64,000 bases of DNA, taken from NCBI RefSeq assembly GCF_000220525.1, contig NZ_AFPK01000036.1:62001-126000 (forward strand), in the 5' to 3' direction. The translations under genes were made by a program, and so were the position numbers. This stretch comes from Ochrovirga pacifica (GTDB taxonomy: Bacteria; Bacteroidota; Bacteroidia; Flavobacteriales; Flavobacteriaceae). Position 1 is the first letter of the stretch. Each line of letters starts with the position of its first letter. Below, piece by piece: positions 1 through 64,000 of this stretch. Below the pieces are notes generated by a model. It searched no databases. It had not been told where the DNA came from and was given only the letters and a program-made list of their open reading frames with translations.

Positions 1-657
1 GTATAAATCTGACACATAATGTTCTATAGCTCCATTATTTAAGTTTTCTAAACTATTGGGTATTCTATAAATTCCATTTTTACGTGTCGCAATCCAAACA
101 TTACCTTGCGGATCTTTTAGCACATCGTTAATAATTAAATCTGGATATTTTTTTAGAATTCTATCTCTAAACATTGGATAGGTTTCTTGTGAAAGTTGTG
201 AGTTGTTTTTACGTAGAAATCCATTGTTTATAAACTCATGCCATCCTCCTTCTGTGTAGACCATTGCATTGCCATCCACAGATATTTTTAGACTGCTTAT
301 CGGTTTTTTAAAATCATAGTTCTCAAACTTGTGATTTCCTACATATCTAGATACTTTTCCTTCGTTGGTTAAAATCCATATATGCTGACAGGCATCTTTT
401 TTTAAATAAAAAATTTGATTTCCTGCTATAGAAGTTGTGTCGTTAAGTTGATGTTTGTAAGTAGTAATTTTTTGACCATCAAAATAATTTAGTCCATCCC
501 AAGTAGCAATCCACAAACCACCATCCTTGCCATTCTCTATATCTACAACAGAGTTGTTAGAAAGTCCGTTGTGAGTAGTATAGCTTTTGAATTTTATTTT
601 TTGACCAAAAACCGTGTGAAAAATTAAAAAAAAAAGAATCCGAATTTCAAACCGCAT
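1..657 (-). CDS. Regulator-propeller sensor protein, 3' end outside window
   Basis: A 219-codon open frame runs from an ATG to the window edge without a stop, so the C-terminal part is missing. The first ~19 residues (MRFEIRILFFLIFHTVFGQ) form a signal peptide. After it comes a typical two-component-regulator propeller repeat with HNGLSNNSVVDI and a GLWIATWDGLNYFDG strand, and a second copy near the edge reads GNVWIATRKNGIYRI. In Bacteroidetes such propellers are the periplasmic half of hybrid two-component systems, or of simpler sensors that end in a LuxR- or LytTR-type output domain. The output domain is not in the window, so the subtype cannot be decided. The gene is separated from the membrane-protein gene upstream by about 85 bases. 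Confidence 0.8.
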   Translation of the reverse strand, partial: MRFEIRILFFLIFHTVFGQKIKFKSYTTHNGLSNNSVVDIENGKDGGLWIATWDGLNYFDGQKITTYKHQLNDTTSIAGNQIFYLKKDACQHIWILTNEGKVSRYVGNHKFENYDFKKPISSLKISVDGNAMVYTEGGWHEFINNGFLRKNNSQLSQETYPMFRDRILKKYPDLIINDVLKDPQGNVWIATRKNGIYRIPNSLENLNNGAIEHYVSDLY

Positions 658-741
658 GTTACACTTTTTAGTAACCTGCAAGTTTATTTATACGGACTCA
701 TTTTTTCTAAAGAATGCTATTAAGTTTATGGTACTGTAACT

Positions 742-1143
742 TTACTTTATAGTTACCAACTGTTTAAACGCTGAAAAGAAGAATAACAAAAGGTAGGATT
801 GATATACCACCCAAAACCAAATATTTTTTAGGTTGATTTGAAACTCTTGAGGAGTTTCTGTAAAAATATTTCCGTTGTTGATTTTCCAGATATAAAAACC
901 CAAGTACAATATCAAACCAATGGCAATAAAATGGCTTAACATCATAAAAATACGCAATAAAACCACCGAAATAGGTCTAAATACTTTTTGAAAATAAATA
1001 ATGCTACCAATAAAGAAAAAATACAAATGTACCAGCCAAATACAATTAGGAACCATGTACAGTGTACCAAACACATTAAAATCTGTTAAAAATAAGACAG
1101 AACAAATAGCAAAAATAAAGGCAATAATTTGTTGTTTTAACAT
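742..1143 (-). CDS. Small four-helix membrane protein, unknown function
   Basis: This 133-residue protein is almost entirely hydrophobic, with about four predicted membrane segments (roughly residues 5-22, 33-52, 57-85 and 108-128) and short polar loops. I do not recognise the family. Its start lies two bases past the stop of waaA on the same strand, so the two are probably co-transcribed and translationally coupled. That suggests, but does not show, an envelope-related role. Start choice: an ATG (MLKQQII) directly after the waaA stop. A possible alternative is that the protein is unrelated to LPS and simply rides on the waaA transcript. Confidence 0.7.
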   Translation of the reverse strand: MLKQQIIAFIFAICSVLFLTDFNVFGTLYMVPNCIWLVHLYFFFIGSIIYFQKVFRPISVVLLRIFMMLSHFIAIGLILYLGFYIWKINNGNIFTETPQEFQINLKNIWFWVVYQSYLLLFFFSAFKQLVTIK

Positions 1144-1145
1144 AG

Positions 1146-2387
1146 CTATAATAGTTTATAAATTTCTTTTAAAATGGTAGATGTAGCTCCTAAATTCTGA
1201 GTTACATAGTTTTTGGTAATGGTAGATTTGTTTTCTCTTATAAAATCATTATCCCTTAACTCGTTTAACTCAGAAATTAAATCTTTAACGTTGGTAACAC
1301 TAATACATCCCTTTAAAGCTACTAAATCTTGTACTTCTTTAAACTTTTTAAAGTTAGGACCAATAACAATAGGCAATCCATAAGTTGCTGCCTCTAAAGT
1401 ATTGTGCACTCCGCTTTTGGTATAACCTCCTCCTACATAAGCCACATGAGCATAAGCATATATTTTGGATAAAATTCCAAAAGTATCAACAACAAAAACA
1501 TCGTATTCAGAAAGATTTTTCCCCTCTTTTTCAGAAAATAAGACAACTTTTTTTTGACAGTTTTTTTGTAGATTCTGAATGTCTTCTTTTTTGATATTAT
1601 GCGGTGCAATGATAAATTTTTCGTTTTCCTTAGCCTGATGATTGATGTATGCAAGCAATTGTTCCTCGTCTTCTGGCCAAGTGCTACCTGCTACCAACAC
1701 GTATGCATCCTGAACAAATGCTTGTATAAAATCTAATTTTTCGTTGCTTTCTATTAGTTTCTGAACTCTGTCAAAACGAGTATCTCCTGCAATAGTAACA
1801 TTGTTAAAACCAATATAAGTTAATAGTTTTTTTGACAAGGCATCTTGTACAAAAAAATGAGTAAAAGCCTTTAAAGCTTTATTCATCCAAAATCCATACG
1901 GTTTAAAAAATTGTTGATTTTCTCTAAAGATTCCTGAAATTAGCAATGTAGGAATTTGCTGTTCTTTAAGTTCTAACAGGTAATTGGGCCAAAATTCGTA
2001 CTTAATAAAAATAGCAACCTTTGGTTTTAGTGTTGTTACCCACTTTTTTGCATTGCCCATCGTATCCATAGGCAAATAACAAACACAGCTAGCCAAGGGA
2101 TAATCTTTTCTAACCTGGTAACCAGAAGGCGAAAAAAATGTAACTAAAATTTGATGTTCAGGATGTGTTTTTTTTAAAGCTTCAATAATGGGTCTACCTT
2201 GTTCAAATTCTCCTAAAGATGCTGCATGAATCCAAACGACTGATTTATTTGCATCTATTTCTTTAGCTATTTTAGAAAAACTCTGTCTTCTTCCTTGAAC
2301 AAACAATTTTATTTTTGGTTGAAACAGAGCCACCAAACGCAACAAAAAAGTCGCTAAATGAGTAAAAAGTGTATAGATTATTTGCAT
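1146..2387 (-). CDS. waaA: 3-deoxy-D-manno-octulosonic acid (Kdo) transferase
   Basis: GT30-family enzyme that transfers Kdo from CMP-Kdo to the lipid IVA precursor, at the cytoplasmic face of the inner membrane. It is 413 residues long, close to the usual ~420. Visible features: an N-terminal hydrophobic anchor (residues 3-22); the motif HAASLGEFEQGRP, whose Glu60 matches the family's catalytic Glu; KYEFWPN near the middle; GSTWPEDEE at the start of the second Rossmann domain; and the CMP-Kdo-binding stretch with GVHNTLEAATYGLPI. A TAGTTTTG -7-like element (on the minus strand at 2392-2399) lies only four bases upstream of the ATG, so the transcript may be leaderless. The small membrane protein follows directly downstream. 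Confidence 0.95.
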   Translation of the reverse strand: MQIIYTLFTHLATFLLRLVALFQPKIKLFVQGRRQSFSKIAKEIDANKSVVWIHAASLGEFEQGRPIIEALKKTHPEHQILVTFFSPSGYQVRKDYPLASCVCYLPMDTMGNAKKWVTTLKPKVAIFIKYEFWPNYLLELKEQQIPTLLISGIFRENQQFFKPYGFWMNKALKAFTHFFVQDALSKKLLTYIGFNNVTIAGDTRFDRVQKLIESNEKLDFIQAFVQDAYVLVAGSTWPEDEEQLLAYINHQAKENEKFIIAPHNIKKEDIQNLQKNCQKKVVLFSEKEGKNLSEYDVFVVDTFGILSKIYAYAHVAYVGGGYTKSGVHNTLEAATYGLPIVIGPNFKKFKEVQDLVALKGCISVTNVKDLISELNELRDNDFIRENKSTITKNYVTQNLGATSTILKEIYKLL

Positions 2388-2391
2388 GCAA

Positions 2392-2399
2392 CAAAACTA
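2392..2399 (-). promoter_or_regulatory. Bacteroidetes-type -7 element upstream of waaA
   Basis: The minus strand reads TAGTTTTG, an exact match to TAnnTTTG. If the element is centred at -7, transcription would start at or within a few bases of the waaA ATG. No convincing -33 TTTG is present, so this is a motif match only. Confidence 0.45.
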
Positions 2400-2493
2400 A
2401 AAAATAGTCGTTTATTAACTTTATATCCTCTTTTATTTTTTACTTTGGAACAAGTTTTGATTTTTACCAAAAGTGAAACAAAATAACAACACT

Positions 2494-3261
2494 ATGAAAA
2501 ACACCACTGCTTTTTTTCTATTATTTTTTGTCTTCTTTTTTACCAATGCTCAAATAAAAAAAGCCTACAAAGATGGAGAAAAAATTACGTACAGAATTCA
2601 CTACGGATTGGTAAATGCAGGATACGCAACCATAGAAGTAAACGATACCCTAATTAACAACAAAACAATAGAACACGTAAACGGAAAAGGTTGGACAGTA
2701 GGCATGTTACGTTGGGTTTTTCCTGTAAAAGACAACTATCAATCTTTTATCAATACCAAAACAGGATTACCTGTAAGAGCTATAAGAAAGCTTAAAGAAG
2801 GAGGATACACAAAAAATGTAGAACTTATTTTTAATCATGATAGTGTTCTAACCTTAGACCACAAACACAAAAAACAAAAATCTGTAGCTGCCAAAAATGT
2901 ACAAGACATGATTTCTGCATTTTATTACTTAAGAAACAACGTTCCTGAAAAATTGGCAGTAAACGATTATGTAGAAATTGATATGTTTTTTGATCATAAA
3001 AAATTCCCTTTTAAGCTCATCAAACTAGGAGAAGAAAAATTGGAAACCAAATTTGGAAATGTTAACTGTCTTGTGTTTAGACCTATGGTAAAATCTGGAA
3101 GAGTTTTTAAAGCCAAAGAAAGCTTAACGCTTTGGGTTACCAACGATGCCAATCGTATTCCGGTAAGAGTAAAAGCTGAATTGGCTGTGGGTTCTTTAAA
3201 AGCTGACATTCATGATTATAAGAACTTGGCACATCCTACTACATTTCATAAAAATCCATAA
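2494..3261 (+). CDS. DUF3108 domain exported protein
   Basis: A 255-residue protein with a signal peptide (MKNTTAFFLLFFVFFFTNA) followed by the DUF3108 pattern: KDGEKITYRIHYGLVNAGYA near the start, then a Trp-rich central part and a C-terminal strand region (LTLWVTNDANRIPVRVKAEL). Members are periplasmic or outer-membrane-associated beta proteins of unknown function. I chose the ATG at 2494 over an in-frame GTG at 2473 because the signal peptide begins there. It is divergent from waaA. The M23 peptidase gene follows 47 bases downstream but has its own candidate promoter. DUF3108 genes often sit beside envelope genes. No mechanism can be given. Confidence 0.85.
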   Translation: MKNTTAFFLLFFVFFFTNAQIKKAYKDGEKITYRIHYGLVNAGYATIEVNDTLINNKTIEHVNGKGWTVGMLRWVFPVKDNYQSFINTKTGLPVRAIRKLKEGGYTKNVELIFNHDSVLTLDHKHKKQKSVAAKNVQDMISAFYYLRNNVPEKLAVNDYVEIDMFFDHKKFPFKLIKLGEEKLETKFGNVNCLVFRPMVKSGRVFKAKESLTLWVTNDANRIPVRVKAELAVGSLKADIHDYKNLAHPTTFHKNP

Positions 3262-3270
3262 AATAAATTG

Positions 3271-3278
3271 TACTTTTG
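3271..3278 (+). promoter_or_regulatory. Bacteroidetes-type -7 element upstream of the M23 peptidase gene
   Basis: TACTTTTG matches TAnnTTTG exactly in the 47-base gap after the DUF3108 gene. It would give a leader of about 27 bases before the TTG start. No clear -33 element is seen. Confidence 0.45.
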
Positions 3279-3308
3279 TACGCTAATTAAAATTAAAGGT
3301 TAGCAATT

Positions 3309-4544
3309 TTGAGACACATTTTTATTTACATACTACTCTTTTCTGTTATTTTATCTTGTAATGCCCCTCAAGAAAAAAAAGTTAGTATTCCAAAAAAAAT
3401 TGAAAAACCAGCCCCACCAAAAAAGTTATTTGGGTACATTTTGGATGATTATAAGGTTGTAAAAAGTAAAATTAAACGAGGGGAAACCTTTGGAACTATT
3501 ATGGATAAATATCATGTAGGACCAGGAAAAGTTTACGAAATAGTTAACAAAATAAAACCTGAATTTGACTTAAGAAGATTAAGAGCAGGTAAAAACTATA
3601 CCATTCTAAAAAGTAAAGATTCTACAGAACAAGCCAAAGTATTTATTTATCAGCAAGACTTAATTCACTATGCAATTGTAGATTTTAAAGACTCTATTTT
3701 TACCAAAAAAGTAGAAAAAGAAGTAACTGTAAAATTGCAAAAGGCTTCCGGAATTATAGAAAGTTCACTCTCTCAAACCTTAGACGATATGCATGTTAGT
3801 CCTATTGTAGCTAATGATTTATCAGAAATTTATGCATGGACTATAGACTTCTTTAGATTGCAAAAAAACGATCGTTTTAAAATTGTCTACGAACAAAAAT
3901 TTATAGAAGACAGTATTCCCGCAGGAATTGGTAGAATTCGATCGGCTTTGTTTGAACATTCTGGAACTCCCTTTTATGCTTTTAAATACGTACCCGATAG
4001 CATTACTGGTATAGAGGAATATTTTGATGATAAAGCCAACAATTTAAGAAGAGCATTTTTAAAAGCTCCTTTAAAATTTAGTCGTATTTCTTCTCGCTAT
4101 AATTTACGAAGAAAAATTGCCTTTTATGGTAGAGTTAAACCTCATTTAGGAACCGATTTTGCAGCTCCCATAGGAAGTCCAATTATGAGTACTGCCAACG
4201 GACAGGTAATAGAATCTAAATACAGAGGCGGTAACGGGAATTACGTAAAAATTAGACACAACGCTACCTATACCACACAATACCTACATATGAAAAAAAG
4301 AAAAGTAAAAGTAGGAGACTATGTAAAACAAGGAGATATAATAGGTTGGGTAGGTATGACAGGAAATACATCAGGACCTCATGTTTGTTATCGCTTTTGG
4401 AAAAATGGAAGGCAAGTAGATCCTTTAAAAGAAAAATTACCCGAAGCCGAACCTTTGCCAAAAAAAATTCAAGAACAATATTTAGTCGATATCCAACCAT
4501 TAAAACAAGAATTGGATGCTATTCCATATCAAACCAAAAATTAA
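3309..4544 (+). CDS. M23-family peptidoglycan peptidase lipoprotein
   Basis: A 411-residue murein hydrolase of the LytM/M23 family, probably anchored as a lipoprotein: the start MRHIFIYILLFSVILSC carries a lipobox-like LSC. An OapA/LysM-like region (about residues 45-150) precedes the peptidase domain (about 255-380). The zinc motif HLGTD (HxxxD) is intact. The usual second motif HxH reads GPHVCYRF here, so the second His is a Cys (see findings). The start codon is TTG: an in-frame stop lies 15 bases upstream and there is no in-frame ATG before the signal sequence. The gene is followed after three bases by pgi, so the pair may be one transcript. It probably cuts peptide cross-links during cell-wall growth, if it is active. 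Confidence 0.88.
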   Translation: MRHIFIYILLFSVILSCNAPQEKKVSIPKKIEKPAPPKKLFGYILDDYKVVKSKIKRGETFGTIMDKYHVGPGKVYEIVNKIKPEFDLRRLRAGKNYTILKSKDSTEQAKVFIYQQDLIHYAIVDFKDSIFTKKVEKEVTVKLQKASGIIESSLSQTLDDMHVSPIVANDLSEIYAWTIDFFRLQKNDRFKIVYEQKFIEDSIPAGIGRIRSALFEHSGTPFYAFKYVPDSITGIEEYFDDKANNLRRAFLKAPLKFSRISSRYNLRRKIAFYGRVKPHLGTDFAAPIGSPIMSTANGQVIESKYRGGNGNYVKIRHNATYTTQYLHMKKRKVKVGDYVKQGDIIGWVGMTGNTSGPHVCYRFWKNGRQVDPLKEKLPEAEPLPKKIQEQYLVDIQPLKQELDAIPYQTKN

Positions 4545-4547
4545 CAT

Positions 4548-6098
4548 ATGTCTTTAAAAAACATCAACCCTACAAAAACAAATGCTTGGAAAAAATTAGC
4601 TGAGCATTTTGAAGCAACAAAAAATTTAGAGTTAAAAGAATTGTTTGCTACGGATGCAGAGCGAAACCACAAATTTAGCATTGCTCTGGACGATTTTAAA
4701 TTGAATTTTGCAAAAAACAGAATCAACAATGAAACCCTAGGTTTGTTAGTAGATCTAGCTAAAGAAACTGAGCTAGCAGATGCCATTGATAAGTATTTTG
4801 GAGGAGCCACAATTAATGCTACCGAAGGAAGAGCTGTATTGCATACTGCCCTAAGAAACAATAGTGGAAATGCTGTAGTAGTAGATGGTGAAGATGTAAT
4901 GCTAGAAATAAAAGAAACCAATAAAAAAATTAAAAATTTTACCGAAAAAGTAATTTCTGGAAACTGGAAAGGTTACACGGGTAAAGAAATTACCACAATT
5001 GTAAATATTGGTATTGGAGGTTCTGACTTAGGACCTGATATGGTTGTTAAAGGCTTGGAATATTACAAGAATAATTTAACCACACATTTTGTTTCTAATA
5101 TTGATGGAGATCATGTTTCTGAAGTAATTAAAAAATTAGATCCAGAAACTACGTTGTTTGTAATTGTATCAAAAACATTTACTACACAAGAAACTATTGG
5201 AAATGCAACCACTATTAAAGAATGGTTCTTAGAAACTGCTTCTGAAGCAGATGTTGCCAAGCATTTTGTGGCTGTTTCTACCAATCTAGAAGCGGTGGCT
5301 AACTTTGGTATCGACTCTGAAAACGTATTTCCAATGTGGAGTTGGGTAGGTGGACGTTTCTCTTTATGGTCTGCTGTTGGGTTGTCTATTGCTTTGTCTG
5401 TTGGATATGAAAACTATGCTGATTTGCTAAACGGAGCTTATCAAATGGACGAGCATTTTAAAACGGCTGATTTTGATAAGAACATACCTGTCGTTTTAGC
5501 TTTGTTGAGCATTTGGTATAACAACTTCTACGGAGCAGAAAGTGAAGCAATTTTACCATACACTCAATACCTAAACACCTTACCTGCATACCTACAACAA
5601 GCATTTATGGAAAGTAATGGTAAGTCTATAGATAGAGATGGAAACGAAGTAGATTACCAAACAGGAACCATTATTTGGGGAGCTGCAGGAACCAACATGC
5701 AACATGCATTTATGCAATTGGTACATCAAGGAACTAAATTAATTCCGTGTGACTTTATTGGTTTTGAAGAATCATTATATGGAAAAGAAGATCATCACAA
5801 AAAGCTGATGGCAAATTTTTACGGACAACAAGATGCTTTGTGTTTTGGTAAAACTAAAGAAGAAGTATTAGAAAGCGGTGTAGCTGCAGATGCTATAGAA
5901 TTGCCTTTTAAAGTCTTTACAGGTAACAGACCTAGTAACTGTATTACAGCTACAAAATTAAGTCCTAATAGCCTAGGAAAAATCATAGCCATGTATGAAC
6001 ATAAGATTTTTGTACAAGGAATTATCTGGAACATTTTTAGTTTTGATCAATTTGGTGTAGAGCTAGGAAAAGAAATGGCTAAAAAGCTTTTAAAATAA
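4548..6098 (+). CDS. pgi: Glucose-6-phosphate isomerase
   Basis: Cytoplasmic enzyme that interconverts glucose 6-phosphate and fructose 6-phosphate. It is 516 residues long, shorter than the 549 of E. coli but complete. Both family signatures are present: [15 protein letters not shown] near residue 265 and the C-terminal [18 protein letters not shown]. The phosphate-binding region [13 protein letters not shown] and the STKTF-like loop ([10 protein letters not shown]) are also clear. The gene begins three bases after the M23 peptidase stop and ends just before a strong intrinsic terminator, so it closes this transcription unit. Linkage to a cell-wall hydrolase is probably only positional. Start ATG at the MSLKNINPT sequence. 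Confidence 0.97.
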
Positions 6099-6121
6099 AA
6101 AAAGATTTCCCTATTTTATAA

Positions 6122-6152
6122 AGGCCTAATAATCAAATATTAGGCTTTTTTT
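6122..6152 (+). terminator. Intrinsic terminator after pgi
   Basis: An 8-bp stem (GCCTAATA pairing with TATTAGGC) with a six-base loop is followed by seven T residues. Confidence 0.85.
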
Positions 6153-6201
6153 GGCACTTATCTTGATAGTAAACAAATGTTAACCAAATACATTTTACAT
6201 C

Positions 6202-6981
6202 ATGAAAATCAAGAAAAATCCAAAAGCAAATTTAGAACATTATAGCGGTGTTTTTACCTTATTAGGGCTTGTTCTAACCTTATTTATTAGCTATGTTGTT
6301 CTAGAACACAAAAGTTATGCAGCCATTAAACACCCAGATGTTTACAAACCCACAATGTATGACGAACAAGAAACTATAACTTATGTTCATTTGCCAAAAC
6401 CAAAAATACAAGCACCTAAAGTACAAGAAACTTTATCCGAACCCAAAATAGACTTGATAAAAGAACCTGTTGCAAAGCCAGATGCAAACAACTTTAACAA
6501 AACAGAAAATGAAAACTTAATTCAAGAAACTCCCCTTACCCCTAGTAATGAAAACACGAGTAAAATTGATCAAAGTTCTATTATTTATGATAAAGAAGAA
6601 GAAGCATTGGTTGAAGAAACCATTCACTATGTAGCAGTTCAAAATGTTCCTGTTTTTCCTGGATGTGAAAAGTACAAAGATGATAAAAAAAAGTCCATGC
6701 AATGTTTTAGCAAAGGAGTTTCTAAATTTTTTAACAAAAACTTTGATACTGAAATTGCAAACGATTTAAACTTACAAGGTGTTCAAAATATTGGTTGTGT
6801 GTTTGTTATAGACACAAATGGACAAATAAAACCTGACGTAAAAACATCTAAAACACATCCTGAATTGGCTAAAGAAATTAAAAGTATTTTAAAGAAATTA
6901 CCCAAAATGCAACCTGCTAAACAAAATGGAAAAGCAGTAAATATGATGTATTCTTTACCTATTCGATTTAGATTAGAATAA
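6202..6981 (+). CDS. TonB-like energy transducer, single membrane span
   Basis: A 259-residue protein with a short cytoplasmic N-terminus, one membrane helix (about residues 17-38), a Pro/Lys/Glu-rich periplasmic linker (about 60-150) and a C-terminal TonB-like domain (about 155-259). The C-terminal domain begins PVFPGCEKYKDDKKKSMQC, a pattern common in Bacteroidetes TonB family proteins, and ends in PIRFRLE. TonB proteins couple the inner-membrane proton gradient to outer-membrane receptors. No exbB/exbD genes are adjacent, so this is one of several stand-alone copies typical of these genomes. It lies between two strong terminators and is therefore probably monocistronic. Its receptor partner cannot be inferred. 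Confidence 0.85.
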   Translation: MKIKKNPKANLEHYSGVFTLLGLVLTLFISYVVLEHKSYAAIKHPDVYKPTMYDEQETITYVHLPKPKIQAPKVQETLSEPKIDLIKEPVAKPDANNFNKTENENLIQETPLTPSNENTSKIDQSSIIYDKEEEALVEETIHYVAVQNVPVFPGCEKYKDDKKKSMQCFSKGVSKFFNKNFDTEIANDLNLQGVQNIGCVFVIDTNGQIKPDVKTSKTHPELAKEIKSILKKLPKMQPAKQNGKAVNMMYSLPIRFRLE

Positions 6982-6990
6982 TTTTCAAAA

Positions 6991-7025
6991 AAAATCCATC
7001 TTAGTTTAACCAAGATGGATTTTTA
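6991..7025. terminator. Bidirectional terminator between the TonB-like gene and pgk
   Basis: ATCCATCTT pairs with AAGATGGAT, with A-runs before and T-runs after the stem, placed in the 64-base gap between two convergent genes. Confidence 0.85.
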
Positions 7026-7045
7026 ATATTTTAACAAGATACTTG

Positions 7046-8230
7046 TTATGCTTCTAAAGCTGCAATACCTGGTAATGTTTTCCCTTCCATATATTCTAAC
7101 AAGGCACCACCTCCTGTAGATACATAAGAAACATCATCTCCAAAACCTAAGTTGTTGATTGCTGCTGCAGAATCTCCACCTCCAATTAAAGAGAAAGCTC
7201 CATTTTCTGTAGCAGCTTTTACAGCCTTAGCTACTTCAATAGTTCCTGTTGCGTATAATGGAATTTCAGAAACCCCCATTGGTCCATTCCATATCACGGT
7301 CTTAGATTCTGTAATAATCTTAGAGAACTTCTCAATAGTTTGAGGTCCAATATCAAATCCTTCCCATCCATCAGGAATTTGTCCTCTTAATACTACTTGC
7401 GTATTTGCATCGTTAGAGAAATCATCTCCTAATAAGTTATCAATTGGGAATACTAATTCTACACCTTTATCTTTTGCTTTTTGTTCTAATTCTAAAACAT
7501 AATCTAGTAAATCATCCTGACATAAAGAGTTACCTATAGTTCCTCCTTCTGCTTTGGCAAAGGTATAAGACATTCCACCACCAATGATAATGGTATCAGC
7601 AACATCTAATAATTTTTCTATGATTAAAATTTTATCAGAAACTTTAGCACCTCCCATGATAGCAGTTACAGGCTTGTCTCCTCCTTTTAATACTCTGTCG
7701 GCATTCACTAATTCAGCCTCAATTACAAATCCAGCAAATTTGTCTTCAAAATGCTTTGCTACAATTGTAGTAGAAGCGTGTGCACGGTGAGCTGTACCAA
7801 AGGCATCGTTTACATATACATCTCCTAATTTAGCTAACTGAGCTGCAAATTCTTCGTCTCCTTTGGTTTCTTCTGCAAAGAAACGTACGTTTTCTAATAA
7901 TAAAACTTGTCCTGGTTCTAAAGCAGCAACAGCAGCTTCTGCATCTGCACCAACAGTTGCTCCTGCAAATTTAACTTCTACTCCTAAAATTTCTGAAGTT
8001 GTTTTAACAATGTGTCTTAAAGAAAATTTATCTTCTACTCCTTTAGGACGTCCTAAATGAGACATTAAAACAGCAGAACCACCATCTTCTAGTATTTTAA
8101 TAATAGTAGGCTTGGCTGCCTTTAATCTTGTTGTATCGGTTACGTTAAAATCTGCATCCAATGGTACGTTAAAATCAACCCTTACTAAGGCTTTTTTATC
8201 CTTGAAATTAAAATCTTTAATGGTTTTCAT
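7046..8230 (-). CDS. pgk: Phosphoglycerate kinase
   Basis: Glycolytic enzyme converting 1,3-bisphosphoglycerate and ADP to 3-phosphoglycerate and ATP. It is 394 residues, the normal bacterial length. The family signature [14 protein letters not shown] is at the N-terminus, the substrate-binding MSHLGRPKG follows, and the nucleotide-binding end has [17 protein letters not shown] and GGGDSAAAI. The C-terminus ends [16 protein letters not shown], as usual. A TATATTTG -7 element lies about 27 bases upstream of the ATG. It stands alone between a bidirectional terminator and a 190-base gap, so it is probably monocistronic. Confidence 0.98.
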
Positions 8231-8256
8231 TTCTTATTAATGTTAAAATTTATTAA

Positions 8257-8264
8257 CAAATATA
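8257..8264 (-). promoter_or_regulatory. -7 element upstream of pgk
   Basis: The minus strand reads TATATTTG, matching TAnnTTTG, and gives a leader of about 23 bases. Confidence 0.55.
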
Positions 8265-8375
8265 ATTTAATTACCCATAAACTTATCACTGAAAAAAAAA
8301 AGCTACTAAAACGTTTTTTGTACATCAATAAAAGTAGTTTTAAAAGTCTAAAAAATAGCTTTGTTACTTTTTTAA

Positions 8376-8408
8376 TAAAAAAACTGCCTTTTTAGAAGCA
8401 GTTTTTTT
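8376..8408 (-). terminator. Intrinsic terminator after the T9SS-sorted protein gene
   Basis: AAAAACTGC pairs with GCAGTTTTT around a ten-base loop. Read on the minus strand, it ends in a T-run just past the stop of the gene at 8420. Confidence 0.75.
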
Positions 8409-8419
8409 ATTAAATTAAT

Positions 8420-9268
8420 TTACTCTTTTATAAATTTTACTGTTTTAAAGTTGTTAATCGAAATCACTTTCATGTAATAAATTCCTGCAGGTAGATTTTC
8501 TAAATTAACTATACTATTTAATGAATTTTCTTGTCTTCTTATTAATTCTTTTCCTATACTATTATAAACAATTATTTTTTTAATGAATTCTTGACTATTT
8601 ATATTTAAATGTGTTTTGACTGGATTAGGACTGTATGTAAATTTTAATTCATTTTTATTAGAACTTAACGAAGCTCCATTAAGGCTAACGTTATCAAGAG
8701 CTAAATAATCAGATGCTCCATTTTGATAAGCTCCAAACCTTAGTCTTACATAATTATGACCAGATGGTATATTGTAAGTGAATTCTTGCCATGTATTTCC
8801 TACTGAAGAAAGGTTAGAACCACTTGGGTTAGGTACAATATCTACGTGTACATCTGGAGATGTCCAGTCAGAACCATTGTTATATGATAATTCATAAAAG
8901 AAAAAATCACTTGAATCATATCCTTCAAATTCACACATAAATGAAAGTGTTACTGCATTTCCTTGAATATTAACGGTATCAAAAGTTAAGTAATGATCTG
9001 GGGTTGTATCGCCTGTTTGGCTTTCTGAATATGGATTATCTAAGTCTCTACCTACCCAGTAATTACTTCCTTCAAAAGGTCCTCCTAGTGAACCAATAGG
9101 AGTAGAAAATGTAGTCCATAAATCAGTATCGGAATTAAGATTATAAGCAGGAATATTTGATGAATAATTCCAAGTATCCGAAGCCGAAGATTCAAAACCT
9201 TGAAATGCTAATTGAGCATTTGCAGTTAATGAGAAAACTGAAAGTAAGCATAAGATAATTTTTTTCAT
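8420..9268 (-). CDS. Secreted choice-of-anchor-type beta protein with T9SS sorting domain
   Basis: A 282-residue exported protein. It starts with a signal peptide (MKKIILCLLSVFSLTANAQ). A jelly-roll-like domain follows (about residues 20-200) that resembles the choice-of-anchor J / MAM-like domains of Bacteroidetes secreted proteins (FQGFESSASDTWNYSS; YDLALDN-type ending YLALDNVSLNG). The last ~75 residues form a type A T9SS sorting domain, with YSPNPVKTHLNIN, YNSIGKELI and LPAGIYYMKV before a short KFIKE end. It is therefore probably secreted across the outer membrane by the type IX system and attached to the surface. No catalytic domain is visible. Its role may be adhesion or binding, which is inference only. 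Confidence 0.85.
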   Translation of the reverse strand: MKKIILCLLSVFSLTANAQLAFQGFESSASDTWNYSSNIPAYNLNSDTDLWTTFSTPIGSLGGPFEGSNYWVGRDLDNPYSESQTGDTTPDHYLTFDTVNIQGNAVTLSFMCEFEGYDSSDFFFYELSYNNGSDWTSPDVHVDIVPNPSGSNLSSVGNTWQEFTYNIPSGHNYVRLRFGAYQNGASDYLALDNVSLNGASLSSNKNELKFTYSPNPVKTHLNINSQEFIKKIIVYNSIGKELIRRQENSLNSIVNLENLPAGIYYMKVISINNFKTVKFIKE

Positions 9269-9327
9269 TTTTAATATTTGTTAACGATTTATAATAATCC
9301 CGCAATATATGATTTATTTGGAATATA

Positions 9328-10011
9328 CTATGGACCGTATTTTAAATCAATTTCTATTACTCCGTTTCCTCCTCTCATCCCCCAATGTCCTGCTTGATTT
9401 CCCAATAGCACTCTAACATTTTTAACTTCCATTGGCATTACTCCAGAAATATCGTTTACTACAATACCATCTATAACCAACAAAGCATGGATATCTGCAA
9501 AAATAGAGTTCTCACCTCTTGCGTTTAATAAAACTTGAGTCGTTCCATCCAAATCCATCAATTTTGCTCCTGGATATTTGTATTGTATAATATCGTAAAT
9601 AGAAGGCAACGTTTCTAAAAAATTATTTTGTGCTCTTTTGTATTCTAGTGCATGTTTTAATATTTTTTTTGCAACATGCAAAGATTTGGTAGCTTTGGTA
9701 AAAGATCTTTTGCTATTCTCATCATAATACATGTTTACAGTTAAATCCTTTTCTAAAGGAAGTTCTACAGTTCTTTTTTCTTTAAAAAAACCATCCGCAT
9801 AAAAATGTAACTCATCTTTATCTTTTATACGAATTTGAAACCGACCTAGACTATCCGTAAATACTACATTTTTAGTTTTTCCAGATTTTATTTTTACTTG
9901 GTTTAGTGGATATTCTTTAAAAGTAACTACCGTTCCTTTTATTGTTTTAGTTTGACCAAATAATACGGCACTAAAAAAAAGCTGTAAAATAATTAAGTAT
10001 TTGAATTTCAT
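9328..10011 (-). CDS. Carboxypeptidase-like plus TonB-receptor plug-like protein without barrel
   Basis: A 227-residue exported protein with a signal peptide ending LFGQ. Residues ~22-90 look like a carboxypeptidase-D regulatory-like domain (KTIKGTVVTFKEYPLNQVKI, FTDSLGRFQI). Residues ~135-227 resemble the plug of TonB-dependent receptors, with LLVIDGIVVND, a VKNVRVLLG strand and a terminal GMRGGNGVIEIDLKYG. A normal SusC-type receptor would continue with a 22-strand barrel, but here the stop follows the plug. The gene is full of intact codons, so it is a short protein type rather than an obvious wreck. It is separated by 59 bases from the downstream sorted protein, and the two may be co-transcribed. 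Function unknown. Confidence 0.75.
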   Translation of the reverse strand: MKFKYLIILQLFFSAVLFGQTKTIKGTVVTFKEYPLNQVKIKSGKTKNVVFTDSLGRFQIRIKDKDELHFYADGFFKEKRTVELPLEKDLTVNMYYDENSKRSFTKATKSLHVAKKILKHALEYKRAQNNFLETLPSIYDIIQYKYPGAKLMDLDGTTQVLLNARGENSIFADIHALLVIDGIVVNDISGVMPMEVKNVRVLLGNQAGHWGMRGGNGVIEIDLKYGP

Positions 10012-10091
10012 GACTTTAATTTTATTAAAAATACAAAAAATATTGCATTCTGAAAGCGGTTAGATTTGTCTCTTAGCAATGTAAAAAAACT

Positions 10092-10099
10092 TATCTTTG
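10092..10099 (+). promoter_or_regulatory. -7 element abutting the holB start
   Basis: TATCTTTG matches TAnnTTTG and ends three bases before the holB ATG. A TTTG lies 23 bases upstream of it, slightly farther than the usual ~20. This spacing predicts a leaderless transcript. Confidence 0.5.
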
Positions 10100-10102
10100 A
10101 GC

Positions 10103-11233
10103 ATGCTTTTTAACAATATTATTGGTCAGGAACATCTTATCAATCATCTTAAAAAAACTGTTGATTCGGGTAGAATTGCTCACGCTCAACTGTTTGTTGG
10201 AAAAGAAGGTGTAGGTACTTTGGCTACTGCTATAGCTTATGCATCGTACATTTTATGTAATGTAGACGAGAAGTGTAGTTTAAGAGTTAAAAACTTTCAA
10301 CACCCTGATCTCCATTTTGCTTTTCCTACAGCAGTTAATGATAAAATTAAAAAACATCCTGTCAGTACTCTTTTTTACGAAGAATGGAGAAATTTTATTA
10401 CCAAAAAACCTTACGGAAGCTTATTTGATTGGTATCAATATATTGGTATAGAAAACAAACAAGGACAAATTGGAGTTGATGAAGCCGAAGAAATTGTAAA
10501 AAAATTAAAGCTAAAATCTTTTGAAGGGGGCTATAAAATTATGATTATTTGGATGGCAGAAAAAATGAATGTAGCTGCCAGCAACAAATTGTTAAAACTA
10601 ATAGAAGAACCTCCAAAAAAAACAATTTTCCTACTAGTAGTAGAACAAAAAGAACTGTTGATTAATACTATTTTGTCTAGATGTCAACTACTAGATTTTC
10701 CTTTGTTAAGTGAACAAAACATAGCTGATACATTAATAGAAAAAGAGAATTCTTATCCTGCCGAAGCATTAAAAATTGCTCATCAATCTGAGGGTAATTA
10801 TAGAAAAGCCTTGCAATTAATAAAGCAAGAAGGGAATGATTTAGAGTTTGAACAACTTTTTATTATCTGGGTTCGTGCTGCTTTTAAAGCCAAAGGAAAT
10901 GCAAGCGTTATTCAAGATTTAATATCATGGTCCGATACCATTGCTAGTTTTGGAAGAGAAAAACAAAAACAATTTTTAGATTTTTGTTTGCAATTTTTTA
11001 GACAAGCCATGCTTTTAAATTATGGTGCAAAAGACTTGGTGTTTTTTGAACCTAGAACTAAAGGATTTGCGTTAGATAAATTTGCCCCTTTTATACATGG
11101 TGCTAATATTACCGAAATAACACAAGAACTTAACGATGCAAATTATCATATAGAACGTAATGGTAATGCCAAATTAATTTTACTAGACACTTCTATAAAA
11201 CTGACAAGATTGCTACACAAAAAAGAGCAATAA
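10103..11233 (+). CDS. holB: DNA polymerase III subunit delta'
   Basis: Clamp-loader subunit of the replicative polymerase, 376 residues. The N-terminal AAA-like domain shows the family start (FNNIIGQEHLINHLKKTVDSGRIAHAQLFVG), then a degenerate P-loop GKEGVGTLATAIA, as expected for a delta' that does not bind ATP well. The KLLKLIEEPPKKTIFLLV sensor-like segment and the SRC motif (LSRCQLLDFPLL), the arginine-finger region, follow. The ATG at 10103 is preferred to an in-frame TTG at 10097, because the latter overlaps the candidate -7 promoter element. Convergent/divergent neighbours are unrelated. A weak terminator follows. Confidence 0.92.
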   Translation: MLFNNIIGQEHLINHLKKTVDSGRIAHAQLFVGKEGVGTLATAIAYASYILCNVDEKCSLRVKNFQHPDLHFAFPTAVNDKIKKHPVSTLFYEEWRNFITKKPYGSLFDWYQYIGIENKQGQIGVDEAEEIVKKLKLKSFEGGYKIMIIWMAEKMNVAASNKLLKLIEEPPKKTIFLLVVEQKELLINTILSRCQLLDFPLLSEQNIADTLIEKENSYPAEALKIAHQSEGNYRKALQLIKQEGNDLEFEQLFIIWVRAAFKAKGNASVIQDLISWSDTIASFGREKQKQFLDFCLQFFRQAMLLNYGAKDLVFFEPRTKGFALDKFAPFIHGANITEITQELNDANYHIERNGNAKLILLDTSIKLTRLLHKKEQ

Positions 11234-11244
11234 AATACTTTTTT

Positions 11245-11274
11245 ACTGTTTTTTGTGTAAAATCAGTTTTTTTT
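11245..11274 (+). terminator. Weak intrinsic terminator after holB
   Basis: ACTG...CAGT plus TTTT...AAAA forms an interrupted stem, followed by seven or more T residues, starting 12 bases past the holB stop. Confidence 0.45.
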
Positions 11275-11296
11275 AGGCTCTAGAGTAAAAAATAAC

Positions 11297-11304
11297 TAAT
11301 TTTG
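11297..11304 (+). promoter_or_regulatory. -7 element upstream of the 11.4 kb leader
   Basis: TAATTTTG matches TAnnTTTG. Transcription from here would produce about 130 bases of leader before the terminator-like hairpin at 11398-11439. Confidence 0.45.
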
Positions 11305-11397
11305 TACCTATTAATTTAATTTTAGCAAATCTACTTATTATTAGCTTTTAAAAGCATTTATACAACTTTTGTTTTTTTTCATAGTAAAAACAAGTTT

Positions 11398-11439
11398 TCC
11401 CTGTAATAACCCACCCAAATTATTACGGGGATTTTTTTT
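11398..11439 (+). terminator. Strong terminator-like hairpin just before a start codon
   Basis: A 12-bp stem (11398-11409 with 11420-11431, one G-T pair) is followed by eight T residues that end nine bases before the ATG at 11448. It could end a small RNA started at about 11308, act as an attenuator for the next gene, or be a holB terminator placed unusually far downstream. Confidence 0.7.
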
Positions 11440-11447
11440 GAATTGAC

Positions 11448-11816
11448 ATGAATACATACATCCTTTTATTTTTATTAATTTCTTTTGGTTACTCTTTATA
11501 TGAAAAATTAAAAGATAAAAAAGGATACACCATATTTTTAGAAAATCATCTCAAACAAAAAAAGTGGTCAAGCTTATTTTGGTGGTTATTAGTTTTAATC
11601 AACTCTTCTGTTTTTATTTTTTTGAGTATTGGTATTTTTCAAGTTTTTTTACAACAAAATTTTTTACCCTTAAAGTGTATTTACGAATACAATGCTGTGG
11701 CTATAATAGTTTTACTTTTTGGTCAGAGAATGGCAGGAGATTATCAAGGAGCAGCAAATTTGGGAATTTACTTTTTGATAGTAATTTTTGGAGAGTATAT
11801 AAATTCCTTGTCATAA
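11448..11816 (+). CDS. Small DoxX-like integral membrane protein, unknown function
   Basis: A 122-residue protein with three to four membrane helices (about residues 2-18, 42-66, 80-93 and 101-119) and one basic loop (YEKLKDKKGYTIFLENHLKQKK). The layout loosely resembles the DoxX-like group of four-helix proteins, but I see no motif that settles it. The ATG lies only nine bases after the T-run of a terminator-like hairpin, so its expression may depend on read-through, or on a start within the leader. Downstream, a convergent methyltransferase gene follows after a 150-base AT-rich gap, which holds a 21-base palindrome (11830-11850) and nothing else I can identify. Confidence 0.65.
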   Translation: MNTYILLFLLISFGYSLYEKLKDKKGYTIFLENHLKQKKWSSLFWWLLVLINSSVFIFLSIGIFQVFLQQNFLPLKCIYEYNAVAIIVLLFGQRMAGDYQGAANLGIYFLIVIFGEYINSLS

Positions 11817-11964
11817 AAACAATCATAATAATAATTTATAGTAAATTATTATTCTATTGAAAACGTCTTTAAAAAAATAGCCTTTTAAATTCGATTTAAG
11901 AGACTTTTAGATTTTAACAACCCAATTGTATATTATTATTATTTTAAAAGCAATAAAGGGTTAA

Positions 11965-12972
11965 TTATTCGTTTTTCATGTTTTTAAGCAAATAGATTAG
12001 AGAGGAATACTCTCCTGTTCTTTTGGCAGCCTTGTTTGATTTGATTCCATTGATAAAAGCTTTAAAAAAATTCTTTTTGCCTGTTTTATATTCTTCACTT
12101 AATAACGATACGTAAAACGCATCAAATTTCATTGGCAATGTTTTTACTACTTTTAACAATTCTGTAGAAAATAATCTATGTATAGCTGTTTGTGAAAAAT
12201 GCCATAAATGTCTAGGTACATCAAAAGCAGCCCAAAATTCTTTATAATGTTCCGCATCGTAACTTTTATAGTTTGGAACGGCAATTATCAAAACTCCATC
12301 AGGTTTTAACAGTTGTTTTAGTCTGTAAATATATTTATCCAAATCGTGCACATGCTCTAAAACGTGCCAAAGAGTAATAACATCAAACTGATAAGGATTT
12401 ACATTTTCTTCTTTATAAGTTGCATCAAACTTTAAAACTTCTTTTTCTACATTTTTAGTTTCATGTTCGGTATGATGATAGAGTTTGGTGTGTTTGTAAC
12501 TTTTTTTATAGTCTAAATTATTTTCTTTACTTGCGTATTCATCTTCAAAAAAAGCATGGATATCAGAATATAAATATGTGTTTTTATTTAATTTATCTTC
12601 TGCTTTTTTTCTGGCTTTTAAACTTGGTTCTATCCCTGTAACCTTCCATCCATTTTGTTGGCAAATAGCTAAAAAATCACCCGTTCCACAACCTATATCT
12701 AGCAATGTTTTGTTTTCTACTGGAAATGAATTGAGCAATTGTAACTTTTTATTTAACGTATATTTTTTTACCCAACTGTAAATATATTCAGTAACATTTT
12801 TTTTTCGATCTGTATGAGAAATATATGCTTCGCTTTGATAATATTTTTCTAAATCTCCTTTTTTAGGCCTAGGATTGGTAATTAATAAATCAATCCTATC
12901 ATCCAAAATCAATTCAAATGTTTCTTTCGAAACAGCAAAGTCTTTTGTTTTTAAATACGATTCTAAAGCCAT
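11965..12972 (-). CDS. Class I SAM-dependent methyltransferase with lysine/histidine-rich insertion
   Basis: A 335-residue methyltransferase of the type often annotated as methyltransferase domain 23. The SAM-binding motif I is KTLLDIGCGTGDFLAICQQ (about residues 88-106), motif II-like GIEPS follows, and the post-I motif is FDVITLWHVLEHVHDLDKYI (near residue 200). Before motif I there is an N-terminal segment with the DYFxxS-like pattern LEKYYQSEAYISHTD. A polar stretch of about 40 residues rich in Lys, His, Tyr and Glu (about 140-180) interrupts the core between motif I and the VITLWHVLEH strand, which is unusual. The substrate is unknown. The start overlaps the SanA-like stop by one base (TAATG), so the two are coupled. 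Confidence 0.85.
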   Translation of the reverse strand: MALESYLKTKDFAVSKETFELILDDRIDLLITNPRPKKGDLEKYYQSEAYISHTDRKKNVTEYIYSWVKKYTLNKKLQLLNSFPVENKTLLDIGCGTGDFLAICQQNGWKVTGIEPSLKARKKAEDKLNKNTYLYSDIHAFFEDEYASKENNLDYKKSYKHTKLYHHTEHETKNVEKEVLKFDATYKEENVNPYQFDVITLWHVLEHVHDLDKYIYRLKQLLKPDGVLIIAVPNYKSYDAEHYKEFWAAFDVPRHLWHFSQTAIHRLFSTELLKVVKTLPMKFDAFYVSLLSEEYKTGKKNFFKAFINGIKSNKAAKRTGEYSSLIYLLKNMKNE

Positions 12973-13598
12973 TATTTTATCTGAATTTTAGGTCCTAAAA
13001 ATTTAGGTTGTATATTAAATAATAGATCTACAAAAACTTTGGTTCTTGCCAAATACTCTCGCAAATATACTTTAAAGCCGTATTTTTTGCTGACATCTTT
13101 TGCATTAAATCCTACAGTTTGTATTCCGTTTAAAGAAGCAATATATACAGCTCTCTTATTATGAAATTCTTGGGAAATAATGGTAAATGAATTTTGTCCA
13201 AAAACTTTTTGTGCTCTAATAACTGAATCTAAAGTTCTAAATCCGGCATAATCTAAAATTATTTTTTTTGATGGAATTCCTTTTTTGATAAGCTCATTTT
13301 TAAAGTCTATAGGTTCGTTGTAATATTTTGTAGCATTGTCTCCACTTACCAAAATAAAATCTATTTTACCGTGTTTATAAAGCTCTAAAACTGCTTGTAT
13401 TCTGTATTTAAAATACAAATTAATAGTACCATTTTTTTGTTTTTTAGAAGTTCCTAAAACCATTCCTACTTTATTTTTAGGAATAGATATTACATCATTA
13501 TAAACCTTATTTTCTGTTTTAAATTCAATAATATAAAAAGGAATTATAATTACTAACACAAAAAACAACAAAGCTATTATTGCTAATTTCTTTTTCAT
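12972..13598 (-). CDS. SanA/YdcF-like DUF218 membrane protein
   Basis: A 208-residue protein with one N-terminal membrane helix (about residues 4-27) and a periplasmic DUF218 domain. Characteristic motifs are MVLGTSKK, VSGDNAT, GIPSKKIILDYAGFRTLDSVIRA, the acidic/aromatic stretch TIISQEFHNKRAVYIA and the end YLREYLARTKVFVDL. In E. coli, SanA affects vancomycin exclusion at high temperature and envelope barrier function, and related ElyC acts on lipid carrier metabolism. The exact reaction is not established. It is coupled to the methyltransferase gene and follows a flavoprotein gene by 46 bases. Confidence 0.88.
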   Translation of the reverse strand: MKKKLAIIALLFFVLVIIIPFYIIEFKTENKVYNDVISIPKNKVGMVLGTSKKQKNGTINLYFKYRIQAVLELYKHGKIDFILVSGDNATKYYNEPIDFKNELIKKGIPSKKIILDYAGFRTLDSVIRAQKVFGQNSFTIISQEFHNKRAVYIASLNGIQTVGFNAKDVSKKYGFKVYLREYLARTKVFVDLLFNIQPKFLGPKIQIK

Positions 13599-13644
13599 TT
13601 ACATATAAATAACGGTGTGCTTATAAAACGCAATTAGAGCAATT

Positions 13645-14757
13645 TTATTTACTTTCTAGACCATATTCTCCAGACAAAGAATTTACAGCTCTTTTTTTTG
13701 GTATAAAGAATTTAGAAATAAATAAGATATAATCCATCAATATATTGTTTTGAGAATATTTAAAAAATTTGGTTTGTGTTCTTTTAGATCGTTGATAGTT
13801 TAATAGGAATCTTTTTTTCCATTCTGTTTCGTAATCATGCAAATGTTTTAAATTTTTATTTGCTATCGTTTTATGAATTGCTTTACTTGCCATAATTGCT
13901 GCTTCAAAAATAAATTTATACCCCTCTCCTACAATCGGATTTACTTGCGAAACACTATCGCCAACACATACTAAATTGTAATGAATAAATTTATCTAGTA
14001 CAGGAGTAATAGGAATACTGCCTCCTTCTATTATATCATTATCTTTAGTTACTATTTTTTTTATTGAGGAAAGTTCTAATATTTGATGTAATCTACTTTT
14101 TAAATCTTTCACAATTTTTTCATCAAAAGTTCCGAAACCTATAATTGCTCTTTTGTCTTTTAAAGGAAAAATCCAACCGTAACCACCTTGATAATCTTTA
14201 CCCATTAAAAGATGTAATTCTGTTACTTTTCCTTTGTATTTTACATTATACTCTACTCCTGTAGCTAGTTCTGTTTTCTTATTTATTAAACCAACTTTTT
14301 TGCTCAAAACACCTGCAGTTCCAGAAGCATCAACAAAAATATCTGCATAAAATTCTTTTCCTTTTTTATCAGTAATGGCAATTACTTTTCCTGTTTCATT
14401 TTTCTTAAGGTTAGTAATATTTGTATGGGTTAAAAAAGTTACATAATTAGTATCGATACTTTCAATTAATTCTTCATGAACTTTTTTTTTATCTAACACA
14501 AATAAATTGGTTTTTAATTTACTCTTAACCCGTTTTGAGTGAAAACATATCGTATCAATATCTTGTGCTACTACATTTCTAGTCAATCCAAACTGATCTA
14601 AATTGATAAAACTTCCTAAGGTATTGAAAGAAAAATTAAGCAAATCTTTCTTTCTATCGAGCACCAAAGTCTTTACTCTGAATTTTCCTAATTCTCTTGC
14701 CAACATCAACCCTGCAGTTCCTGCACCTACAATAATAACGTTGTATTTTTCCTCCAT
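13645..14757 (-). CDS. FAD-dependent oxidoreductase of the geranylgeranyl-reductase type
   Basis: A 370-residue flavoprotein. The N-terminus has the dinucleotide-binding fold VIIVGAGTAGLMLARELG (GxGxxG at about residue 11). Mid-protein it has DIFVDASGTAGVLSK and GYGWIFPLKDKRAIIGFG. The third FAD motif is LVCVGDSVSQVNPIVGEGYKFIFEAA, which places it with geranylgeranyl-reductase/aromatic-ring-hydroxylase-like enzymes. Such enzymes reduce or oxidise isoprenoid or quinone-like substrates. The product cannot be named from sequence. A lycopene cyclase was considered, but the motif set fits the GGR family better. It is the first gene of a minus-strand group with SanA and the methyltransferase. Confidence 0.82.
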   Translation of the reverse strand: MEEKYNVIIVGAGTAGLMLARELGKFRVKTLVLDRKKDLLNFSFNTLGSFINLDQFGLTRNVVAQDIDTICFHSKRVKSKLKTNLFVLDKKKVHEELIESIDTNYVTFLTHTNITNLKKNETGKVIAITDKKGKEFYADIFVDASGTAGVLSKKVGLINKKTELATGVEYNVKYKGKVTELHLLMGKDYQGGYGWIFPLKDKRAIIGFGTFDEKIVKDLKSRLHQILELSSIKKIVTKDNDIIEGGSIPITPVLDKFIHYNLVCVGDSVSQVNPIVGEGYKFIFEAAIMASKAIHKTIANKNLKHLHDYETEWKKRFLLNYQRSKRTQTKFFKYSQNNILMDYILFISKFFIPKKRAVNSLSGEYGLESK

Positions 14758-14819
14758 TTTTATTAAAATTTACAGGCAATATAGAGTAAAAATTAAGAAT
14801 AGTTTTCATCTTAAACCAA

Positions 14820-14854
14820 AAAAAAGAGACTGTATTTACAATCTCTTTTTTTTT
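14820..14854 (-). terminator. Intrinsic terminator after mnmG
   Basis: AAAAAGAGA pairs with TCTCTTTTT, with an inner TGT/ACA pair and T-runs on both sides. It lies between mnmG and the flavoprotein gene, next to parS site 1. Confidence 0.7.
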
Positions 14855-14857
14855 CTT

Positions 14858-14893
14858 AAACACAACTTGTTCCACGTGGAACAAGTTGTGTTT
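14858..14893. other. parS: parS-like site 1 inside a 36-bp perfect palindrome
   Basis: The core GTTCCACGTGGAAC (14869-14882) matches the parS consensus (TGTTNCACGTGNAACA) in its conserved positions. The symmetry extends over 36 bases without a mismatch, centred between 14875 and 14876. It lies in the 178-base gap downstream of mnmG. ParB of the chromosome segregation system would bind here. Confidence 0.8.
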
Positions 14894-14935
14894 TCTACAA
14901 TTATTTAATAGTATTACTAGCTATATAAAAGTTAA

Positions 14936-16813
14936 TTATCTTCCCATATAGACCAATAGCACTGAAACATCCGACGGAGATACTCCACTAATTCTGCTAG
15001 CTTGTGATATGGTTACTGGCTGAATCTTGGTTAATTTTTGCTGTGCTTCTATAGAAAGTGATTTTACTTTGTAATAATCGAAGTTTTTTGGAATAGATAT
15101 ATTTTCTAAGCGTTGTAACTTATCAGCATTATTTTTTTCTTTTTCTATATACCCTGCATATTTAACTTTTACCTCTGCTTGTTCTAAAATTTCATTATCA
15201 ATTTCATGTTCTTTTATAAAATCTGCTACACCAGGAAACATTAAAACATCATTAAAATCTATCTGAGGACGAGAAGCTATTTTATACATTTTCATAGATT
15301 GTGTTATCAAAGCAGAACCTTTAGCTTCTAAAATAGGATTTACATCATTTGGTTTAATACTGGTTTCTTCTAAAAATTGAACTAACAAATCTGATTTTTT
15401 CACCTTTTCTTTTACACGTTCTAATCGTTCATCAGATGCCAAACCAATAGCATTGGCAATAGGTGTTAAACGTATATCTGCATTGTCTTGACGTAATAAA
15501 GTCCTATATTCTGCTCTAGAAGTAAACATTCTGTAAGGCTCTTCTGTTCCTTTTGTAATTAAATCGTCTATTAAAACACCAATATAAGCTTCATCTCTTT
15601 TTAGAATAAAAGGGGGTTTAGATTGTACTTTTAAAGCAGCATTGATACCAGCCATTAATCCTTGAGAAGCTGCTTCTTCATATCCAGTAGTACCGTTTAT
15701 TTGACCAGCAAAAAATAAATTTTCTACTAATTTAGTTTCTAAAGTATGTGTTAATTGTGTTGGTGGAAAATAATCATATTCTATAGCATAACCATATCTT
15801 AAAAATTTTACATTCTCGAAACCTGCAACTTTTCGTAAAGCTTTGTCCTGAATATCTTCGGGCAATGATGTAGAAAAGCCATTTACATAAATCTCAACCG
15901 TATTCCATCCTTCAGGTTCTACAAAAATTTGATGTCTATCTTTAGTAGCAAAACGATCAATTTTATCTTCAATAGAAGGACAATATCTTGGACCTGTAGA
16001 TTGAATTCTACCATTAAACATTGGAGAACGATCAAAACCTGAACGCAACAAATCATGCACTTCTTGAGAGGTGTAACTCATGTAACAAGAGCGTTGTTCT
16101 GTTAGTGGTTTGGTTGTTTTTAAATAAGAGAACTTTTCAGGATTTTCATCTCCGGGTTGTTCTATCATTTTAGAAAAATCTAAAGAACGAGCATCTACTC
16201 TTGGAGGTGTTCCTGTTTTCATTCTTCCTGCTTCAAAACCAACTTTAACCAAATCTTCAGTAATTCCTGTAGAAGCACTTTCACCAGAACGTCCTCCACC
16301 AAAAGATTTTTCTCCTATATGAATTAAACCGTTTAAAAAAGTACCAGCAGTAATAATTACTGAATTTGCTTTAATTTCAAAACCTAAACCTGTTTTAACT
16401 CCTTTAATTTTACCGTCTTCTATTATCAATCCTTTGATCATATCTTGGTAAAAATCTAAGTTTTGGGTTTGTTCCAACATGATTCTCCATTCTTCTGCAA
16501 AACGCATACGATCAGATTGTGCACGTGGACTCCACATTGCTGGTCCTTTTGATTTGTTTAACATCTTAAACTGAATAGCTGTCTTATCAGTTACTATACC
16601 ACTATAACCACCTAAGGCATCAATTTCTCTAACTATTTGTCCTTTTGCAATACCTCCCATAGCAGGGTTACAACTCATTTGTGCAATATTTTGCAAACTC
16701 ATGGTTACCAATAAAGTTTTAGCTCCCATATTTGCTGCTGCAGCTGCTGCCTCTGAACCTGCATGACCACCACCAACAACAATTACATCATATGTTTCTG
16801 TAAATAAGCTCAT
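14936..16813 (-). CDS. mnmG: tRNA uridine 5-carboxymethylaminomethyl modification enzyme
   Basis: MnmG (GidA), the FAD-binding partner of MnmE, modifies U34 of tRNAs read in split codon boxes. It is 625 residues long, the usual size. The FAD motif VVGGGHAGSEAAAAAANMG is at the N-terminus, followed by MSCNPAMGGIAKGQIVREID. PRVDARSLDF and YCPSIEDKIDRF are mid-protein signatures, and the C-terminal region ends with TISQASRISGVSPSDVSVLLVYM. It is flanked on both sides by parS-like sites. In many bacteria gidA is an oriC neighbour, in line with the oriC candidate 8 kb away. mnmE is not in the window. Confidence 0.97.
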   Translation of the reverse strand: MSLFTETYDVIVVGGGHAGSEAAAAAANMGAKTLLVTMSLQNIAQMSCNPAMGGIAKGQIVREIDALGGYSGIVTDKTAIQFKMLNKSKGPAMWSPRAQSDRMRFAEEWRIMLEQTQNLDFYQDMIKGLIIEDGKIKGVKTGLGFEIKANSVIITAGTFLNGLIHIGEKSFGGGRSGESASTGITEDLVKVGFEAGRMKTGTPPRVDARSLDFSKMIEQPGDENPEKFSYLKTTKPLTEQRSCYMSYTSQEVHDLLRSGFDRSPMFNGRIQSTGPRYCPSIEDKIDRFATKDRHQIFVEPEGWNTVEIYVNGFSTSLPEDIQDKALRKVAGFENVKFLRYGYAIEYDYFPPTQLTHTLETKLVENLFFAGQINGTTGYEEAASQGLMAGINAALKVQSKPPFILKRDEAYIGVLIDDLITKGTEEPYRMFTSRAEYRTLLRQDNADIRLTPIANAIGLASDERLERVKEKVKKSDLLVQFLEETSIKPNDVNPILEAKGSALITQSMKMYKIASRPQIDFNDVLMFPGVADFIKEHEIDNEILEQAEVKVKYAGYIEKEKNNADKLQRLENISIPKNFDYYKVKSLSIEAQQKLTKIQPVTISQASRISGVSPSDVSVLLVYMGR

Positions 16814-16932
16814 TTTTGTATAAGTTTATCAAGTTATAAGCGCAATAATGTAAAAAGTGTTTTAGCTTGTAAATAATTACAAATCATTAAAACAAACAGA
16901 ACAACATTCTTGACCTTAAAACTTCGTTTATA

Positions 16933-16946
16933 GTTCCACGTGGAAC
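16933..16946. other. parS: parS-like site 2
   Basis: GTTCCACGTGGAAC is a perfect 14-base palindrome with the same core as site 1. It lies in the 141-base gap between ybeY and mnmG, nine bases from the ybeY stop. Confidence 0.78.
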
Positions 16947-16954
16947 ATTCTTAA

Positions 16955-17365
16955 TTATTCTAATATTTTTAAATAAAAATCTTCTTTAGCTCTCATTATT
17001 TTAGCCTCATTATTGCTTTTATCTTTATAACCGCAATAATGTAAAATGCCATGAATAATTACTCTTGATAATTCATCATCGAAAGCTTGTTTAAGATCTT
17101 TAGCGTTTTCTTTTACACGTTCTACAGAAATAAATACATCACCAGAAATTAACTTTCCCATAGTATAATCAAAGCTAATAATATCAGTTAAAGTATCGTG
17201 ATTTAAAAATTCTACATTTAATTTATGTAAGTATTTGTCGTCACAAAAAATATAATTAATATCCCCTTCTTCACAGTTCTCAGCTGTTATAGTTTTAGAT
17301 ATCCATTGTGTGTATTTTTCTTCATTAACTAATTCAAAATCAGTTTCGTAATTAAAAACAATCAT
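16955..17365 (-). CDS. ybeY: Endoribonuclease YbeY, rRNA maturation factor
   Basis: A 136-residue metal-dependent endoribonuclease of the UPF0054 family, involved in 16S rRNA 3' processing and ribosome quality control. The family core is GDVFISVERVKENA followed by HGILHYCGYKD, the zinc site. The first two histidines of the H-x3-H-x5-H motif are present, but the third position is Asp (GYKDK instead of GYDHE), which I recall as common in Flavobacteria. Length is slightly below the ~150 of E. coli. A TACCTTTG -7 element gives a leader of about 15 bases. It is divergent from gltX. Confidence 0.92.
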   Translation of the reverse strand: MIVFNYETDFELVNEEKYTQWISKTITAENCEEGDINYIFCDDKYLHKLNVEFLNHDTLTDIISFDYTMGKLISGDVFISVERVKENAKDLKQAFDDELSRVIIHGILHYCGYKDKSNNEAKIMRAKEDFYLKILE

Positions 17366-17383
17366 CTCAAAAATTTAGTTTGG

Positions 17384-17391
17384 CAAAGGTA
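17384..17391 (-). promoter_or_regulatory. -7 element upstream of ybeY
   Basis: The minus strand reads TACCTTTG, an exact TAnnTTTG match at a sensible distance from the ATG. Confidence 0.5.
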
Positions 17392-17458
17392 CTAAAAAGG
17401 ATCATACCTTGAAACACAATAAAATGAGCTATTTTAACTAAAAAAATAAAGGATAAAT

Positions 17459-17466
17459 TATATTTG
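17459..17466 (+). promoter_or_regulatory. -7 element upstream of gltX
   Basis: TATATTTG matches TAnnTTTG. It gives a leader of about 69 bases, longer than for its neighbours. Confidence 0.45.
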
Positions 17467-17538
17467 CAACAGAATTGGAAATTCAATAATTCAGATATTA
17501 AAAGATTCAATTTTAATTATTAAATCATTTAACTAATT

Positions 17539-19050
17539 ATGAGCGTACGTGTAAGATTTGCACCAAGTCCCACTGGACCTTTACATATGGGAGGAGTTAG
17601 AACAGCATTGTTTAATTATTTATTTGCCAAAAAAAATAAAGGAACATTTGTATTAAGAATTGAAGATACAGACCAAACAAGATATGTATCTAATGCAGAA
17701 AAATACATTGTAGACTCTTTAGATTGGTGTGGAATTTCTTTTGATGAAGGACCAGGAAAAAATGAAAAATTTGGTCCTTATAGACAATCTGAAAGAAAAG
17801 ATATTTATAAAAAATATGCAGATGCTTTAGTAGCAAGTGGTCAAGCGTATTATGCTTTTGATACATCAGAAGAATTGGATGCTTTAAGAAAAGAAGCCGA
17901 AGAAAATAAAACAGTTTTTATCTATAATAGTGTTTCACGTGGAACGTTGAATAATTCCATCAAACTGAGTGATGATGAAGTGAAGGCTAAATTGAAATCT
18001 GGAGATAAATATGTAATTAGATTTAAAACTCCTGTTGATCAAAAACTGATTTTGGATGATATGATTCGTGGTGAAATTGTAATTGATACGAATACCTTAG
18101 ATGATAAAATTTTATTTAAATCTGATGGGATGCCTACTTATCATTTGGCTAACATAGTGGATGATCATTTAATGAAAATTACACATGTAATACGTGGAGA
18201 AGAATGGTTGCCATCACTTCCACTACACTCCCTACTATATGAAGCTTTTGGATGGATTCAACCAAAATTTGCACACCTACCATTGATATTAAAACCAGTA
18301 GGTAAAGGTAAGTTAAGTAAACGTGATGGAGACAAGCTTGGGTTTCCTGTTTTTCCATTAAACTACACTAATGATAAAACTAAAGAAATTACAAAAGGAT
18401 ATAAAGAAGAAGGTTATTTTAATGAAGCATTTGTAAACATGTTGGCTTTTTTAGGATGGAATCCAGGTACGGAAAAAGAACTATTTTCTTTAGAAGAATT
18501 GATTCATGAATTTAGTATTGAAAAGGTATCAAAGTCAGGAGCTAAATTTAGTCCTGAAAAAACAAATTGGTTCAATCAACAATATATGCAGTTAAAAAGT
18601 GATGAAGAAATAGCCGAATACTATATCAATGAAAATAAAGAGAAACTAAACAAATTTGATAAAGAATATATTATCAAGGTAGTTTCATTAGTAAAAGAAA
18701 GAGCTGTTTTTACAAAAGATTTATGGGATTTATCAAACTACTTTTTTGAAGCCCCATCGAATTACGATCCTAAAGCATCAAAAAAACAATGGAAAGAAGA
18801 TACTAATGAAATAATGCTTCAAGTATTAGAAATAATTAAAGAAACAGAAACTTTTAAAAGCTTGGAAATAGAAACTAACATTAAAAGCTTTTTAAAAGAG
18901 AATGAATTAGGATTTGGTAAAGTAATGCCTCCATTAAGATTGGCAATTGTAGGAGAAATGAAAGGTCCTCACCTATTTGATATTATTGAAATGATTGGTA
19001 AAGAAAATACTTTGAAAAGAATTGAAAATGCAATACAAACGCTGAGTTAA
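17539..19050 (+). CDS. gltX: Glutamate--tRNA ligase
   Basis: Class I aminoacyl-tRNA synthetase charging tRNA-Glu, 503 residues. The HIGH-type motif is in PSPTGPLHMGGVRTALFN and the KMSKS-type motif is GKGKLSKRDGDKLG. The central segment HVIRGEEWLPSLPLHSLLYEAFGW is conserved. No zinc-binding CxC cluster is seen in the stem-contact region, which is typical of many bacterial GltX proteins. A parS-like sequence is embedded in the coding region near codons 131-136 (SVSRGT). The gene is closed by a strong terminator. Confidence 0.97.
   Translation: MSVRVRFAPSPTGPLHMGGVRTALFNYLFAKKNKGTFVLRIEDTDQTRYVSNAEKYIVDSLDWCGISFDEGPGKNEKFGPYRQSERKDIYKKYADALVASGQAYYAFDTSEELDALRKEAEENKTVFIYNSVSRGTLNNSIKLSDDEVKAKLKSGDKYVIRFKTPVDQKLILDDMIRGEIVIDTNTLDDKILFKSDGMPTYHLANIVDDHLMKITHVIRGEEWLPSLPLHSLLYEAFGWIQPKFAHLPLILKPVGKGKLSKRDGDKLGFPVFPLNYTNDKTKEITKGYKEEGYFNEAFVNMLAFLGWNPGTEKELFSLEELIHEFSIEKVSKSGAKFSPEKTNWFNQQYMQLKSDEEIAEYYINENKEKLNKFDKEYIIKVVSLVKERAVFTKDLWDLSNYFFEAPSNYDPKASKKQWKEDTNEIMLQVLEIIKETETFKSLEIETNIKSFLKENELGFGKVMPPLRLAIVGEMKGPHLFDIIEMIGKENTLKRIENAIQTLS
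17932..17945. other. parS: parS-like site 3, inside gltX
   Basis: GTTTCACGTGGAAC differs from a perfect palindrome by one base and fits the parS consensus. It lies within the gltX reading frame. ParB sites inside genes are well known. Confidence 0.68.
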
Positions 19051-19068
19051 AACACAGCAAAAAAATTG

Positions 19069-19110
19069 TAAAAAGTCCTTATGAAAAACTATTTTTATAA
19101 GGACTTTTTA
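19069..19110 (+). terminator. Intrinsic terminator after gltX
   Basis: AAAAAGTCCTTAT pairs with ATAAGGACTTTTT, a 13-bp stem with a T-run. Confidence 0.88.
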
Positions 19111-19128
19111 ATTTAAAATAGAAACAAA

Positions 19129-20034
19129 ATGAGCATTAGCACCATAGCAATTATAGGAATTATAGTAATACTAATTCTATTTGGTTTATTTACGGTACAA
19201 CAACAAACGGTTGCAATAGTAGAACGATTTGGTAAATTTGTAGGAACAAGGCAAGCAGGACTAAATATTAAAATACCCATTATTGATAAAATTGCAGGAA
19301 GACTTAGTTTAAGAATACAACAACTAGATGTATTGGTAGAAACCAAAACTAAAGACGATGTATTTGTACAACTAAAAATTTCGGTTCAATTTCAAGTTTT
19401 GTTTAACAAAGTAGAAGATGCGTTTTACAAATTACAAAATCCAAACGATCAAATAACAGCATATATTTTTGATGTAGTAAGAGCTGAAGTGCCAAAAATG
19501 AAATTAGACGATGTATTTGAAAAGAAAGATGATATCGCTTTAGCTATAAAAGGAGAATTAAAAGAATCTATGTCTGATTATGGATATGACATTGTAAAAG
19601 CATTGGTTACTGATATAGATCCTGATGCACAAGTAAAAGCAGCAATGAACAGAATTAATGCTGCGGAAAGAGAAAAAATAGCTGCACAATTTGAAGGTGA
19701 TGCTGAAAGAATTACCATTGTAGAAAAAGCACGTGGAGAAGCGGAAAGCAAACGATTACAAGGTAAAGGAATTGCAGATCAAAGAAGAGAAATTGCAAAA
19801 GGTTTGGAAGAATCGGTTGATGTATTAAACAGAGCAGGAATCAACAGTCAAGAAGCATCTGCATTAATAGTTATTACACAACACTACGATACTTTACAAT
19901 CCATAGGTTCAGACACAAAGAGTAACTTAATATTGCTACCAAACAATCCTAATGCTGCTAGCAATATGTTAAATGATATGGTTACAAGTTTAATTGCTGC
20001 AAATAAAATAGAAAAAGCGGACGATAACTCTTAA
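19129..20034 (+). CDS. SPFH/stomatin-like membrane protein
   Basis: A 301-residue protein of the SPFH (stomatin/prohibitin/flotillin) group, related to QmcA. An N-terminal membrane helix (about residues 4-22) leads to the SPFH domain, which begins VQQQTVAIVERFGKFVGTRQAGLNIKIP and runs to about residue 190. A helical, Ala/Glu/Arg-rich region with AAEREKIAAQFEGDAERI follows (about 180-230) and probably oligomerises. Such proteins build ring-like assemblies in the inner membrane and modulate proteases such as FtsH, but the partner is unknown here. No NfeD gene is adjacent. Its stop overlaps the convergent DUF5723 gene by four bases. Confidence 0.9.
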   Translation: MSISTIAIIGIIVILILFGLFTVQQQTVAIVERFGKFVGTRQAGLNIKIPIIDKIAGRLSLRIQQLDVLVETKTKDDVFVQLKISVQFQVLFNKVEDAFYKLQNPNDQITAYIFDVVRAEVPKMKLDDVFEKKDDIALAIKGELKESMSDYGYDIVKALVTDIDPDAQVKAAMNRINAAEREKIAAQFEGDAERITIVEKARGEAESKRLQGKGIADQRREIAKGLEESVDVLNRAGINSQEASALIVITQHYDTLQSIGSDTKSNLILLPNNPNAASNMLNDMVTSLIAANKIEKADDNS

Positions 20035-21419
20035 TTTAAAAAAGGGACTCTAATTCCCAAAGATATAGAATCGTAATAAAAAGTTTCCTTGAAGTTAGAA
20101 AGCAATTGTGAAGTACGGACAAAAAAAGACCCTAATCTTAGATAAGATTCCATTCTTAAATTTTGTAAACTATCATAATTTATATCAGTGGCTAAAGTAA
20201 AAAAACGCTTTTCAAATCGTAAACCTACTGATAAATTTGAAGGATAATAAATCTGATCAACATTAGATGCGTTGGCAAATCGAACGTCTAAATTTGTATT
20301 TAAAAAAACGCTTTTGCCCAAGTAATGATCATAATTTAAGTGCAAAGTAGTAGGTAATATATAAGTTTCTTTGGTAGGTTTAGTTGTAGAATTAAATTTA
20401 AAATATTCTGAAAAATCAGGTTCTTGGTTAGGAAAAACATAATGAACCTGATTTTCTTCTTTTTTAACCTTATTAAAAGTAAGGTATCCAATATTTGTTA
20501 AAGAAACTGCCAATCTATAAGAATATGGTATATAATTAAAAAAAACTCTATTTCTTTTTGCAATGTAAAAAGAATGATTTCTTTCTCTATTCTTTTCAAA
20601 AACAAAACCTAAATCTACACCATAACCGATATTAGAACCAAAATTATTATTTTCTAAAATAAGTTTACCTGTAACATCTACCGTACTTTTTTTTGGAAAT
20701 TCTTGATTAATAGAAAGAGAATTATTGAATTCTATAAAATTAAATGATGCATACTTTATACCTCTAAGCTGCTTTAATGAAACTCCAAATTTTAACATTT
20801 TATCATATTCATGGTAAGCTACAAAAGCGTAACTAAGTCCATATTCGTACCAACTAAAAGAATTACCATAACCTTTTATGTTGTTATTCATAAAATCAGT
20901 TAAATCGGCTAGGGTTTCTATTTTTTGTTCTCTTGTAATAAGATCAATGTTAAAATTATTAAAATAACTCACCAATTTTAAAGCAGAAAAAGCTCCAATA
21001 CTATGTCTAGAATTGATTGCATACACAAAAGAAGGTCCCATTATAGTAGAGTGTACAATGGCTTTATCTGAAGTAGTGGCCAGATAATTTGGAAAGTAAT
21101 TTAAATAATTTTTTAACTCTCTTTGCTGGTACAAAGTATCCAAACTAGAAATTGTAAAGTTATTATCTATTAGATAATTTACATCTTGGCTGTTGATATT
21201 TAAATCATCAATAATTTTTGAATAATCAATGTCAGATACCGTATTTGCAACCGTAGTAAAATTAGATAAAATATGTATGTCTAATTTTTTTGGAGAATTA
21301 GCTATTAAGGCAGGATTGGTTAACAAACCATAACTACCAGAAAATCTGTCGTAAGAAACCTTATGTTGCCCAAACATAAATGTACAGGTACACAAGATAA
21401 AAATAAGTTTAGTTTTCAA
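20031..21419 (-). CDS. DUF5723 family outer-membrane protein
   Basis: A 462-residue exported protein with a signal peptide (MKTKLIFILCTCTFMFGQ) and a body of alternating beta strands (for example YEYGLSYAFVAYHEYDKMLKFGVSLKQL and YRLAVSLTNIGYLTFNK). The last residues, SLGIRVPFLN, resemble an outer-membrane barrel end. The start YGLLTNPALIANSPKKLDIHILS matches DUF5723, a Bacteroidetes family of unknown function often found in gliding or T9SS-rich genomes. It is probably a barrel in the outer membrane. A partner or substrate is not evident. Its stop codon shares a TTAA palindrome with the SPFH gene stop. Confidence 0.82.
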   Translation of the reverse strand: MKTKLIFILCTCTFMFGQHKVSYDRFSGSYGLLTNPALIANSPKKLDIHILSNFTTVANTVSDIDYSKIIDDLNINSQDVNYLIDNNFTISSLDTLYQQRELKNYLNYFPNYLATTSDKAIVHSTIMGPSFVYAINSRHSIGAFSALKLVSYFNNFNIDLITREQKIETLADLTDFMNNNIKGYGNSFSWYEYGLSYAFVAYHEYDKMLKFGVSLKQLRGIKYASFNFIEFNNSLSINQEFPKKSTVDVTGKLILENNNFGSNIGYGVDLGFVFEKNRERNHSFYIAKRNRVFFNYIPYSYRLAVSLTNIGYLTFNKVKKEENQVHYVFPNQEPDFSEYFKFNSTTKPTKETYILPTTLHLNYDHYLGKSVFLNTNLDVRFANASNVDQIYYPSNLSVGLRFEKRFFTLATDINYDSLQNLRMESYLRLGSFFVRTSQLLSNFKETFYYDSISLGIRVPFLN

Positions 21420-21449
21420 CTGACTGTATAGGGTAAAAAGTTAAGGGGT

Positions 21450-21484
21450 ACAAAAAAACCATTAAGTGGGGAACTTAATGGTTT
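21450..21484 (-). terminator. Intrinsic terminator after tatA
   Basis: AAACCATTAAGT pairs with ACTTAATGGTTT around a five-base loop, with a T-run when read on the minus strand. Confidence 0.85.
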
Positions 21485-21507
21485 GCAATTTATAAAAAAA
21501 AATATAA

Positions 21508-21708
21508 TTATTTTTTTGAGTCTTCTTCTACCTTTTTTTTGTCATCATCATCGTCTTGTGTTGCTTTTTTAAATTCTTTAATTCCACCACCAAGACCTTT
21601 CATTAATTCCGGAATTTTTCTTCCTCCAAACAATAATAGAACAACAACCGCTATTAAAATCATGGACTGTGGTCCAACAAAACCAAGTGATATATTTAAA
21701 ATATTCAT
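21508..21708 (-). CDS. tatA: Sec-independent protein translocase subunit TatA
   Basis: A 66-residue Tat pore component. The N-terminal helix (about residues 14-30, [21 protein letters not shown]) contains the conserved FGGRKIPEL turn. An amphipathic helix ([16 protein letters not shown]) and an acidic/basic tail follow. Twin-arginine substrates pass through the inner membrane in folded form. TatB and TatC are not in the window, and many Bacteroidetes encode tatA alone at such a site. A TATATTTG promoter element lies about 20 bases upstream, and a strong terminator follows. Confidence 0.93.
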
Positions 21709-21728
21709 TATTATTAAATTTTAGGTAA

Positions 21729-21736
21729 CAAATATA
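21729..21736 (-). promoter_or_regulatory. -7 element upstream of tatA
   Basis: The minus strand reads TATATTTG, matching TAnnTTTG, and gives a leader of about 17 bases. Confidence 0.5.
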
Positions 21737-21772
21737 CTATTTTTATTATGGAAATATAATAGAGTACGTAAA

Positions 21773-22432
21773 CTAATTCTTACGAATAATTCCTCCTAAA
21801 AAAGATTTTTCTACCACCGAAAATGGATCACCATCATAAATAATAGTTCCTTTAAGCCTTGCATTAGCTTCTAAAAACTCGGTAACATATAATTCTGCTT
21901 CAGATGCCACAGTTTTTACATAAGCCTTTTTGCTTTTAAAAGCAAAACCTTTGTATTTGCTTTTTGAAAGTACTTTAATTTTTTGGCTTTCTGTAGTCCC
22001 TTTTAAGACAATATTAGAACCCAACTCAAACTCTCCTATCAAATCTACAGTTTCAAGGCTTAAATTAGCGTTTATGTTATTAATTGCTATAAACTCTAAA
22101 AAATTTTCTTTCAATATATCTTTGGAGTGTATCACTACGTTGTTAGACAATTTTATATGACGTAATCCAGGCTTGTAATAAATCTTTAATTTAATGTCGC
22201 TGTTAAATTTTTTGGTAAGTGATGATGAAATATCCAATTCGTGATTTTTATTCTCAATAATCAAATTATCGGTATCATTTCCTGTAGCCACCACTTTGTA
22301 ATCATCAGCAATAATCAATTCAACGTCCATAGCACTGGTTATTTCTATAGATTTAAATTCTTTTAAATTTCTTTCTAATTTTTGTGAAAAAAGTGTGCTT
22401 GTAGCAAATAGTAATAATAAAAAATGTTTCAT
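21773..22432 (-). CDS. GIN-domain (DUF2807) exported protein
   Basis: A 219-residue exported protein with a short signal peptide (MKHFLLLLFATSTLFSQ). A DUF2807 domain of repeated beta strands fills the rest: LKEFKSIEITSAMDVELII at the start is the usual entry, then regular strands such as VDLIGEFELGSNIVLKG and AYVKTVASEAELYVTEFLEA. These right-handed beta-helix-like proteins are common in Bacteroidetes, are sometimes called putative auto-transporter adhesin, head GIN domain, and have no agreed function. It lies 30 bases downstream of rnr and may share its transcript. Confidence 0.88.
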   Translation of the reverse strand: MKHFLLLLFATSTLFSQKLERNLKEFKSIEITSAMDVELIIADDYKVVATGNDTDNLIIENKNHELDISSSLTKKFNSDIKLKIYYKPGLRHIKLSNNVVIHSKDILKENFLEFIAINNINANLSLETVDLIGEFELGSNIVLKGTTESQKIKVLSKSKYKGFAFKSKKAYVKTVASEAELYVTEFLEANARLKGTIIYDGDPFSVVEKSFLGGIIRKN

Positions 22433-22461
22433 TTATTCTGTGTCAATATTATTTTAATGGA

Positions 22462-24675
22462 TTAATCTTCTATCAAAAAGAAGTCCAAATGTTTTCTTTC
22501 TAGGTCTGCATTTTTAACTTTTATCCAAACTTCATCCCCTAGCCTATAAGTTTCTCCGTAACGTTTACCTATTAAAGCATATTCTTCTGGATCAAAAATA
22601 AAATGATCGCTGGTAATATCTCTTAATCTTACCATACCTTCACATTTATTTTCAATAATTTCAACATAAATTCCCCATTCTGTAACTCCAGAAATCACTC
22701 CTTTAAAAGCCTTACCAGTAAAATTTTGCATGTATTTTATTTGCATGTATTTTATGGAATCTCGTTCTGCTTTAGAGGCCAACATTTCCATTTCTGATGA
22801 GTGTTTGCATTTTTCTTCGTACTCTTCTGCAGAAACAGATTTACCTCTGTCTAAATAATGCTGTAACAAACGATGAGCCATTACATCTGGGTAACGTCTT
22901 ATAGGCGAAGTAAAATGGCTGTAATAATCAAAAGCCAATCCGTAATGACCAATATTTTCTGTAGTGTATTCTGCCTTGCTCATAGAACGAATTGTTAATG
23001 TTTCAATCATATTAGATTCTGCTTTTCCATGGGCATCTTTAAGTAGCTTGTTTAAAGAAGAAGATGTAGATATTCTAGATTTGGTATTAATAGCATATCC
23101 AAATTTAGAAACCAAATTTCCTAAAGCTTCTAATTTATCTACATTAGGTTCATCGTGCACACGGTAAATAAATGTTTTTTTAGGTTGTCCTGATTTTGTT
23201 CTTCCTATAAATTCTGCCACTTTTTTATTGGCCAATAGCATAAATTCTTCAATCAGTTTATTAGCATCTTTAGATTCTTTAAAAAAGACTCCTACAGGCT
23301 CACTTTTTTCGTTTAAATTAAATTTTGTTTCTATTTTATCGAAAGCTAGCGCACCAGATTTTAATCGTTTAGCTCTCATTTTTTTTGCCAAACTATCTAA
23401 GGTTAGAATTGCTTTAGCAATATTTGTATCTACTTCATAGCTTTCTCCTGTTAACGAAATTTCTGAAGGAATTGTTGGCGGATTTGCTTCAGGATTTTCT
23501 ATAATTACCTGAGCTTCTTCATAAGCAAAACGTTTGTCGGAATAAGTTACTGTTCTTCCAAACCATTGGTGTAACAATTCTGCTTTTTCATTCATTTCAA
23601 AAATAGCTGAAAAAGTAAGTTTTTCTTCATTGGGTCTAAGAGAACAAACTCCGTTAGAAAGCATTTCTGGCAACATAGGTACTACCCTGTCTACCAAATA
23701 AACTGAAGTAGCTCGTTCAAAAGCTTCATTATCTAATACAGAGCCTTCTTGTACGTAATGAGACACATCGGCTATGTGAATTCCTATTTGATAATTTCCA
23801 TTTTCTAAAACCTGAAAAGATAGTGCATCATCAAAATCTTTTGCATCTTTTGGATCAATAGTAAAAGTTAAGACATCTCTTAAATCTCTTCTTTTAGCAA
23901 TTTCATCTTCTGTAATTTCTATTTCTAAAGCTTTGGCAGCTTCTTCTACTTGAGATGGGAATTCGTATGGCAAATCGTATTCAGCTAGAATAGCATGAAT
24001 CTCTGTATTATGTTCTCCAGATTTACCCAAAACACGTGTAATAATTCCAAATGGATTTTTAGAGTCACTAGGCCAGTCCGTTATTTCTGCTACCACTTTA
24101 TCACCGTTTTCAGCATTTCCAATTTTTTCTTTAGGAATAAAAATGTCGTTGCTCATACTAAAGTCATCAGGTACCACAAAGCCGTAGCTAGTACTTAATT
24201 GTAGTGTTCCTACAAAATGATGCTTGTATCTTTCTATAATTTCTACAACTTCACCTTCTACTTTTTTCTTAGTAGCTCTTTTGTAAACATATACCTTTAC
24301 AGTATCGCCATTAAGTCCGCTGTTTAAATCGTTTTTGTGTATAAAAACATCTTCTTCTAAATCATCACACACAAAATATGCATTTCCAGATTTGGTAACA
24401 TCTAGTTGCCCTATATGATAATTTTTGGTAGCATCTAAAAGATATTTACCTCTTTCTATTTCAATAATTTTTTTTTGAAATTTTAATTCTTCAAGCTTGG
24501 CTAATAATTGTTGTTTGCTGTTGTGGTCTTTTAGTCCAAGATTAGCGGCAATTTGTTTGTAGTTTAAAGGTTTGTTTTGGTTAGAGTTTAAAGTTTTAAA
24601 AATATTTTTCGTTAAATCTTTTACGATTTTACCTTTTGATTTGAAAATTCCCTTATTTCTTTTACCTCTTGCCAT
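22462..24675 (-). CDS. rnr: Ribonuclease R
   Basis: A 3'-5' exoribonuclease that degrades structured RNA, 737 residues. Domains in order: an N-terminal helix-turn-helix-like region (about 1-75, basic), cold-shock domains (about 80-225), the RNB catalytic domain (about 260-590) and an S1 domain (about 650-737). In the RNB domain, DPKDAKDFDDALSF holds the metal-binding aspartates and HFTSPIRRYPDVMAHRLLQHYL is the RNB signature. The C-terminal S1 domain includes GKAFKGVISGVTEWGIYVEIIENKCEGMVRL. It sits directly beside the oriC candidate and is transcribed away from it. Confidence 0.96.
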   Translation of the reverse strand: MARGKRNKGIFKSKGKIVKDLTKNIFKTLNSNQNKPLNYKQIAANLGLKDHNSKQQLLAKLEELKFQKKIIEIERGKYLLDATKNYHIGQLDVTKSGNAYFVCDDLEEDVFIHKNDLNSGLNGDTVKVYVYKRATKKKVEGEVVEIIERYKHHFVGTLQLSTSYGFVVPDDFSMSNDIFIPKEKIGNAENGDKVVAEITDWPSDSKNPFGIITRVLGKSGEHNTEIHAILAEYDLPYEFPSQVEEAAKALEIEITEDEIAKRRDLRDVLTFTIDPKDAKDFDDALSFQVLENGNYQIGIHIADVSHYVQEGSVLDNEAFERATSVYLVDRVVPMLPEMLSNGVCSLRPNEEKLTFSAIFEMNEKAELLHQWFGRTVTYSDKRFAYEEAQVIIENPEANPPTIPSEISLTGESYEVDTNIAKAILTLDSLAKKMRAKRLKSGALAFDKIETKFNLNEKSEPVGVFFKESKDANKLIEEFMLLANKKVAEFIGRTKSGQPKKTFIYRVHDEPNVDKLEALGNLVSKFGYAINTKSRISTSSSLNKLLKDAHGKAESNMIETLTIRSMSKAEYTTENIGHYGLAFDYYSHFTSPIRRYPDVMAHRLLQHYLDRGKSVSAEEYEEKCKHSSEMEMLASKAERDSIKYMQIKYMQNFTGKAFKGVISGVTEWGIYVEIIENKCEGMVRLRDITSDHFIFDPEEYALIGKRYGETYRLGDEVWIKVKNADLERKHLDFFLIED

Positions 24676-25372
24676 AGTTCTAAGTTTTTCATCTAGTAAA
24701 GGTACATAAATACATAAAGTTGATTTAGCTAATAATCACATTTAAAATTGATTTTTAACAATTTAATATTTAATTATTTTTCTTTTCTTAAAAAATTTTA
24801 AAACACATTATGAACTATTATTAGTTGTTGATTTTCACAATAAATTAACAATCAAAAACTTTTACTTAACATAGAATTTACTTTATTAACATTTTATTAA
24901 GACTTTAAAGTATTGTTTTTTAGTAGTATAATTATAGTTATTCACACTTGTTGATAACTGTTTTAGCTGTTTTCTGAGTATAAAAATCAACTACAAGATT
25001 TTTGATAAAGTGTGAATAAATTGTTAATAAGCTGTGATAACTTATTTGTAAATAAATTTGCATGATGTGGTTTAAGTCACGTATTGTTTTTTTGAACTTA
25101 AAATCAAAATTAACTTAATAGAATTTTATCACAGGTTATCAACATTTTTATATATCTTATAACTTGCTGATTTTTAATAGAATTCAAGAAACTTATCAAT
25201 TTATATGTTAATAACTCTATTTTAATGTAAATAACATAATAAATAATTATTTTTACTACATTTTTTTTAATGTATAGTTGCTGATTTTTAAGGAGTTAAA
25301 TAAACAACAAAGCATATAGCTACTAACCTTCCATTTTGTAAATTTGCTTTCTTTAAAAAAAGAACTAATCTT
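24676..25372. other. oriC: Candidate replication origin (oriC)
   Basis: This 697-base gap between rnr and ndh has no gene and is extremely AT-rich. It contains a dense set of DnaA-box-like 9-mers (consensus TTATCCACA): TTATTCACA at 24938, TGTTGATAA at 24949, TGTGAATAA at 25011 and TTATCAACA at 25136, each one base off consensus. Two shorter TTATCACA-type sequences occur at 25033 (minus strand) and 25126. Boxes lie on both strands, and AT-only stretches flank them (24760-24900, 25195-25270), which could be the unwinding element. The parS-like cluster and mnmG lie within 10 kb. The replication initiator gene dnaA is not adjacent, as is usual in many Bacteroidetes. GC-skew was not measured. The ndh promoter candidate lies at the right edge. 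Confidence 0.65.
25339..25346 (+). promoter_or_regulatory. -7 element upstream of ndh
   Basis: TAAATTTG matches TAnnTTTG and gives a leader of about 23 bases. Confidence 0.5.
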
Positions 25373-26680
25373 ATGAATGTACCAAAATCCAATTTGCCTA
25401 GAGTAGTTGTAATAGGTGGTGGATTTGCGGGTCTAAATTTGGTAAAAAGACTACGTAAATTACCCATTCAATTAGTAATGGTAAACAAACACAATTACCA
25501 TGCGTTTCAACCATTATTGTATCAAATTTCTACTAGTGGTATAGAATCTGATTCTATTGCTTATCCTCTAAGAATGTTCATCAAAAAACAACAGAACTTT
25601 TATTTTAGGATGGCCGATGTTAAAGAAATTGATCCTACCCACAAAATTGTAAAATCGGACATAGGAGAGCTTTCATACGATTATTTAATTATCAATACTG
25701 GTACTAAAACCAATTTTTTTGGAAATAAAGAAATAAAAAAACACGCAATGCCTATGAAAACTATTCCTCAGGCATTGAATTTACGTAGTTTGATTTTACA
25801 AAATTTTGAGCGTGCCACAGTCGAAGCTGATGAAGAAGTACAACGTTTTTTATTAAATTTTGTTATTGTAGGTGCTGGACCTACAGGAGTTGAATTGGCT
25901 GGTGCTATTGCAGAATTTAAACAGAGTGTATTGCCTTTAGATTATCCAGATTTAAATTCAGAATTAATGCAAATAAACTTGCTAGAAGGAGCCGATAGAG
26001 TACTACCTCCTATGAGTGAGCATGCTTCTAAAAAATCTACTCAGTTTCTAAAAGAATTAGGGGTTGAAATACATACCAATACCATTGTTACAGAATACGA
26101 CGGAAAATTAGCAAAAACAAAAGATGGAAAAGAATTTGCTTCTAGAACTTTAATATGGTCTGCTGGTGTAATAGCCAATAGAATTGATGGATTTTCGGAA
26201 GAAGCCTCTGAACCTAGAAGCAAAAGATATTACGTAAATGAGTTTAACCAAGTAAAAGGATACTCCAATGTCTTTGCTCTTGGAGATGTAGCTTTAATGG
26301 CTTCTAAAGATTATCCAAGAGGTCATCCTCAGGTAGCCCAACCAGCTATTCAACAAGCAGTAAATTTGGCTAAAAATTTTCCAAAGATTTTAAAAGGAAA
26401 TAAAAACTTAAAGCCTTTTGTATACAACGACAAAGGTTCTATGGCAACCATTGGTAGAAACAAAGCGGTAGCAGATATTAAAAAACTAAAATTTGGAGGA
26501 TTTTTTGCTTGGTTAATATGGATGGCAGTACACTTAATATCTTTGGTTGGTTTTAAAAATAGATTGGTAATTTTAATTACTTGGATTTACAACTATGCCA
26601 ATTACAACAAAGGATCTCGTTTAATTATTAGACGATTTAGTGTTAGAAAACGCAGAGTAAGAACCAACGCAGAATTGTAG
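25373..26680 (+). CDS. Type II NADH dehydrogenase (NDH-2-like)
   Basis: A 435-residue peripheral membrane flavoprotein. It oxidises NADH and passes electrons to quinone without pumping protons. The FAD motif VVIGGGFAGLNLVKRLRKL is at the N-terminus, HAFQPLLYQISTSG is the family's next conserved block, and the NADH motif FVIVGAGPTGVELAGAIAE is at about residue 165. NVFALGDVALM precedes the substrate region. Near the C-terminus, FAWLIWMAVHLISLVGFKNR is a hydrophobic segment likely to bind the membrane. It has its own promoter candidate at the oriC edge. Confidence 0.93.
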   Translation: MNVPKSNLPRVVVIGGGFAGLNLVKRLRKLPIQLVMVNKHNYHAFQPLLYQISTSGIESDSIAYPLRMFIKKQQNFYFRMADVKEIDPTHKIVKSDIGELSYDYLIINTGTKTNFFGNKEIKKHAMPMKTIPQALNLRSLILQNFERATVEADEEVQRFLLNFVIVGAGPTGVELAGAIAEFKQSVLPLDYPDLNSELMQINLLEGADRVLPPMSEHASKKSTQFLKELGVEIHTNTIVTEYDGKLAKTKDGKEFASRTLIWSAGVIANRIDGFSEEASEPRSKRYYVNEFNQVKGYSNVFALGDVALMASKDYPRGHPQVAQPAIQQAVNLAKNFPKILKGNKNLKPFVYNDKGSMATIGRNKAVADIKKLKFGGFFAWLIWMAVHLISLVGFKNRLVILITWIYNYANYNKGSRLIIRRFSVRKRRVRTNAEL

Positions 26681-26691
26681 TCTTTTTTGTG

Positions 26692-26699
26692 TAATTTTG
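26692..26699 (+). promoter_or_regulatory. -7 element upstream of rpiB
   Basis: TAATTTTG matches TAnnTTTG in the 40-base gap after ndh. Confidence 0.5.
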
Positions 26700-26720
26700 C
26701 AGCATATAAAACTAGAACAA

Positions 26721-27152
26721 ATGAAAATAGCCATCGGAAACGATCATGCAGGACCAGATTATAAACAAGCAATTGTAACTTTATTAGAAAAAAAAGGAAT
26801 TGAGGTTGTTAATTACGGTACAGACACTTTTGATAGTGTGGATTATCCAGACCATGCGCATCAAGTTGCCAATGCAGTAGCTACTCAACAAGTAGATTTT
26901 GGAATACTAATATGTGGATCTGCAAATGGAGTAGCCATGACTGCTAATAAATATCAAAATGTAAGGGCTGGTTTGTGTTGGACTAACGAAATTGTTTCTT
27001 TAGTAAGACAGCACAACAACGCAAATGTTTTGTGTATTCCTGCTCGTTTTACAGCCATACCTCAGGTGTTAACCATGGTAGAAACTTTTTTAAATACCGA
27101 TTTTGAAGGAGGAAGACATCAAAATAGAGTGGCTAAAATAGCTTGTAGTTAA
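26721..27152 (+). CDS. rpiB: Ribose-5-phosphate isomerase B
   Basis: A 143-residue sugar-phosphate isomerase of the RpiB/LacAB family. It interconverts ribose 5-phosphate and ribulose 5-phosphate in the pentose phosphate pathway. Family motifs: IAIGNDHAGPDYKQAIV at the N-terminus, VDYPDHAHQVANAV, the catalytic Cys in ILICGSANGVAMTANKY, VRAGLC and HNNANVLCIPAR. I chose the ATG at 26721. A TTG at 26697 in the same frame overlaps the candidate promoter element and would add non-conserved residues. A strong terminator follows. Confidence 0.95.
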   Translation: MKIAIGNDHAGPDYKQAIVTLLEKKGIEVVNYGTDTFDSVDYPDHAHQVANAVATQQVDFGILICGSANGVAMTANKYQNVRAGLCWTNEIVSLVRQHNNANVLCIPARFTAIPQVLTMVETFLNTDFEGGRHQNRVAKIACS

Positions 27153-27178
27153 GAAATATATTTTTTAAAAACTTATAT

Positions 27179-27214
27179 ATCCGCAGTAAAATTTAATTCT
27201 ACTGCGGATTTTTT
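27179..27214 (+). terminator. Intrinsic terminator after rpiB
   Basis: ATCCGCAGTA pairs with TACTGCGGAT and is followed by a T-run. It stands four bases before the convergent cytochrome gene. Confidence 0.85.
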
Positions 27215-27218
27215 AGTG

Positions 27219-29447
27219 TTAATTTAATGCTTGGTAAAACTGTAAATATTGCGGATTGTTGGGTTGCAACTCCAGTAGTTTTTTTGCTTGTTCTTTAGCC
27301 AAATCAATTTGTTTGTTTTGATGATACATGTATGCCAACAAATAAATCAAATCGGTGTTGTTAGGATTAGTTTTTAATTGCTTTTTAAGCACTAAAATTG
27401 CTTGTTTACTATCATTGTTCTGAAATAGCAATAAACTTAAATTATAAGCTATTCTATCATTGTCAGGAAGCAATCTTAAAGCTTCTTTTAATTGCAAAAT
27501 AGCTTCTTTTGGTTTTCCTAATTCGTTTAAAAGAAGTCCATAATCAAAATTGGTCAATCCAAAACCAGGTTCTTGTTCCAAAATAGTTTTGTAAGCTTGT
27601 TCTGCTTGGGTATACTGTTTATTTTGATAATACAAATTGGCCAAACTTGTTCTAACAATATTGTTTATGGGATCTAGTTTCAAAGCTTCTTCTAAAGTTT
27701 TAATAGCACTGGTAATTTTTCCTACACCCATATAGTATTGTGCACGTTTCATTCTACCACCAGAAAACTCACCTCCTACTTTTAAGTTATTGGCAAACTC
27801 TACACGTACTTTGTTGTAAAAAGGAAGGTATTCTTGTGGAATTTTAGATTTAGGTACGGCACTTAAAGCAAAAAAAGCTTTTACACGCACAGCACGTTTT
27901 TTATCTTTTAACAAAGGCAACAAAGCTTTATAGTTGTCGGTTCCTAATTTCAATTCAAACAACAAATCTGCTGTAGCACCTTTTACCAAAGGCGATTTGT
28001 CTTTTAGAAATTGTAAGACTTCTTTTACATTAATTAAATGTGTGTAATTGTTTAGATTAGACACTGCAGAAGCTCTTGCAATATTTGGATAAATAGTATC
28101 TTTTGCCAAAGCAATTAAACTATCCTTACCACCTTCTGCTCTTGCAATTCCTGGGGCTAATTTGTCTGAAAAATGATTTTTTTTAGGCTCTCCGTACAGT
28201 TTTACAAAGTTATCATAAGCCCATTGATCATCTTTGTCTTTATGACAACCAGAACATACGTTTGGAGTGTTGTATTTTAAGCTTAAATCTGGTCGTGGAA
28301 TTCTAAAACTGTGGTCTCTTCTAAAATCATTTCCCATATAAAACCTACCTGGCATATGGCAATTAATACACAAAGCACTTTGAGTACCTATAGGATGTTT
28401 GTGATGTGTTTCAGAATCGTATTTAGGTCCTTCATGACATTGTAAACACAAACGATTGTCGTCAAATTTTCGTTTTGTAGAATGTACATCATGACAATCT
28501 TTACAACTTACTCCGTTATGGTACATTTTACTTTGAACAAATGATCCATAAACATAATCTTCATCCAAAATTTGACCATCAGCATAATATAAGTTTTCAC
28601 GTATTAACTGAGGGTAGTAATGGTCTAAAAAAGTTCCTTGAGGTGTATGAAATAAGCTTATATTCTCTCTTCTAGCATGACATCTTGCACAGGCATCAAC
28701 CAATTCTTTAGAGTTTAAATTGGTCATTTGCATACTGCCATCATTTTTATATCGATCTCCTTGAATTACAGCTTTAGAAACATGTTCTTTACCAGGACCA
28801 TGACAAGCCTCACAACTAACATTTACAATGGCATAATTGGTGGTATAGCTATGATCTTTTTCATGGTAGTTTTTCTTTACATTAGTACTATGGCAATCAG
28901 AACACATAGTGTTCCAATTTAGTCCTCCTCTACTCCAATGCAACCATTCGCTGTGTACTACTTTAAAATCTGGATACAAGTCAAACCATTTGTTTTTTTC
29001 TGTATCATAAGCAGTTCTAAGACACTGATAATGCCCGTTAGGAAATAATACAATATATTGTTGCAAAGGAGTTAATCCGAAAGTATAAATAATTTCATAG
29101 TCATGATTTTTACCATCTCTACCTTCAGTATTAGCGTAAAATTTTCCATTTTTTTGAAAAAAAGTAGATGTGACTCCTTGACTTACAAAAACCTCTCCAT
29201 TAAAAGGAGCTAAGATGGTTTGTCGTGTTGCTTTTTGCATAGACTTGTCGTGATGAGATCCTTCCCATTGCTGAAATTGATCGGCATGACATTCTTTACA
29301 TTTTTGATTACCTACATAATGTTTGTTAGGAATACTATCAGTATTGGTAAAAATAGACATAGGATCCATTTTTTGATAGGCTTCCTCTTTCTTATCTCCA
29401 CAAGAAACAAGAATACTTATAATTGTAAGGAGAATTATTTTTTTCAA
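27219..29447 (-). CDS. Octaheme cytochrome c / HEAT-like / TPR lipoprotein
   Basis: A 742-residue exported lipoprotein (SILVSCGDKK near residue 16). It has eight CxxCH heme-binding motifs, at about residues 50, 182, 212, 253, 315, 334, 360 and 398, and several spare His residues for distal ligation. Residues ~440-550 resemble short helical (HEAT-like) repeats, and at least four TPR repeats fill the C-terminus (about 565-740, with ALKLDPINNIVRTSLANLYY and similar). The heme pattern places it with multiheme cytochromes such as those often called tetratricopeptide cytochrome c family proteins. The electron donor and acceptor are unknown. The lipoprotein gene upstream (29505-30425) is on the same strand, 57 bases away, and may be functionally linked. 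Confidence 0.88.
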   Translation of the reverse strand: MKKIILLTIISILVSCGDKKEEAYQKMDPMSIFTNTDSIPNKHYVGNQKCKECHADQFQQWEGSHHDKSMQKATRQTILAPFNGEVFVSQGVTSTFFQKNGKFYANTEGRDGKNHDYEIIYTFGLTPLQQYIVLFPNGHYQCLRTAYDTEKNKWFDLYPDFKVVHSEWLHWSRGGLNWNTMCSDCHSTNVKKNYHEKDHSYTTNYAIVNVSCEACHGPGKEHVSKAVIQGDRYKNDGSMQMTNLNSKELVDACARCHARRENISLFHTPQGTFLDHYYPQLIRENLYYADGQILDEDYVYGSFVQSKMYHNGVSCKDCHDVHSTKRKFDDNRLCLQCHEGPKYDSETHHKHPIGTQSALCINCHMPGRFYMGNDFRRDHSFRIPRPDLSLKYNTPNVCSGCHKDKDDQWAYDNFVKLYGEPKKNHFSDKLAPGIARAEGGKDSLIALAKDTIYPNIARASAVSNLNNYTHLINVKEVLQFLKDKSPLVKGATADLLFELKLGTDNYKALLPLLKDKKRAVRVKAFFALSAVPKSKIPQEYLPFYNKVRVEFANNLKVGGEFSGGRMKRAQYYMGVGKITSAIKTLEEALKLDPINNIVRTSLANLYYQNKQYTQAEQAYKTILEQEPGFGLTNFDYGLLLNELGKPKEAILQLKEALRLLPDNDRIAYNLSLLLFQNNDSKQAILVLKKQLKTNPNNTDLIYLLAYMYHQNKQIDLAKEQAKKLLELQPNNPQYLQFYQALN

Positions 29448-29504
29448 AAGGTTAGTGTTTTTAGAGTTCCTAAATTTACAAATAAATACTATTTAGTGTT
29501 TTAT

Positions 29505-30425
29505 TTATTCAGCAGATTTGGCACATCTAAATCCAGTATTAAACAAAGAAGATTCTACTGTATTTTGAGCTCTAAAAGTTGTAGTATAACTAAGTTCTAA
29601 AGCCTGATCAAACATAAAAGAACCTCCTCTGGTAACAACAACTTGTGCATTTTTTTGAAAAGGAATAGTTTTATCATAAGGTTCAAAAACAGTAGCAGTC
29701 CATTGCCATACATTTCCTACCATATCATTAATTCCGCTTTTACTTTTAGGAAAAGCACCTACAGGAGATGTAAACAAGTAACCGTCTTTAACATTTTGAT
29801 CTTGAATGGTTTGTCCGTCCCAAGTATTGGCCATATAATTTCCATTCATCTTAACGCTGTTTCCCCAAGGATATTTTAATTCTTTTCCATTTTTTGCAGC
29901 ATATTCCCATTCAATTTCTGTAGGCAATCTTTTTCCTGCCCATGTAGCATAGGCATTGGCATCGTTCCAACTTACATGGGTTACGGGATGATTGTTTTGA
30001 GCTTTATCACCTTCGGGACCAAAAGGATATTCCCAAGTGGTTCCTTTTACCAAGTTCCAACGGATTCCTCTTAAATCAAAAATTCCAGAATCTCCAAAAT
30101 TTTCAGCTTCAGTAATATAGTTGGTTGCTTCAACAAATTTTCTAAAATCAGCCACGGTTACCAAATTTATATCTAAGTAAAAAGGGGCTACTATGGTGGT
30201 AAAACTAGGGGCTTCTATTTCAGTTCTATCGTCAGAACCAATGGTAATTTCTCCACCTTTAAAAAAGACCATATCTTGGGTATTGTTAGACGTATTTTCT
30301 TGGGAAATTGGACTTTTTTGTTCGGATTGCTGTGTTTCAGGTTGCTTTTCTTTGTTGTCCTGGTTTTTGTTATTTTTACAAGCAATGGTACTTGCCAATA
30401 GCAAAATGCTAAATAAATATTTCAT
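29505..30425 (-). CDS. Formylglycine-generating-enzyme-like lipoprotein lacking both catalytic cysteines
   Basis: A 306-residue lipoprotein (LLLASTIACKNN lipobox, then a Gln/Glu/Ser-rich linker) with an FGE-sulfatase (SUMF1) domain from about residue 50. The fold markers are clear: FFKGGEITIGSDD, APFYLDINLVTVADFRKFVEATNY, NHPVTHVSWNDANAYATWAGKRLPTEIEWEYAAK and GNVWQWTATVF. The end GGSFMFDQALELSYTTTF aligns with GGSYMCHRSYCYRYR of human FGE, but the two copper-binding/catalytic cysteines are Phe and Glu. It therefore cannot act as a standard FGE. It may be a binding or scaffold protein for the octaheme cytochrome encoded downstream. No sulfatase gene is in the window. Confidence 0.88.
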   Translation of the reverse strand: MKYLFSILLLASTIACKNNKNQDNKEKQPETQQSEQKSPISQENTSNNTQDMVFFKGGEITIGSDDRTEIEAPSFTTIVAPFYLDINLVTVADFRKFVEATNYITEAENFGDSGIFDLRGIRWNLVKGTTWEYPFGPEGDKAQNNHPVTHVSWNDANAYATWAGKRLPTEIEWEYAAKNGKELKYPWGNSVKMNGNYMANTWDGQTIQDQNVKDGYLFTSPVGAFPKSKSGINDMVGNVWQWTATVFEPYDKTIPFQKNAQVVVTRGGSFMFDQALELSYTTTFRAQNTVESSLFNTGFRCAKSAE

Positions 30426-30499
30426 GGTGTTTGATTTGTATCTTGTTGCAATATTATCTAATTATATCTAGAATATAGGTAGAAGTAATAATAAGATGT

Positions 30500-30507
30500 T
30501 ATTTTTG
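30500..30507 (+). promoter_or_regulatory. -7 element upstream of the dCMP deaminase gene
   Basis: TATTTTTG matches TAnnTTTG and gives a leader of about 25 bases. Confidence 0.5.
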
Positions 30508-30535
30508 TTGAATAGTTTAATTAAAACATCAAACA

Positions 30536-30976
30536 ATGTCTATCTTAACAGACAAGCAACTAAAATACGATACGGCTTATTTAAGAATTGCTTTCGAATG
30601 GGCTAAATTATCGCACTGCGAACGTAAAAAAGTTGGAGCGATTATTGTAAAAGACAGGATGATTATTTCTGATGGTTACAATGGAACTCCTACAGGTTTT
30701 GACAATTGTTGCGAAGATGAAAACAACGAAACCAAATGGATGGTGTTGCATGCGGAAGCCAATGCAATTTTAAAAGTTGCAGCTTCCACCCAATCAACCA
30801 AAGGAGCTACCTTATACATAACTTTATCTCCTTGCAAAGATTGTAGCAAATTAATCCATCAATCAGGAATAACAAGAGTGGTTTACGCCAAAGAATATAA
30901 AGACACAACTGGACTAGAATTTTTAGCCAAAGCTGGAGTTGAATTATTGAAATTAGATATTGATGAAACAGAATAA
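30536..30976 (+). CDS. Deoxycytidylate deaminase-like enzyme
   Basis: A 146-residue zinc-dependent deaminase of the dCMP/ComE family. It converts dCMP to dUMP, feeding thymidylate synthesis. The zinc motif is complete: HAEANAIL provides His and the catalytic Glu, and PCKDCSKLIHQSG provides two Cys. Other family markers are CERKKVGAIIVKD and the substrate stretch SDGYNGTPTGFDNCCED. The stop overlaps the next gene by 14 bases, so translation is coupled. The start ATG is preceded by a candidate promoter. Confidence 0.9.
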   Translation: MSILTDKQLKYDTAYLRIAFEWAKLSHCERKKVGAIIVKDRMIISDGYNGTPTGFDNCCEDENNETKWMVLHAEANAILKVAASTQSTKGATLYITLSPCKDCSKLIHQSGITRVVYAKEYKDTTGLEFLAKAGVELLKLDIDETE

Positions 30977-32516
30977 CAACATTCCATTATTTATAGGAAT
31001 CTCAATAGCTTTCGGAATTATGGTCGGAAGCTTTTTTAACATCAAAAATGCAGGAACAATTTACAATCCTTCACAAACCAAAGGAAACAATAAATTAAGT
31101 GCTGTACTAAAATATATAGAAAGTGAATATGTTGATGATGTAGATGCAGAACAAATTACCGAAGAAATTATTACCGATTTGTTAAACAAATTAGATCCGC
31201 ATTCTAGCTACTTATCTAAAGATTTACAGCAAATTACCAAAGAAACGATGAATGGTAATTTTGTGGGAATTGGAGTACAATTTGTTGTAAAAAAAGACAC
31301 AGTTGTAGTCGTAAAAGTATTGCCCGATGGCCCTAGTAAAAAAGCAGGTTTAAGAGATGGTGACCGTTTGCTAATGGCAAATAAAGATACGTTGTATGGT
31401 AAAAATCTTAATTCTGATGATATTATAAGTAAATTAAAAGGAATAGAAGATACTCAAGTAAAAGTAAAAGTATACAGACCTGGAGACAATAATACCATAG
31501 ATTTTAACATTACTAGAGGAAAAGTGGCCATTAAAAGTGTGCCTGTTTCATACAAAATAGCCGATAGTTTAGGCTATATAAAATTAGATCGTTTTGCAAT
31601 GACTTCTTATGACGAGTTTAAAGCTGCTTTAGATGAACTTCAGCAAGAGGGAATTAAAGATTTGGTTTTAGATTTAAGAGGAAACCCAGGAGGTTATATG
31701 CATATTGCAGATCAAATTGCAGACGAATTTTTGGCCGATGGAAAATTGATTGTATATACCAAAAATAAAAATGGTCGTCAGAAAAACTCGGTAGCCACTA
31801 CAAAAGGATCTTTTGAAAAAGGACATGTATATGTGTTTATAGATCAAAATTCTGCTTCTGCTAGCGAAATTGTTTCGGGAGCTTTGCAAGATCATGACAG
31901 AGCAACCATTATAGGTCGCAGAACTTTTGGAAAAGGTTTGGTACAACAAGAAATTGACTTTAACGATGGTTCTGCAATGAGATTGACCATTGCCAGATAT
32001 TACACACCTACGGGTAGATCTATTCAAAAACCCTATGGAGACAACAATTACAACGATGAAGTGCTAAATCGTTACAAAAGTGGTGAGTTGTTTTACAAAG
32101 ACAGTATTAAAGTGATAGATTCTTTAAAATATACTACACCAAAAGGAAAAGTGGTATATGGCGGAGGTGGAATTACTCCCGATGTATTTATTCCATTAGA
32201 CACCTTAAATAGCACCAATTACTACGAACTAAACATGATTAATAATTTTGTGTATCAATACATCGATACGCATCGTGATGAATTGTCTAAATTCAACGAA
32301 CAAAACTTTATCAAAGAGTTTAAAATCACTCCAAAAATTCACAAAGCTTTTGTAGATTTTATTGCACCTAACAAATTAAATCATTTAGAAGTAAATCGAT
32401 TATTAAAAGAAAATTTTGCTGTTTCTTTAATTAACGATAAAGTGTATTACCAACTCATACAAGAAAGAGACCCTTATATAAAAAAGGTGCTAAGCTTATC
32501 TAAAAAAGAGGAATAA
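30963..32516 (+). CDS. S41 C-terminal-processing protease (CtpA-like)
   Basis: A 517-residue periplasmic serine protease. It has an N-terminal membrane anchor (about residues 7-24), a PDZ domain (about 85-165, with GIGVQFVV and DGPSKKAGLRDGDRLL) and the S41 catalytic core. In the core, VLDLRGNPGG is followed by FIDQNSASASEIVSGALQDHDRA, which holds the catalytic Ser, and RRTFGKGLVQ holds the catalytic Lys. Such proteases trim or degrade periplasmic proteins from their C-terminus. I chose the ATG at 30963 over a TTG three bases earlier. It overlaps the deaminase gene upstream, and the ATG of lpxH shares a base with its stop. Confidence 0.93.
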   Translation: MKQNNNIPLFIGISIAFGIMVGSFFNIKNAGTIYNPSQTKGNNKLSAVLKYIESEYVDDVDAEQITEEIITDLLNKLDPHSSYLSKDLQQITKETMNGNFVGIGVQFVVKKDTVVVVKVLPDGPSKKAGLRDGDRLLMANKDTLYGKNLNSDDIISKLKGIEDTQVKVKVYRPGDNNTIDFNITRGKVAIKSVPVSYKIADSLGYIKLDRFAMTSYDEFKAALDELQQEGIKDLVLDLRGNPGGYMHIADQIADEFLADGKLIVYTKNKNGRQKNSVATTKGSFEKGHVYVFIDQNSASASEIVSGALQDHDRATIIGRRTFGKGLVQQEIDFNDGSAMRLTIARYYTPTGRSIQKPYGDNNYNDEVLNRYKSGELFYKDSIKVIDSLKYTTPKGKVVYGGGGITPDVFIPLDTLNSTNYYELNMINNFVYQYIDTHRDELSKFNEQNFIKEFKITPKIHKAFVDFIAPNKLNHLEVNRLLKENFAVSLINDKVYYQLIQERDPYIKKVLSLSKKEE

Positions 32517-33262
32517 TGCCTGCTAAAAAAATCTATTTTGCATCCGATCAGCATTTTGGAGCCCCTACTGTAGCCCTTAGTCTACCCAGAGAAAAACGCT
32601 TTGTACAATGGTTAGATGAAATTAAAAAAGATGCAGAAATTTTATTTTTACTAGGTGATTTATTCGATTTTTGGTTTGAATACAAACATGTGGTGCCAAA
32701 AGGATTTGTACGTGTTTTGGGTAAGTTGGCTGAGTTGAAAGATGCAGGAATTCAAATTCATTTTTTTGTAGGAAACCATGATTTGTGGATGAATGATTAT
32801 TTTGAAAAAGAACTAGACATTCCTGTTTATCATCAACCCAAAGAATTTGTTTTGCAAAACAAAACCTTTCTTATAGGCCATGGAGATGGTTTAGGTCCGG
32901 GAGATACAGGTTATAAGTTGATGAAAAAAGTGTTTACCAACCCAGTTTGTAAATGGTTATTCCGTTGGCTTCATCCTGATTTAGGAGTTGGATTGGCTAA
33001 ATATTTATCTGTAGAAAACAAATTGATTTCTGGTGAAGAAGATGTTGTTTTTCAGGGAGAAAATAAAGAGTTTTTGCTTTTATATTGCAAAGAAATACTC
33101 CAAAAAAAACACTATGATTATTTTGTTTTTGGACACCGTCATCTTCCCATGATTTATGATTTACCTCAAAACTCTAAATACGTAAATACTGGTGATTGGA
33201 TTACTTATTTTACCTATGGTGTGCTAGAAAATGGTGTGTTTAAGTTAAAGGAATATCAATAA
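32516..33262 (+). CDS. lpxH: UDP-2,3-diacylglucosamine diphosphatase
   Basis: Lipid A pathway enzyme cleaving UDP-2,3-diacylglucosamine to lipid X and UMP, 248 residues. It is a calcineurin-like metallophosphatase with the five usual blocks: SDQHFG (D,H), LGDLFDFWFEY (D), VGNHDLWM (N,H), IGHGDGLGPGDTGYK (H) and VFGHRHLPMI (H). The latter pattern, HGDGLGPGD, is typical of the Bacteroidetes LpxH group. It is the third gene of the deaminase/protease operon, with a one-base TAATG overlap. The gap to the convergent methyltransferase is 36 bases and has no clear terminator. Confidence 0.93.
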   Translation: MPAKKIYFASDQHFGAPTVALSLPREKRFVQWLDEIKKDAEILFLLGDLFDFWFEYKHVVPKGFVRVLGKLAELKDAGIQIHFFVGNHDLWMNDYFEKELDIPVYHQPKEFVLQNKTFLIGHGDGLGPGDTGYKLMKKVFTNPVCKWLFRWLHPDLGVGLAKYLSVENKLISGEEDVVFQGENKEFLLLYCKEILQKKHYDYFVFGHRHLPMIYDLPQNSKYVNTGDWITYFTYGVLENGVFKLKEYQ

Positions 33263-33298
33263 AAGTTATAGGGTTTTGAATTTGTTATCTAAACAGAT

Positions 33299-34513
33299 TT
33301 AATGCAATTGTATATACATACTTTTTAAATAAGAACCCTCTTTAAAACCAATAGGATGATCGACATCATGACGAGTGGTTTCTAATACTTTGTAGGTAAC
33401 TCGGTTGTTGATTAAAACGTCTTCTACCAATTCAAAAAATACATCAAAGGTAATTCTAGAACTACAAGAAGCCATAACCAATATTCCCTTTTTAGCTACC
33501 AGTTGCAAGCCCAAACGCACTAATTTTTTATAACTGCTTAGAGCTCTGTTTACTTCGGCAGCACTTTTGGCAAAAGATGGAGGGTCAATCACCACAATAT
33601 CAAACTTGGTTTGGTTTTTAGCGAGTTTTTCCATCTCTTCAAAAGCATCACCCACTAAAGTTTTATGAGTACCTAAATACTCGTTTAAATGAGCATTACT
33701 TTTAGCAATTTCTAAGGCTGGTCCGCTAATATCTAAACTAGTAACTTCTGTAGCTCCACCCACCAAGGCATGAACAGAAAAACCACCCGCGTAAGAAAAA
33801 ATATCCAATACCGTTTTTCTTTTGGCCATCTCTCCTACTTTTTTTCTGTTGGCACGGTGGTCTAAGAAGTAACCTGTTTTATGACCTTTAATCACATTGG
33901 CAGAAAAGTTTACTCCGTGTTCTTTAAAAACAACAACTTCGTTTTCTAAAATACCATCTAGCACTTGTCCATCGGATAAATTGTAATTATTTTTTTCTTT
34001 TTGAACATTTCTACCCAAACGTAAAACTGTAGTTTTTGCTCTACTAATTTTTATTAGTGTAGGAAGTACATCCTTTAAATAAGGAAACCAAAAAGAAGCA
34101 TATAATTTAATCACCAATACATGATTGTATACATCTGCAACTAAAGAAGGCAAACCATCGTTTTCTCCATAAATAAAACGATAACTATTGGTGTCTGTTT
34201 CTAGTAACGGAAGTCTTTTTTTATAAGCTTCTTTAATTTTATTAGTAAACCATTCTTTATTAATATTAGCCATTGTGTTGGCTTGTAATATTTTTATTCG
34301 AATGGGCGAAAAAGGGTCGTAAAACCCAACCGCTAGAAACTTATTTTTTTTATGATCAAAAATTACAGCTAAATCTCCAGAATTCCCTTCTTTATTTTGC
34401 TTAGCAATACTATTGTCAAACACCCAAGGATGTCCTTTTTTTACCAAAACCTCTGCATTAGGTTTTAGTTTAAATGCGATTTTATTTACTGGAATTTCTG
34501 GAAAATCAATCAA
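33299..34513 (-). CDS. RlmI-like 23S rRNA cytosine methyltransferase
   Basis: A class I methyltransferase (PUA-type N-terminus plus SAM domain, about 404 residues) related to RlmI, which methylates m5C in 23S rRNA. The N-terminal PUA block reads KPNAEVLVKKGHPWVFDNSI. The SAM fold shows KGHKTGYFLDHRANRKKVG, DIFSYAGGFSVHALVGGATEVTSLDIS and the catalytic-region VIDPPSFAKS, followed by a MASCSSRI cysteine motif. No ATG fits the N-terminus. I took an in-frame TTG at 34513 (MIDFPEIP), which matches the usual family N-terminus. A TTG at 34570 would add 19 residues. Confidence 0.85.
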   Translation of the reverse strand: MIDFPEIPVNKIAFKLKPNAEVLVKKGHPWVFDNSIAKQNKEGNSGDLAVIFDHKKNKFLAVGFYDPFSPIRIKILQANTMANINKEWFTNKIKEAYKKRLPLLETDTNSYRFIYGENDGLPSLVADVYNHVLVIKLYASFWFPYLKDVLPTLIKISRAKTTVLRLGRNVQKEKNNYNLSDGQVLDGILENEVVVFKEHGVNFSANVIKGHKTGYFLDHRANRKKVGEMAKRKTVLDIFSYAGGFSVHALVGGATEVTSLDISGPALEIAKSNAHLNEYLGTHKTLVGDAFEEMEKLAKNQTKFDIVVIDPPSFAKSAAEVNRALSSYKKLVRLGLQLVAKKGILVMASCSSRITFDVFFELVEDVLINNRVTYKVLETTRHDVDHPIGFKEGSYLKSMYIQLH

Positions 34514-34614
34514 TGGAAAACTTTTTTTGAATGTGCAAGTTAGTTGTTTTTGGATGACTGATGAATACAATGACTATTTAACATTAGAATACTATATAAA
34601 ATTATTGATGCTCG

Positions 34615-34622
34615 TACTTTTG
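34615..34622 (+). promoter_or_regulatory. -7 element upstream of the LRR protein gene
   Basis: TACTTTTG matches TAnnTTTG and gives a leader of about 18 bases. Confidence 0.5.
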
Positions 34623-34643
34623 TCAAGAAAACCAAATTTAACT

Positions 34644-35522
34644 ATGAAAAAGATCTTCTGTTACTTAGTGCTTTTATTTAGCCTATTTACATATTCTCAG
34701 CAAACCTATATTCCGGACTCAAATTTTGAGCAAGCATTGATAGATTTAGGCTACGATACTACTTTAGACAACTACGTAATAACGGCCAATATTTCTTCAG
34801 TTATCAATCTTGATGTTTCTTCTAAAAATATATCTAGTTTAAAAGGAATTGAAGGTTTTGAAGAATTAAAAACTCTAAAATGTAATTCGAATAGTTTAAC
34901 AAACCTTGATGTTTCTAAAAATAATACGTTAGAAGAACTTCAATGTTTGGGTAATGGTTTAACTTCTATAACTTTTCCTAACAATAGTAGTATAGAAAAC
35001 TTAGAATGTTCAAACAATAGTTTAGTCACATTAGATACCAATAACTTAAATAACTTGATGTACTTAAACTGTAGCAGTAATAACATAACATCTCTAATTT
35101 TAGACAAAGCATCAAAATTAGAATATGTATATTGTGAAAATAATACATTGACTTCTTTAAGTATAAAAAACGGAACCAATTCGTTTAACATCCCTTTTTC
35201 AGGACAATTTGATGCTAGAAATAACCCTAATCTTGTTTGTACTCAAGTAGACGATGCTTCTTTTAGCACAACCCATTGGGCAAATATAGATTCAGAAACA
35301 AGTTTTAATGAAGATTGTAATTACAAACTAAGTAATCAGCACATTCAAAAAAAGAATTTAACTTTTACAATTAATCATAGTAAAATCTATTATGATGGAA
35401 TTGTTAATGTATACAATTTCGTAGGTAAAAAAGTACCTAACAAAAACTTACAAGGTTTGTATATTTTAGAATTACAAGATGAATTAGGAAATATCATGAT
35501 TCAAAAAATAATAGTACCTTAA
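34644..35522 (+). CDS. Leucine-rich-repeat protein, probably T9SS-secreted
   Basis: A 292-residue exported protein. It begins MKKIFCYLVLLFSLFTYSQ, a signal peptide that decides the start. Residues ~20-210 are leucine-rich repeats of the bacterial SDS22-like/CxxN type, with units such as LKTLKCNSNSLTNLDVSKN and LEELQCLGNGLTSITFPNN. A compact C-terminal part (about 225-292) reads like a reduced T9SS sorting domain: IVNVYNFVGKKV, then LQGLYILELQDELG and a final KIIVP. The N-terminal LIDLGYDTTLDNYV is a common lead-in of such repeats. It is divergent from the RlmI-like gene. A role in protein binding is inference. Confidence 0.82.
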   Translation: MKKIFCYLVLLFSLFTYSQQTYIPDSNFEQALIDLGYDTTLDNYVITANISSVINLDVSSKNISSLKGIEGFEELKTLKCNSNSLTNLDVSKNNTLEELQCLGNGLTSITFPNNSSIENLECSNNSLVTLDTNNLNNLMYLNCSSNNITSLILDKASKLEYVYCENNTLTSLSIKNGTNSFNIPFSGQFDARNNPNLVCTQVDDASFSTTHWANIDSETSFNEDCNYKLSNQHIQKKNLTFTINHSKIYYDGIVNVYNFVGKKVPNKNLQGLYILELQDELGNIMIQKIIVP

Positions 35523-35545
35523 ATATAAATAACATTAAAATTTTT

Positions 35546-35580
35546 AAAAAGAGCTGAAATTTTTTTCAGCTCTTTGTTAT
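35546..35580 (+). terminator. Intrinsic terminator after the LRR gene
   Basis: AAAGAGCTGAAA pairs with TTTCAGCTCTTT, with T-rich sequence after it. Confidence 0.8.
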
Positions 35581-35679
35581 TTTAAAACTGTCAACATTTC
35601 TTAATTCCTATCAATATTGTAAATTGGTACACAAATTGATAAAATCACAAACGTAAAGTAAAAAAAATCGTAGAACACA

Positions 35680-36669
35680 ATGGAAGTAGACGTAAGAGCT
35701 ATCAGCGAAAAAATCGAAAGAGAAAGTGCTTTTGTGGATTTATTATCCATGGAAATGAACAAAGTTATTGTAGGTCAAAAACATATGGTCGATCGTTTAT
35801 TGATTGGTCTTTTAGGAAATGGTCACATCCTTTTAGAAGGGGTTCCAGGTTTGGCAAAAACTTTAGCCATTAACACCTTGTCTAAAGCAGTAGATGGAGT
35901 TTTTAGCCGTATTCAGTTTACCCCCGATTTGCTACCAGCGGATGTGGTAGGAACGATGATTTACAATATGAAAGAAAACGACTTTTCTATTAAAAAAGGA
36001 CCCATTTTTGCAAATTTTGTTTTGGCAGATGAAATCAACCGTGCTCCAGCAAAAGTACAATCTGCCTTATTAGAAGCTATGCAAGAACGACAAATTACTA
36101 TTGGTGATGAAACGTTTAAATTGGACGAGCCTTTTTTGGTAATGGCTACACAAAACCCTGTAGATCAAGAAGGAACTTATACGTTACCAGAAGCACAAGT
36201 AGATCGTTTTATGCTAAAAGTAGTGATTGATTATCCTAAGTTAGACGAAGAACAATTGATTATGAGAGCCAACTTAAACGGATCTTTTGAAAACGTAAAT
36301 CCTGTGGTTTCTTTAGAGCAAATTGTCAATGCACGTAAAGTGGTTAATGAAGTCTACATGGATGAAAAAATTGAAAAGTATATCTTAGACATCATCTTTG
36401 CCACACGTTATCCAGAAAAATATGGGCTAGAAAATTTAAAACCACTAATTTCTTTTGGAGCTTCTCCTAGAGGTAGTATTTCCTTAGCCAAAGCAGCCAA
36501 ATGTCATGCCTTTATCAAAAGAAGAGGTTATGTAATTCCTGAAGATGTAAGAGCGGTAGTTTTAGATATATTGCGTCATAGAATTGGAATTACTTACGAA
36601 GCAGAAGCAGAAAATGTAACTTCTGAAGACATCGTAAACCAAATAGTGAATGTAGTAGAAGTACCTTAA
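35680..36669 (+). CDS. moxR: MoxR-family AAA+ ATPase
   Basis: A 329-residue MoxR AAA+ ATPase, first gene of the Bat locus. The Walker A motif is GVPGLAKT, the Walker B is LADEINRAP, and the sensor-1 region is MATQNPVDQEGTYTLPEAQVDRF. The MoxR-specific inserts and the C-terminal lid with SPRGSISLAKAAKCHAFIKRRGYVIPEDV are clear. MoxR proteins act as chaperones that mature VWA-domain partners, and five such partner genes follow. A near-consensus -7 element (TAAATTGG, 35620-35627) lies upstream. Confidence 0.94.
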   Translation: MEVDVRAISEKIERESAFVDLLSMEMNKVIVGQKHMVDRLLIGLLGNGHILLEGVPGLAKTLAINTLSKAVDGVFSRIQFTPDLLPADVVGTMIYNMKENDFSIKKGPIFANFVLADEINRAPAKVQSALLEAMQERQITIGDETFKLDEPFLVMATQNPVDQEGTYTLPEAQVDRFMLKVVIDYPKLDEEQLIMRANLNGSFENVNPVVSLEQIVNARKVVNEVYMDEKIEKYILDIIFATRYPEKYGLENLKPLISFGASPRGSISLAKAAKCHAFIKRRGYVIPEDVRAVVLDILRHRIGITYEAEAENVTSEDIVNQIVNVVEVP

Positions 36670-36672
36670 CCC

Positions 36673-36752
36673 AAGTACAAAGTACAAAGTAGAAAGTACG
36701 AAGTTTTAAACTTATCGTAATTAGCTACTCAGTACTTAGTACTCAGTACTAT
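36673..36752. repeat. Inverted heptad-repeat arrays (AAGTACN)
   Basis: Between moxR and the DUF58 gene, the units AAGTACA, AAGTACA, AAGTAGA and AAGTACG (36673-36700) form a tandem array with period seven. Its near-complement, CTACTCA GTACTTA GTACTCA GTACTAT (36725-36752), follows in inverted order 24 bases later. RNA from this region could form a long imperfect hairpin within the operon. A related array lies in the start of batD at 41521-41555. Confidence 0.75.
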
Positions 36753-36757
36753 TAAAA

Positions 36758-37624
36758 ATGGATACCAAAGAAATCTTAAAGAAAGTTAGAAAAATAGAGA
36801 TCAAGACACGTCGATTGTCAGATCATGTTTTTTCTGGAGAATACCATAGTTCTTTTAAAGGACGAGGAATGACTTTTAGCGAGGTAAAACAATATCAATT
36901 TGGTGATGACATCCGTAGCATAGATTGGAATGTAACTGCTCGCTACAATGAGCCTTATGTAAAAGTTTTTGAAGAAGAACGTGAACTTACCATGATGATG
37001 GTAGTAGATATTAGTGGATCTGGAAACTTTGGAACAAAAGAGCAGTTTAAAAGAGAAACATTAACAGAAATAGCAGCTACCCTAGCCTTTTCCGCTATTC
37101 AAAACAACGACAAAGTAGGTTTGTTACTGTTTTCAGATCAAATAGAACTCTACATTCCGCCCAAAAAAGGGAAAAGTCATGTATTGCGTATTATAAGAGA
37201 GTTGATAGAATTTGAGCCCAAAAGTCAAAAAACAAATATCAATACGGCTTTAAAATACCTATCAAATGTGTTAAGAAAAAAAGCCATTGTTTTTGTTTTG
37301 TCCGATTTTATGAATGATGGTTACGAACATACGCTAAAAATACTTGCCAATAAACACGATGTTACTGGTGTTAGAGTATACGATCAATATGATGAAAACT
37401 TACCAAAAATTGGTTTAGTTCCTATGGTAGATGCCGAAACAAATAAAACAGTTTGGGTAAACACATCATCTAAAAAAGTAAGAAATCAATACCAAAAACA
37501 ATTTGCTTACTGGCGACAGAATTTTGAAACTGCTTTTCAAAAAAGTGGAGCTGGAATTTTAAGTTGTAGAACCGAAGAAAATTACGCAAAAAAATTGTTG
37601 ACGTATTTTAAACAAAGAGGATAA
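36758..37624 (+). CDS. DUF58 domain protein of the Bat locus
   Basis: A 288-residue soluble protein with the DUF58 core (FKGRGMTFSEVKQYQFGDDIRSIDW) and a VWA-like fold. The MIDAS-type sequence DISGSG occurs at about residue 88, after WNVTARYNEPYVKVFEEERELTMMM. Further VWA markers are VGLLLFSDQIELYIPPKKG and VFVLSDFMNDGY. DUF58 genes lie next to moxR in Bat-type operons. The gene starts six bases after the heptad repeats. No membrane segment is seen, so it probably works in the cytoplasm with MoxR. Confidence 0.9.
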   Translation: MDTKEILKKVRKIEIKTRRLSDHVFSGEYHSSFKGRGMTFSEVKQYQFGDDIRSIDWNVTARYNEPYVKVFEEERELTMMMVVDISGSGNFGTKEQFKRETLTEIAATLAFSAIQNNDKVGLLLFSDQIELYIPPKKGKSHVLRIIRELIEFEPKSQKTNINTALKYLSNVLRKKAIVFVLSDFMNDGYEHTLKILANKHDVTGVRVYDQYDENLPKIGLVPMVDAETNKTVWVNTSSKKVRNQYQKQFAYWRQNFETAFQKSGAGILSCRTEENYAKKLLTYFKQRG

Positions 37625-37660
37625 TCAATAATGAATTACAAAGTTTTGAATTTCAAATTG

Positions 37661-38593
37661 ATGAAAAAAATCATCCCTATTTTTATTTTTTTAAGCACTT
37701 GTTTGGCCATGGGACAATCACAACCCAACATTGCCATCAAGGCCGATACCACTGCTATAAAAATTGGAGAACAAATTACTTATACCATTGTTACTTCTAA
37801 AGAAAAAAATGTGATTTTCCCTAAACTGACTTTAAAAGGTTTAGAAGTTGCAGAAGAATTGCCTGCAGATACATTGACAGATGTGTTTGAAAAAAAATAT
37901 TTAATTACAGGTTTTGATAGTGGTGCTTTTTATATTGGTAAACAACAAGTATTTATAGATGCCAAAGCATATTTTACAGATTCTTTGTTGATAAATGTTG
38001 CAACAGTACAGGTAGATACTGCAAAATTAGCTCCTTATTACAGAGCTAAAGATATTGAAAATGAAAAATATAGCTTTGCCGAGTTTTGGTATAGATCTAA
38101 GACCAGCGTGTACATAACATTGGCAGTGCTAGTTTTTATAGTAGGATTGTACTTTTTATTTCGCAATAAAAAAGAAGAAAAGCCTAAAAAAATTATTAAA
38201 ATTCCTCCTTTTATTACTGCATCTAAAGAGTTACAAGCTTTGCAAAATAAGCAATTGTGGCAAAACAATCAGACCAAAGCTTATTATTCTGAATTGACAG
38301 GAATAGTAAGAAAATACATCGGTGATGAATTAGCTATTCAGGCACTAGAAAACACAACAGACGAGTTGATGGCCTTACTGACGGTTGAAAATAAACAGCA
38401 AAAATTAGGATTGGACAAAGAAATGTTAGCCAAGTTAAAAATGCTGTTGTCTCAAGCTGATTTTGTAAAATTTGCAAAGCAAAGACCTTTGGAAAGCGAT
38501 ATTAGAGGGCACGAATCAGATGCTGAATTGATTATTAAAACCATTCATCAAATTGTGGAATCTCAAAAACAGGTAGCAAATGATGACGAATAG
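37661..38593 (+). CDS. Bat-locus single-span membrane protein, unknown function
   Basis: A 310-residue protein with a signal peptide (MKKIIPIFIFLSTCLAMGQS), a beta-rich periplasmic part (about 22-145) related in style to the N-terminal domains of BatD, a membrane helix (about residues 146-167, TSVYITLAVLVFIVGLYFLF) and a cytoplasmic helical tail (about 190-310) with DELMALLTVENKQQK and REPLESDIRG-like segments (RPLESDIRGHE). I took the ATG at 37661, because the signal peptide starts there. An upstream ATG at 37631 would add ten residues ahead of it. The next gene, batA, overlaps its end by 14 bases. This small extra gene is common in Bacteroidetes Bat operons. Confidence 0.8.
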   Translation: MKKIIPIFIFLSTCLAMGQSQPNIAIKADTTAIKIGEQITYTIVTSKEKNVIFPKLTLKGLEVAEELPADTLTDVFEKKYLITGFDSGAFYIGKQQVFIDAKAYFTDSLLINVATVQVDTAKLAPYYRAKDIENEKYSFAEFWYRSKTSVYITLAVLVFIVGLYFLFRNKKEEKPKKIIKIPPFITASKELQALQNKQLWQNNQTKAYYSELTGIVRKYIGDELAIQALENTTDELMALLTVENKQQKLGLDKEMLAKLKMLLSQADFVKFAKQRPLESDIRGHESDAELIIKTIHQIVESQKQVANDDE

Positions 38594-39584
38594 TAATTTT
38601 GAATTTACAAATCCTACTTTTTTGTGGTTGCTTTTGCTATTGCCAATATTGTCGGTTTGGTTGTATATCAGCAAAAATAGAAAACAAGCTAAGTTAACTT
38701 TGGCTAGTACAACAGCAATTCAAAAGAGTTCAGCTTTAGGTCTAGTATATCAATTTCTATGGGTATTAAAATTATTGTCTTTAGCTGCTCTAATTGTAGC
38801 TTTGGCAAGACCCAGAAATGTTGCAGTTACAACCAAAAACAAAAAAAATAAAGGGATAGACATTGTAATGGCAACCGATGTGTCGGGATCTATGCTGGCA
38901 AGAGATTTAAAACCAAACCGATTAGAAGCCTTAAAGAAAGTAGCCGAAAATTTTGTTGATAAACGTCCGAATGATCGTATTGGAGTGGTATTGTATGCAG
39001 GAGAAAGTTATACCAAAACCCCAATTACTAGCGATAAATCTATTGTAAAAAGAACTATAAAATCTATAGAATATGGAGATATAGAAGACGGAACTGCTAT
39101 TGGTATGGGCTTGGGTGCAGCTGTAAATAGACTAAAAGATAGCAAAGCCAAAAGCAAAGTCATAATCCTTTTAACAGATGGAGTAAACACAGCTGGTTCT
39201 GTAGATCCTAAACTGGCTACCGAATTGGCTAAAGGAGTGGGAATAAAAGTATATACTATTGGAATTGGTACTAACGGAATGGCCGAAATGCCTTATGCCA
39301 AAGACTATACAGGTAAACTTTTGTTTAAACCCATGCAAGTTGAAATTGATGAAACTTTGTTACGTTATATAGCCGATCAGACGGGTGGTAGGTATTTTAG
39401 AGCAAATTCTAATACCAAATTAAAAACCATTTACGACGAAATAGACAAATTAGAAAAAACAGAAATAGAGGAATTTAAATATTATAATTATCAAGAATTG
39501 TACAGAAATTTAGTCCTATTAGCCATCGGATTATTGGTGTTAGAGTACCTCTTAAAAAATACACTATTCAAAAGTTTTATTTAG
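38580..39584 (+). CDS. batA: BatA, VWA-domain aerotolerance protein
   Basis: A 334-residue membrane-bound VWA protein of the Bat (Bacteroides aerotolerance) complex. Two N-terminal helices (about residues 10-28 and 52-74, LLWLLLLPILSVWLY-like and VLKLLSLAALIVALARPR) anchor it. The VWA domain has an intact MIDAS motif (DVSGSM at about residue 100) and the TDGVNTAGSVDPK block. A last helix (LVLLAIGLLVLEYLL, about 310-327) follows. The start overlaps the preceding gene by 14 bases. Bat proteins aid oxidative-stress tolerance in Bacteroides, but the biochemical role is not settled. Confidence 0.9.
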   Translation: MMTNSNFEFTNPTFLWLLLLLPILSVWLYISKNRKQAKLTLASTTAIQKSSALGLVYQFLWVLKLLSLAALIVALARPRNVAVTTKNKKNKGIDIVMATDVSGSMLARDLKPNRLEALKKVAENFVDKRPNDRIGVVLYAGESYTKTPITSDKSIVKRTIKSIEYGDIEDGTAIGMGLGAAVNRLKDSKAKSKVIILLTDGVNTAGSVDPKLATELAKGVGIKVYTIGIGTNGMAEMPYAKDYTGKLLFKPMQVEIDETLLRYIADQTGGRYFRANSNTKLKTIYDEIDKLEKTEIEEFKYYNYQELYRNLVLLAIGLLVLEYLLKNTLFKSFI

Positions 39585-39649
39585 AAAATTAGTTAACAAA
39601 GATAATTGACAGATGTTTTCGTAGAATTGAAAACTAGATAAACCAAATT

Positions 39650-40690
39650 ATGAACAGACTAGAAGAACCTATATATTTTTATGTTTTGGCTTTGTTGCCT
39701 TTGTTGTTACTAATATTATTGTATAAGTTTTGGTGGCAAAAAAGAACACAAAAACAGTTTGCTAACATCAAGCTATTGCAAAAATTAGCACCAGATTATT
39801 CGGTTTATAAAACCAGTTTAAAATACGTGTTTTTAGCCTTGGCTATTGCTAGTTTTACTATTGCTTTGGTAAATCCAAAAATAGGAACCAAGTTAGAAAC
39901 AGTAAAACGCGAAGGAGTAGATATAGTATTTGCTTTAGATGTGTCAAAAAGTATGTTGTCTGAAGATATTGCTCCAAATCGATTAGAAAAAGCCAAACAA
40001 ATTATCTTAAAAACAATTGACGAGCTAGGTAGCGACCGTATCGGAATTATTATTTATGCAGGGAACTCCTACCCTCTTTTACCTATTACTACAGATCATG
40101 CAGCTGCAAAATTGTTTTTAAAAAATGCCGATCCAGACATGGTATCAAGTCAAGGAACGGCTATTAATGAAGCGCTGCATTCTGCCATAAATTATTACAA
40201 TAACGATGAACAAACCAACAAATATTTGGTGATTTTATCTGATGGAGAAGACCATGAAGAAAATACAATTGATACCGCCAAAGAATTAAATAAACAAGGA
40301 ATTAAAGTGATTACCGTTGGAATTGGAACTGAAAAAGGAGGTGTAATTCCGGATATGATAAACGGTTATCAAAAAGGACTAAAAAAAGATAAAAATGGCG
40401 AAGTCGTCATTACTCAAAGACATGTACAAGTGTTACAAGAAGTAGCAGCCAGTGCTAACGGTTTTTATGTAGATGGAAATAAAACAGCTACATCGGTAAA
40501 TAAAATTGTAGAAGTGCTGTCTAAAGCCAAAAAAACAGAATTTGAATCGAAACAATTTTCTGATTACAAAAGCCAATTTCAATGGTTTATTGGTTTGGGA
40601 ATTTTATGGATTTTAGTTGATGTCTTTGTATTTGAAAAGAAAACCAAATGGGTAAAGAGTACAAATTTGTTTAATGAAAATGAGGTATAA
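39650..40690 (+). CDS. batB: BatB, VWA-domain aerotolerance protein
   Basis: A 346-residue paralogue of BatA. The arrangement is the same: two N-terminal helices (about residues 8-25 and 53-75, ending ALVNPKIGTK), a VWA domain with MIDAS motif DVSKSM (about residue 102), the AGNSYPLLPITTDHAAAK stretch, SDGEDHEE, and a final helix (WFIGLGILWILVDVFVFE, near 310-330). The gap to batA is 65 bases, and batC follows after a single base. Sequence similarity to BatA suggests an old duplication. Confidence 0.9.
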   Translation: MNRLEEPIYFYVLALLPLLLLILLYKFWWQKRTQKQFANIKLLQKLAPDYSVYKTSLKYVFLALAIASFTIALVNPKIGTKLETVKREGVDIVFALDVSKSMLSEDIAPNRLEKAKQIILKTIDELGSDRIGIIIYAGNSYPLLPITTDHAAAKLFLKNADPDMVSSQGTAINEALHSAINYYNNDEQTNKYLVILSDGEDHEENTIDTAKELNKQGIKVITVGIGTEKGGVIPDMINGYQKGLKKDKNGEVVITQRHVQVLQEVAASANGFYVDGNKTATSVNKIVEVLSKAKKTEFESKQFSDYKSQFQWFIGLGILWILVDVFVFEKKTKWVKSTNLFNENEV

Positions 40691-40691
40691 G

Positions 40692-41516
40692 ATGAAACAA
40701 GCATTGCAATTAATTTTGGTATTGACAAGTTGCATCGCACTAGGTCAAAATTTACCAAAAGAAAAAGTATACGAAGCTAAGAAACAATTAAGAGAAGGGA
40801 ACAAAGCCTATAAAAAAGGAAGTTATGACGATGCGGCTATTGCCTATCAAAAAAGTTTGGTAGAAGATGGAATGTATTACAAAGGGGCTTATAACTTAGG
40901 AAATTCTTTTTTTAAGCAAAAAAAATACAAAGAAGCCGTAGATCAATTCTTATTGGCAAATAAATTGGCCAAAAGTAAAGAAAATAAAGCCAAAACTAGT
41001 GAGTTGATTGGAGATGCATTCATCAAACAAAAGGAACTAGAAAAAGGATTAGAAGCTTACAAACAAGCGTTGTTAAAAAATCCTACTGATGATATTTTGA
41101 GACAAAAATACATTGCTGCTAAGCAAGAAAAAGAACAACAAGATCAGCAACAAAAAGACCAAGATAAAGACAAAAATAATCAGGATAACAAAGATCAAAA
41201 CAAAGATCAAAAAGACAAAGGGAATGATCAAAAAGGTCAAAATAAAGATGATGATAAAGAAAATTCCCAAGACTCTAAAAATGGAGAAGATAAACAAGAT
41301 CAAGAAGATAGCAAACCAAGTGATCAAGAACAAAATAAAGGAGAAAACGGAGAAGATAAAAAGCAACCACAGGCACAACCCAAACCCTCTAAGTTGTCTC
41401 CAGAACAGATACAGCAATTGTTAGAGTCTATGAGTAATGAAGAAGAAAAAACGCAGAAAAAAGTAAACGCTCAAAAAGCAAAAGCAAAAGTAAAAAACAA
41501 TGAAAAAGACTGGTAA
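40692..41516 (+). CDS. batC: BatC, TPR protein with highly charged tail
   Basis: A 274-residue exported protein. It has a signal peptide (MKQALQLILVLTSCIALGQ) and three TPR-like units (about 22-130, for example GNKAYKKGSYDDAAIAYQKSL). A low-complexity tail (about 140-240) is made mostly of Asp, Gln, Lys, Asn and Glu in short DQK/KDQ repeats. It ends with SKLSPEQIQQLLESMSNEEEK. The ATG at 40692, one base after batB, was chosen for the signal peptide, whereas an earlier in-frame ATG would add six residues. Such tails are usual in BatC. They make false reading frames on both strands, which are not genes. Confidence 0.88.
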   Translation: MKQALQLILVLTSCIALGQNLPKEKVYEAKKQLREGNKAYKKGSYDDAAIAYQKSLVEDGMYYKGAYNLGNSFFKQKKYKEAVDQFLLANKLAKSKENKAKTSELIGDAFIKQKELEKGLEAYKQALLKNPTDDILRQKYIAAKQEKEQQDQQQKDQDKDKNNQDNKDQNKDQKDKGNDQKGQNKDDDKENSQDSKNGEDKQDQEDSKPSDQEQNKGENGEDKKQPQAQPKPSKLSPEQIQQLLESMSNEEEKTQKKVNAQKAKAKVKNNEKDW

Positions 41517-43356
41517 TATAGTATTCGGCAAGCAGTACACGGTATCCAGTACTCTACAGTTTTTGGCAATAAATCCTTTTTTTATTGCTTTTACTGTGCT
41601 AACCTTATTTACCCTTACTACTTATGCACAAGAGGTAAAATTAACAGCAAAAGTAAGTAAAAAGACTTTGGGTGAAAACCAACGTTTGCGTATTTCATAT
41701 GAAATAAACAATCAAGAAGCAGATGATTTTAAATTGCCTAATTTTAAAAATTTTAAGGTAGTACAAGGACCAAGTCAGTCGGTAAGTAACTCTTACTCCG
41801 TAATAAACGGAAAGGTAAAAAGCAATTTTAGCAAAACGTATACGTACATTTTAGAACCCAAAGCAAAGGGAGTTTTTACCATACCACCAGCAAGTATTAT
41901 TTATAAAGAGAACAAGATAGAATCTAACACCATTACTATTACGGTGGTAGATCCTGTAGATTTACCTGCAGATCCAAACGATCCCAATTATATTGCTAGT
42001 CAGAATGTAAAAATGGTGTTGAGCGTTTCTGATGAAAATCCATATGTTGGACAGCCTATTTATGCAGAGTATAGATTGTATGTAAACCAAATGGGGATTA
42101 ACGGTTTTGATGTAGATACACCACCCAATTATGAAGGGTTTTGGAGTCAAAACATAGAAAATAAAAAACCACAATTTAAAGAAGGAAAGTACAAAGGGGA
42201 AATTTGGCAATATGCAGTATTGCACAAAGTATTGTTAATACCCCAAAGAGAAGGAACCCTTAGCATCAATGCAATGTCTGCCGATGTTGTAATTGGAGTG
42301 CCTACAGGTAGAGGAGATTTTTTTGGAAACATGATTACAAGAAATGTAAATCAAAAACTATCTTCTACCACTCAAAAAATAAAAGTAAAACCGTTACCAA
42401 TAGAAGGTAAGCCATTAGATTTTACAGGAGCTGTAGGTGATTACAATTATCAAGTTACTACAAGTAGAGATGAGTTTAAAGCCAACGAATCGGCACAAAT
42501 AAAAGTAAAAGTATCTGGTAGAGGAAATCTAAAATTGTTTGAAATACCAGAAATTAAAACTCCCAAAGAATTAGAGGTTTATGATCCTGAAAGAAAAGAA
42601 AACGTACAAACCGCTAGCACAGGATTAAAGGGAAGTATAGAAGAAGCTTATACTGTGGTTCCACAGTTTAAAGGAAAGTTTATCATCCCTTCTACACGTT
42701 TCTCTTACTTTAACCCTGAAGATGGAAAATACCATACGTTAACATCAGACGAAATTGTATTAAATGTAACCCAAGGAAAGGAATTAGTTACAAGCAAAGG
42801 AGAAGATTATACATCAGGTAACACAGTTATAAAACAATCTGTAACTAGTACCGGAGATAATTTTAGGTACATACAAACCAGCACAAGTTTTGTAAGCAGT
42901 AATGTTAAAGATTTTTATAAATCTACCCTGTTTTATATCTTATTACTTTTGCCAGTAATTTTAATTCCGTTAAGCATTTTTGCTTCTAAAAAACAACGTG
43001 AACTAAGTAAAAATCAGCAAAGAAATAAACTTAAAAATGCAGATAAATTAGCTAGAAAATATTTGGCAAGTGCTAAAAAAGAACTTGGAAATAAGACTAC
43101 TTTTTACAGTTCTTTAGAAAAAGCACTACACAATTATTTAAAGGCCAAATTGGGGGTAGAAACTACGGACATTAGCAAAGAAAAAATAGAAACTTTACTT
43201 TCTAAAAAAGGAGTTGATAAAGAGATCATTAAACAGTTTATAAATGTATTTACCGCATGTGAGTTTGCAAGATATGCACCTTCTTCGGATGAAAAAATGA
43301 ACGAAGATTTTGACCTAGCCAAAAAAGCCATTGCTAAAATTGATAAAAACTTATAA
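41500..43356 (+). CDS. batD: BatD, multi-domain membrane protein of the Bat locus
   Basis: A 618-residue protein. A hydrophobic segment at about residues 24-45 (FFIAFTVLTLFTLTTYAQ) is the signal peptide. Three or more beta-sandwich units of the BatD/BAM type follow (about 48-455, with FKLPNFKNFKVVQGPSQS, DENPYVGQPIYAEYRLYVNQ and STRFSYFNPEDGKY). A membrane helix (about 472-492, TLFYILLLLPVILIPLSIFA) and a helical tail end it. The first ~22 residues are encoded partly by the heptad repeat 41521-41555 (residues 8-19), so the N-terminal extension may be a recent addition. It overlaps batC by 17 bases. Confidence 0.88.
   Translation: MKKTGNIVFGKQYTVSSTLQFLAINPFFIAFTVLTLFTLTTYAQEVKLTAKVSKKTLGENQRLRISYEINNQEADDFKLPNFKNFKVVQGPSQSVSNSYSVINGKVKSNFSKTYTYILEPKAKGVFTIPPASIIYKENKIESNTITITVVDPVDLPADPNDPNYIASQNVKMVLSVSDENPYVGQPIYAEYRLYVNQMGINGFDVDTPPNYEGFWSQNIENKKPQFKEGKYKGEIWQYAVLHKVLLIPQREGTLSINAMSADVVIGVPTGRGDFFGNMITRNVNQKLSSTTQKIKVKPLPIEGKPLDFTGAVGDYNYQVTTSRDEFKANESAQIKVKVSGRGNLKLFEIPEIKTPKELEVYDPERKENVQTASTGLKGSIEEAYTVVPQFKGKFIIPSTRFSYFNPEDGKYHTLTSDEIVLNVTQGKELVTSKGEDYTSGNTVIKQSVTSTGDNFRYIQTSTSFVSSNVKDFYKSTLFYILLLLPVILIPLSIFASKKQRELSKNQQRNKLKNADKLARKYLASAKKELGNKTTFYSSLEKALHNYLKAKLGVETTDISKEKIETLLSKKGVDKEIIKQFINVFTACEFARYAPSSDEKMNEDFDLAKKAIAKIDKNL
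41521..41555 (+). repeat. Heptad-repeat array inside batD 5' coding end
   Basis: Five seven-base units (GTATTCG, GCAAGCA, GTACACG, GTATCCA, GTACTCT) match the second array at 36732-36752 (GTACTTA, GTACTCA, GTACTAT) in period and core. Here they are read in frame as residues 8-19 of BatD. Confidence 0.6.
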
Positions 43357-43368
43357 AACTTAAAAGAA

Positions 43369-44121
43369 ATGAAAAATTTTGTATTTGGAGTTTTAATGCT
43401 TGTTGTAGGTTTTGTGAGCGCTCAAAATTCGCAGGAATTATTTCAAGAAGGAAACCAATATTATCAAGAAGAAAATTATTTAAAAGCCATACAATCGTAC
43501 AAAAATATAGTAAAAAAAGACGAGGTTTCTTCGGAGCTGTATTTTAATCTAGCAAATGCTTATTATAAAATCAATAAAATGGCAGAGGCTATTTACTATT
43601 ACGAAAAAGCATTGCAATTAAATCCTACAAACAAAGATGCTCAGCTAAACTTGGCTTATGCCAACCGAGGTATTATAGATAGTATAAAGTCTGTTCCAAA
43701 ATCTGTTTTTGAAAAGCTGAATGATAATTTACAAACCCTTTTATCATACAACCAATGGGCTTTGGCAAGCGTTATTCTCTCGCTAACAGCAGGATGTATT
43801 TGGATTTTGTTTTTCTTTAGCATAAAACCAGCAACTAAAAAAATGTTTTTTACGCTTTCCATTATTTTTACAATTGCATGTTGTGGAAGCTTAGCAATTA
43901 CCATGCAACAATATCATTATACCAAAAACACGGTGTATGCGATTGTTTTTGCAGAAGAAGTAATAATTAGGAATGCACCAAGAGAAACGGCCTCAGAAGT
44001 CTTTATTTTGCATCAGGGAACCAAATTAAAAGTTTTAGATGAAGTTGGGACTTGGCAAAAAATTAAAATTTCGGATGGACAAATTGGTTGGGTTGATAAA
44101 AAACTCATCAAAAAATTGTAA
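43369..44121 (+). CDS. batE: BatE, TPR and SH3-like membrane protein
   Basis: A 250-residue protein closing the Bat operon. It has a signal peptide (MKNFVFGVLMLVVGFVSAQ), TPR units (about 22-100, with ELFQEGNQYYQEENYLKAIQSYKNI), two membrane helices (about 128-150 and 157-180) and a C-terminal SH3-like domain (about 188-250, with VIIRNAPRETASEVF and GQIGWVDKKLIKKL). The gap to batD is 12 bases. The modest terminator at 44192-44219 lies past its end. The BatB-C-E products probably form a complex, as described for Bacteroides and Leptospira. Confidence 0.88.
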   Translation: MKNFVFGVLMLVVGFVSAQNSQELFQEGNQYYQEENYLKAIQSYKNIVKKDEVSSELYFNLANAYYKINKMAEAIYYYEKALQLNPTNKDAQLNLAYANRGIIDSIKSVPKSVFEKLNDNLQTLLSYNQWALASVILSLTAGCIWILFFFSIKPATKKMFFTLSIIFTIACCGSLAITMQQYHYTKNTVYAIVFAEEVIIRNAPRETASEVFILHQGTKLKVLDEVGTWQKIKISDGQIGWVDKKLIKKL

Positions 44122-44191
44122 ATTTGATTACCCATCAGTGGTTTACCACACAAAAAAGCACGCTAAAATTAGAAAAAGTCGATAAGTAGAT

Positions 44192-44219
44192 GACCTAGAA
44201 TGTATTCTTAGGTCTTTTG
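44192..44219 (+). terminator. Probable terminator of the Bat operon
   Basis: GACCT...AGGTC plus GAAT...ATTC form a bulged stem followed by TTTT. The T-run is short, so confidence is moderate. Confidence 0.55.
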
Positions 44220-44242
44220 TTGATTTTAAAATTTTAAAAATT

Positions 44243-44797
44243 ATGAAGAATGGTTATAGAAATGAAGAATGGAAAGATGTTGTGTTTGATGATGTGATTG
44301 CAAAATTTGAAAAGTACAAAGTATCTAATTATGGTAGAATTTTAAAGTGCAAAGATGGTAAGGAAGAACTGTTAAAATATCATCAAATTAACGGATATAC
44401 AGCCATACCTTTAATGCAAGAAATTAATAGGAAAAAAACAAGTAGATACGTACACAAAATTGTTGCACAACATTTTTTAGAAAAAAAAGAAGGAGATCAG
44501 TATGTGATTCACTTAGATTATGACAAAAAGAACAATCATGTAGACAATCTAAAATGGGCTACTAAAAGAGAAAAAGAATTGCATCAATTTGCCAACGAAG
44601 AATTTATCAAATCAAAACCTAAAAGAACGTATACGAAACTAACAGAGGGTAGGGTAAAAATCATCAAAAGAAAATTGGCAGATCCCAATAATAAAACACG
44701 TTTAAAAATGATAGCCAAACAATTTGGAGTTTCTGATATGCAAATTCACCGAATTAAAACAGGTGAAAATTGGGGTTCTGTTACTATAGACGATTAA
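44243..44797 (+). CDS. NUMOD4/HNH endonuclease-like protein with C-terminal HTH
   Basis: A 184-residue protein. Residues ~6-50 read as a NUMOD4 domain (EWKDVVFDDVIAKFEKYKVS, then NYGRILKCKDG). Residues ~73-112 form an HNH-type nuclease module (RYVHKIVAQHFLEKKEGDQY, then HLDYDKKNNHVDNLKW), and the last ~45 residues resemble a helix-turn-helix (MIAKQFGVSDMQIHRIKTGENW). This architecture is known from free-standing homing endonucleases of phages and mobile elements. The HNH histidine and asparagines are present, so it may be active. It lies between the Bat operon and mscS with its own terminator, and no phage neighbour is seen. It is probably a selfish insertion. Confidence 0.85.
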   Translation: MKNGYRNEEWKDVVFDDVIAKFEKYKVSNYGRILKCKDGKEELLKYHQINGYTAIPLMQEINRKKTSRYVHKIVAQHFLEKKEGDQYVIHLDYDKKNNHVDNLKWATKREKELHQFANEEFIKSKPKRTYTKLTEGRVKIIKRKLADPNNKTRLKMIAKQFGVSDMQIHRIKTGENWGSVTIDD

Positions 44798-44827
44798 AAA
44801 AACCATGTCTACTAGACATGGTTTTTT
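44796..44827. terminator. Bidirectional terminator between HNH gene and mscS-like gene
   Basis: AAAAACCATGTCT pairs with AGACATGGTTTTT around a three-base loop, between convergent genes. Confidence 0.88.
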
Positions 44828-44851
44828 ATGATATTTAAGGTAATGAATGTA

Positions 44852-45682
44852 TTAACTGTTTTGGTGAACGTGTACATCCATTTGTGGAAAAGGAATATTG
44901 ATTCCAGCTTTGTTAAATTCATTGTATACTTTTGCGTTGGTATCAAAATACACTCCCCAATAATCGGCAGAGTTTACCCATACTCTAACCGCAAAGTTAA
45001 CAGAACTGTCTGCCAATGCAGAAACTTCTACAAAAGGAGCAGCAGGATCGTTTATAATTCTTTCATCGTTATTTAAGATATTTAACAACACTTCTTTTGC
45101 TTGTTCTATACTATCTCCATACCCAATTCCAAAGGTAAAATCTACACGTCTTTTTGGCTCTGTAGAATAGTTAATCATAGAAGAGGTAGATAGACCTCCG
45201 TTTGGAATAATGATAGTTTTATTATCAGGAGTTTTTAAGATAGTATTAAAGATTTGAATTTCTTTTACAGATCCGCTATGTCCTTGTGCTTCTATGTAAT
45301 CACCTACTTTGTAAGGCTTAAAAATTAAAATCATAACTCCACCAGCAAAATTTTGCAAAGTTCCAGACAAAGCCATACCAATAGCCAAACCAGCAGCTCC
45401 TAAAATGGCAATAAAAGAGGTCATTTCAATTCCTAAAGTAGACAATACGGTAATTACCAGTACTACTTTTAACAAAGCTCCTACCAAGCTTTTTAAGAAA
45501 GGCTGCAAAGAAGCATCTGCTTTGCTTCTTTCTAGCATTCTTGCAAACCCTTTGTTTAACATGCCAATAATAAAGCCTCCAATAATCCATACTAAAATAG
45601 CTGAAACCAGTTTCAGACCATACTGAGTAATGTACTCAGAACCTTTGGTAGTTGCGGTTTCTAAAATGTTGTTGAATTCCAT
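44852..45682 (-). CDS. MscS-type small-conductance mechanosensitive channel
   Basis: A 276-residue inner-membrane channel that opens under membrane tension during hypo-osmotic shock. Three helices are visible (about residues 20-43, 62-84 and 89-115). The pore helix has the Gly/Ala-rich stretch GAAGLAIGMALSGTLQNFAGG, and the beta domain begins ILIFKPYKVGDYIEAQGHSG. IPNGGLSTSSMINYS is the conserved soluble-domain block. It starts with a TATATTTG element 28 bases upstream. A single-copy gene without operon partners. Confidence 0.92.
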   Translation of the reverse strand: MEFNNILETATTKGSEYITQYGLKLVSAILVWIIGGFIIGMLNKGFARMLERSKADASLQPFLKSLVGALLKVVLVITVLSTLGIEMTSFIAILGAAGLAIGMALSGTLQNFAGGVMILIFKPYKVGDYIEAQGHSGSVKEIQIFNTILKTPDNKTIIIPNGGLSTSSMINYSTEPKRRVDFTFGIGYGDSIEQAKEVLLNILNNDERIINDPAAPFVEVSALADSSVNFAVRVWVNSADYWGVYFDTNAKVYNEFNKAGINIPFPQMDVHVHQNS

Positions 45683-45710
45683 AATGTTTTTAAAAATTAA
45701 AGTTCTAAAC

Positions 45711-45718
45711 CAAATATA
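45711..45718 (-). promoter_or_regulatory. -7 element upstream of the mscS-like gene
   Basis: The minus strand reads TATATTTG, matching TAnnTTTG, and gives a leader of about 25 bases. Confidence 0.5.
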
Positions 45719-45811
45719 ATGATTTTGAATAGGAATAATTTTAACATTTCTTTAGAAATGTAAGCTCTTTATAGTAGTTTTAAACAAGCAACAACAAAAA
45801 ACAAAATAAAA

Positions 45812-46714
45812 ATGAAAGTATTAATTACTGGAGGAACAGGTTTGATAGGTAAGCAGCTACAGAAAATGTTGTTAGACCAACAAATAGAAGTTGTAGTACT
45901 GTCTAGATCAAAACAAAAATCTACAAGAGAAGGACTTCGTTTTTCGGTTTGGGATGTAGATAATGAAATTATAGATGTTGCAACAGTTTGTAATGTAGAT
46001 CATATAATCCATTTAGCAGGAGCTAATATTGCTGATAAAAGATGGACAGATACCCAAAAAAAAATTATTGTAGAGAGTAGGGTAGCAGGAGCCAATTTAA
46101 TATACAAAACATTAGAAAACAACCCTAATACAGTTAAAAGTTTTATATCTGCATCAGGATCTAATTACTATGGAACCAAAACAACCGATAATTATTATCA
46201 AGAAATTGATGCTGCTGGTGATGATTTTTTAGCCCAAGTTTGTGTGGTGTGGGAGCAAGCGGCTTTGCAATTTCAAAATATAGGTTTGCGTACTGTTTGT
46301 ATTAGAACGGGAGTTGTTTTTGCTGGCAATCATTCTGCTTTGCAAAAAATGAGTTTGCCAATAAAATATGGGGTAGGAGCTCCTTTAGGTTCTGGATCGC
46401 AAATTTTACCCGTAATTCATTTACACGATTTGTGTGCGTTGTATGTACAAGCCGTTTTAGATTCAAACTATTTTGGAGCTTACAATGCGGTTGCAGATAA
46501 TAAAACCAATACGGAAGTAACAAAAGAAATAGCAAAACAACTAAGCAAACCTTTGTGGTTGCCAAACGTACCTGCATTTGTGTTAAAGTTAATGTTTGGA
46601 GAAATGGCAGATCTTTTATTAAAAGGAAGTGCCATCAATCCACAAAAACTAAACAGTCAAGGGTTTCGTTTTAAATACCCTACGCTAACATCAATTTTAA
46701 AAGACGTGCTTTAA
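45812..46714 (+). CDS. TIGR01777-type epimerase-fold protein
   Basis: A 300-residue Rossmann-fold protein of the YfcH/TIGR01777 group, related to sugar-nucleotide epimerases. The nucleotide-binding GGTGLIGKQL is at the N-terminus, IIHLAGANIADKRWT and SASGSNYYGTKTTDNYYQEID follow, with RTGVVFAG later. The typical catalytic YxxxK is not seen, so substrate and reaction are unknown. Its stop overlaps the convergent gene by four bases within a TTAA palindrome. Confidence 0.88.
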   Translation: MKVLITGGTGLIGKQLQKMLLDQQIEVVVLSRSKQKSTREGLRFSVWDVDNEIIDVATVCNVDHIIHLAGANIADKRWTDTQKKIIVESRVAGANLIYKTLENNPNTVKSFISASGSNYYGTKTTDNYYQEIDAAGDDFLAQVCVVWEQAALQFQNIGLRTVCIRTGVVFAGNHSALQKMSLPIKYGVGAPLGSGSQILPVIHLHDLCALYVQAVLDSNYFGAYNAVADNKTNTEVTKEIAKQLSKPLWLPNVPAFVLKLMFGEMADLLLKGSAINPQKLNSQGFRFKYPTLTSILKDVL

Positions 46715-47517
46715 TTAGTAAATGTACTTAGGGCTGTAAGTAAATCTGGATGAATAAAGGAATAGTTCAATTCCTTAACTAATTTTTGATGACTTACAAT
46801 TTTATAGGTCTTAAGTTCATTTAAAAAAGTAGCAGGCTTTTTAGCCATTTGCTCAGTAGCTTTGGTATAATATTCTTTTTTTGTGGGATGTGATGGAGCT
46901 GTTGCATTATATGTCGTGTTCCATTTTTTTTGTTCTACAATAGCTTTTACAATAGCAATACAATCTTCTTGATGAATTAAGTTTACAGGAGACAAAGCAT
47001 TTTCTACCACTCGGTCTTCTTTAAAAAAATTACCAGGATTTCTAGTACCACCAATCAAACCAGAAAAACGAATAATAGTGGTGTTAAAGTTAGGATTGTT
47101 TTTAAAAAGATGTTCCAAAGCCAACAAATCTTTTTTTTCTGGGTTTTCTTTAAAGTCGTCTTCTGTTACTATAGCATTTACATCGGCATAGACAGAGGTA
47201 GAACTAACAAAAATAACATGTTGTACGGTAGAAATTTCTATGGCCTGAACCAATTTTTGATAGCTTTTATAAAAAGCTTTTTGCTTTCGGTAAGGTACAT
47301 TAATAAACAAAATATCGGCTTGTAAAAAGTGGTTTAAATTCCCTTCAATTTCTTCGTCAATCATTAACAAATACGGCTGAATGTTATTTGTCAAAAGAAA
47401 TTCGCATTTTTCTACCGTTGTGGTACTTCCTTTTACGGTATATCCATAATCAACTAAAGTCTGTGCTAAAGGCAAACCTAGCCATCCACATCCTAATATA
47501 CTACACACTTTGCTCAT
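46711..47517 (-). CDS. NAD(P)-binding epimerase-like protein (YeeZ type)
   Basis: A 268-residue short Rossmann protein similar to the YeeZ-type NAD-dependent epimerase/dehydratase. The start is VCSILGCGWLGLPLAQTLVDYG, with the glycine-rich loop GCGWLG. FVSSTSVYADVNAIV and IRFSGLIGGTRNPGN are conserved parts. The active-site tyrosine motif appears degenerate. It overlaps the cvpA gene upstream by 17 bases, so the two are co-transcribed. Function unknown. Confidence 0.82.
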   Translation of the reverse strand: MSKVCSILGCGWLGLPLAQTLVDYGYTVKGSTTTVEKCEFLLTNNIQPYLLMIDEEIEGNLNHFLQADILFINVPYRKQKAFYKSYQKLVQAIEISTVQHVIFVSSTSVYADVNAIVTEDDFKENPEKKDLLALEHLFKNNPNFNTTIIRFSGLIGGTRNPGNFFKEDRVVENALSPVNLIHQEDCIAIVKAIVEQKKWNTTYNATAPSHPTKKEYYTKATEQMAKKPATFLNELKTYKIVSHQKLVKELNYSFIHPDLLTALSTFTN

Positions 47518-48076
47518 TGTTGTATTCTTTGTCTTGTGCTTCTTTTTCTTGTTGTTCTCGTTGATTTTGCTCTAAAAACTTAAGATCTTCTAGCTTATCT
47601 AATATTTTAGGAAAAACTACGTTAGATAGATTTTTTACGGGTTCGTATAGGATAGAATTTTTTTTATGTTCTTCGGGAATTAGAGGAAGCATAAAATTTA
47701 CGCGCTCTAACCATCCTAGTAACAATCCTAACAGCAAAGCTAATTTAATGGTTCCAAATACGGCTCCTAAAATTCTATTTAAAAAACCTAAAGATACTAG
47801 CTGAGCCAATTTAGTAAACAACTTACCAATTAAAGAAATTCCGATAATAATAATAATCAAGGTACCAAAAAAAGCAATTAGAGAATTGTATTTATGATCC
47901 ATTTGAAAATGTTGAGCCAATACATCTTTTAACAAATAAGAAAAATGAATGGCACCATAAATACCAAGAATAAGCGACAATAACGAAGCCAACTCATCAA
48001 AAAAACCTTTTGAAAACCCTTTGATCAACCCAAAAATTAGAATTGCTCCAATTACAATATCTACAACGTATTCCAT
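47501..48076 (-). CDS. CvpA family membrane protein
   Basis: A 191-residue inner-membrane protein of the CvpA (colicin V production) family. It has about four helices (residues 5-20, 26-44, 62-90 and 100-122), with the family features GLIKGFSKGFFDELASLLSLILG and LGFLNRILGAVFGTIKLALL. The end is polar, with a run of Glu, Gln and Lys (QNQREQQEKEAQDKEYNNE). Members affect envelope integrity, but no mechanism is known. A promoter element lies 15 bases upstream, back to back with that of the next gene. Confidence 0.88.
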   Translation of the reverse strand: MEYVVDIVIGAILIFGLIKGFSKGFFDELASLLSLILGIYGAIHFSYLLKDVLAQHFQMDHKYNSLIAFFGTLIIIIIGISLIGKLFTKLAQLVSLGFLNRILGAVFGTIKLALLLGLLLGWLERVNFMLPLIPEEHKKNSILYEPVKNLSNVVFPKILDKLEDLKFLEQNQREQQEKEAQDKEYNNEQSV

Positions 48077-48091
48077 AGAATAATTTTATTT

Positions 48092-48099
48092 CAAATATA
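48092..48099 (-). promoter_or_regulatory. -7 element upstream of the cvpA-like gene
   Basis: The minus strand reads TATATTTG, matching TAnnTTTG, and gives a leader of about 12 bases. Confidence 0.5.
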
Positions 48100-48131
48100 C
48101 ATTTTTATAAAGTTTAGGCTTTCGTACTTCT

Positions 48132-48139
48132 TATCTTTG
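48132..48139 (+). promoter_or_regulatory. -7 element upstream of the 48.2 kb gene
   Basis: TATCTTTG matches TAnnTTTG, 33 bases from the divergent element of the cvpA-like gene. Confidence 0.5.
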
Positions 48140-48156
48140 TAAAAAAAATAGACAAG

Positions 48157-48498
48157 ATGATAAATGACGAGCGATTAAAATTACGATGGAACAAAATTGT
48201 AACAAAATTATCAAACCAATTTGCAGACGGAGATCGGCTTGATGTAGATGCTATCATATATTTAATAGGAGTGCAAGAACTGGGTCAAGGATATAGAGAA
48301 TTTAAAAAAGACGAAAAAATCAACCTAATGCATATTGCCATTTGCAAATTATTAGAGCCTTACGGTTATTATGAATTTGATTTTTTTGATGAAGAGGGTT
48401 GGCCACATTATAAAACATTAGAAACTTTACCAAGCCTAAAGCCAGGAGAACAAAGTTTGTTGATGAAAGAAGCCATTGTTCGTTATTTTGATGCTTAA
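48157..48498 (+). CDS. Conserved hypothetical acidic small protein
   Basis: A 113-residue acidic soluble protein. No signal peptide or membrane segment is visible. The sequence is helical at first (DERLKLRWNKIVTKLSNQF), then has ELGQGYREFKKDEKINLMHIAICKLLEPYGYYEFD, and ends with EAIVRYF. The pattern looks like a real conserved Bacteroidetes family, but I cannot name a function. It has a promoter candidate of its own and is followed after 33 bases by the thioredoxin-like gene, with which it may be co-transcribed. Confidence 0.75.
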   Translation: MINDERLKLRWNKIVTKLSNQFADGDRLDVDAIIYLIGVQELGQGYREFKKDEKINLMHIAICKLLEPYGYYEFDFFDEEGWPHYKTLETLPSLKPGEQSLLMKEAIVRYFDA

Positions 48499-48531
48499 AT
48501 TTTTGGAATACTATTTGTAAAACCTTCCCAC

Positions 48532-49854
48532 ATGAAACGAATATTTTTACTACTTTTTTTTTCTTTACAACTTGTACAAGCACAAAATTATACCGTTAAG
48601 GGGATTTTTATAGATTCTATACACAAAATACAGAATGTTGCATTGTATCAATTACTAAATGGAGAAAAACAGTACAAAAAGTATGTGCAAGTAAAAAAAG
48701 ACACATTCCAGTTTTCTATGGAGCAGTTGCCTACAGGTTCTTATAGAGCTTTGTATAAAAACGTAAATTCTGGTTATGTAGATTTTATTTATGACAAAGA
48801 AAACGTTACGTTTAGCGTACATAGTAAAGTTGGACAGCCATCGGTAAATTATATAGAATCTAGAGAAAACCAATTGTTAGATGCTTACGATTATAACATG
48901 TCTGTGTTACAGCATAAACTAGACTCTATTCAGTTTGCATATTTTAAAAATCCTACATCCGATGTTACCACCTATCAAGAAGTACAAGCAAAAATTACAG
49001 GAGCACAGCAGTATTACGAAAATTTAGCTAAAGACGATTATTGTTTAGCATGGATTAAAGCTTCTAAAAAATACAATGCTCCTTTACCTTTTTCCTTACC
49101 AGGCGATTATATAGAAAGTGCAACAAAGCATTATTTTGATTATGTAAATTTTGATGATAAAAGGCTTAGTAATACAGATTTTCTAAATAAAAAAATAGCA
49201 GAATATGTTTTTCAATACCATCAATACAAAGACATAGGGGTACAAAACAAAGCATTTGTAAATGCTATAGAAAGCGTTTTATCAAAAATAACGAAACCAG
49301 ATGTTAAAGAAAACATATTACGTTATTTAATACAGGAGTTGGTTGCTAAAGAAAACAGAGAAGTGCTAAACAAAGTGATGGATAGTTACAAAGCTTTGCC
49401 AAAAAATATACAAAATTACACTTTTGTAAAAGAAACGGAACAATTTAAAAAAACAATGTTGGGGGTAGTAGCTCCAAACATTCAGTTATCTAAAAGTGAA
49501 ACTTTACATAGTTTACCTCCTAACAATAATAAATACCTACTAATTTTTTGGAGTAGTACTTGTTCTCACTGTTTAAAAGAATTGCCAAAAGTAAAACAAC
49601 TTTTAGCAAACAAAACAGAAATACAAGTAATAGCTATTGGTTTAGAAAAAAAGGAAGACGAACAAAACTGGAAAGTAGAATCTAACAAATTTTTGGAATG
49701 GAAGCATAGCATATCTTTAGAGAAATGGAATAGCAAAGCGGCCAATGCGTATAACATTAGTTCTACACCCTCTTATTTTCTGCTAAATTCTGATAAAAGA
49801 ATTATGGCTAAACCACATAATTTAAAGGAATTAGAACTGGTACTAAAACATTAA
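48532..49854 (+). CDS. Exported thioredoxin-fold (TlpA-like) protein with DUF4369-type N-terminus
   Basis: A 440-residue exported protein (MKRIFLLLFFSLQLVQAQ). The N-terminal ~110 residues resemble DUF4369 (NYTVKGIFIDSIHKIQNVALY). A mixed helical middle part follows, and residues ~310-440 form a thioredoxin-like domain with the motif FWSSTCSHCLKELPKVKQLL (Cys344-x-x-Cys347) and the cis-Pro block NISSTPSYFLLN. It probably catalyses thiol-disulfide exchange in the periplasm. The substrate is unknown. The stop meets the convergent YraN gene stop directly. Confidence 0.88.
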   Translation: MKRIFLLLFFSLQLVQAQNYTVKGIFIDSIHKIQNVALYQLLNGEKQYKKYVQVKKDTFQFSMEQLPTGSYRALYKNVNSGYVDFIYDKENVTFSVHSKVGQPSVNYIESRENQLLDAYDYNMSVLQHKLDSIQFAYFKNPTSDVTTYQEVQAKITGAQQYYENLAKDDYCLAWIKASKKYNAPLPFSLPGDYIESATKHYFDYVNFDDKRLSNTDFLNKKIAEYVFQYHQYKDIGVQNKAFVNAIESVLSKITKPDVKENILRYLIQELVAKENREVLNKVMDSYKALPKNIQNYTFVKETEQFKKTMLGVVAPNIQLSKSETLHSLPPNNNKYLLIFWSSTCSHCLKELPKVKQLLANKTEIQVIAIGLEKKEDEQNWKVESNKFLEWKHSISLEKWNSKAANAYNISSTPSYFLLNSDKRIMAKPHNLKELELVLKH

Positions 49855-50217
49855 TTACTCATAGGCCATAAACGCATTTACAATATGTTTTAGTTCCGTT
49901 TGATGGTTGTTTTTTATAATTCCAACAACATCAAAACGGACCTCTAAATCGATATTGTTGTTTTGAACATAAGCATCAGCAGCTTTGATAAGCAGTCTTT
50001 TTTTTGCTGTGGTAATAAATGCTTCGGGTGTACCAAAAAAATCAGTAGTTCTAGTCTTAACTTCTATAACAACTAGCCAGTTATCCTTAATGGCAATAAT
50101 ATCAATTTCAGCTTTTAAATACCTCCAATTGGTTTCAATAATTTGATAATCAAGTTCTTTAATATGATTTACTGCTAATTCTTCTCCTATTTTCCCTAAT
50201 TCGTTGTGAGTAGCCAT
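49855..50217 (-). CDS. YraN family (UPF0102) endonuclease-fold protein
   Basis: A 120-residue protein of the UPF0102/YraN family, which has a restriction-endonuclease-like fold. The conserved sequence includes LGKIGEELAVNHIKELDYQIIETNWRYLKAEIDIIAIKDN, with the acidic/basic core EIDIIA and EVKTRTTDFFG. The motif KRLLIKAADAYV follows. The role is unknown, though a DNA- or RNA-processing activity is suspected in the family. The accessory-looking 0.8 kb region begins right upstream of its start. Confidence 0.9.
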   Translation of the reverse strand: MATHNELGKIGEELAVNHIKELDYQIIETNWRYLKAEIDIIAIKDNWLVVIEVKTRTTDFFGTPEAFITTAKKRLLIKAADAYVQNNNIDLEVRFDVVGIIKNNHQTELKHIVNAFMAYE

Positions 50218-50304
50218 TTTAAGTTAAAGTTAAGAATAATTTTTTTTCAATTATTTATTTGGTTATCAATAAAAAAAATATCAAGTTTGTACTGTAAATG
50301 TACA

Positions 50305-50405
50305 CATCAAATACACATAACGCCCAACCAACCTGTAACCAAGGTTTATATCAAGTAATTATGGTCAAATCCATGACTACGGGACGTTAGTATGTGTGTA
50401 TTTTT
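50305..50405. other. Structured inverted-repeat element (attC-like, ncRNA-like or MITE-like)
   Basis: A stem of about 17 bp closes from 50309-50325 to 50381-50403, with three bulges (an A, AGT and TG). Its inside (50326-50380) has two further small hairpins, AACCT/AGGTT (50330-50346) and ATGG/CCAT (50361-50374). On the minus strand the ends read ACTAACGTCCC and GGGCGTTATGT, close to integron attC core ends, and bulged long stems are typical of attC. A structured RNA or a miniature inverted-repeat element are alternatives. Confidence 0.55.
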
Positions 50406-50445
50406 ATAGAAGAAAGGAAAAATAATATATAAAATAAATACAGAG

Positions 50446-50477
50446 AATCGTCCCAATTAAATTGGGGCGATTTTTTT
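50446..50477 (+). terminator. Strong intrinsic terminator in the 50 kb island
   Basis: A 12-bp stem (50446-50457 with 50461-50472, one G-T pair) with a three-base loop and seven T residues. It ends no visible gene on the plus strand, so it may end an RNA starting in the structured element. Confidence 0.85.
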
Positions 50478-50514
50478 GTTTGTAACAAATAGTAAAATCA
50501 TTAAATAGAAAATT

Positions 50515-50628
50515 ATGAATCATTTAGCACCTGTATCGCAATCCATTTTAAACTCAATTTGTACATGGTATAATTCTATGCCTGTCAAACATGTGCCATT
50601 ACGTCTTTATAAATCAGTTTACATGTAG
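50515..50628 (+). CDS. Small ORF of 37 residues, unknown
   Basis: The frame MNHLAPVSQSILNSICTW continues to a TAG after 37 residues. It is neither strongly hydrophobic nor charged and has one Cys. It lies between two terminator-like hairpins. I do not recognise it, and it may be non-coding. Confidence 0.35.
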   Translation: MNHLAPVSQSILNSICTWYNSMPVKHVPLRLYKSVYM

Positions 50629-50660
50629 TTTTAAAAATAAAAACCTACTTAATGAAGTAT

Positions 50661-50689
50661 AAAGACGCTAATTAAAGCGTCTTTTTTTA
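50661..50689 (+). terminator. Intrinsic terminator between the first two small ORFs
   Basis: AAAGACGCT pairs with AGCGTCTTT, followed by further T residues. A smaller hairpin, TACTT/AAGTA (50646-50659), precedes it. Confidence 0.8.
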
Positions 50690-50708
50690 TTGGGTAAAAT
50701 CAAAAAAA

Positions 50709-50852
50709 ATGAAAAAAATAATGAGAAAAGCAAATCGTATTTTAAATAAAAACGGATCAAGCTACTTTGATAAAGTAGTAAAAACATTGTATCCCAAACC
50801 TTATTTGGAGCAAGAATGCAAAAGCAAATCAACCATACAATTTAGCAAGTAA
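50709..50852 (+). CDS. Small ORF of 47 residues, basic, unknown
   Basis: A 47-residue basic peptide beginning MKKIMRKANRILNKNGSSYF, with 12 Lys or Arg residues. It follows a terminator and precedes a second small ORF by 69 bases. The length and basic nature would suit a small nucleic-acid-binding peptide, but nothing more can be supported. Confidence 0.45.
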   Translation: MKKIMRKANRILNKNGSSYFDKVVKTLYPKPYLEQECKSKSTIQFSK

Positions 50853-50921
50853 AAAAGAGTTATAAAATCAAACCGAGACCTAGATTTTATCGTAATTATT
50901 AAAAACAAAAAACAAAACATC

Positions 50922-51044
50922 ATGGAAAATTTTATCACATCGTATTTTGACCACAACTATGACCCAATTAACGCATCAAAAGAGCGAGAATCGTATCCTT
51001 ATTTTTTGGATGAAGATGGAGAAGAACACCTACTTTTTATTTAA
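50922..51044 (+). CDS. Small ORF of 40 residues, acidic, unknown
   Basis: A 40-residue acidic peptide beginning MENFITSYFDHNYDPINASK and ending in EEHLLFI. It is clearly acidic (about ten Asp/Glu), opposite in charge to the basic peptide just before it. It ends eight bases before the convergent stop of the LD-carboxypeptidase gene. Unknown function. Confidence 0.45.
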   Translation: MENFITSYFDHNYDPINASKERESYPYFLDEDGEEHLLFI

Positions 51045-51052
51045 GTATAATG

Positions 51053-52027
51053 TTAGTGGTAAGAAAGTGTTGCCTGACTAGGGGTAATGGTTAACTGGGC
51101 TTGTTTGCCTATAAACAAGCCTAAGTTTTTATTTTGGTGGCCAGCAGGAAAATCAAAAAGAACAGGTATTTTGTATTTTTTTACAATACTTAATACAATT
51201 TCTTCTATGTTTTGTCCAAAGTCAGGATTGTTTTTTTTGATGTTCGTAAAATCACCCACAATAAGGCCTGCACAATCTTTAAAATATCCTTTTCGATCCA
51301 AAGCCCTTAACAGTCTATCTATATGATATTTATGTTCACCAATTTCTTCAATAAACAAAATTTTATTTTTGGTAGAGAAGCAGGTAGCGGTTCCAATCAT
51401 GTTTTCTAAGATGGTTAGATTACCACCTACAAGTACACCTTTACAATTGCCTATTTGATTATAAGGATTACTTTCTAGGGTATAAGTGGGTAATGTTCCT
51501 TTTAAAAGTGCATGTAATTGAATAAAACTTTCTTCAATTTCTGACCAAGGTTCTTTAAAATTAATGGGCATAGGAGCGTGTAAACTTTGAAAACCCAGGT
51601 TGTGCAATTTGTTGTGAAATACTGTAAAATCTGAATAACCAATCATCCATTTAGGATATTGCATAAAGGATTGAAAGTTTAAATCATCGATAATTCTTAC
51701 AGACCCATAGCCCCCACGAGCACACCAAATAGCTTTTGCTTTTGGATGATCTAATGCCCACTGCATGTCTTCTAAGCGTTGCTTATCTGTTGCTGAGAAA
51801 TGATGAAAGTTCTGAAATACATTTTTACCAATTTCTACCTTATATCCCCAATTTTCAAATGTTTCTTTGGCTTTGTAGATTGCTTCGGGTTGCTTAACTA
51901 CACCTGCTGGGGCTACAATAAGAATCAAATCACCAGTTTGTAAATAATCGGGTTGTAAAAAGGTGATATTTTGAGCATTCATAGAAAAAGTGATAAAAAG
52001 TAGAATGAAACGGATACTAAATTTCAT
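51053..52027 (-). CDS. Exported S66 LD-carboxypeptidase
   Basis: A 324-residue serine peptidase of the LdcA family, which removes the terminal D-Ala from tetrapeptide stems during murein recycling. It carries a signal peptide ([19 protein letters not shown]), so it acts outside the cytoplasm, unlike E. coli LdcA. The catalytic Ser is in [14 protein letters not shown]. The Glu-His part of the triad is in [20 protein letters not shown] and the C-terminal [13 protein letters not shown]. The start CVAPAG-type sequence is [11 protein letters not shown]. It is divergent from metG, with only 108 bases between starts. Confidence 0.92.
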
Positions 52028-52105
52028 GAAGTGATTTTAAAACTCGAAAATAAGCATTTTGCAATCTTTCAACTAGCTATTTTACAAAGTTTCGGCACAG
52101 AATTG

Positions 52106-52113
52106 TATTTTTG
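52106..52113 (+). promoter_or_regulatory. -7 element upstream of metG
   Basis: TATTTTTG matches TAnnTTTG. It implies transcription from about 52117, which excludes starts farther upstream. Confidence 0.55.
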
Positions 52114-52135
52114 TGCACATAAAATGAACAAACTG

Positions 52136-54196
52136 ATGAACAATCCTAAAAGATATACAATCACTACAGCTTTGCCTTACACCAATGGACCTATTCATAT
52201 AGGACATTTGGCAGGTGTGTATGTACCCGCAGATATTTATGTACGTTATTTACGTAACAAAGGCAAAGATGTTGCTTTTGTTGGCGGATCTGATGAGCAT
52301 GGGGTGCCTATTACCATTAAGGCAAAAAAGGAAGGAGTTACTCCTCAAGATGTGGTAGATAAATATCATGGAATCATAAAACAGTCCTTTGAAGATTTTG
52401 GTATCTCTTATGATAATTATTCCAGAACTTCTGCATCAATTCATCACAAAACAGCCTCAGATTTTTTTACCAAATTGTATAATGAAGGTGAGTTTGTAGA
52501 AAAAGTAGAAGCTCAGTTGTATGACGAAGAAGCAAATCAATTTTTAGCTGATAGATTTGTAATTGGAACCTGCCCAAAATGTGGTAATGAAGAAAGTTAC
52601 GGTGATCAATGTGAAAAGTGTGGAACATCTCATAATGCTACTGATTTAATCAATCCTAAATCAGCAATTACAGGAAATGTACCTACAGTTAAGGAAACCA
52701 AACACTGGTTTTTACCTTTAGATAAGCACGAAGCTTACCTAAAAGAGTGGATTTTAGAAGGACATAAAGATGACTGGAAACCTAATGTTTATGGACAAGT
52801 AAAGTCTTGGATTGATGATGGTTTAAGACCAAGAGCCGTAACACGTGATTTAGACTGGGGAATACCTGTGCCTGTAGAAGGAGCAGAAGGAAAGGTATTG
52901 TATGTTTGGTTTGATGCACCTATTGGTTATATTTCATCAACTAAAGAATGGGCAGAGCAAAATGGAAAAGATTGGGAACCTTATTGGAAAGATAAGGATA
53001 CCAAATTGGTTCATTTTATAGGGAAAGACAATATTGTTTTTCACTGTGTAATTTTTCCTGCCATGTTAAAGGCTCATGGAGATTATATTTTGCCAGACAA
53101 TGTGCCAGCTAATGAGTTTTTAAATTTAGAAGGAAATAAATTATCTACATCTAAAAATTGGGCGGTTTGGTTGCACGAGTATTTAGAAGATTTTCCAGGC
53201 AAACAAGATGTATTGCGTTATGCACTTACTGCCAATGCTCCCGAAACCAAAGACAACGATTTTACATGGAAAGATTTCCAAGCTCGAAACAACAATGAGC
53301 TGGTTGCAATTTTTGGTAATTTTATCAATAGAGTAGTGGTGTTAACCAACAAATACTACAATGGTCAAGTACCAGTTCCAAACCATTTGTCTGAACTAGA
53401 TGAAGATGTTTTGGCTCAGGTAAAAGAATTTCCTAATACAATTTCCAAATCTATGGAACGTTACCGTTTTAGAGAAGCTTTGTCAGAAATGATGAACTTG
53501 GCACGTTTGGGAAATAAATATTTGGCCGATGAAGAACCATGGAAATTGGTAAAAACGGATGAGGAACGTACACAAACCATTATGTATGTTGCTTTACAGA
53601 TTGCTTCTGCTTTGTCTGTATTATCTGAACCTTTTTTACCATTTAGCTCAGAAAAATTAAAAGGTATTTTAAATCTGAATGAGAATCCGATTTCTTGGAA
53701 TGATGTTGAAGAGAAAGATGAGCTTATGGCTGGTGGTCATGTTATTGGAAAATCGGAATTGTTGTTTGCTAAAATTGAAGATGCAGACATACAAAAACAA
53801 TTAGACAAGTTAGAAGCTACCAAATTGGCTAATGCTGCCGAAGCAAAATCAGTAGAGCCTCAAAAAGAAACGATTTCTTTTGAAGATTTTACCAAATTAG
53901 ACATTCGCACAGGAACAATTATTGAAGCAGAAAAAATGCCAAAAACAAAAAAGTTATTGGTATTAAAAGTAGATACAGGTATTGATGTAAGAACCATTGT
54001 GTCTGGTATTGCAGAAAGCTATAAGCCCGAAGACATTATAGGACAAAAAGTTTCTGTTTTGGTAAACTTAGCTCCGAGAAAGCTAAGAGGAGTAGAAAGT
54101 CAAGGAATGATTTTAATGACCGATACTAAAGACGGCAAACTTTGTTTTATAGCTCCTTCTGAAGACAATGTAGCAAATGGAGAGTTTGTGAGCTAG
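52136..54196 (+). CDS. metG: Methionine--tRNA ligase
   Basis: Class I synthetase of the MetRS family, about 686 residues. The HIGH motif is in [23 protein letters not shown] and the KMSKS-type motif is [11 protein letters not shown] zinc knuckle ([18 protein letters not shown]) and the anticodon-binding region ([22 protein letters not shown]) follow. The C-terminal ~110 residues form a tRNA-binding (Trbp111-like) domain ([20 protein letters not shown]). I took the ATG at 52136. An in-frame ATG at 52124 is possible, but it would leave a leader of only seven bases from the candidate promoter. A terminator follows. Confidence 0.96.
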
Positions 54197-54215
54197 TCTT
54201 TAGCTTTTACATAGT

Positions 54216-54258
54216 AAAAATGGTTTTCTAAGATTCTTTAGAAAACCATTTTTTTTTT
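54216..54258 (+). terminator. Intrinsic terminator after metG
   Basis: AAAAATGGTTTTCTAA pairs with TTTAGAAAACCATTTTT, a long AT-rich stem with many T residues after it. Confidence 0.85.
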
Positions 54259-54399
54259 GGAGAAATAAATATTTAGTTAAATTATTAATAAAAAACCAAA
54301 TGTTTATGTTGCTAAGTGTAAACTTGTTTTAACCTTAATACAAGTTTATATTAATTTAAGATATATAGTTTAGATGCCATATTCTAAAATTTTAAAAAA

Positions 54400-55707
54400 A
54401 TGAAAAACAAATTTTTGAAACCTATATTATGTGTAGGATTGGCATTAACATTTATTGCATGTTCAAATGATGATGATGCAACAAAACCTTATGTATTACC
54501 AGAAGTGCCTGTAGAAGGAATTAAATTACCTTATACAGTTTTAAAAACTACCGGAGACAATGTAGAGGTTAGAAATGGAGGTTTTGGTTCTGCTGCTACT
54601 GCACACCCAACAAATAAAGGAGAGTTTTATGCCTTAACAGATAGAGGGTCAAACATTAAGTTTGGGAGTAATAAAATTTTTCCAACACCAGATTATACTC
54701 CAAGAATAGGACATTTTAAACTGTTAGAAAACGGATCTGTAGAAATGATTAAAGAAATATTAATTAAAGATCCTAGTGGAACAAAAATTAGTGGTAGGCC
54801 TAACCCAGAAGGTTATGGAGCTACAGGTGAAGTTCCTTATGCAGAAGATCAAACAACGGTTTTAGACTTTGATAAATATGGTTTAGATAGTGAAGGTTTG
54901 GTGGCAATGAAAGACGGTTCTTTTTGGATCTCTGATGAATATGGACCACACATTGTACATGTAGATGCGACAGGAAAACAATTAGAAAGATTAAGTCCAA
55001 AAGGAATTACTGGAGAATCTGGAGACAGAAAATTACCTGCTGTTTTTGCCTCTAGATGGGCAAACAGAGGAATGGAAGGTTTGGCAATTACTCCAGACGA
55101 AAAAACATTGGTAGGAATTATGCAATCTACTCTATACAACCCGTCTAAAGCAGATGTAGTAGATTTTACCATTACAAGAATTGTAACTTTTGATATTGAA
55201 ACAGGAGCTACTAAACAGTATTTGCATAAACAAGAAAAAGCTAAAAACTCTAACTCAGAGATTGTCGCTTTAAGTAATACAGAGTTTTTAATTGTAGAAA
55301 GAGATGGTGCTTTTACAAAAGATACAAATAAAAACGAAGTTCAAAAACACATTTATAAAATTGATATTTCTAATGCTACAGACGTTTCTGATACTACAGA
55401 TTCTGCAAACGGAAAATTGATAGAAGGGAAAACAATTGAACAATGCACTTGGGATGAGTTATCAAACGCTGGAATTGTTCCTGTAACTAAAACATTAGCG
55501 GTAGATTTAATTGCTGCCTTGGGTGATTATCCTCATGATAAGTTAGAAGGAATTTGGTTAATTGATAATTCTACAATAGGTGTAATAAACGATGATGATT
55601 TTGCTGTTTGGACAGGTGATGCAAGTACCACAATTCAAAAATACATTTCTAAGACAGAAACGGAAGAGAATATTGATGCAAATACATTATATATTGTAAA
55701 CTTTTAA
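54400..55707 (+). CDS. Esterase-like/phytase-family lipoprotein
   Basis: A 435-residue lipoprotein (ALTFIACSNDDD lipobox, followed by an acidic tether). The rest matches the esterase-like activity of phytase domain: GGFGSAATAHPTNKGEFYALTDRGSN near the start, LVAMKDGSFWISDEYGPHIVHVDATGK mid-protein, NRGMEGLAITPDEKTLVGIMQS, and the late PHDKLEGIWLIDNSTIGVINDDDF. The propeller-like repeats and conserved acidic residues suggest a metal-dependent surface or periplasmic enzyme. The substrate (phytate or another phosphoester) is not proven. It is flanked by terminators and likely monocistronic. Confidence 0.87.
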   Translation: MKNKFLKPILCVGLALTFIACSNDDDATKPYVLPEVPVEGIKLPYTVLKTTGDNVEVRNGGFGSAATAHPTNKGEFYALTDRGSNIKFGSNKIFPTPDYTPRIGHFKLLENGSVEMIKEILIKDPSGTKISGRPNPEGYGATGEVPYAEDQTTVLDFDKYGLDSEGLVAMKDGSFWISDEYGPHIVHVDATGKQLERLSPKGITGESGDRKLPAVFASRWANRGMEGLAITPDEKTLVGIMQSTLYNPSKADVVDFTITRIVTFDIETGATKQYLHKQEKAKNSNSEIVALSNTEFLIVERDGAFTKDTNKNEVQKHIYKIDISNATDVSDTTDSANGKLIEGKTIEQCTWDELSNAGIVPVTKTLAVDLIAALGDYPHDKLEGIWLIDNSTIGVINDDDFAVWTGDASTTIQKYISKTETEENIDANTLYIVNF

Positions 55708-55733
55708 GGAGTATAATACTCGTTTTAAAAATC

Positions 55734-55774
55734 AAAAAAGGTCTGGTTTCAAAAAGTCCAGACCTTTTCTTTTA
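55734..55774 (+). terminator. Intrinsic terminator after the phytase-like gene
   Basis: AAAAGGTCTGG pairs with CCAGACCTTTT, with T-rich sequence afterwards, in the gap before the convergent CBS gene. Confidence 0.85.
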
Positions 55775-55806
55775 AAATAGTTTAGTGTAATAGAATAGTA
55801 TGTATC

Positions 55807-56259
55807 TTATTTAATTTCTAACGCAGCTTTTAAAATATCTTTACGGCTAATTTGACCAATTACTTTATCACCTTCCATTACAGGAAAACGATTTCTTCTA
55901 GAGGTACAAAACATATGGGCAACATCAAAAATGTTATTGTCTCCTTCAATAGTTTCTACAATAGGTTCCATGTATTCTTCTACAGTTTGGTCATGTAGTG
56001 GAATGTTGTAATACCTACTGTTGGCAATTTTTTTCATACAATCCCCTTCAGAAATCATTCCTAGCAAGTGATCGTTTTCATCAACTACCGATGCTCCAGA
56101 AATATCGTTACTTACTAAAATTTGCATAGCTTCTACGACCTTTAATTTAGGTGAAAAAGTAATCAACTTACTTCTAGGAACCATGTAGTCCGAAACTCTA
56201 ATTTTATCTGAAAGTACTTCTGCTTGAGCATTGGGAGCTCTAAAATTTTTTATTGCCAT
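55807..56259 (-). CDS. Two-CBS-domain protein
   Basis: A 150-residue protein made of two CBS domains (about residues 21-75 and 88-145), with VSDYMVPRSKLITFSPKLKVVEAM at the start of the first, and VEEYMEPIVETIEGDNNIFDV and a GDKVIGQISRKDILKA end in the second. CBS pairs usually bind adenosine nucleotides and control partner proteins. No partner is fused or adjacent here. The ATG at 56259 (MAIKNFRAP) is preferred over a TTG at 56286 in the same frame, because the extra nine residues look random. Confidence 0.88.
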   Translation of the reverse strand: MAIKNFRAPNAQAEVLSDKIRVSDYMVPRSKLITFSPKLKVVEAMQILVSNDISGASVVDENDHLLGMISEGDCMKKIANSRYYNIPLHDQTVEEYMEPIVETIEGDNNIFDVAHMFCTSRRNRFPVMEGDKVIGQISRKDILKAALEIK

Positions 56260-56425
56260 ATAAGATAATTTTAACGATTGACACAATATAATGTTAAAAA
56301 ATCATTAAATCAACTTTTTTGTGATAAATAATCAAATATATTTTATAATAAATGCGTTATCGGTTAAAAATTGAATAGTGTTCAAGAGCATACGGAATGA
56401 GTTAACAACTAATCACCCCAATGTT

Positions 56426-56433
56426 TATCTTTG
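56426..56433 (+). promoter_or_regulatory. -7 element upstream of tamB
   Basis: TATCTTTG matches TAnnTTTG and gives a leader of about 34 bases before the TTG start. Confidence 0.45.
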
Positions 56434-56470
56434 ATTTACGTTTGTTTTGTAAATAAATACAATATCTGCA

Positions 56471-59400
56471 TTGAAAAGAGTTTTTATTAAAATAGTTCAG
56501 TTTTTTAAATGGTTGATCATTAGTTTGGTTTTTCTTTTTGTGATGATTATTCTAATCATTAAGAGTTCTTATGGTCAAAATTTAATTAAAGAAAAATTGA
56601 CTGTTTTTGTAACTTCTAAAATTGATACCAAATTTGAACTAGAGAAAATTTATTTATCTTTTTCTGGAGATCTTGTTTTGGAAAACCTTTATCTAGAAGA
56701 TCAACAAAAAGATACATTAGTATACAGCAAAAAATTAGCGGTTAAAGTATCATTACTTCCTATACTAACACAAAAAACAATTAGTATATCATCGGTAAAT
56801 TGGCAAGGATTAACGGCTTATGCGTACCAAAAAGAAAAACAAAAAGAATACAATTTTGATTATATTGTTAATGCGTTTGCAAGTACAAATAAACCACCTA
56901 AACCTAAAGAAAAGAAGAGCGAAGCATACCAGATTAAAATCGGAAAAATTAAGTTAAAATCTATTAATCTTAGCTTTAACGATGAGGTTTTGGGGGTTGA
57001 TACGCAACTTAAATTAAAAGAATTGCAGGTTGCTTTTGGTAAAAAGTTAGACTTGAACACGCTACAGATTCCCATTAAAAAGTTTTATTTGTCCGATGTA
57101 GTTTTTGATTATCAGCAAAACAAAGAGTTTAAAAGCAAAGAAAAACCTTCTAACACCACTGTAAGTCCTTTGATAACTGTTGATGAGTTGGGAATTAAAA
57201 ACACCAAAGTTAGATATCAAAATAAAACAAATAAAACGGATGCTAGTGTGCTTTTGGGAACTTTTACTACAAGTGATGTTTTGCTTGATTTGCTGAAGAA
57301 AAACATTGTTGTAAAATCTATAGCTTTAGACAAAACATCGCTAAAGGCAAGCATGCTAAACACTGCCGATAAAAAAACGATAACCACCAAAAAAGAACCA
57401 AACAAAACAAGTGATTTTAATTGGCCGGACTGGAAAGCTTCTCTAGAAGAATTAAATATAAACTCAGTAGATATAGCCCTAAAAAATGGTACAAATAAAA
57501 CGATTAAAAATGTTTTTAATCCGCAAAATATACACATCCGCAAAGCAGCTGTAGCATTAAAAAATGCTGCACTAACAGATAAAAAAATCAGTTTTCAGTT
57601 AAACAACTTCTCTTTTAAAGAACAGTCAGGTTTGCACTTAAAATCTTTGGTATTGATAGCGGAAGTAACAAAAAATAAGATTAAAATTCCGACGTTTCGT
57701 ATTCAAACATCAAACAACATCTTAAATTCTGAAATGGAATTTAGTTTTGCCTCTATAAACGATGTGTTTAAAAACCCTAAAAATTTGAAAGGACGTTTGG
57801 CTATAGATAAATCGGTGTTAAACATCAAAGATGCTTTTTACTTTAGTCCCGATTTACAAAAGAATAGCAGCCTAGTAAATCTTTCAAAAAAAGAAATACA
57901 AACTCAGTTATCTTTAGCAGGATCGGCAGACTCTTTGGCTATTAAAAACTTAAAACTACAAACAGCAAAACATACGTTTGTGCAGACCAAAGGATGGATT
58001 GCTAATTTTGTAAATCCAGAAAAGTTAAGATTCAATTTGTTAGAATTAAATGCAAAAACGCAAAGAAATGAGCTTGTAAAATGGATAGAAGAAGATAGCT
58101 TAGGAATTCGTTTTCCAGAAGCAATTGCTTTGAATGGTTGTGCTAAAGGTTCTTCTAAAAAATTAAACACAAACCTAACCTTAAAAACAACAGAGGGTGC
58201 TGTTGGTATTAAAGGAATTTTAAAAAATGCTACCGAAAAAAGTTTTAACGGTGATGTAAACATAGAGAGTTTACAACTAGGTAAAATTCTAAAAAATCCT
58301 AAGTTAGGTTTGATAGATTTTACCAATCAAATTCAGGTTTCTGGAAACTCTCTAAGTTCTTTACAAGCCAACATACAAACCCAATTCCGTCAACTAGAAT
58401 ACGCAAATTACAACTACGATGCGTTAAAAATAGAAACAAATATTCAAAAAGGGAAAGGGCAAATTAGCCTTTTTTATCAAGATGAAAACTTAGATTTAGA
58501 TACACAAACTCAAGTAGACTTAGATTCTGTTTCTTCAAAAGTTACTACCGAAATCAATGTAAAAGGAATAAATTTACAAGGGTTAAACTTAACAACTAAA
58601 AACACGCGAGCAAGAATTTTACTGAAAGGAGCACTACAGTCCAACTCTAAAGGGATTTCTATCAATGCCAATACGCAAAACGGTTTGTTGTTACACAATC
58701 AAAAATCGATACCGTTTAGCAACTTTAATATAAAAGCAAATTTGTTAAAAGACACCACATCGGCCAGTATAGAAAGTGATTTTTTAAATTTTAGTCTAAA
58801 CGCCAATACTCATCAACAGAAAGCAGTTACAGCAATGTCTACTTATTTTTCTTCGTTGTTTACTGAGAATCCAAAAAAGAGAGATACACTAAATGTTGTA
58901 CAAATAAATGCTTCTTTTTCGTTAAGGCAAAGTCCGTTGTTAAATGATTATTTTCTAGAAGGTTTGGAAGAATTTGAACCCATAAATTTTGATTTTTATT
59001 TTGATGATGCACAGCAGAAAGTAAAGGCCAATTTTAACATTCCAAGAATTGCGTATCAAGGAAGCCAGTTAAATCAAGCCCAATTTGCAATCAATAGCAC
59101 TCAGGACAATTTTAAATTGAATTTTAGGCTTAGGGATGTATCTTATCAACCTATTTCTATTCAAAACTTATCCTTGTTGGGAGCTATTGAAAAGGGTAAA
59201 ATTCATTTAGATTTATTTACCACGCAAGACACTCAAAAAATTATCAACATACAATCAGAAATTTATAAAGACCCTAAAGGTTTGCATGTGCATATAGATC
59301 CTTCATCGTTAATTTTAGACAAAGAACCTTGGCAGGTTAGCCCAACAAATGAAATGGTTTTTAGTAAAGAAAATACGGAAATAAAAGATCTAAAATTGTT

Positions 59401-61459
59401 TAGAAATAAGGAATCTGTAGAAGTAGCTACCTCTGAGAATGAAAATGCTATAAATGAGTTGTTTGTTGATTTTAAGCAGTTTGATTTAAAAAATATTCTT
59501 AGTTTTTTAAATACAGAAACGCTAATAGCAAGTGGAAAATTATCGGGGATTGTAAAAAATAAAACCCAACAAAAAAACCTTACTTCGGATTTAAAAATTC
59601 AGAACCTTAATGTGCTAGAAAATCCATTGGGAGATATAACCATAAATGCACAAAGTAAAGAAAACAAACAAGTTCAGGTAGATGTACAGTTAAGAAACAA
59701 AGAAGAAGTTAACCTACAAGTAGCAGGAAAATACAATGCCAACGACAATGAAAATCCTTTGAATTTACAAGTAGATTTGCACAAGTTAGGACTAAAAACC
59801 GTTGCGATGTTTGCTGAAACATACATTAGCAATCCATCAGGATATTTGTCGGCTCATTTTGATATGAAAGGCTCTTTTGACAATCCTGTATACGATGGAG
59901 AATTAAAATTTCATCAAACAAAACTAAAAGTAAATGCTTTTAACACAAATTTTTCATTACCAGAAGAAACTATTAAGATAGACAACTCTAAAATAGTGTT
60001 AAACCAATTTAAAATTTTAGACAATAACCAACAAGATTTTTTGCTAGATGGTCTTGTTAAAACCGATGACTTGTCTAATCCTAAGTTTGATGTACAACTA
60101 AAAACAAAAGGGTTACAAGTTCTAAATTCTACAGAAAAGGACAACGACTTGTATTACGGAAAATTATTTTTAGATACAGATATTTCAATTGGCGGAGATT
60201 TAAACGTCCCTAAAATTAACGGAAACCTAAAAATAAATGCAGATACAGATTTTACATATGTAATTCCCGAAGCCACGGTAGAAGCTGTAGAAAGAGACGG
60301 AGTGGTTTTGTTTGTAAACAAAAAAGTAACCAATAGTGTTCTAAAACCTAAAAACAAGGCCAAGTCTAAAACTCCCAAAGTACTAAAAGGTATAGAAATA
60401 GCCTCTGTATTAGAGATTGATAAAAATGCAGTTTTACAAGTAGTGGTCGATAAAAAAACAGGAGATCATCTAAAATTGCAAGGTACGGCCAATTTAAATT
60501 TTGGAATGAATGCCAATGGTAGAACCACTCTTTCTGGAAAATACGAAGTACAAGATGGCTATTACAAAGCCAGTTTGTACAACTTGGTAAAACGTACGTT
60601 TAATATAGCTAAAGGAAGCAGTATTACATGGCAAGGCGATCCTGTAGATGCCAAAATGGATTTAAGAGCGATATACAAAGTACAAGCCTCTGCAAGTGGA
60701 TTAATGGCTTCTGTAACCTCTGGTTTAGAAACCTCGGAGCTAAACCAATATCGAAGAAAAGTTCCGTTTTGGGTGTATTTGAATTTGGGAGGGGATTTGT
60801 TAAAACCCAATTTGTCTTTTGATATTGATATTCCTGAAGATGCCAAAGCCACTTTGGGAGGAGAGGTTTATACACAAGTACAACAACTAAATAAAAGAGA
60901 AGAAGAACTAAATAAGCAAGTATTTTCTTTGTTGGTATTAAATCAATTTTTTCCGTCTAGTAGTAGCGATGGTAGTAACGGAGGATCTTTGTCTATTGCT
61001 AGAAATAATGTAAACAAAGTACTTTCAAATCAACTAAACACCTATTCTAACAAGTTGGTAGGAAACACAGGAATAGAGTTAGGTTTTGAATTAGATAGCT
61101 ATACCGATTATACAGAGCAAGGCGAGCAAAACAATACCCAACTAAATGTAAGTGCACAAAAAAGATTGTTTAATGATAGATTAACAGTACAAGTAGGGAG
61201 TGGCTTTGAAATTGAGAATAATGCTGCTGCAAATCAAGAAAAAACACCAATTATAGGAAATGTAAAAATTGAATATGCCTTAACCGAAAACAGAAGATAT
61301 CGATTAAAAGGTTTTAGAAAAAACGAATTCGAAAGTGTTATAGACGGTCAAGTAATTGCAACAGGTATATCCTTGCTGTTTAACAGAGAATTCAATCAGT
61401 TTAAAGAGTTGTTTGCCAATACAACCCAAGACATCAAAAAAGAAAAAGATGAAGAATAA
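56471..61459 (+). CDS. tamB: TamB-like translocation and assembly protein (DUF490)
   Basis: A very long envelope protein, 1662 residues. An N-terminal membrane helix (about residues 12-31, FFKWLIISLVFLFVMIILII) is followed by an AsmA-like part and hundreds of residues of repeated beta strands, which would form a hydrophobic groove for lipid transport between the membranes. The DUF490/TamB C-terminal domain (about 1240-1640) shows SGKYEVQDGYYKASLYNLVKRTF and a long FFPSSSSDG region near 1500. It starts with TTG: no ATG fits the signal anchor. It overlaps the tamL gene by 11 bases, the usual genetic pairing for outer-membrane assembly. Confidence 0.92.
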   Translation: MKRVFIKIVQFFKWLIISLVFLFVMIILIIKSSYGQNLIKEKLTVFVTSKIDTKFELEKIYLSFSGDLVLENLYLEDQQKDTLVYSKKLAVKVSLLPILTQKTISISSVNWQGLTAYAYQKEKQKEYNFDYIVNAFASTNKPPKPKEKKSEAYQIKIGKIKLKSINLSFNDEVLGVDTQLKLKELQVAFGKKLDLNTLQIPIKKFYLSDVVFDYQQNKEFKSKEKPSNTTVSPLITVDELGIKNTKVRYQNKTNKTDASVLLGTFTTSDVLLDLLKKNIVVKSIALDKTSLKASMLNTADKKTITTKKEPNKTSDFNWPDWKASLEELNINSVDIALKNGTNKTIKNVFNPQNIHIRKAAVALKNAALTDKKISFQLNNFSFKEQSGLHLKSLVLIAEVTKNKIKIPTFRIQTSNNILNSEMEFSFASINDVFKNPKNLKGRLAIDKSVLNIKDAFYFSPDLQKNSSLVNLSKKEIQTQLSLAGSADSLAIKNLKLQTAKHTFVQTKGWIANFVNPEKLRFNLLELNAKTQRNELVKWIEEDSLGIRFPEAIALNGCAKGSSKKLNTNLTLKTTEGAVGIKGILKNATEKSFNGDVNIESLQLGKILKNPKLGLIDFTNQIQVSGNSLSSLQANIQTQFRQLEYANYNYDALKIETNIQKGKGQISLFYQDENLDLDTQTQVDLDSVSSKVTTEINVKGINLQGLNLTTKNTRARILLKGALQSNSKGISINANTQNGLLLHNQKSIPFSNFNIKANLLKDTTSASIESDFLNFSLNANTHQQKAVTAMSTYFSSLFTENPKKRDTLNVVQINASFSLRQSPLLNDYFLEGLEEFEPINFDFYFDDAQQKVKANFNIPRIAYQGSQLNQAQFAINSTQDNFKLNFRLRDVSYQPISIQNLSLLGAIEKGKIHLDLFTTQDTQKIINIQSEIYKDPKGLHVHIDPSSLILDKEPWQVSPTNEMVFSKENTEIKDLKLFRNKESVEVATSENENAINELFVDFKQFDLKNILSFLNTETLIASGKLSGIVKNKTQQKNLTSDLKIQNLNVLENPLGDITINAQSKENKQVQVDVQLRNKEEVNLQVAGKYNANDNENPLNLQVDLHKLGLKTVAMFAETYISNPSGYLSAHFDMKGSFDNPVYDGELKFHQTKLKVNAFNTNFSLPEETIKIDNSKIVLNQFKILDNNQQDFLLDGLVKTDDLSNPKFDVQLKTKGLQVLNSTEKDNDLYYGKLFLDTDISIGGDLNVPKINGNLKINADTDFTYVIPEATVEAVERDGVVLFVNKKVTNSVLKPKNKAKSKTPKVLKGIEIASVLEIDKNAVLQVVVDKKTGDHLKLQGTANLNFGMNANGRTTLSGKYEVQDGYYKASLYNLVKRTFNIAKGSSITWQGDPVDAKMDLRAIYKVQASASGLMASVTSGLETSELNQYRRKVPFWVYLNLGGDLLKPNLSFDIDIPEDAKATLGGEVYTQVQQLNKREEELNKQVFSLLVLNQFFPSSSSDGSNGGSLSIARNNVNKVLSNQLNTYSNKLVGNTGIELGFELDSYTDYTEQGEQNNTQLNVSAQKRLFNDRLTVQVGSGFEIENNAAANQEKTPIIGNVKIEYALTENRRYRLKGFRKNEFESVIDGQVIATGISLLFNREFNQFKELFANTTQDIKKEKDEE

Positions 61460-63686
61460 GATAATTTACGGATGGTTTTTTTTGATAATTTCTTCATGTA
61501 GTGTTCAAAAATATGTACCCAAAGACAAAACGTTGTATGGAGGAGCTACAATAAAAATTAGCAATCAAAAAGAGTTTAAAGAGTTGTCATCATTAGAAAG
61601 GGAACTCAATGATTTGTTACGTCCTGAACCCAACAGCAAGTTTTTGGGAGCTAGAGCAGGTTTGTATTACTATTACAAAGCAAACCAAAAAAATAATGGA
61701 TTTATAACCCGATATCTAAATAAAAAAATTGGAGAAGAACCAGTGTATTTTTCAGAAGTTTCTGCTAGTAATTTAACAGAACTCATTAAAAATAGATTAG
61801 AGAATAGAGGTTTTTTTAATAGTGAGGTTAGGTATAAAACACAAGAAAAAAAGAACAGCAAAAGCCTTGTGTTTACAATCACGCTTTCAGAACCGTATGT
61901 ATTAGAAAGCTATCAATTAGTGCAAGATTCTTTGCCTATTTACAAAGCAATTCAAAGTACTTTAAAAGAAACGTTGCTAAAAAAAGGAGAAAGGTATAGT
62001 TTGCAATCTTTTAAAGAAGAACGCATTAGGATAGACGAAGCTCTAAAAAGCAAGGGATATTATAATTTTAATCAAGATTTTTTAATTTTTGAAGCGGACA
62101 CTAACCAATATCAACAGAAAAAGTTTGATTTGTTCTTAAGATTTAAAAGAGAAACACCTGACAAAGCAATGTTACCTTATGTAATAGATTCTGTTTTGGT
62201 ACACCCCAATTACAGTTTAAAAACAAAAAATCAAGCAAAAAAAAAACAAAAACTAAAAGGCGTTTACTACTTACAGGATTCTATCTTTTTTAAAAAAGAA
62301 CGATTAAAGAACTTTATCTTACTTAAAGAGGGTGATTTGTACCAACCTTATGCATCTAAAATAACTAGCAAAAGATTGTCTTCTATAGGAACGTATAAAT
62401 ATGTAAACATTCAGTTTGATGAAAACAAAGTAGAAGACAGTTTAGGACACTTAAATGCCAACGTATACCTATCACCTATGAACAAAAGAGCGTTGGGTTT
62501 AGAGCTACAAGCAGTCACCAAATCTAACAATTTTTCGGGTCCAGGATTGTCTGTAAACTACAGAAACAGAAACTTGTTTAAAGGAGGAGAGTTGTTAACC
62601 ATTACAGCCACTGCAGCATACGAAACTCAGCTAGGTAATAATGCCGAAGATTTAAACGGAACACAATTAGAATTAAATACCAGTTTAACATTTCCTAGGC
62701 TAATTTTTCCAAAGGATGTACACGAGCGTTTTAAATACGGAATTCCAAAAACAAAAGTAGCAGCAGATATAGAATACTTAGACAGATCTGATTTGTACAA
62801 CTTGGTTTCTCTAACCAGTAGTTTTGGATATTTTTGGGATGCTAATAAATATTTAAGTTATCAACTAAACCCCATAAACATTAATTATGTAAAATTGTCT
62901 AACACCACATCAGAGTTTGATGAAATTTTAGACAACAACTCTTTTTTAGCCAATAGTTTTGAACAACAATTTATTTTAGGGCTAACCTTAAACTTTACCT
63001 ATAACGAGTTGGGAAGAACCTATAAAAACAATCAGTTATATTTTTCTTCTAACCTAGATGTTGCAGGTAATTTGCTGAATTTACTAAGTCAAAACACATC
63101 TCAAGGCAAAGAGACTTTTTTAGGTTTAGAATTTGCACAATATGCTAAAATTGATGCTGACCTTAGGTATTATTTTCACTTAGGGAACAATCAGCAGTTA
63201 GTAAGTAGGTTGTATGGTGGTTTTGGATTGCCTTATGGAAATTCAGAAGTATTGCCTTTTACCAAACAGTTCTTTTCAGGAGGTCCCTATAGTGTTAGAG
63301 GATTCAATTCAAGGTCTATTGGACCAGGAGCATATTCGGGTACTGCTTCAGAAACTTCTTTTTTTGATAGATCGGGAGACATTAGATTAGAAGCCAATAT
63401 AGAATACCGATTTCCTATTTACTCTGTGTTAAAAGGAGCAGTTTTTACCGATGCTGGAAATGTATGGTTGTACAATCAAAATGGTGTAGGAGGAGAAGGA
63501 GAATTTACCTCTAATTTTTTACAAGAAATGGCTGTGAGTAGCGGAGTAGGACTGCGTGTAGATATTCAAAGTTTTGTCCTTAGACTAGATTATGCAACTC
63601 CTATAAAGCAACCTACCTCTACCACTTTTGGCAATGTAAATTTATCTCAGTCAGTCTTAAATTTTGCTATCGGTTATCCGTTTTAG
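61449..63686 (+). CDS. tamL: TamL, BamA/TamA-family outer-membrane lipoprotein
   Basis: A 745-residue Omp85-family protein of the Bacteroidetes TamL type, which carries a lipobox (FFLIISSCSVQKYVP) in place of a plain signal peptide. POTRA-like domains fill residues ~25-350 (e.g. LKSKGYYNFNQDFLIF and YQPYASKITSKRLSSIGTYKYVNI), and the C-terminal barrel (about 365-745) has GGPYSVRGFNSRSIGPGAYSGT and a final LNFAIGYPF ending in Phe. With TamB it forms the TAM module for outer-membrane assembly. The ATG at 61449 was chosen for the lipobox. Longer frames upstream are inside tamB. Confidence 0.93.
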   Translation: MKNKIIYGWFFLIISSCSVQKYVPKDKTLYGGATIKISNQKEFKELSSLERELNDLLRPEPNSKFLGARAGLYYYYKANQKNNGFITRYLNKKIGEEPVYFSEVSASNLTELIKNRLENRGFFNSEVRYKTQEKKNSKSLVFTITLSEPYVLESYQLVQDSLPIYKAIQSTLKETLLKKGERYSLQSFKEERIRIDEALKSKGYYNFNQDFLIFEADTNQYQQKKFDLFLRFKRETPDKAMLPYVIDSVLVHPNYSLKTKNQAKKKQKLKGVYYLQDSIFFKKERLKNFILLKEGDLYQPYASKITSKRLSSIGTYKYVNIQFDENKVEDSLGHLNANVYLSPMNKRALGLELQAVTKSNNFSGPGLSVNYRNRNLFKGGELLTITATAAYETQLGNNAEDLNGTQLELNTSLTFPRLIFPKDVHERFKYGIPKTKVAADIEYLDRSDLYNLVSLTSSFGYFWDANKYLSYQLNPININYVKLSNTTSEFDEILDNNSFLANSFEQQFILGLTLNFTYNELGRTYKNNQLYFSSNLDVAGNLLNLLSQNTSQGKETFLGLEFAQYAKIDADLRYYFHLGNNQQLVSRLYGGFGLPYGNSEVLPFTKQFFSGGPYSVRGFNSRSIGPGAYSGTASETSFFDRSGDIRLEANIEYRFPIYSVLKGAVFTDAGNVWLYNQNGVGGEGEFTSNFLQEMAVSSGVGLRVDIQSFVLRLDYATPIKQPTSTTFGNVNLSQSVLNFAIGYPF

Positions 63687-63689
63687 AAA

Positions 63690-64000
63690 CTAAATAGGAA
63701 TCTCGGTACTGTATTTAATTTCTCCCATTACAAATGTGCTATGAGCACTACCAATGTTTTTTACCTTTCCTAAATCATTCAACACAAAATCTTGATATGC
63801 TTCCATGTCATCTACCATTACTTTTAATAAAAAATCAAAATCACCAGAAATGTTATAGCACTCGGTTACCTGTTTTAGTGAGGTGATGTCTTTTACAAAC
63901 CTATTTCCAATTTCTTTGGTATGTTCTTTTAATTTTACGTTGCAAAAAACAATCAATTTTTTACCCAATAAGTTTCTGTTCAATAAAACCACTTGTTGTT
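63690..64000 (-). CDS. Lrp/AsnC-family regulator, N-terminus outside window
   Basis: The frame stays open to the window edge, so the N-terminal helix-turn-helix is missing; the ~103 visible codons are the ligand-binding (RAM) end. They begin within QQVVLLNRNLLGKKLIVFCN and include VTECYNISGDFDFLLKVMVDDMEAYQDF, the typical AsnC effector-domain block, and end with STFVMGEIKYSTEIPI. Lrp/AsnC proteins sense amino acids and regulate related genes. The target is unknown. It is convergent with tamL, only four bases apart. Confidence 0.85.
   Translation of the reverse strand, partial: QQVVLLNRNLLGKKLIVFCNVKLKEHTKEIGNRFVKDITSLKQVTECYNISGDFDFLLKVMVDDMEAYQDFVLNDLGKVKNIGSAHSTFVMGEIKYSTEIPI

What the first reader, a model, noticed from the sequence alone, without database searches (positions are those of the whole stretch)
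24676..25372. Likely chromosomal replication origin in the rnr-ndh gap
The gap is 0.7 kb, gene-free and very AT-rich, with six DnaA-box-like sequences. Four are one base off TTATCCACA: TTATTCACA at 24938, TGTTGATAA at 24949, TGTGAATAA at 25011 and TTATCAACA at 25136. Two are shorter TTATCACA-type sequences, at 25033 and 25126. They lie on both strands. Genes to the left are biased to the minus strand and genes to the right to the plus strand, and parS sites and gidA are within 10 kb. dnaA is not beside it, which is common in Bacteroidetes.
Basis: partly seen in the sequence, partly recalled or inferred. Interest (0 to 1): 0.75.

Follow-up and report, generated by a model that had tools for sequence, protein, structure and literature searches.

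The report
Chromosome replication start site, marine flavobacterium
The stretch is very probably where this marine bacterium starts copying its chromosome, at a site shared by many of its relatives, and the short DNA words there differ from the textbook ones, perhaps in step with the protein thought to read them.

Summary
The genome looks like Wenyingzhuangia. The gap is 697 bp and 19.7% G+C. It holds 4 one-mismatch DnaA boxes against 0.17 expected, and 7 of the 14 TTATYMACA boxes on the 132 kb of its contig that I read. In a congener the cumulative GC-skew minimum falls inside the orthologous box cluster. In five single-contig relatives of other genera the skew changes sign at or near the same site, there the rnr/rpiB gap. 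Three parS-like sites and gidA lie 6.7-10 kb away. dnaA is on another contig, and 0.21-0.49 of a chromosome away in 11 of 11 single-contig family chromosomes measured.

The unexpected part is the box code. In 30 family gaps TTATNAACA (87 found, 6.8 expected) outnumbers TTATNCACA (15 found, 1.9 expected), though both are enriched. In 47 of 48 family DnaA proteins read, alanine stands at the E. coli P423 and T435 positions. The one exception has T/S and only TTATNCACA boxes. That the residues cause the change is inferred from one contrast. No replication or DnaA-binding data were available.

The parts
24676..25372 (.). oriC region: the rnr/ndh intergenic gap (the rnr/rpiB gap in many family members)
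   Evidence: 697 bp, 19.7% G+C; densest box cluster on contig C42; skew switch in relatives
24883..24891 (+).
   Evidence: TTATYAACA in 6 of 6 genomes of the genus, 8/9 columns invariant
24938..24946 (+). DnaA box TTATTCACA
   Evidence: TTATYCACA in 6 of 6 genomes of the genus; present
24949..24957 (-). DnaA box TTATCAACA, facing the box at 24938
   Evidence: 6/9 columns invariant; the combined 24937-24957 motif occurs once in the 3.38-Mb draft genome, backwards control 0
25011..25019 (-). DnaA box TTATTCACA
   Evidence: 7/9 columns invariant, TTATNCAC[AG] in 6 of 6
25022..25030 (-). DnaA box TTATTAACA, direct repeat with the box at 25011
   Evidence: 8/9 columns invariant
25126..25133 (+). 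degenerate box TTATCACA; 4 of 5 congeners have TAACCACA here
   Evidence: 5/9 columns invariant
25136..25144 (+). DnaA box TTATCAACA
   Evidence: TTATYAACA in 6 of 6 genomes of the genus
25206..25214 (-). DnaA box TTATTAACA
   Evidence: 9/9 columns invariant in 6 of 6
25170..25269 (.). candidate DNA unwinding element (side not proven)
   Evidence: least stable 100-bp stretch of the 64-kb window by nearest-neighbour energy; the least stable 200-bp stretch starts at 24742, on the other side of the boxes; at 50 bp the least stable is at 21690, outside the gap
14868..14883 (+). parS TGTTCCACGTGGAACA
16932..16947 (+). parS-like site, one mismatch
17931..17946 (+). parS-like site, one mismatch, inside the gltX-like gene
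14936..16813 (-). mnmG/gidA, the gene that published Ori-Finder runs name beside oriC in two other Flavobacteriaceae
   Evidence: Pfam GIDA 3.1e-165; papers
22462..24675 (-). rnr, ribonuclease R, left neighbour
   Evidence: Pfam RNB 2.7e-105
25373..26680 (+). ndh, type II NADH dehydrogenase, right neighbour here
   Evidence: Pfam NDH2_C, Pyr_redox_2
26697..27152 (+). rpiB, the right neighbour of the gap in many family members
   Evidence: Pfam LacAB_rpiB 6.3e-55; positions

Best explanation
The gap is the chromosomal replication origin. DnaA, made from a distant gene, binds a cluster of seven TTATYMACA boxes (24883-25214), some of them in close pairs, and oligomerises. It melts one of the very AT-rich flanks, most likely 25170-25269, and two helicases are loaded, giving bidirectional replication: leftward through rnr and mnmG, rightward through ndh and rpiB. 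ParB on three parS sites 7-10 kb to the left would carry the new origins apart. Shown here: the box cluster and its conservation, the skew switch, the parS sites, the weak flanks. Inferred from known oriC biology: DnaA binding, melting, helicase loading, and which flank opens.
For: 4 one-mismatch boxes vs 0.17 expected, 0 of 2000 shuffles. 7 of 14 TTATYMACA boxes on the contig lie in this gap; no other 500-bp window there has more than 1. Box columns invariant 54/63 vs 160/371 for the rest of the core, six genomes of the genus. W. heitensis cumulative skew minimum at 336,274, box cluster 336,037-336,499. In 400 kb of another genus (G021) the top TTATYMACA cluster was again the rnr/rpiB gap. 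Right-minus-left skew with the gap as origin: G025 p=0.00005, G032 p=0.0056, G021 0 of 20,000 permutations, G040 0 of 20,000, G014 p=0.00015. 23 out-of-genus gaps: 50 TTATYMACA vs 3.5 expected; 2.58 per kb vs 0.09 per kb both in sixty 5-kb samples and upstream of ndh in 28 relatives. parS 3 vs 0.21 expected.
Against: No direct replication data. On the window's own contig the change point is fitted at 17 kb (95% 7-29 kb) while the cumulative minimum is at 30.2 kb, so skew there cannot place the origin to better than about 10 kb. In G021 the change-point fit is 1,139-1,174 kb, about 12-47 kb left of the gap at 1,186 kb; the curve is nearly flat from 1,166 to 1,246 kb and its minimum is at 1,234 kb. 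In G032, if the terminus is forced to lie opposite, the best origin is 996-1,170 kb, not the gap at 1,628 kb. In G040 the sample 164 kb right of the gap is still slightly negative. In W. heitensis two single 5-kb samples left of the gap (102 and 202 kb) are positive. 2 of 23 family gaps have no TTATYMACA box, and 2 of 3 further A/A rnr loci without rpiB nearby have none in 1.5 kb. An unwinding element or DnaA-trios were not demonstrated.
Confidence: 0.95

Rival explanations
1. The origin is beside mnmG/gidA (about 14.8-17.5 kb), as Ori-Finder predicted in two other Flavobacteriaceae, and the rnr gap is only a nearby DnaA-binding region.
For: Mariniflexile litorale and Algorimicrobium papers name mnmG for oriC in the text (passages; in the first the figure legend labels mnmG as ter instead). 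parS sites flank mnmG. Change-point fits on C42 (17 kb) and in G021 (1,139-1,174 kb, mnmG at 1,165-1,167 kb) lean to that side.
Against: The rnr gap was the top TTATYMACA cluster in all three stretches scanned (own contig, G079, G021). Within 3 kb of mnmG there are 0, 1 and 1 TTATYMACA boxes. The W. heitensis minimum is between rnr and rpiB, its mnmG and parS 9-12 kb away. mnmG is a marker gene in such predictions and need not touch the origin (inference).
Confidence: 0.03
2. The boxes serve DnaA titration or transcriptional control of rnr and ndh, and the skew switch nearby is a coincidence.
For: The gap is a divergent promoter region; DnaA boxes also occur in promoters, for example one TTATTCACA 95-127 nt upstream of dnaA in 7 of 9 genomes read.
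Against: The genes beside the boxes change (ndh, rpiB, or an extra ORF next to rnr) while the box cluster stays. The skew switch follows the gap in other genera.
Confidence: 0.015
3. Chance cluster in an AT-rich spacer.
For: 19.7% G+C makes A/T-rich words common.
Against: Shuffles that keep neighbour composition give 0.17 boxes and 3.5 over 23 gaps against 50; boxes are conserved.
Confidence: 0.005

Closest known systems
DnaA-dependent bacterial oriC (E. coli, B. subtilis type; recalled)
   Same: AT-rich gene-free region, cluster of 9-mer DnaA boxes on both strands, skew minimum, parS and gidA nearby
   Different: No dnaA beside it; in family gaps TTATNAACA words outnumber TTATNCACA words, against the E. 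coli consensus TTWTNCACA (passage); IHF/Fis/SeqA-type elements not examined
Predicted oriC of Elizabethkingia meningoseptica G4076 (PMC8994065, passages read)
   Same: 649-bp region with three one-mismatch DnaA boxes; dnaA far away
   Different: Another lineage; flanking genes not named in the passages
Ori-Finder oriC of Mariniflexile litorale and Algorimicrobium (PMC11278836, PMC12843772, passages read)
   Same: Flavobacteriaceae; in the first, the record start at dnaA did not fit the GC skew; origin named near mnmG (though the first paper's legend contradicts its text)
   Different: They name mnmG; here the box cluster is about 8 kb from mnmG, between rnr and ndh/rpiB
Blattabacterium origin (PMC2768785, passages read)
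   Same: Also placed by GC skew, away from the usual marker genes
   Different: That genome has no dnaA and no DnaA boxes; this one has both

Membership tests
DnaA-dependent chromosomal oriC | cluster of DnaA boxes beyond chance | tested here: met
DnaA-dependent chromosomal oriC | minimum of cumulative GC skew | tested here: met
   G079 minimum inside the box cluster; sampled sign change between the samples flanking the gap in 4 of 5 single-contig relatives and one sample later in the fifth; own contig consistent but imprecise
DnaA-dependent chromosomal oriC | AT-rich unwinding element | tested here: inconclusive
   least stable 100-bp and 200-bp stretches of the window are in the gap, the least stable 50-bp stretch is not; melting not shown
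DnaA-dependent chromosomal oriC | one such site per chromosome | tested here: inconclusive
   paired motif once in the draft genome; box clusters were scanned only on C42 and in two 400-kb stretches of relatives
DnaA-dependent chromosomal oriC | a dnaA gene in the genome | tested here: met
   contig C11, E 2.1e-59
DnaA-dependent chromosomal oriC | replication starts there in vivo; DnaA binds | not testable with these tools
   needs marker frequency and ChIP or footprinting
Basal unwinding system (DnaA boxes plus DnaA-trios) | DnaA-trio repeats within 16 bp of a box | not tested
   definition seen in passages of PMC8287927; no scored search run
Origin beside mnmG/gidA | box cluster next to mnmG | tested here: not met
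   0, 1 and 1 TTATYMACA boxes within 3 kb of mnmG in the own contig, G079 and G021

The most novel reading that the evidence does not exclude
In most Flavobacteriaceae the initiator and its origin have moved together to a shifted, or at least relaxed, box code: DnaA carries alanine at the E. coli P423 and T435 positions and accepts A at box position 6, so that TTATNAACA has become the commonest box, while a family member with T/S at those positions keeps TTATNCACA alone. If so, origin finders that score TTATCCACA under-call origins in this large group, as the one-mismatch scan did in G021.
Probability: 0.5. Interest if true: 0.6.

Novelty: new variant of a known kind. Interest (0 to 1): 0.5.

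Why it matters
It gives an origin position that holds across genera of a large, ecologically important family in which dnaA does not mark the origin. It also suggests a natural case of initiator and binding-site co-divergence that can be tested with two residues and one base position.

Tried and rejected
dnaA at the terminus: after the first three sampled chromosomes dnaA seemed to sit at the opposite skew switch. Rejected as a rule: in G021 the skew is negative through the whole of 3,087-3,487 kb, so its maximum lies before dnaA at 3,287 kb, and in G014 dnaA is 0.23 of a chromosome from the gap. What remains is that dnaA is not close in any of the 11 measured (the two-contig G024 was not measured).

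An Rfam element in the gap: none at gathering threshold.

One-mismatch TTATCCACA works less well than TTATYMACA in relatives: in G021's 400 kb it does not pick out the gap (lists capped at six clusters). TTATYMACA was read off the six genomes of the genus and then tested on gaps outside it.

Limits of the box-code case. Over 30 gaps both kinds are enriched, TTATNAACA about 12.7-fold and TTATNCACA about 7.9-fold, and the four commonest-by-ratio words include TTATCCACA (21-fold) beside TTATCAACA (29-fold); much of the majority of A words reflects that they are commoner by chance in AT-rich DNA. The safest statement is that A is accepted at position 6. The case leans on one contrasting genome (G138), whose rnr-upstream region was not shown by skew to be its origin; the hypergeometric value (0.00015) treats boxes as independent and is no phylogenetic test. 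29 loci outside the family have K or T at 423 and S or T at 435, but their boxes were not examined, and those loci were the top-scoring 30 (with G138) of 118 genomes, not a random draw. Words of the TTATNAACA kind occur with 'DnaA box' in papers on other bacteria (Cyanothece TTATCAACA, Mycoplasma hominis TTATTAACA; listing only), so such boxes are not unheard of.

Rows dropped: of 29 relatives' rnr loci, 23 were used as gaps; G002, G003 and G044 (rpiB 3-9 kb off), G019 and G017 (rpiB on another contig) and G025 (gap spans the record ends) were left out; the gaps of G047, G024 and G021 were cut at 1,500 bp. In the ndh control one locus (L024, short flank) was left out. Of 10 further rnr loci six had rpiB within 1.5 kb and joined the 30 gaps; L375, L376 and L382 (1, 0 and 0 TTATYMACA in 1.5 kb) did not, and L383 is G138. 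Expected counts in my scripts use first-order Markov shuffles.

Full report
What was claimed.

The observation. The window is G000:C42:62001-126000 of a 3.38-Mb draft in 77 contigs. Its Ndh protein is 86-92% identical to those of five Wenyingzhuangia genomes and 77% or less to the other 75 of 80 loci kept, so I take it as Wenyingzhuangia, a marine member of the Flavobacteriaceae. The gap is 697 bp and 19.7% G+C, between rnr (minus) and ndh (plus). The four one-mismatch boxes are where stated. Such boxes are not in clear excess over the whole window (26 vs 20.6 expected), but four in this gap compares with 0.17 expected and was reached by 0 of 2000 shuffles. The two short words at 25033 and 25126 are there but are poorly conserved. 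Three parS-like sites (14868, 16932, 17931; 0.21 expected) and mnmG/gidA (14936-16813) lie 6.7-10 kb away. Strand bias is moderate: 13 of 21 and 22 of 31 of the ORFs that I selected.

Anatomy. Aligning the gaps of six Wenyingzhuangia genomes (L037 and L040 cut to the 900 bp before rpiB) shows seven conserved boxes within about 330 bp: TTATTAACA 24883+, TTATTCACA 24938+, TTATCAACA 24949-, TTATTCACA 25011-, TTATTAACA 25022-, TTATCAACA 25136+, TTATTAACA 25206-. In the core (24806-25239) 54 of 63 box columns are invariant against 160 of 371 others. Where a box varies it is often at position 5 (C/T). The pair 24937-24957 occurs once in the draft genome, and the pattern read backwards not at all. 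The least stable 100-bp (25170) and 200-bp (24742) stretches of the 64-kb window lie in the gap, on either side of the boxes; the least stable 50-bp stretch is elsewhere (21690). The core is conserved although its neighbours differ: in the window, L038, L039 and L043 the order is rnr-gap-ndh-rpiB; in L037 and L040 an ORF of about 490 codons follows rnr and the boxes lie before rpiB-ndh.

Skew. Within the window the cumulative skew is lowest at 24-26 kb (-1.20) and nearly as low at 29-31 kb (-1.19). Over the contig the cumulative G-C curve is V-shaped, falling to -2340 and rising to -1468; its minimum is at window 30,173 and a change-point fit gives 17 kb (95% 7-29 kb). This brackets the gap but cannot place it. 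In W. heitensis, over 400 contiguous kb, the minimum is at 336,274 and the change-point fit at 336 kb (321-345 kb). The stretch between its rnr and rpiB is 335,732-338,198 (from L037 coordinates) and its box cluster 336,037-336,499. Single 5-kb samples of the same contig are noisier: those at 102 and 202 kb, left of the gap, are positive. In five single-contig relatives of other genera, sampled at 20 x 5 kb, the sign change falls between the samples flanking the rnr/rpiB gap in G021, G032 and G025 and G014. In G040 it falls one sample later. With the gap as origin and the antipode as terminus the arms differ by 0.116-0.217 in mean skew (p from 0.0056 down to 0 of 20,000 permutations). In G032 another origin (996-1,170 kb) does better if the terminus must be antipodal; with a free terminus the best origin is the interval holding the gap. 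The record of G025 starts inside this gap. Contiguous G021 data give a nearly flat floor from 1,166 to 1,246 kb and a change point at 1,139-1,174 kb, left of the gap at 1,186 kb.

Boxes decide between neighbours. Two papers on other Flavobacteriaceae, of which I read the matching passages, place oriC next to mnmG by Ori-Finder (in one the figure legend labels mnmG as ter, against its text). Scanning 132 kb of the own contig, 400 kb of W. heitensis and 400 kb of G021 for TTATYMACA, the densest 500-bp window was the rnr gap each time (7, 6 and 3 boxes; the next best had 1, 2 and 2). Within 3 kb of mnmG there are 0, 1 and 1 such boxes. With one-mismatch TTATCCACA the gap is top in the first two but not in G021.

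Family-wide. In 23 gaps upstream of rnr from 23 other genera, 50 TTATYMACA boxes stand against 3.5 expected; 21 of 23 have at least one and 15 of 23 at least two; density 2.58 per kb against 0.09 per kb both in sixty 5-kb samples and in the 800 bp upstream of ndh in 28 relatives. dnaA is 0.21-0.49 of a chromosome from rnr in 11 of 11 single-contig family chromosomes measured (four with rounded lengths).

A shifted or relaxed box code. Over 30 gaps (the 23, six more, and the window) I counted all 16 TTATNNACA words. A at position 6 totals 87 against 6.8 expected, C totals 15 against 1.9 (sums): A is the majority, but both are enriched (about 12.7- and 7.9-fold). All 30 genomes' DnaA proteins have alanine at the positions matching E. 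coli P423 and T435, which a paper passage lists among the residues for base-specific contact with R399, D433, H434 and H439; a review passage reports that E. coli T435M is defective in box binding. D433, H434, H439 and the arginine I take for R399 are kept in the window's DnaA (alignment to PDB 1j1v). In total 47 of 48 family DnaA proteins read are A/A. The exception, G138, has T/S, and the 1.5 kb upstream of its rnr holds three TTATCCACA and two TTATACACA and no TTATNAACA. Outside the family 29 of 29 loci read have K or T and S or T. The link is plausible and rests on one contrast. My one literature search for these words (listing only: 11 of 12 papers shown) showed no paper holding both 'Flavobacter' and TTATTAACA or TTATCAACA; two papers on other bacteria hold one of these words with 'DnaA box'. 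The library holds open-licence papers only.

A supporting detail. A TTATTCACA box stands 95-127 nt upstream of dnaA in the own genome, five congeners and a Polaribacter, but not in two Flavobacterium (7 of 9), as expected if DnaA controls its own gene.

How it most likely works. DnaA assembles on the paired boxes, opens one AT-rich flank, and helicases are loaded for two forks; ParB/parS then moves the origins apart. Binding, opening and the choice of flank are inferred.

Verdict. The gap is oriC with confidence 0.95. As an origin it is of a known kind; its site in the family, the distance from dnaA, and above all the altered box code make it a variant worth testing.

Noticed in passing
L001, L216, L219-L223, 95-127 nt upstream of dnaA: Conserved DnaA box TTATTCACA before dnaA in the own genome, five congeners and a Polaribacter (7 of 9 read), suggesting autoregulation of dnaA.
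   Followed up: partly
G014, G021, G023, G025, G032, G040, G114, G142, G187, L098, L106: dnaA lies 0.21-0.49 of a chromosome from rnr in 11 of 11 single-contig family chromosomes measured.
   Followed up: partly
L037 7010-9476 and L040 6795-9464: In two congeners an ORF of about 490 codons has come between rnr and the box cluster, and rpiB precedes ndh.
   Followed up: no
L383 (G138), rnr-upstream 1.5 kb: Family member with T/S DnaA has three exact TTATCCACA boxes, and an open frame of about 80 codons lies between rnr and most of the boxes.
   Followed up: partly
G000:C10:1231-1539: A second, weak Bac_DnaA match (24.5 bits) in the own genome, not examined.
   Followed up: no
PMC11278836: The text puts oriC by mnmG and ter by leuB, the figure legend the other way round (passages).
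   Followed up: no
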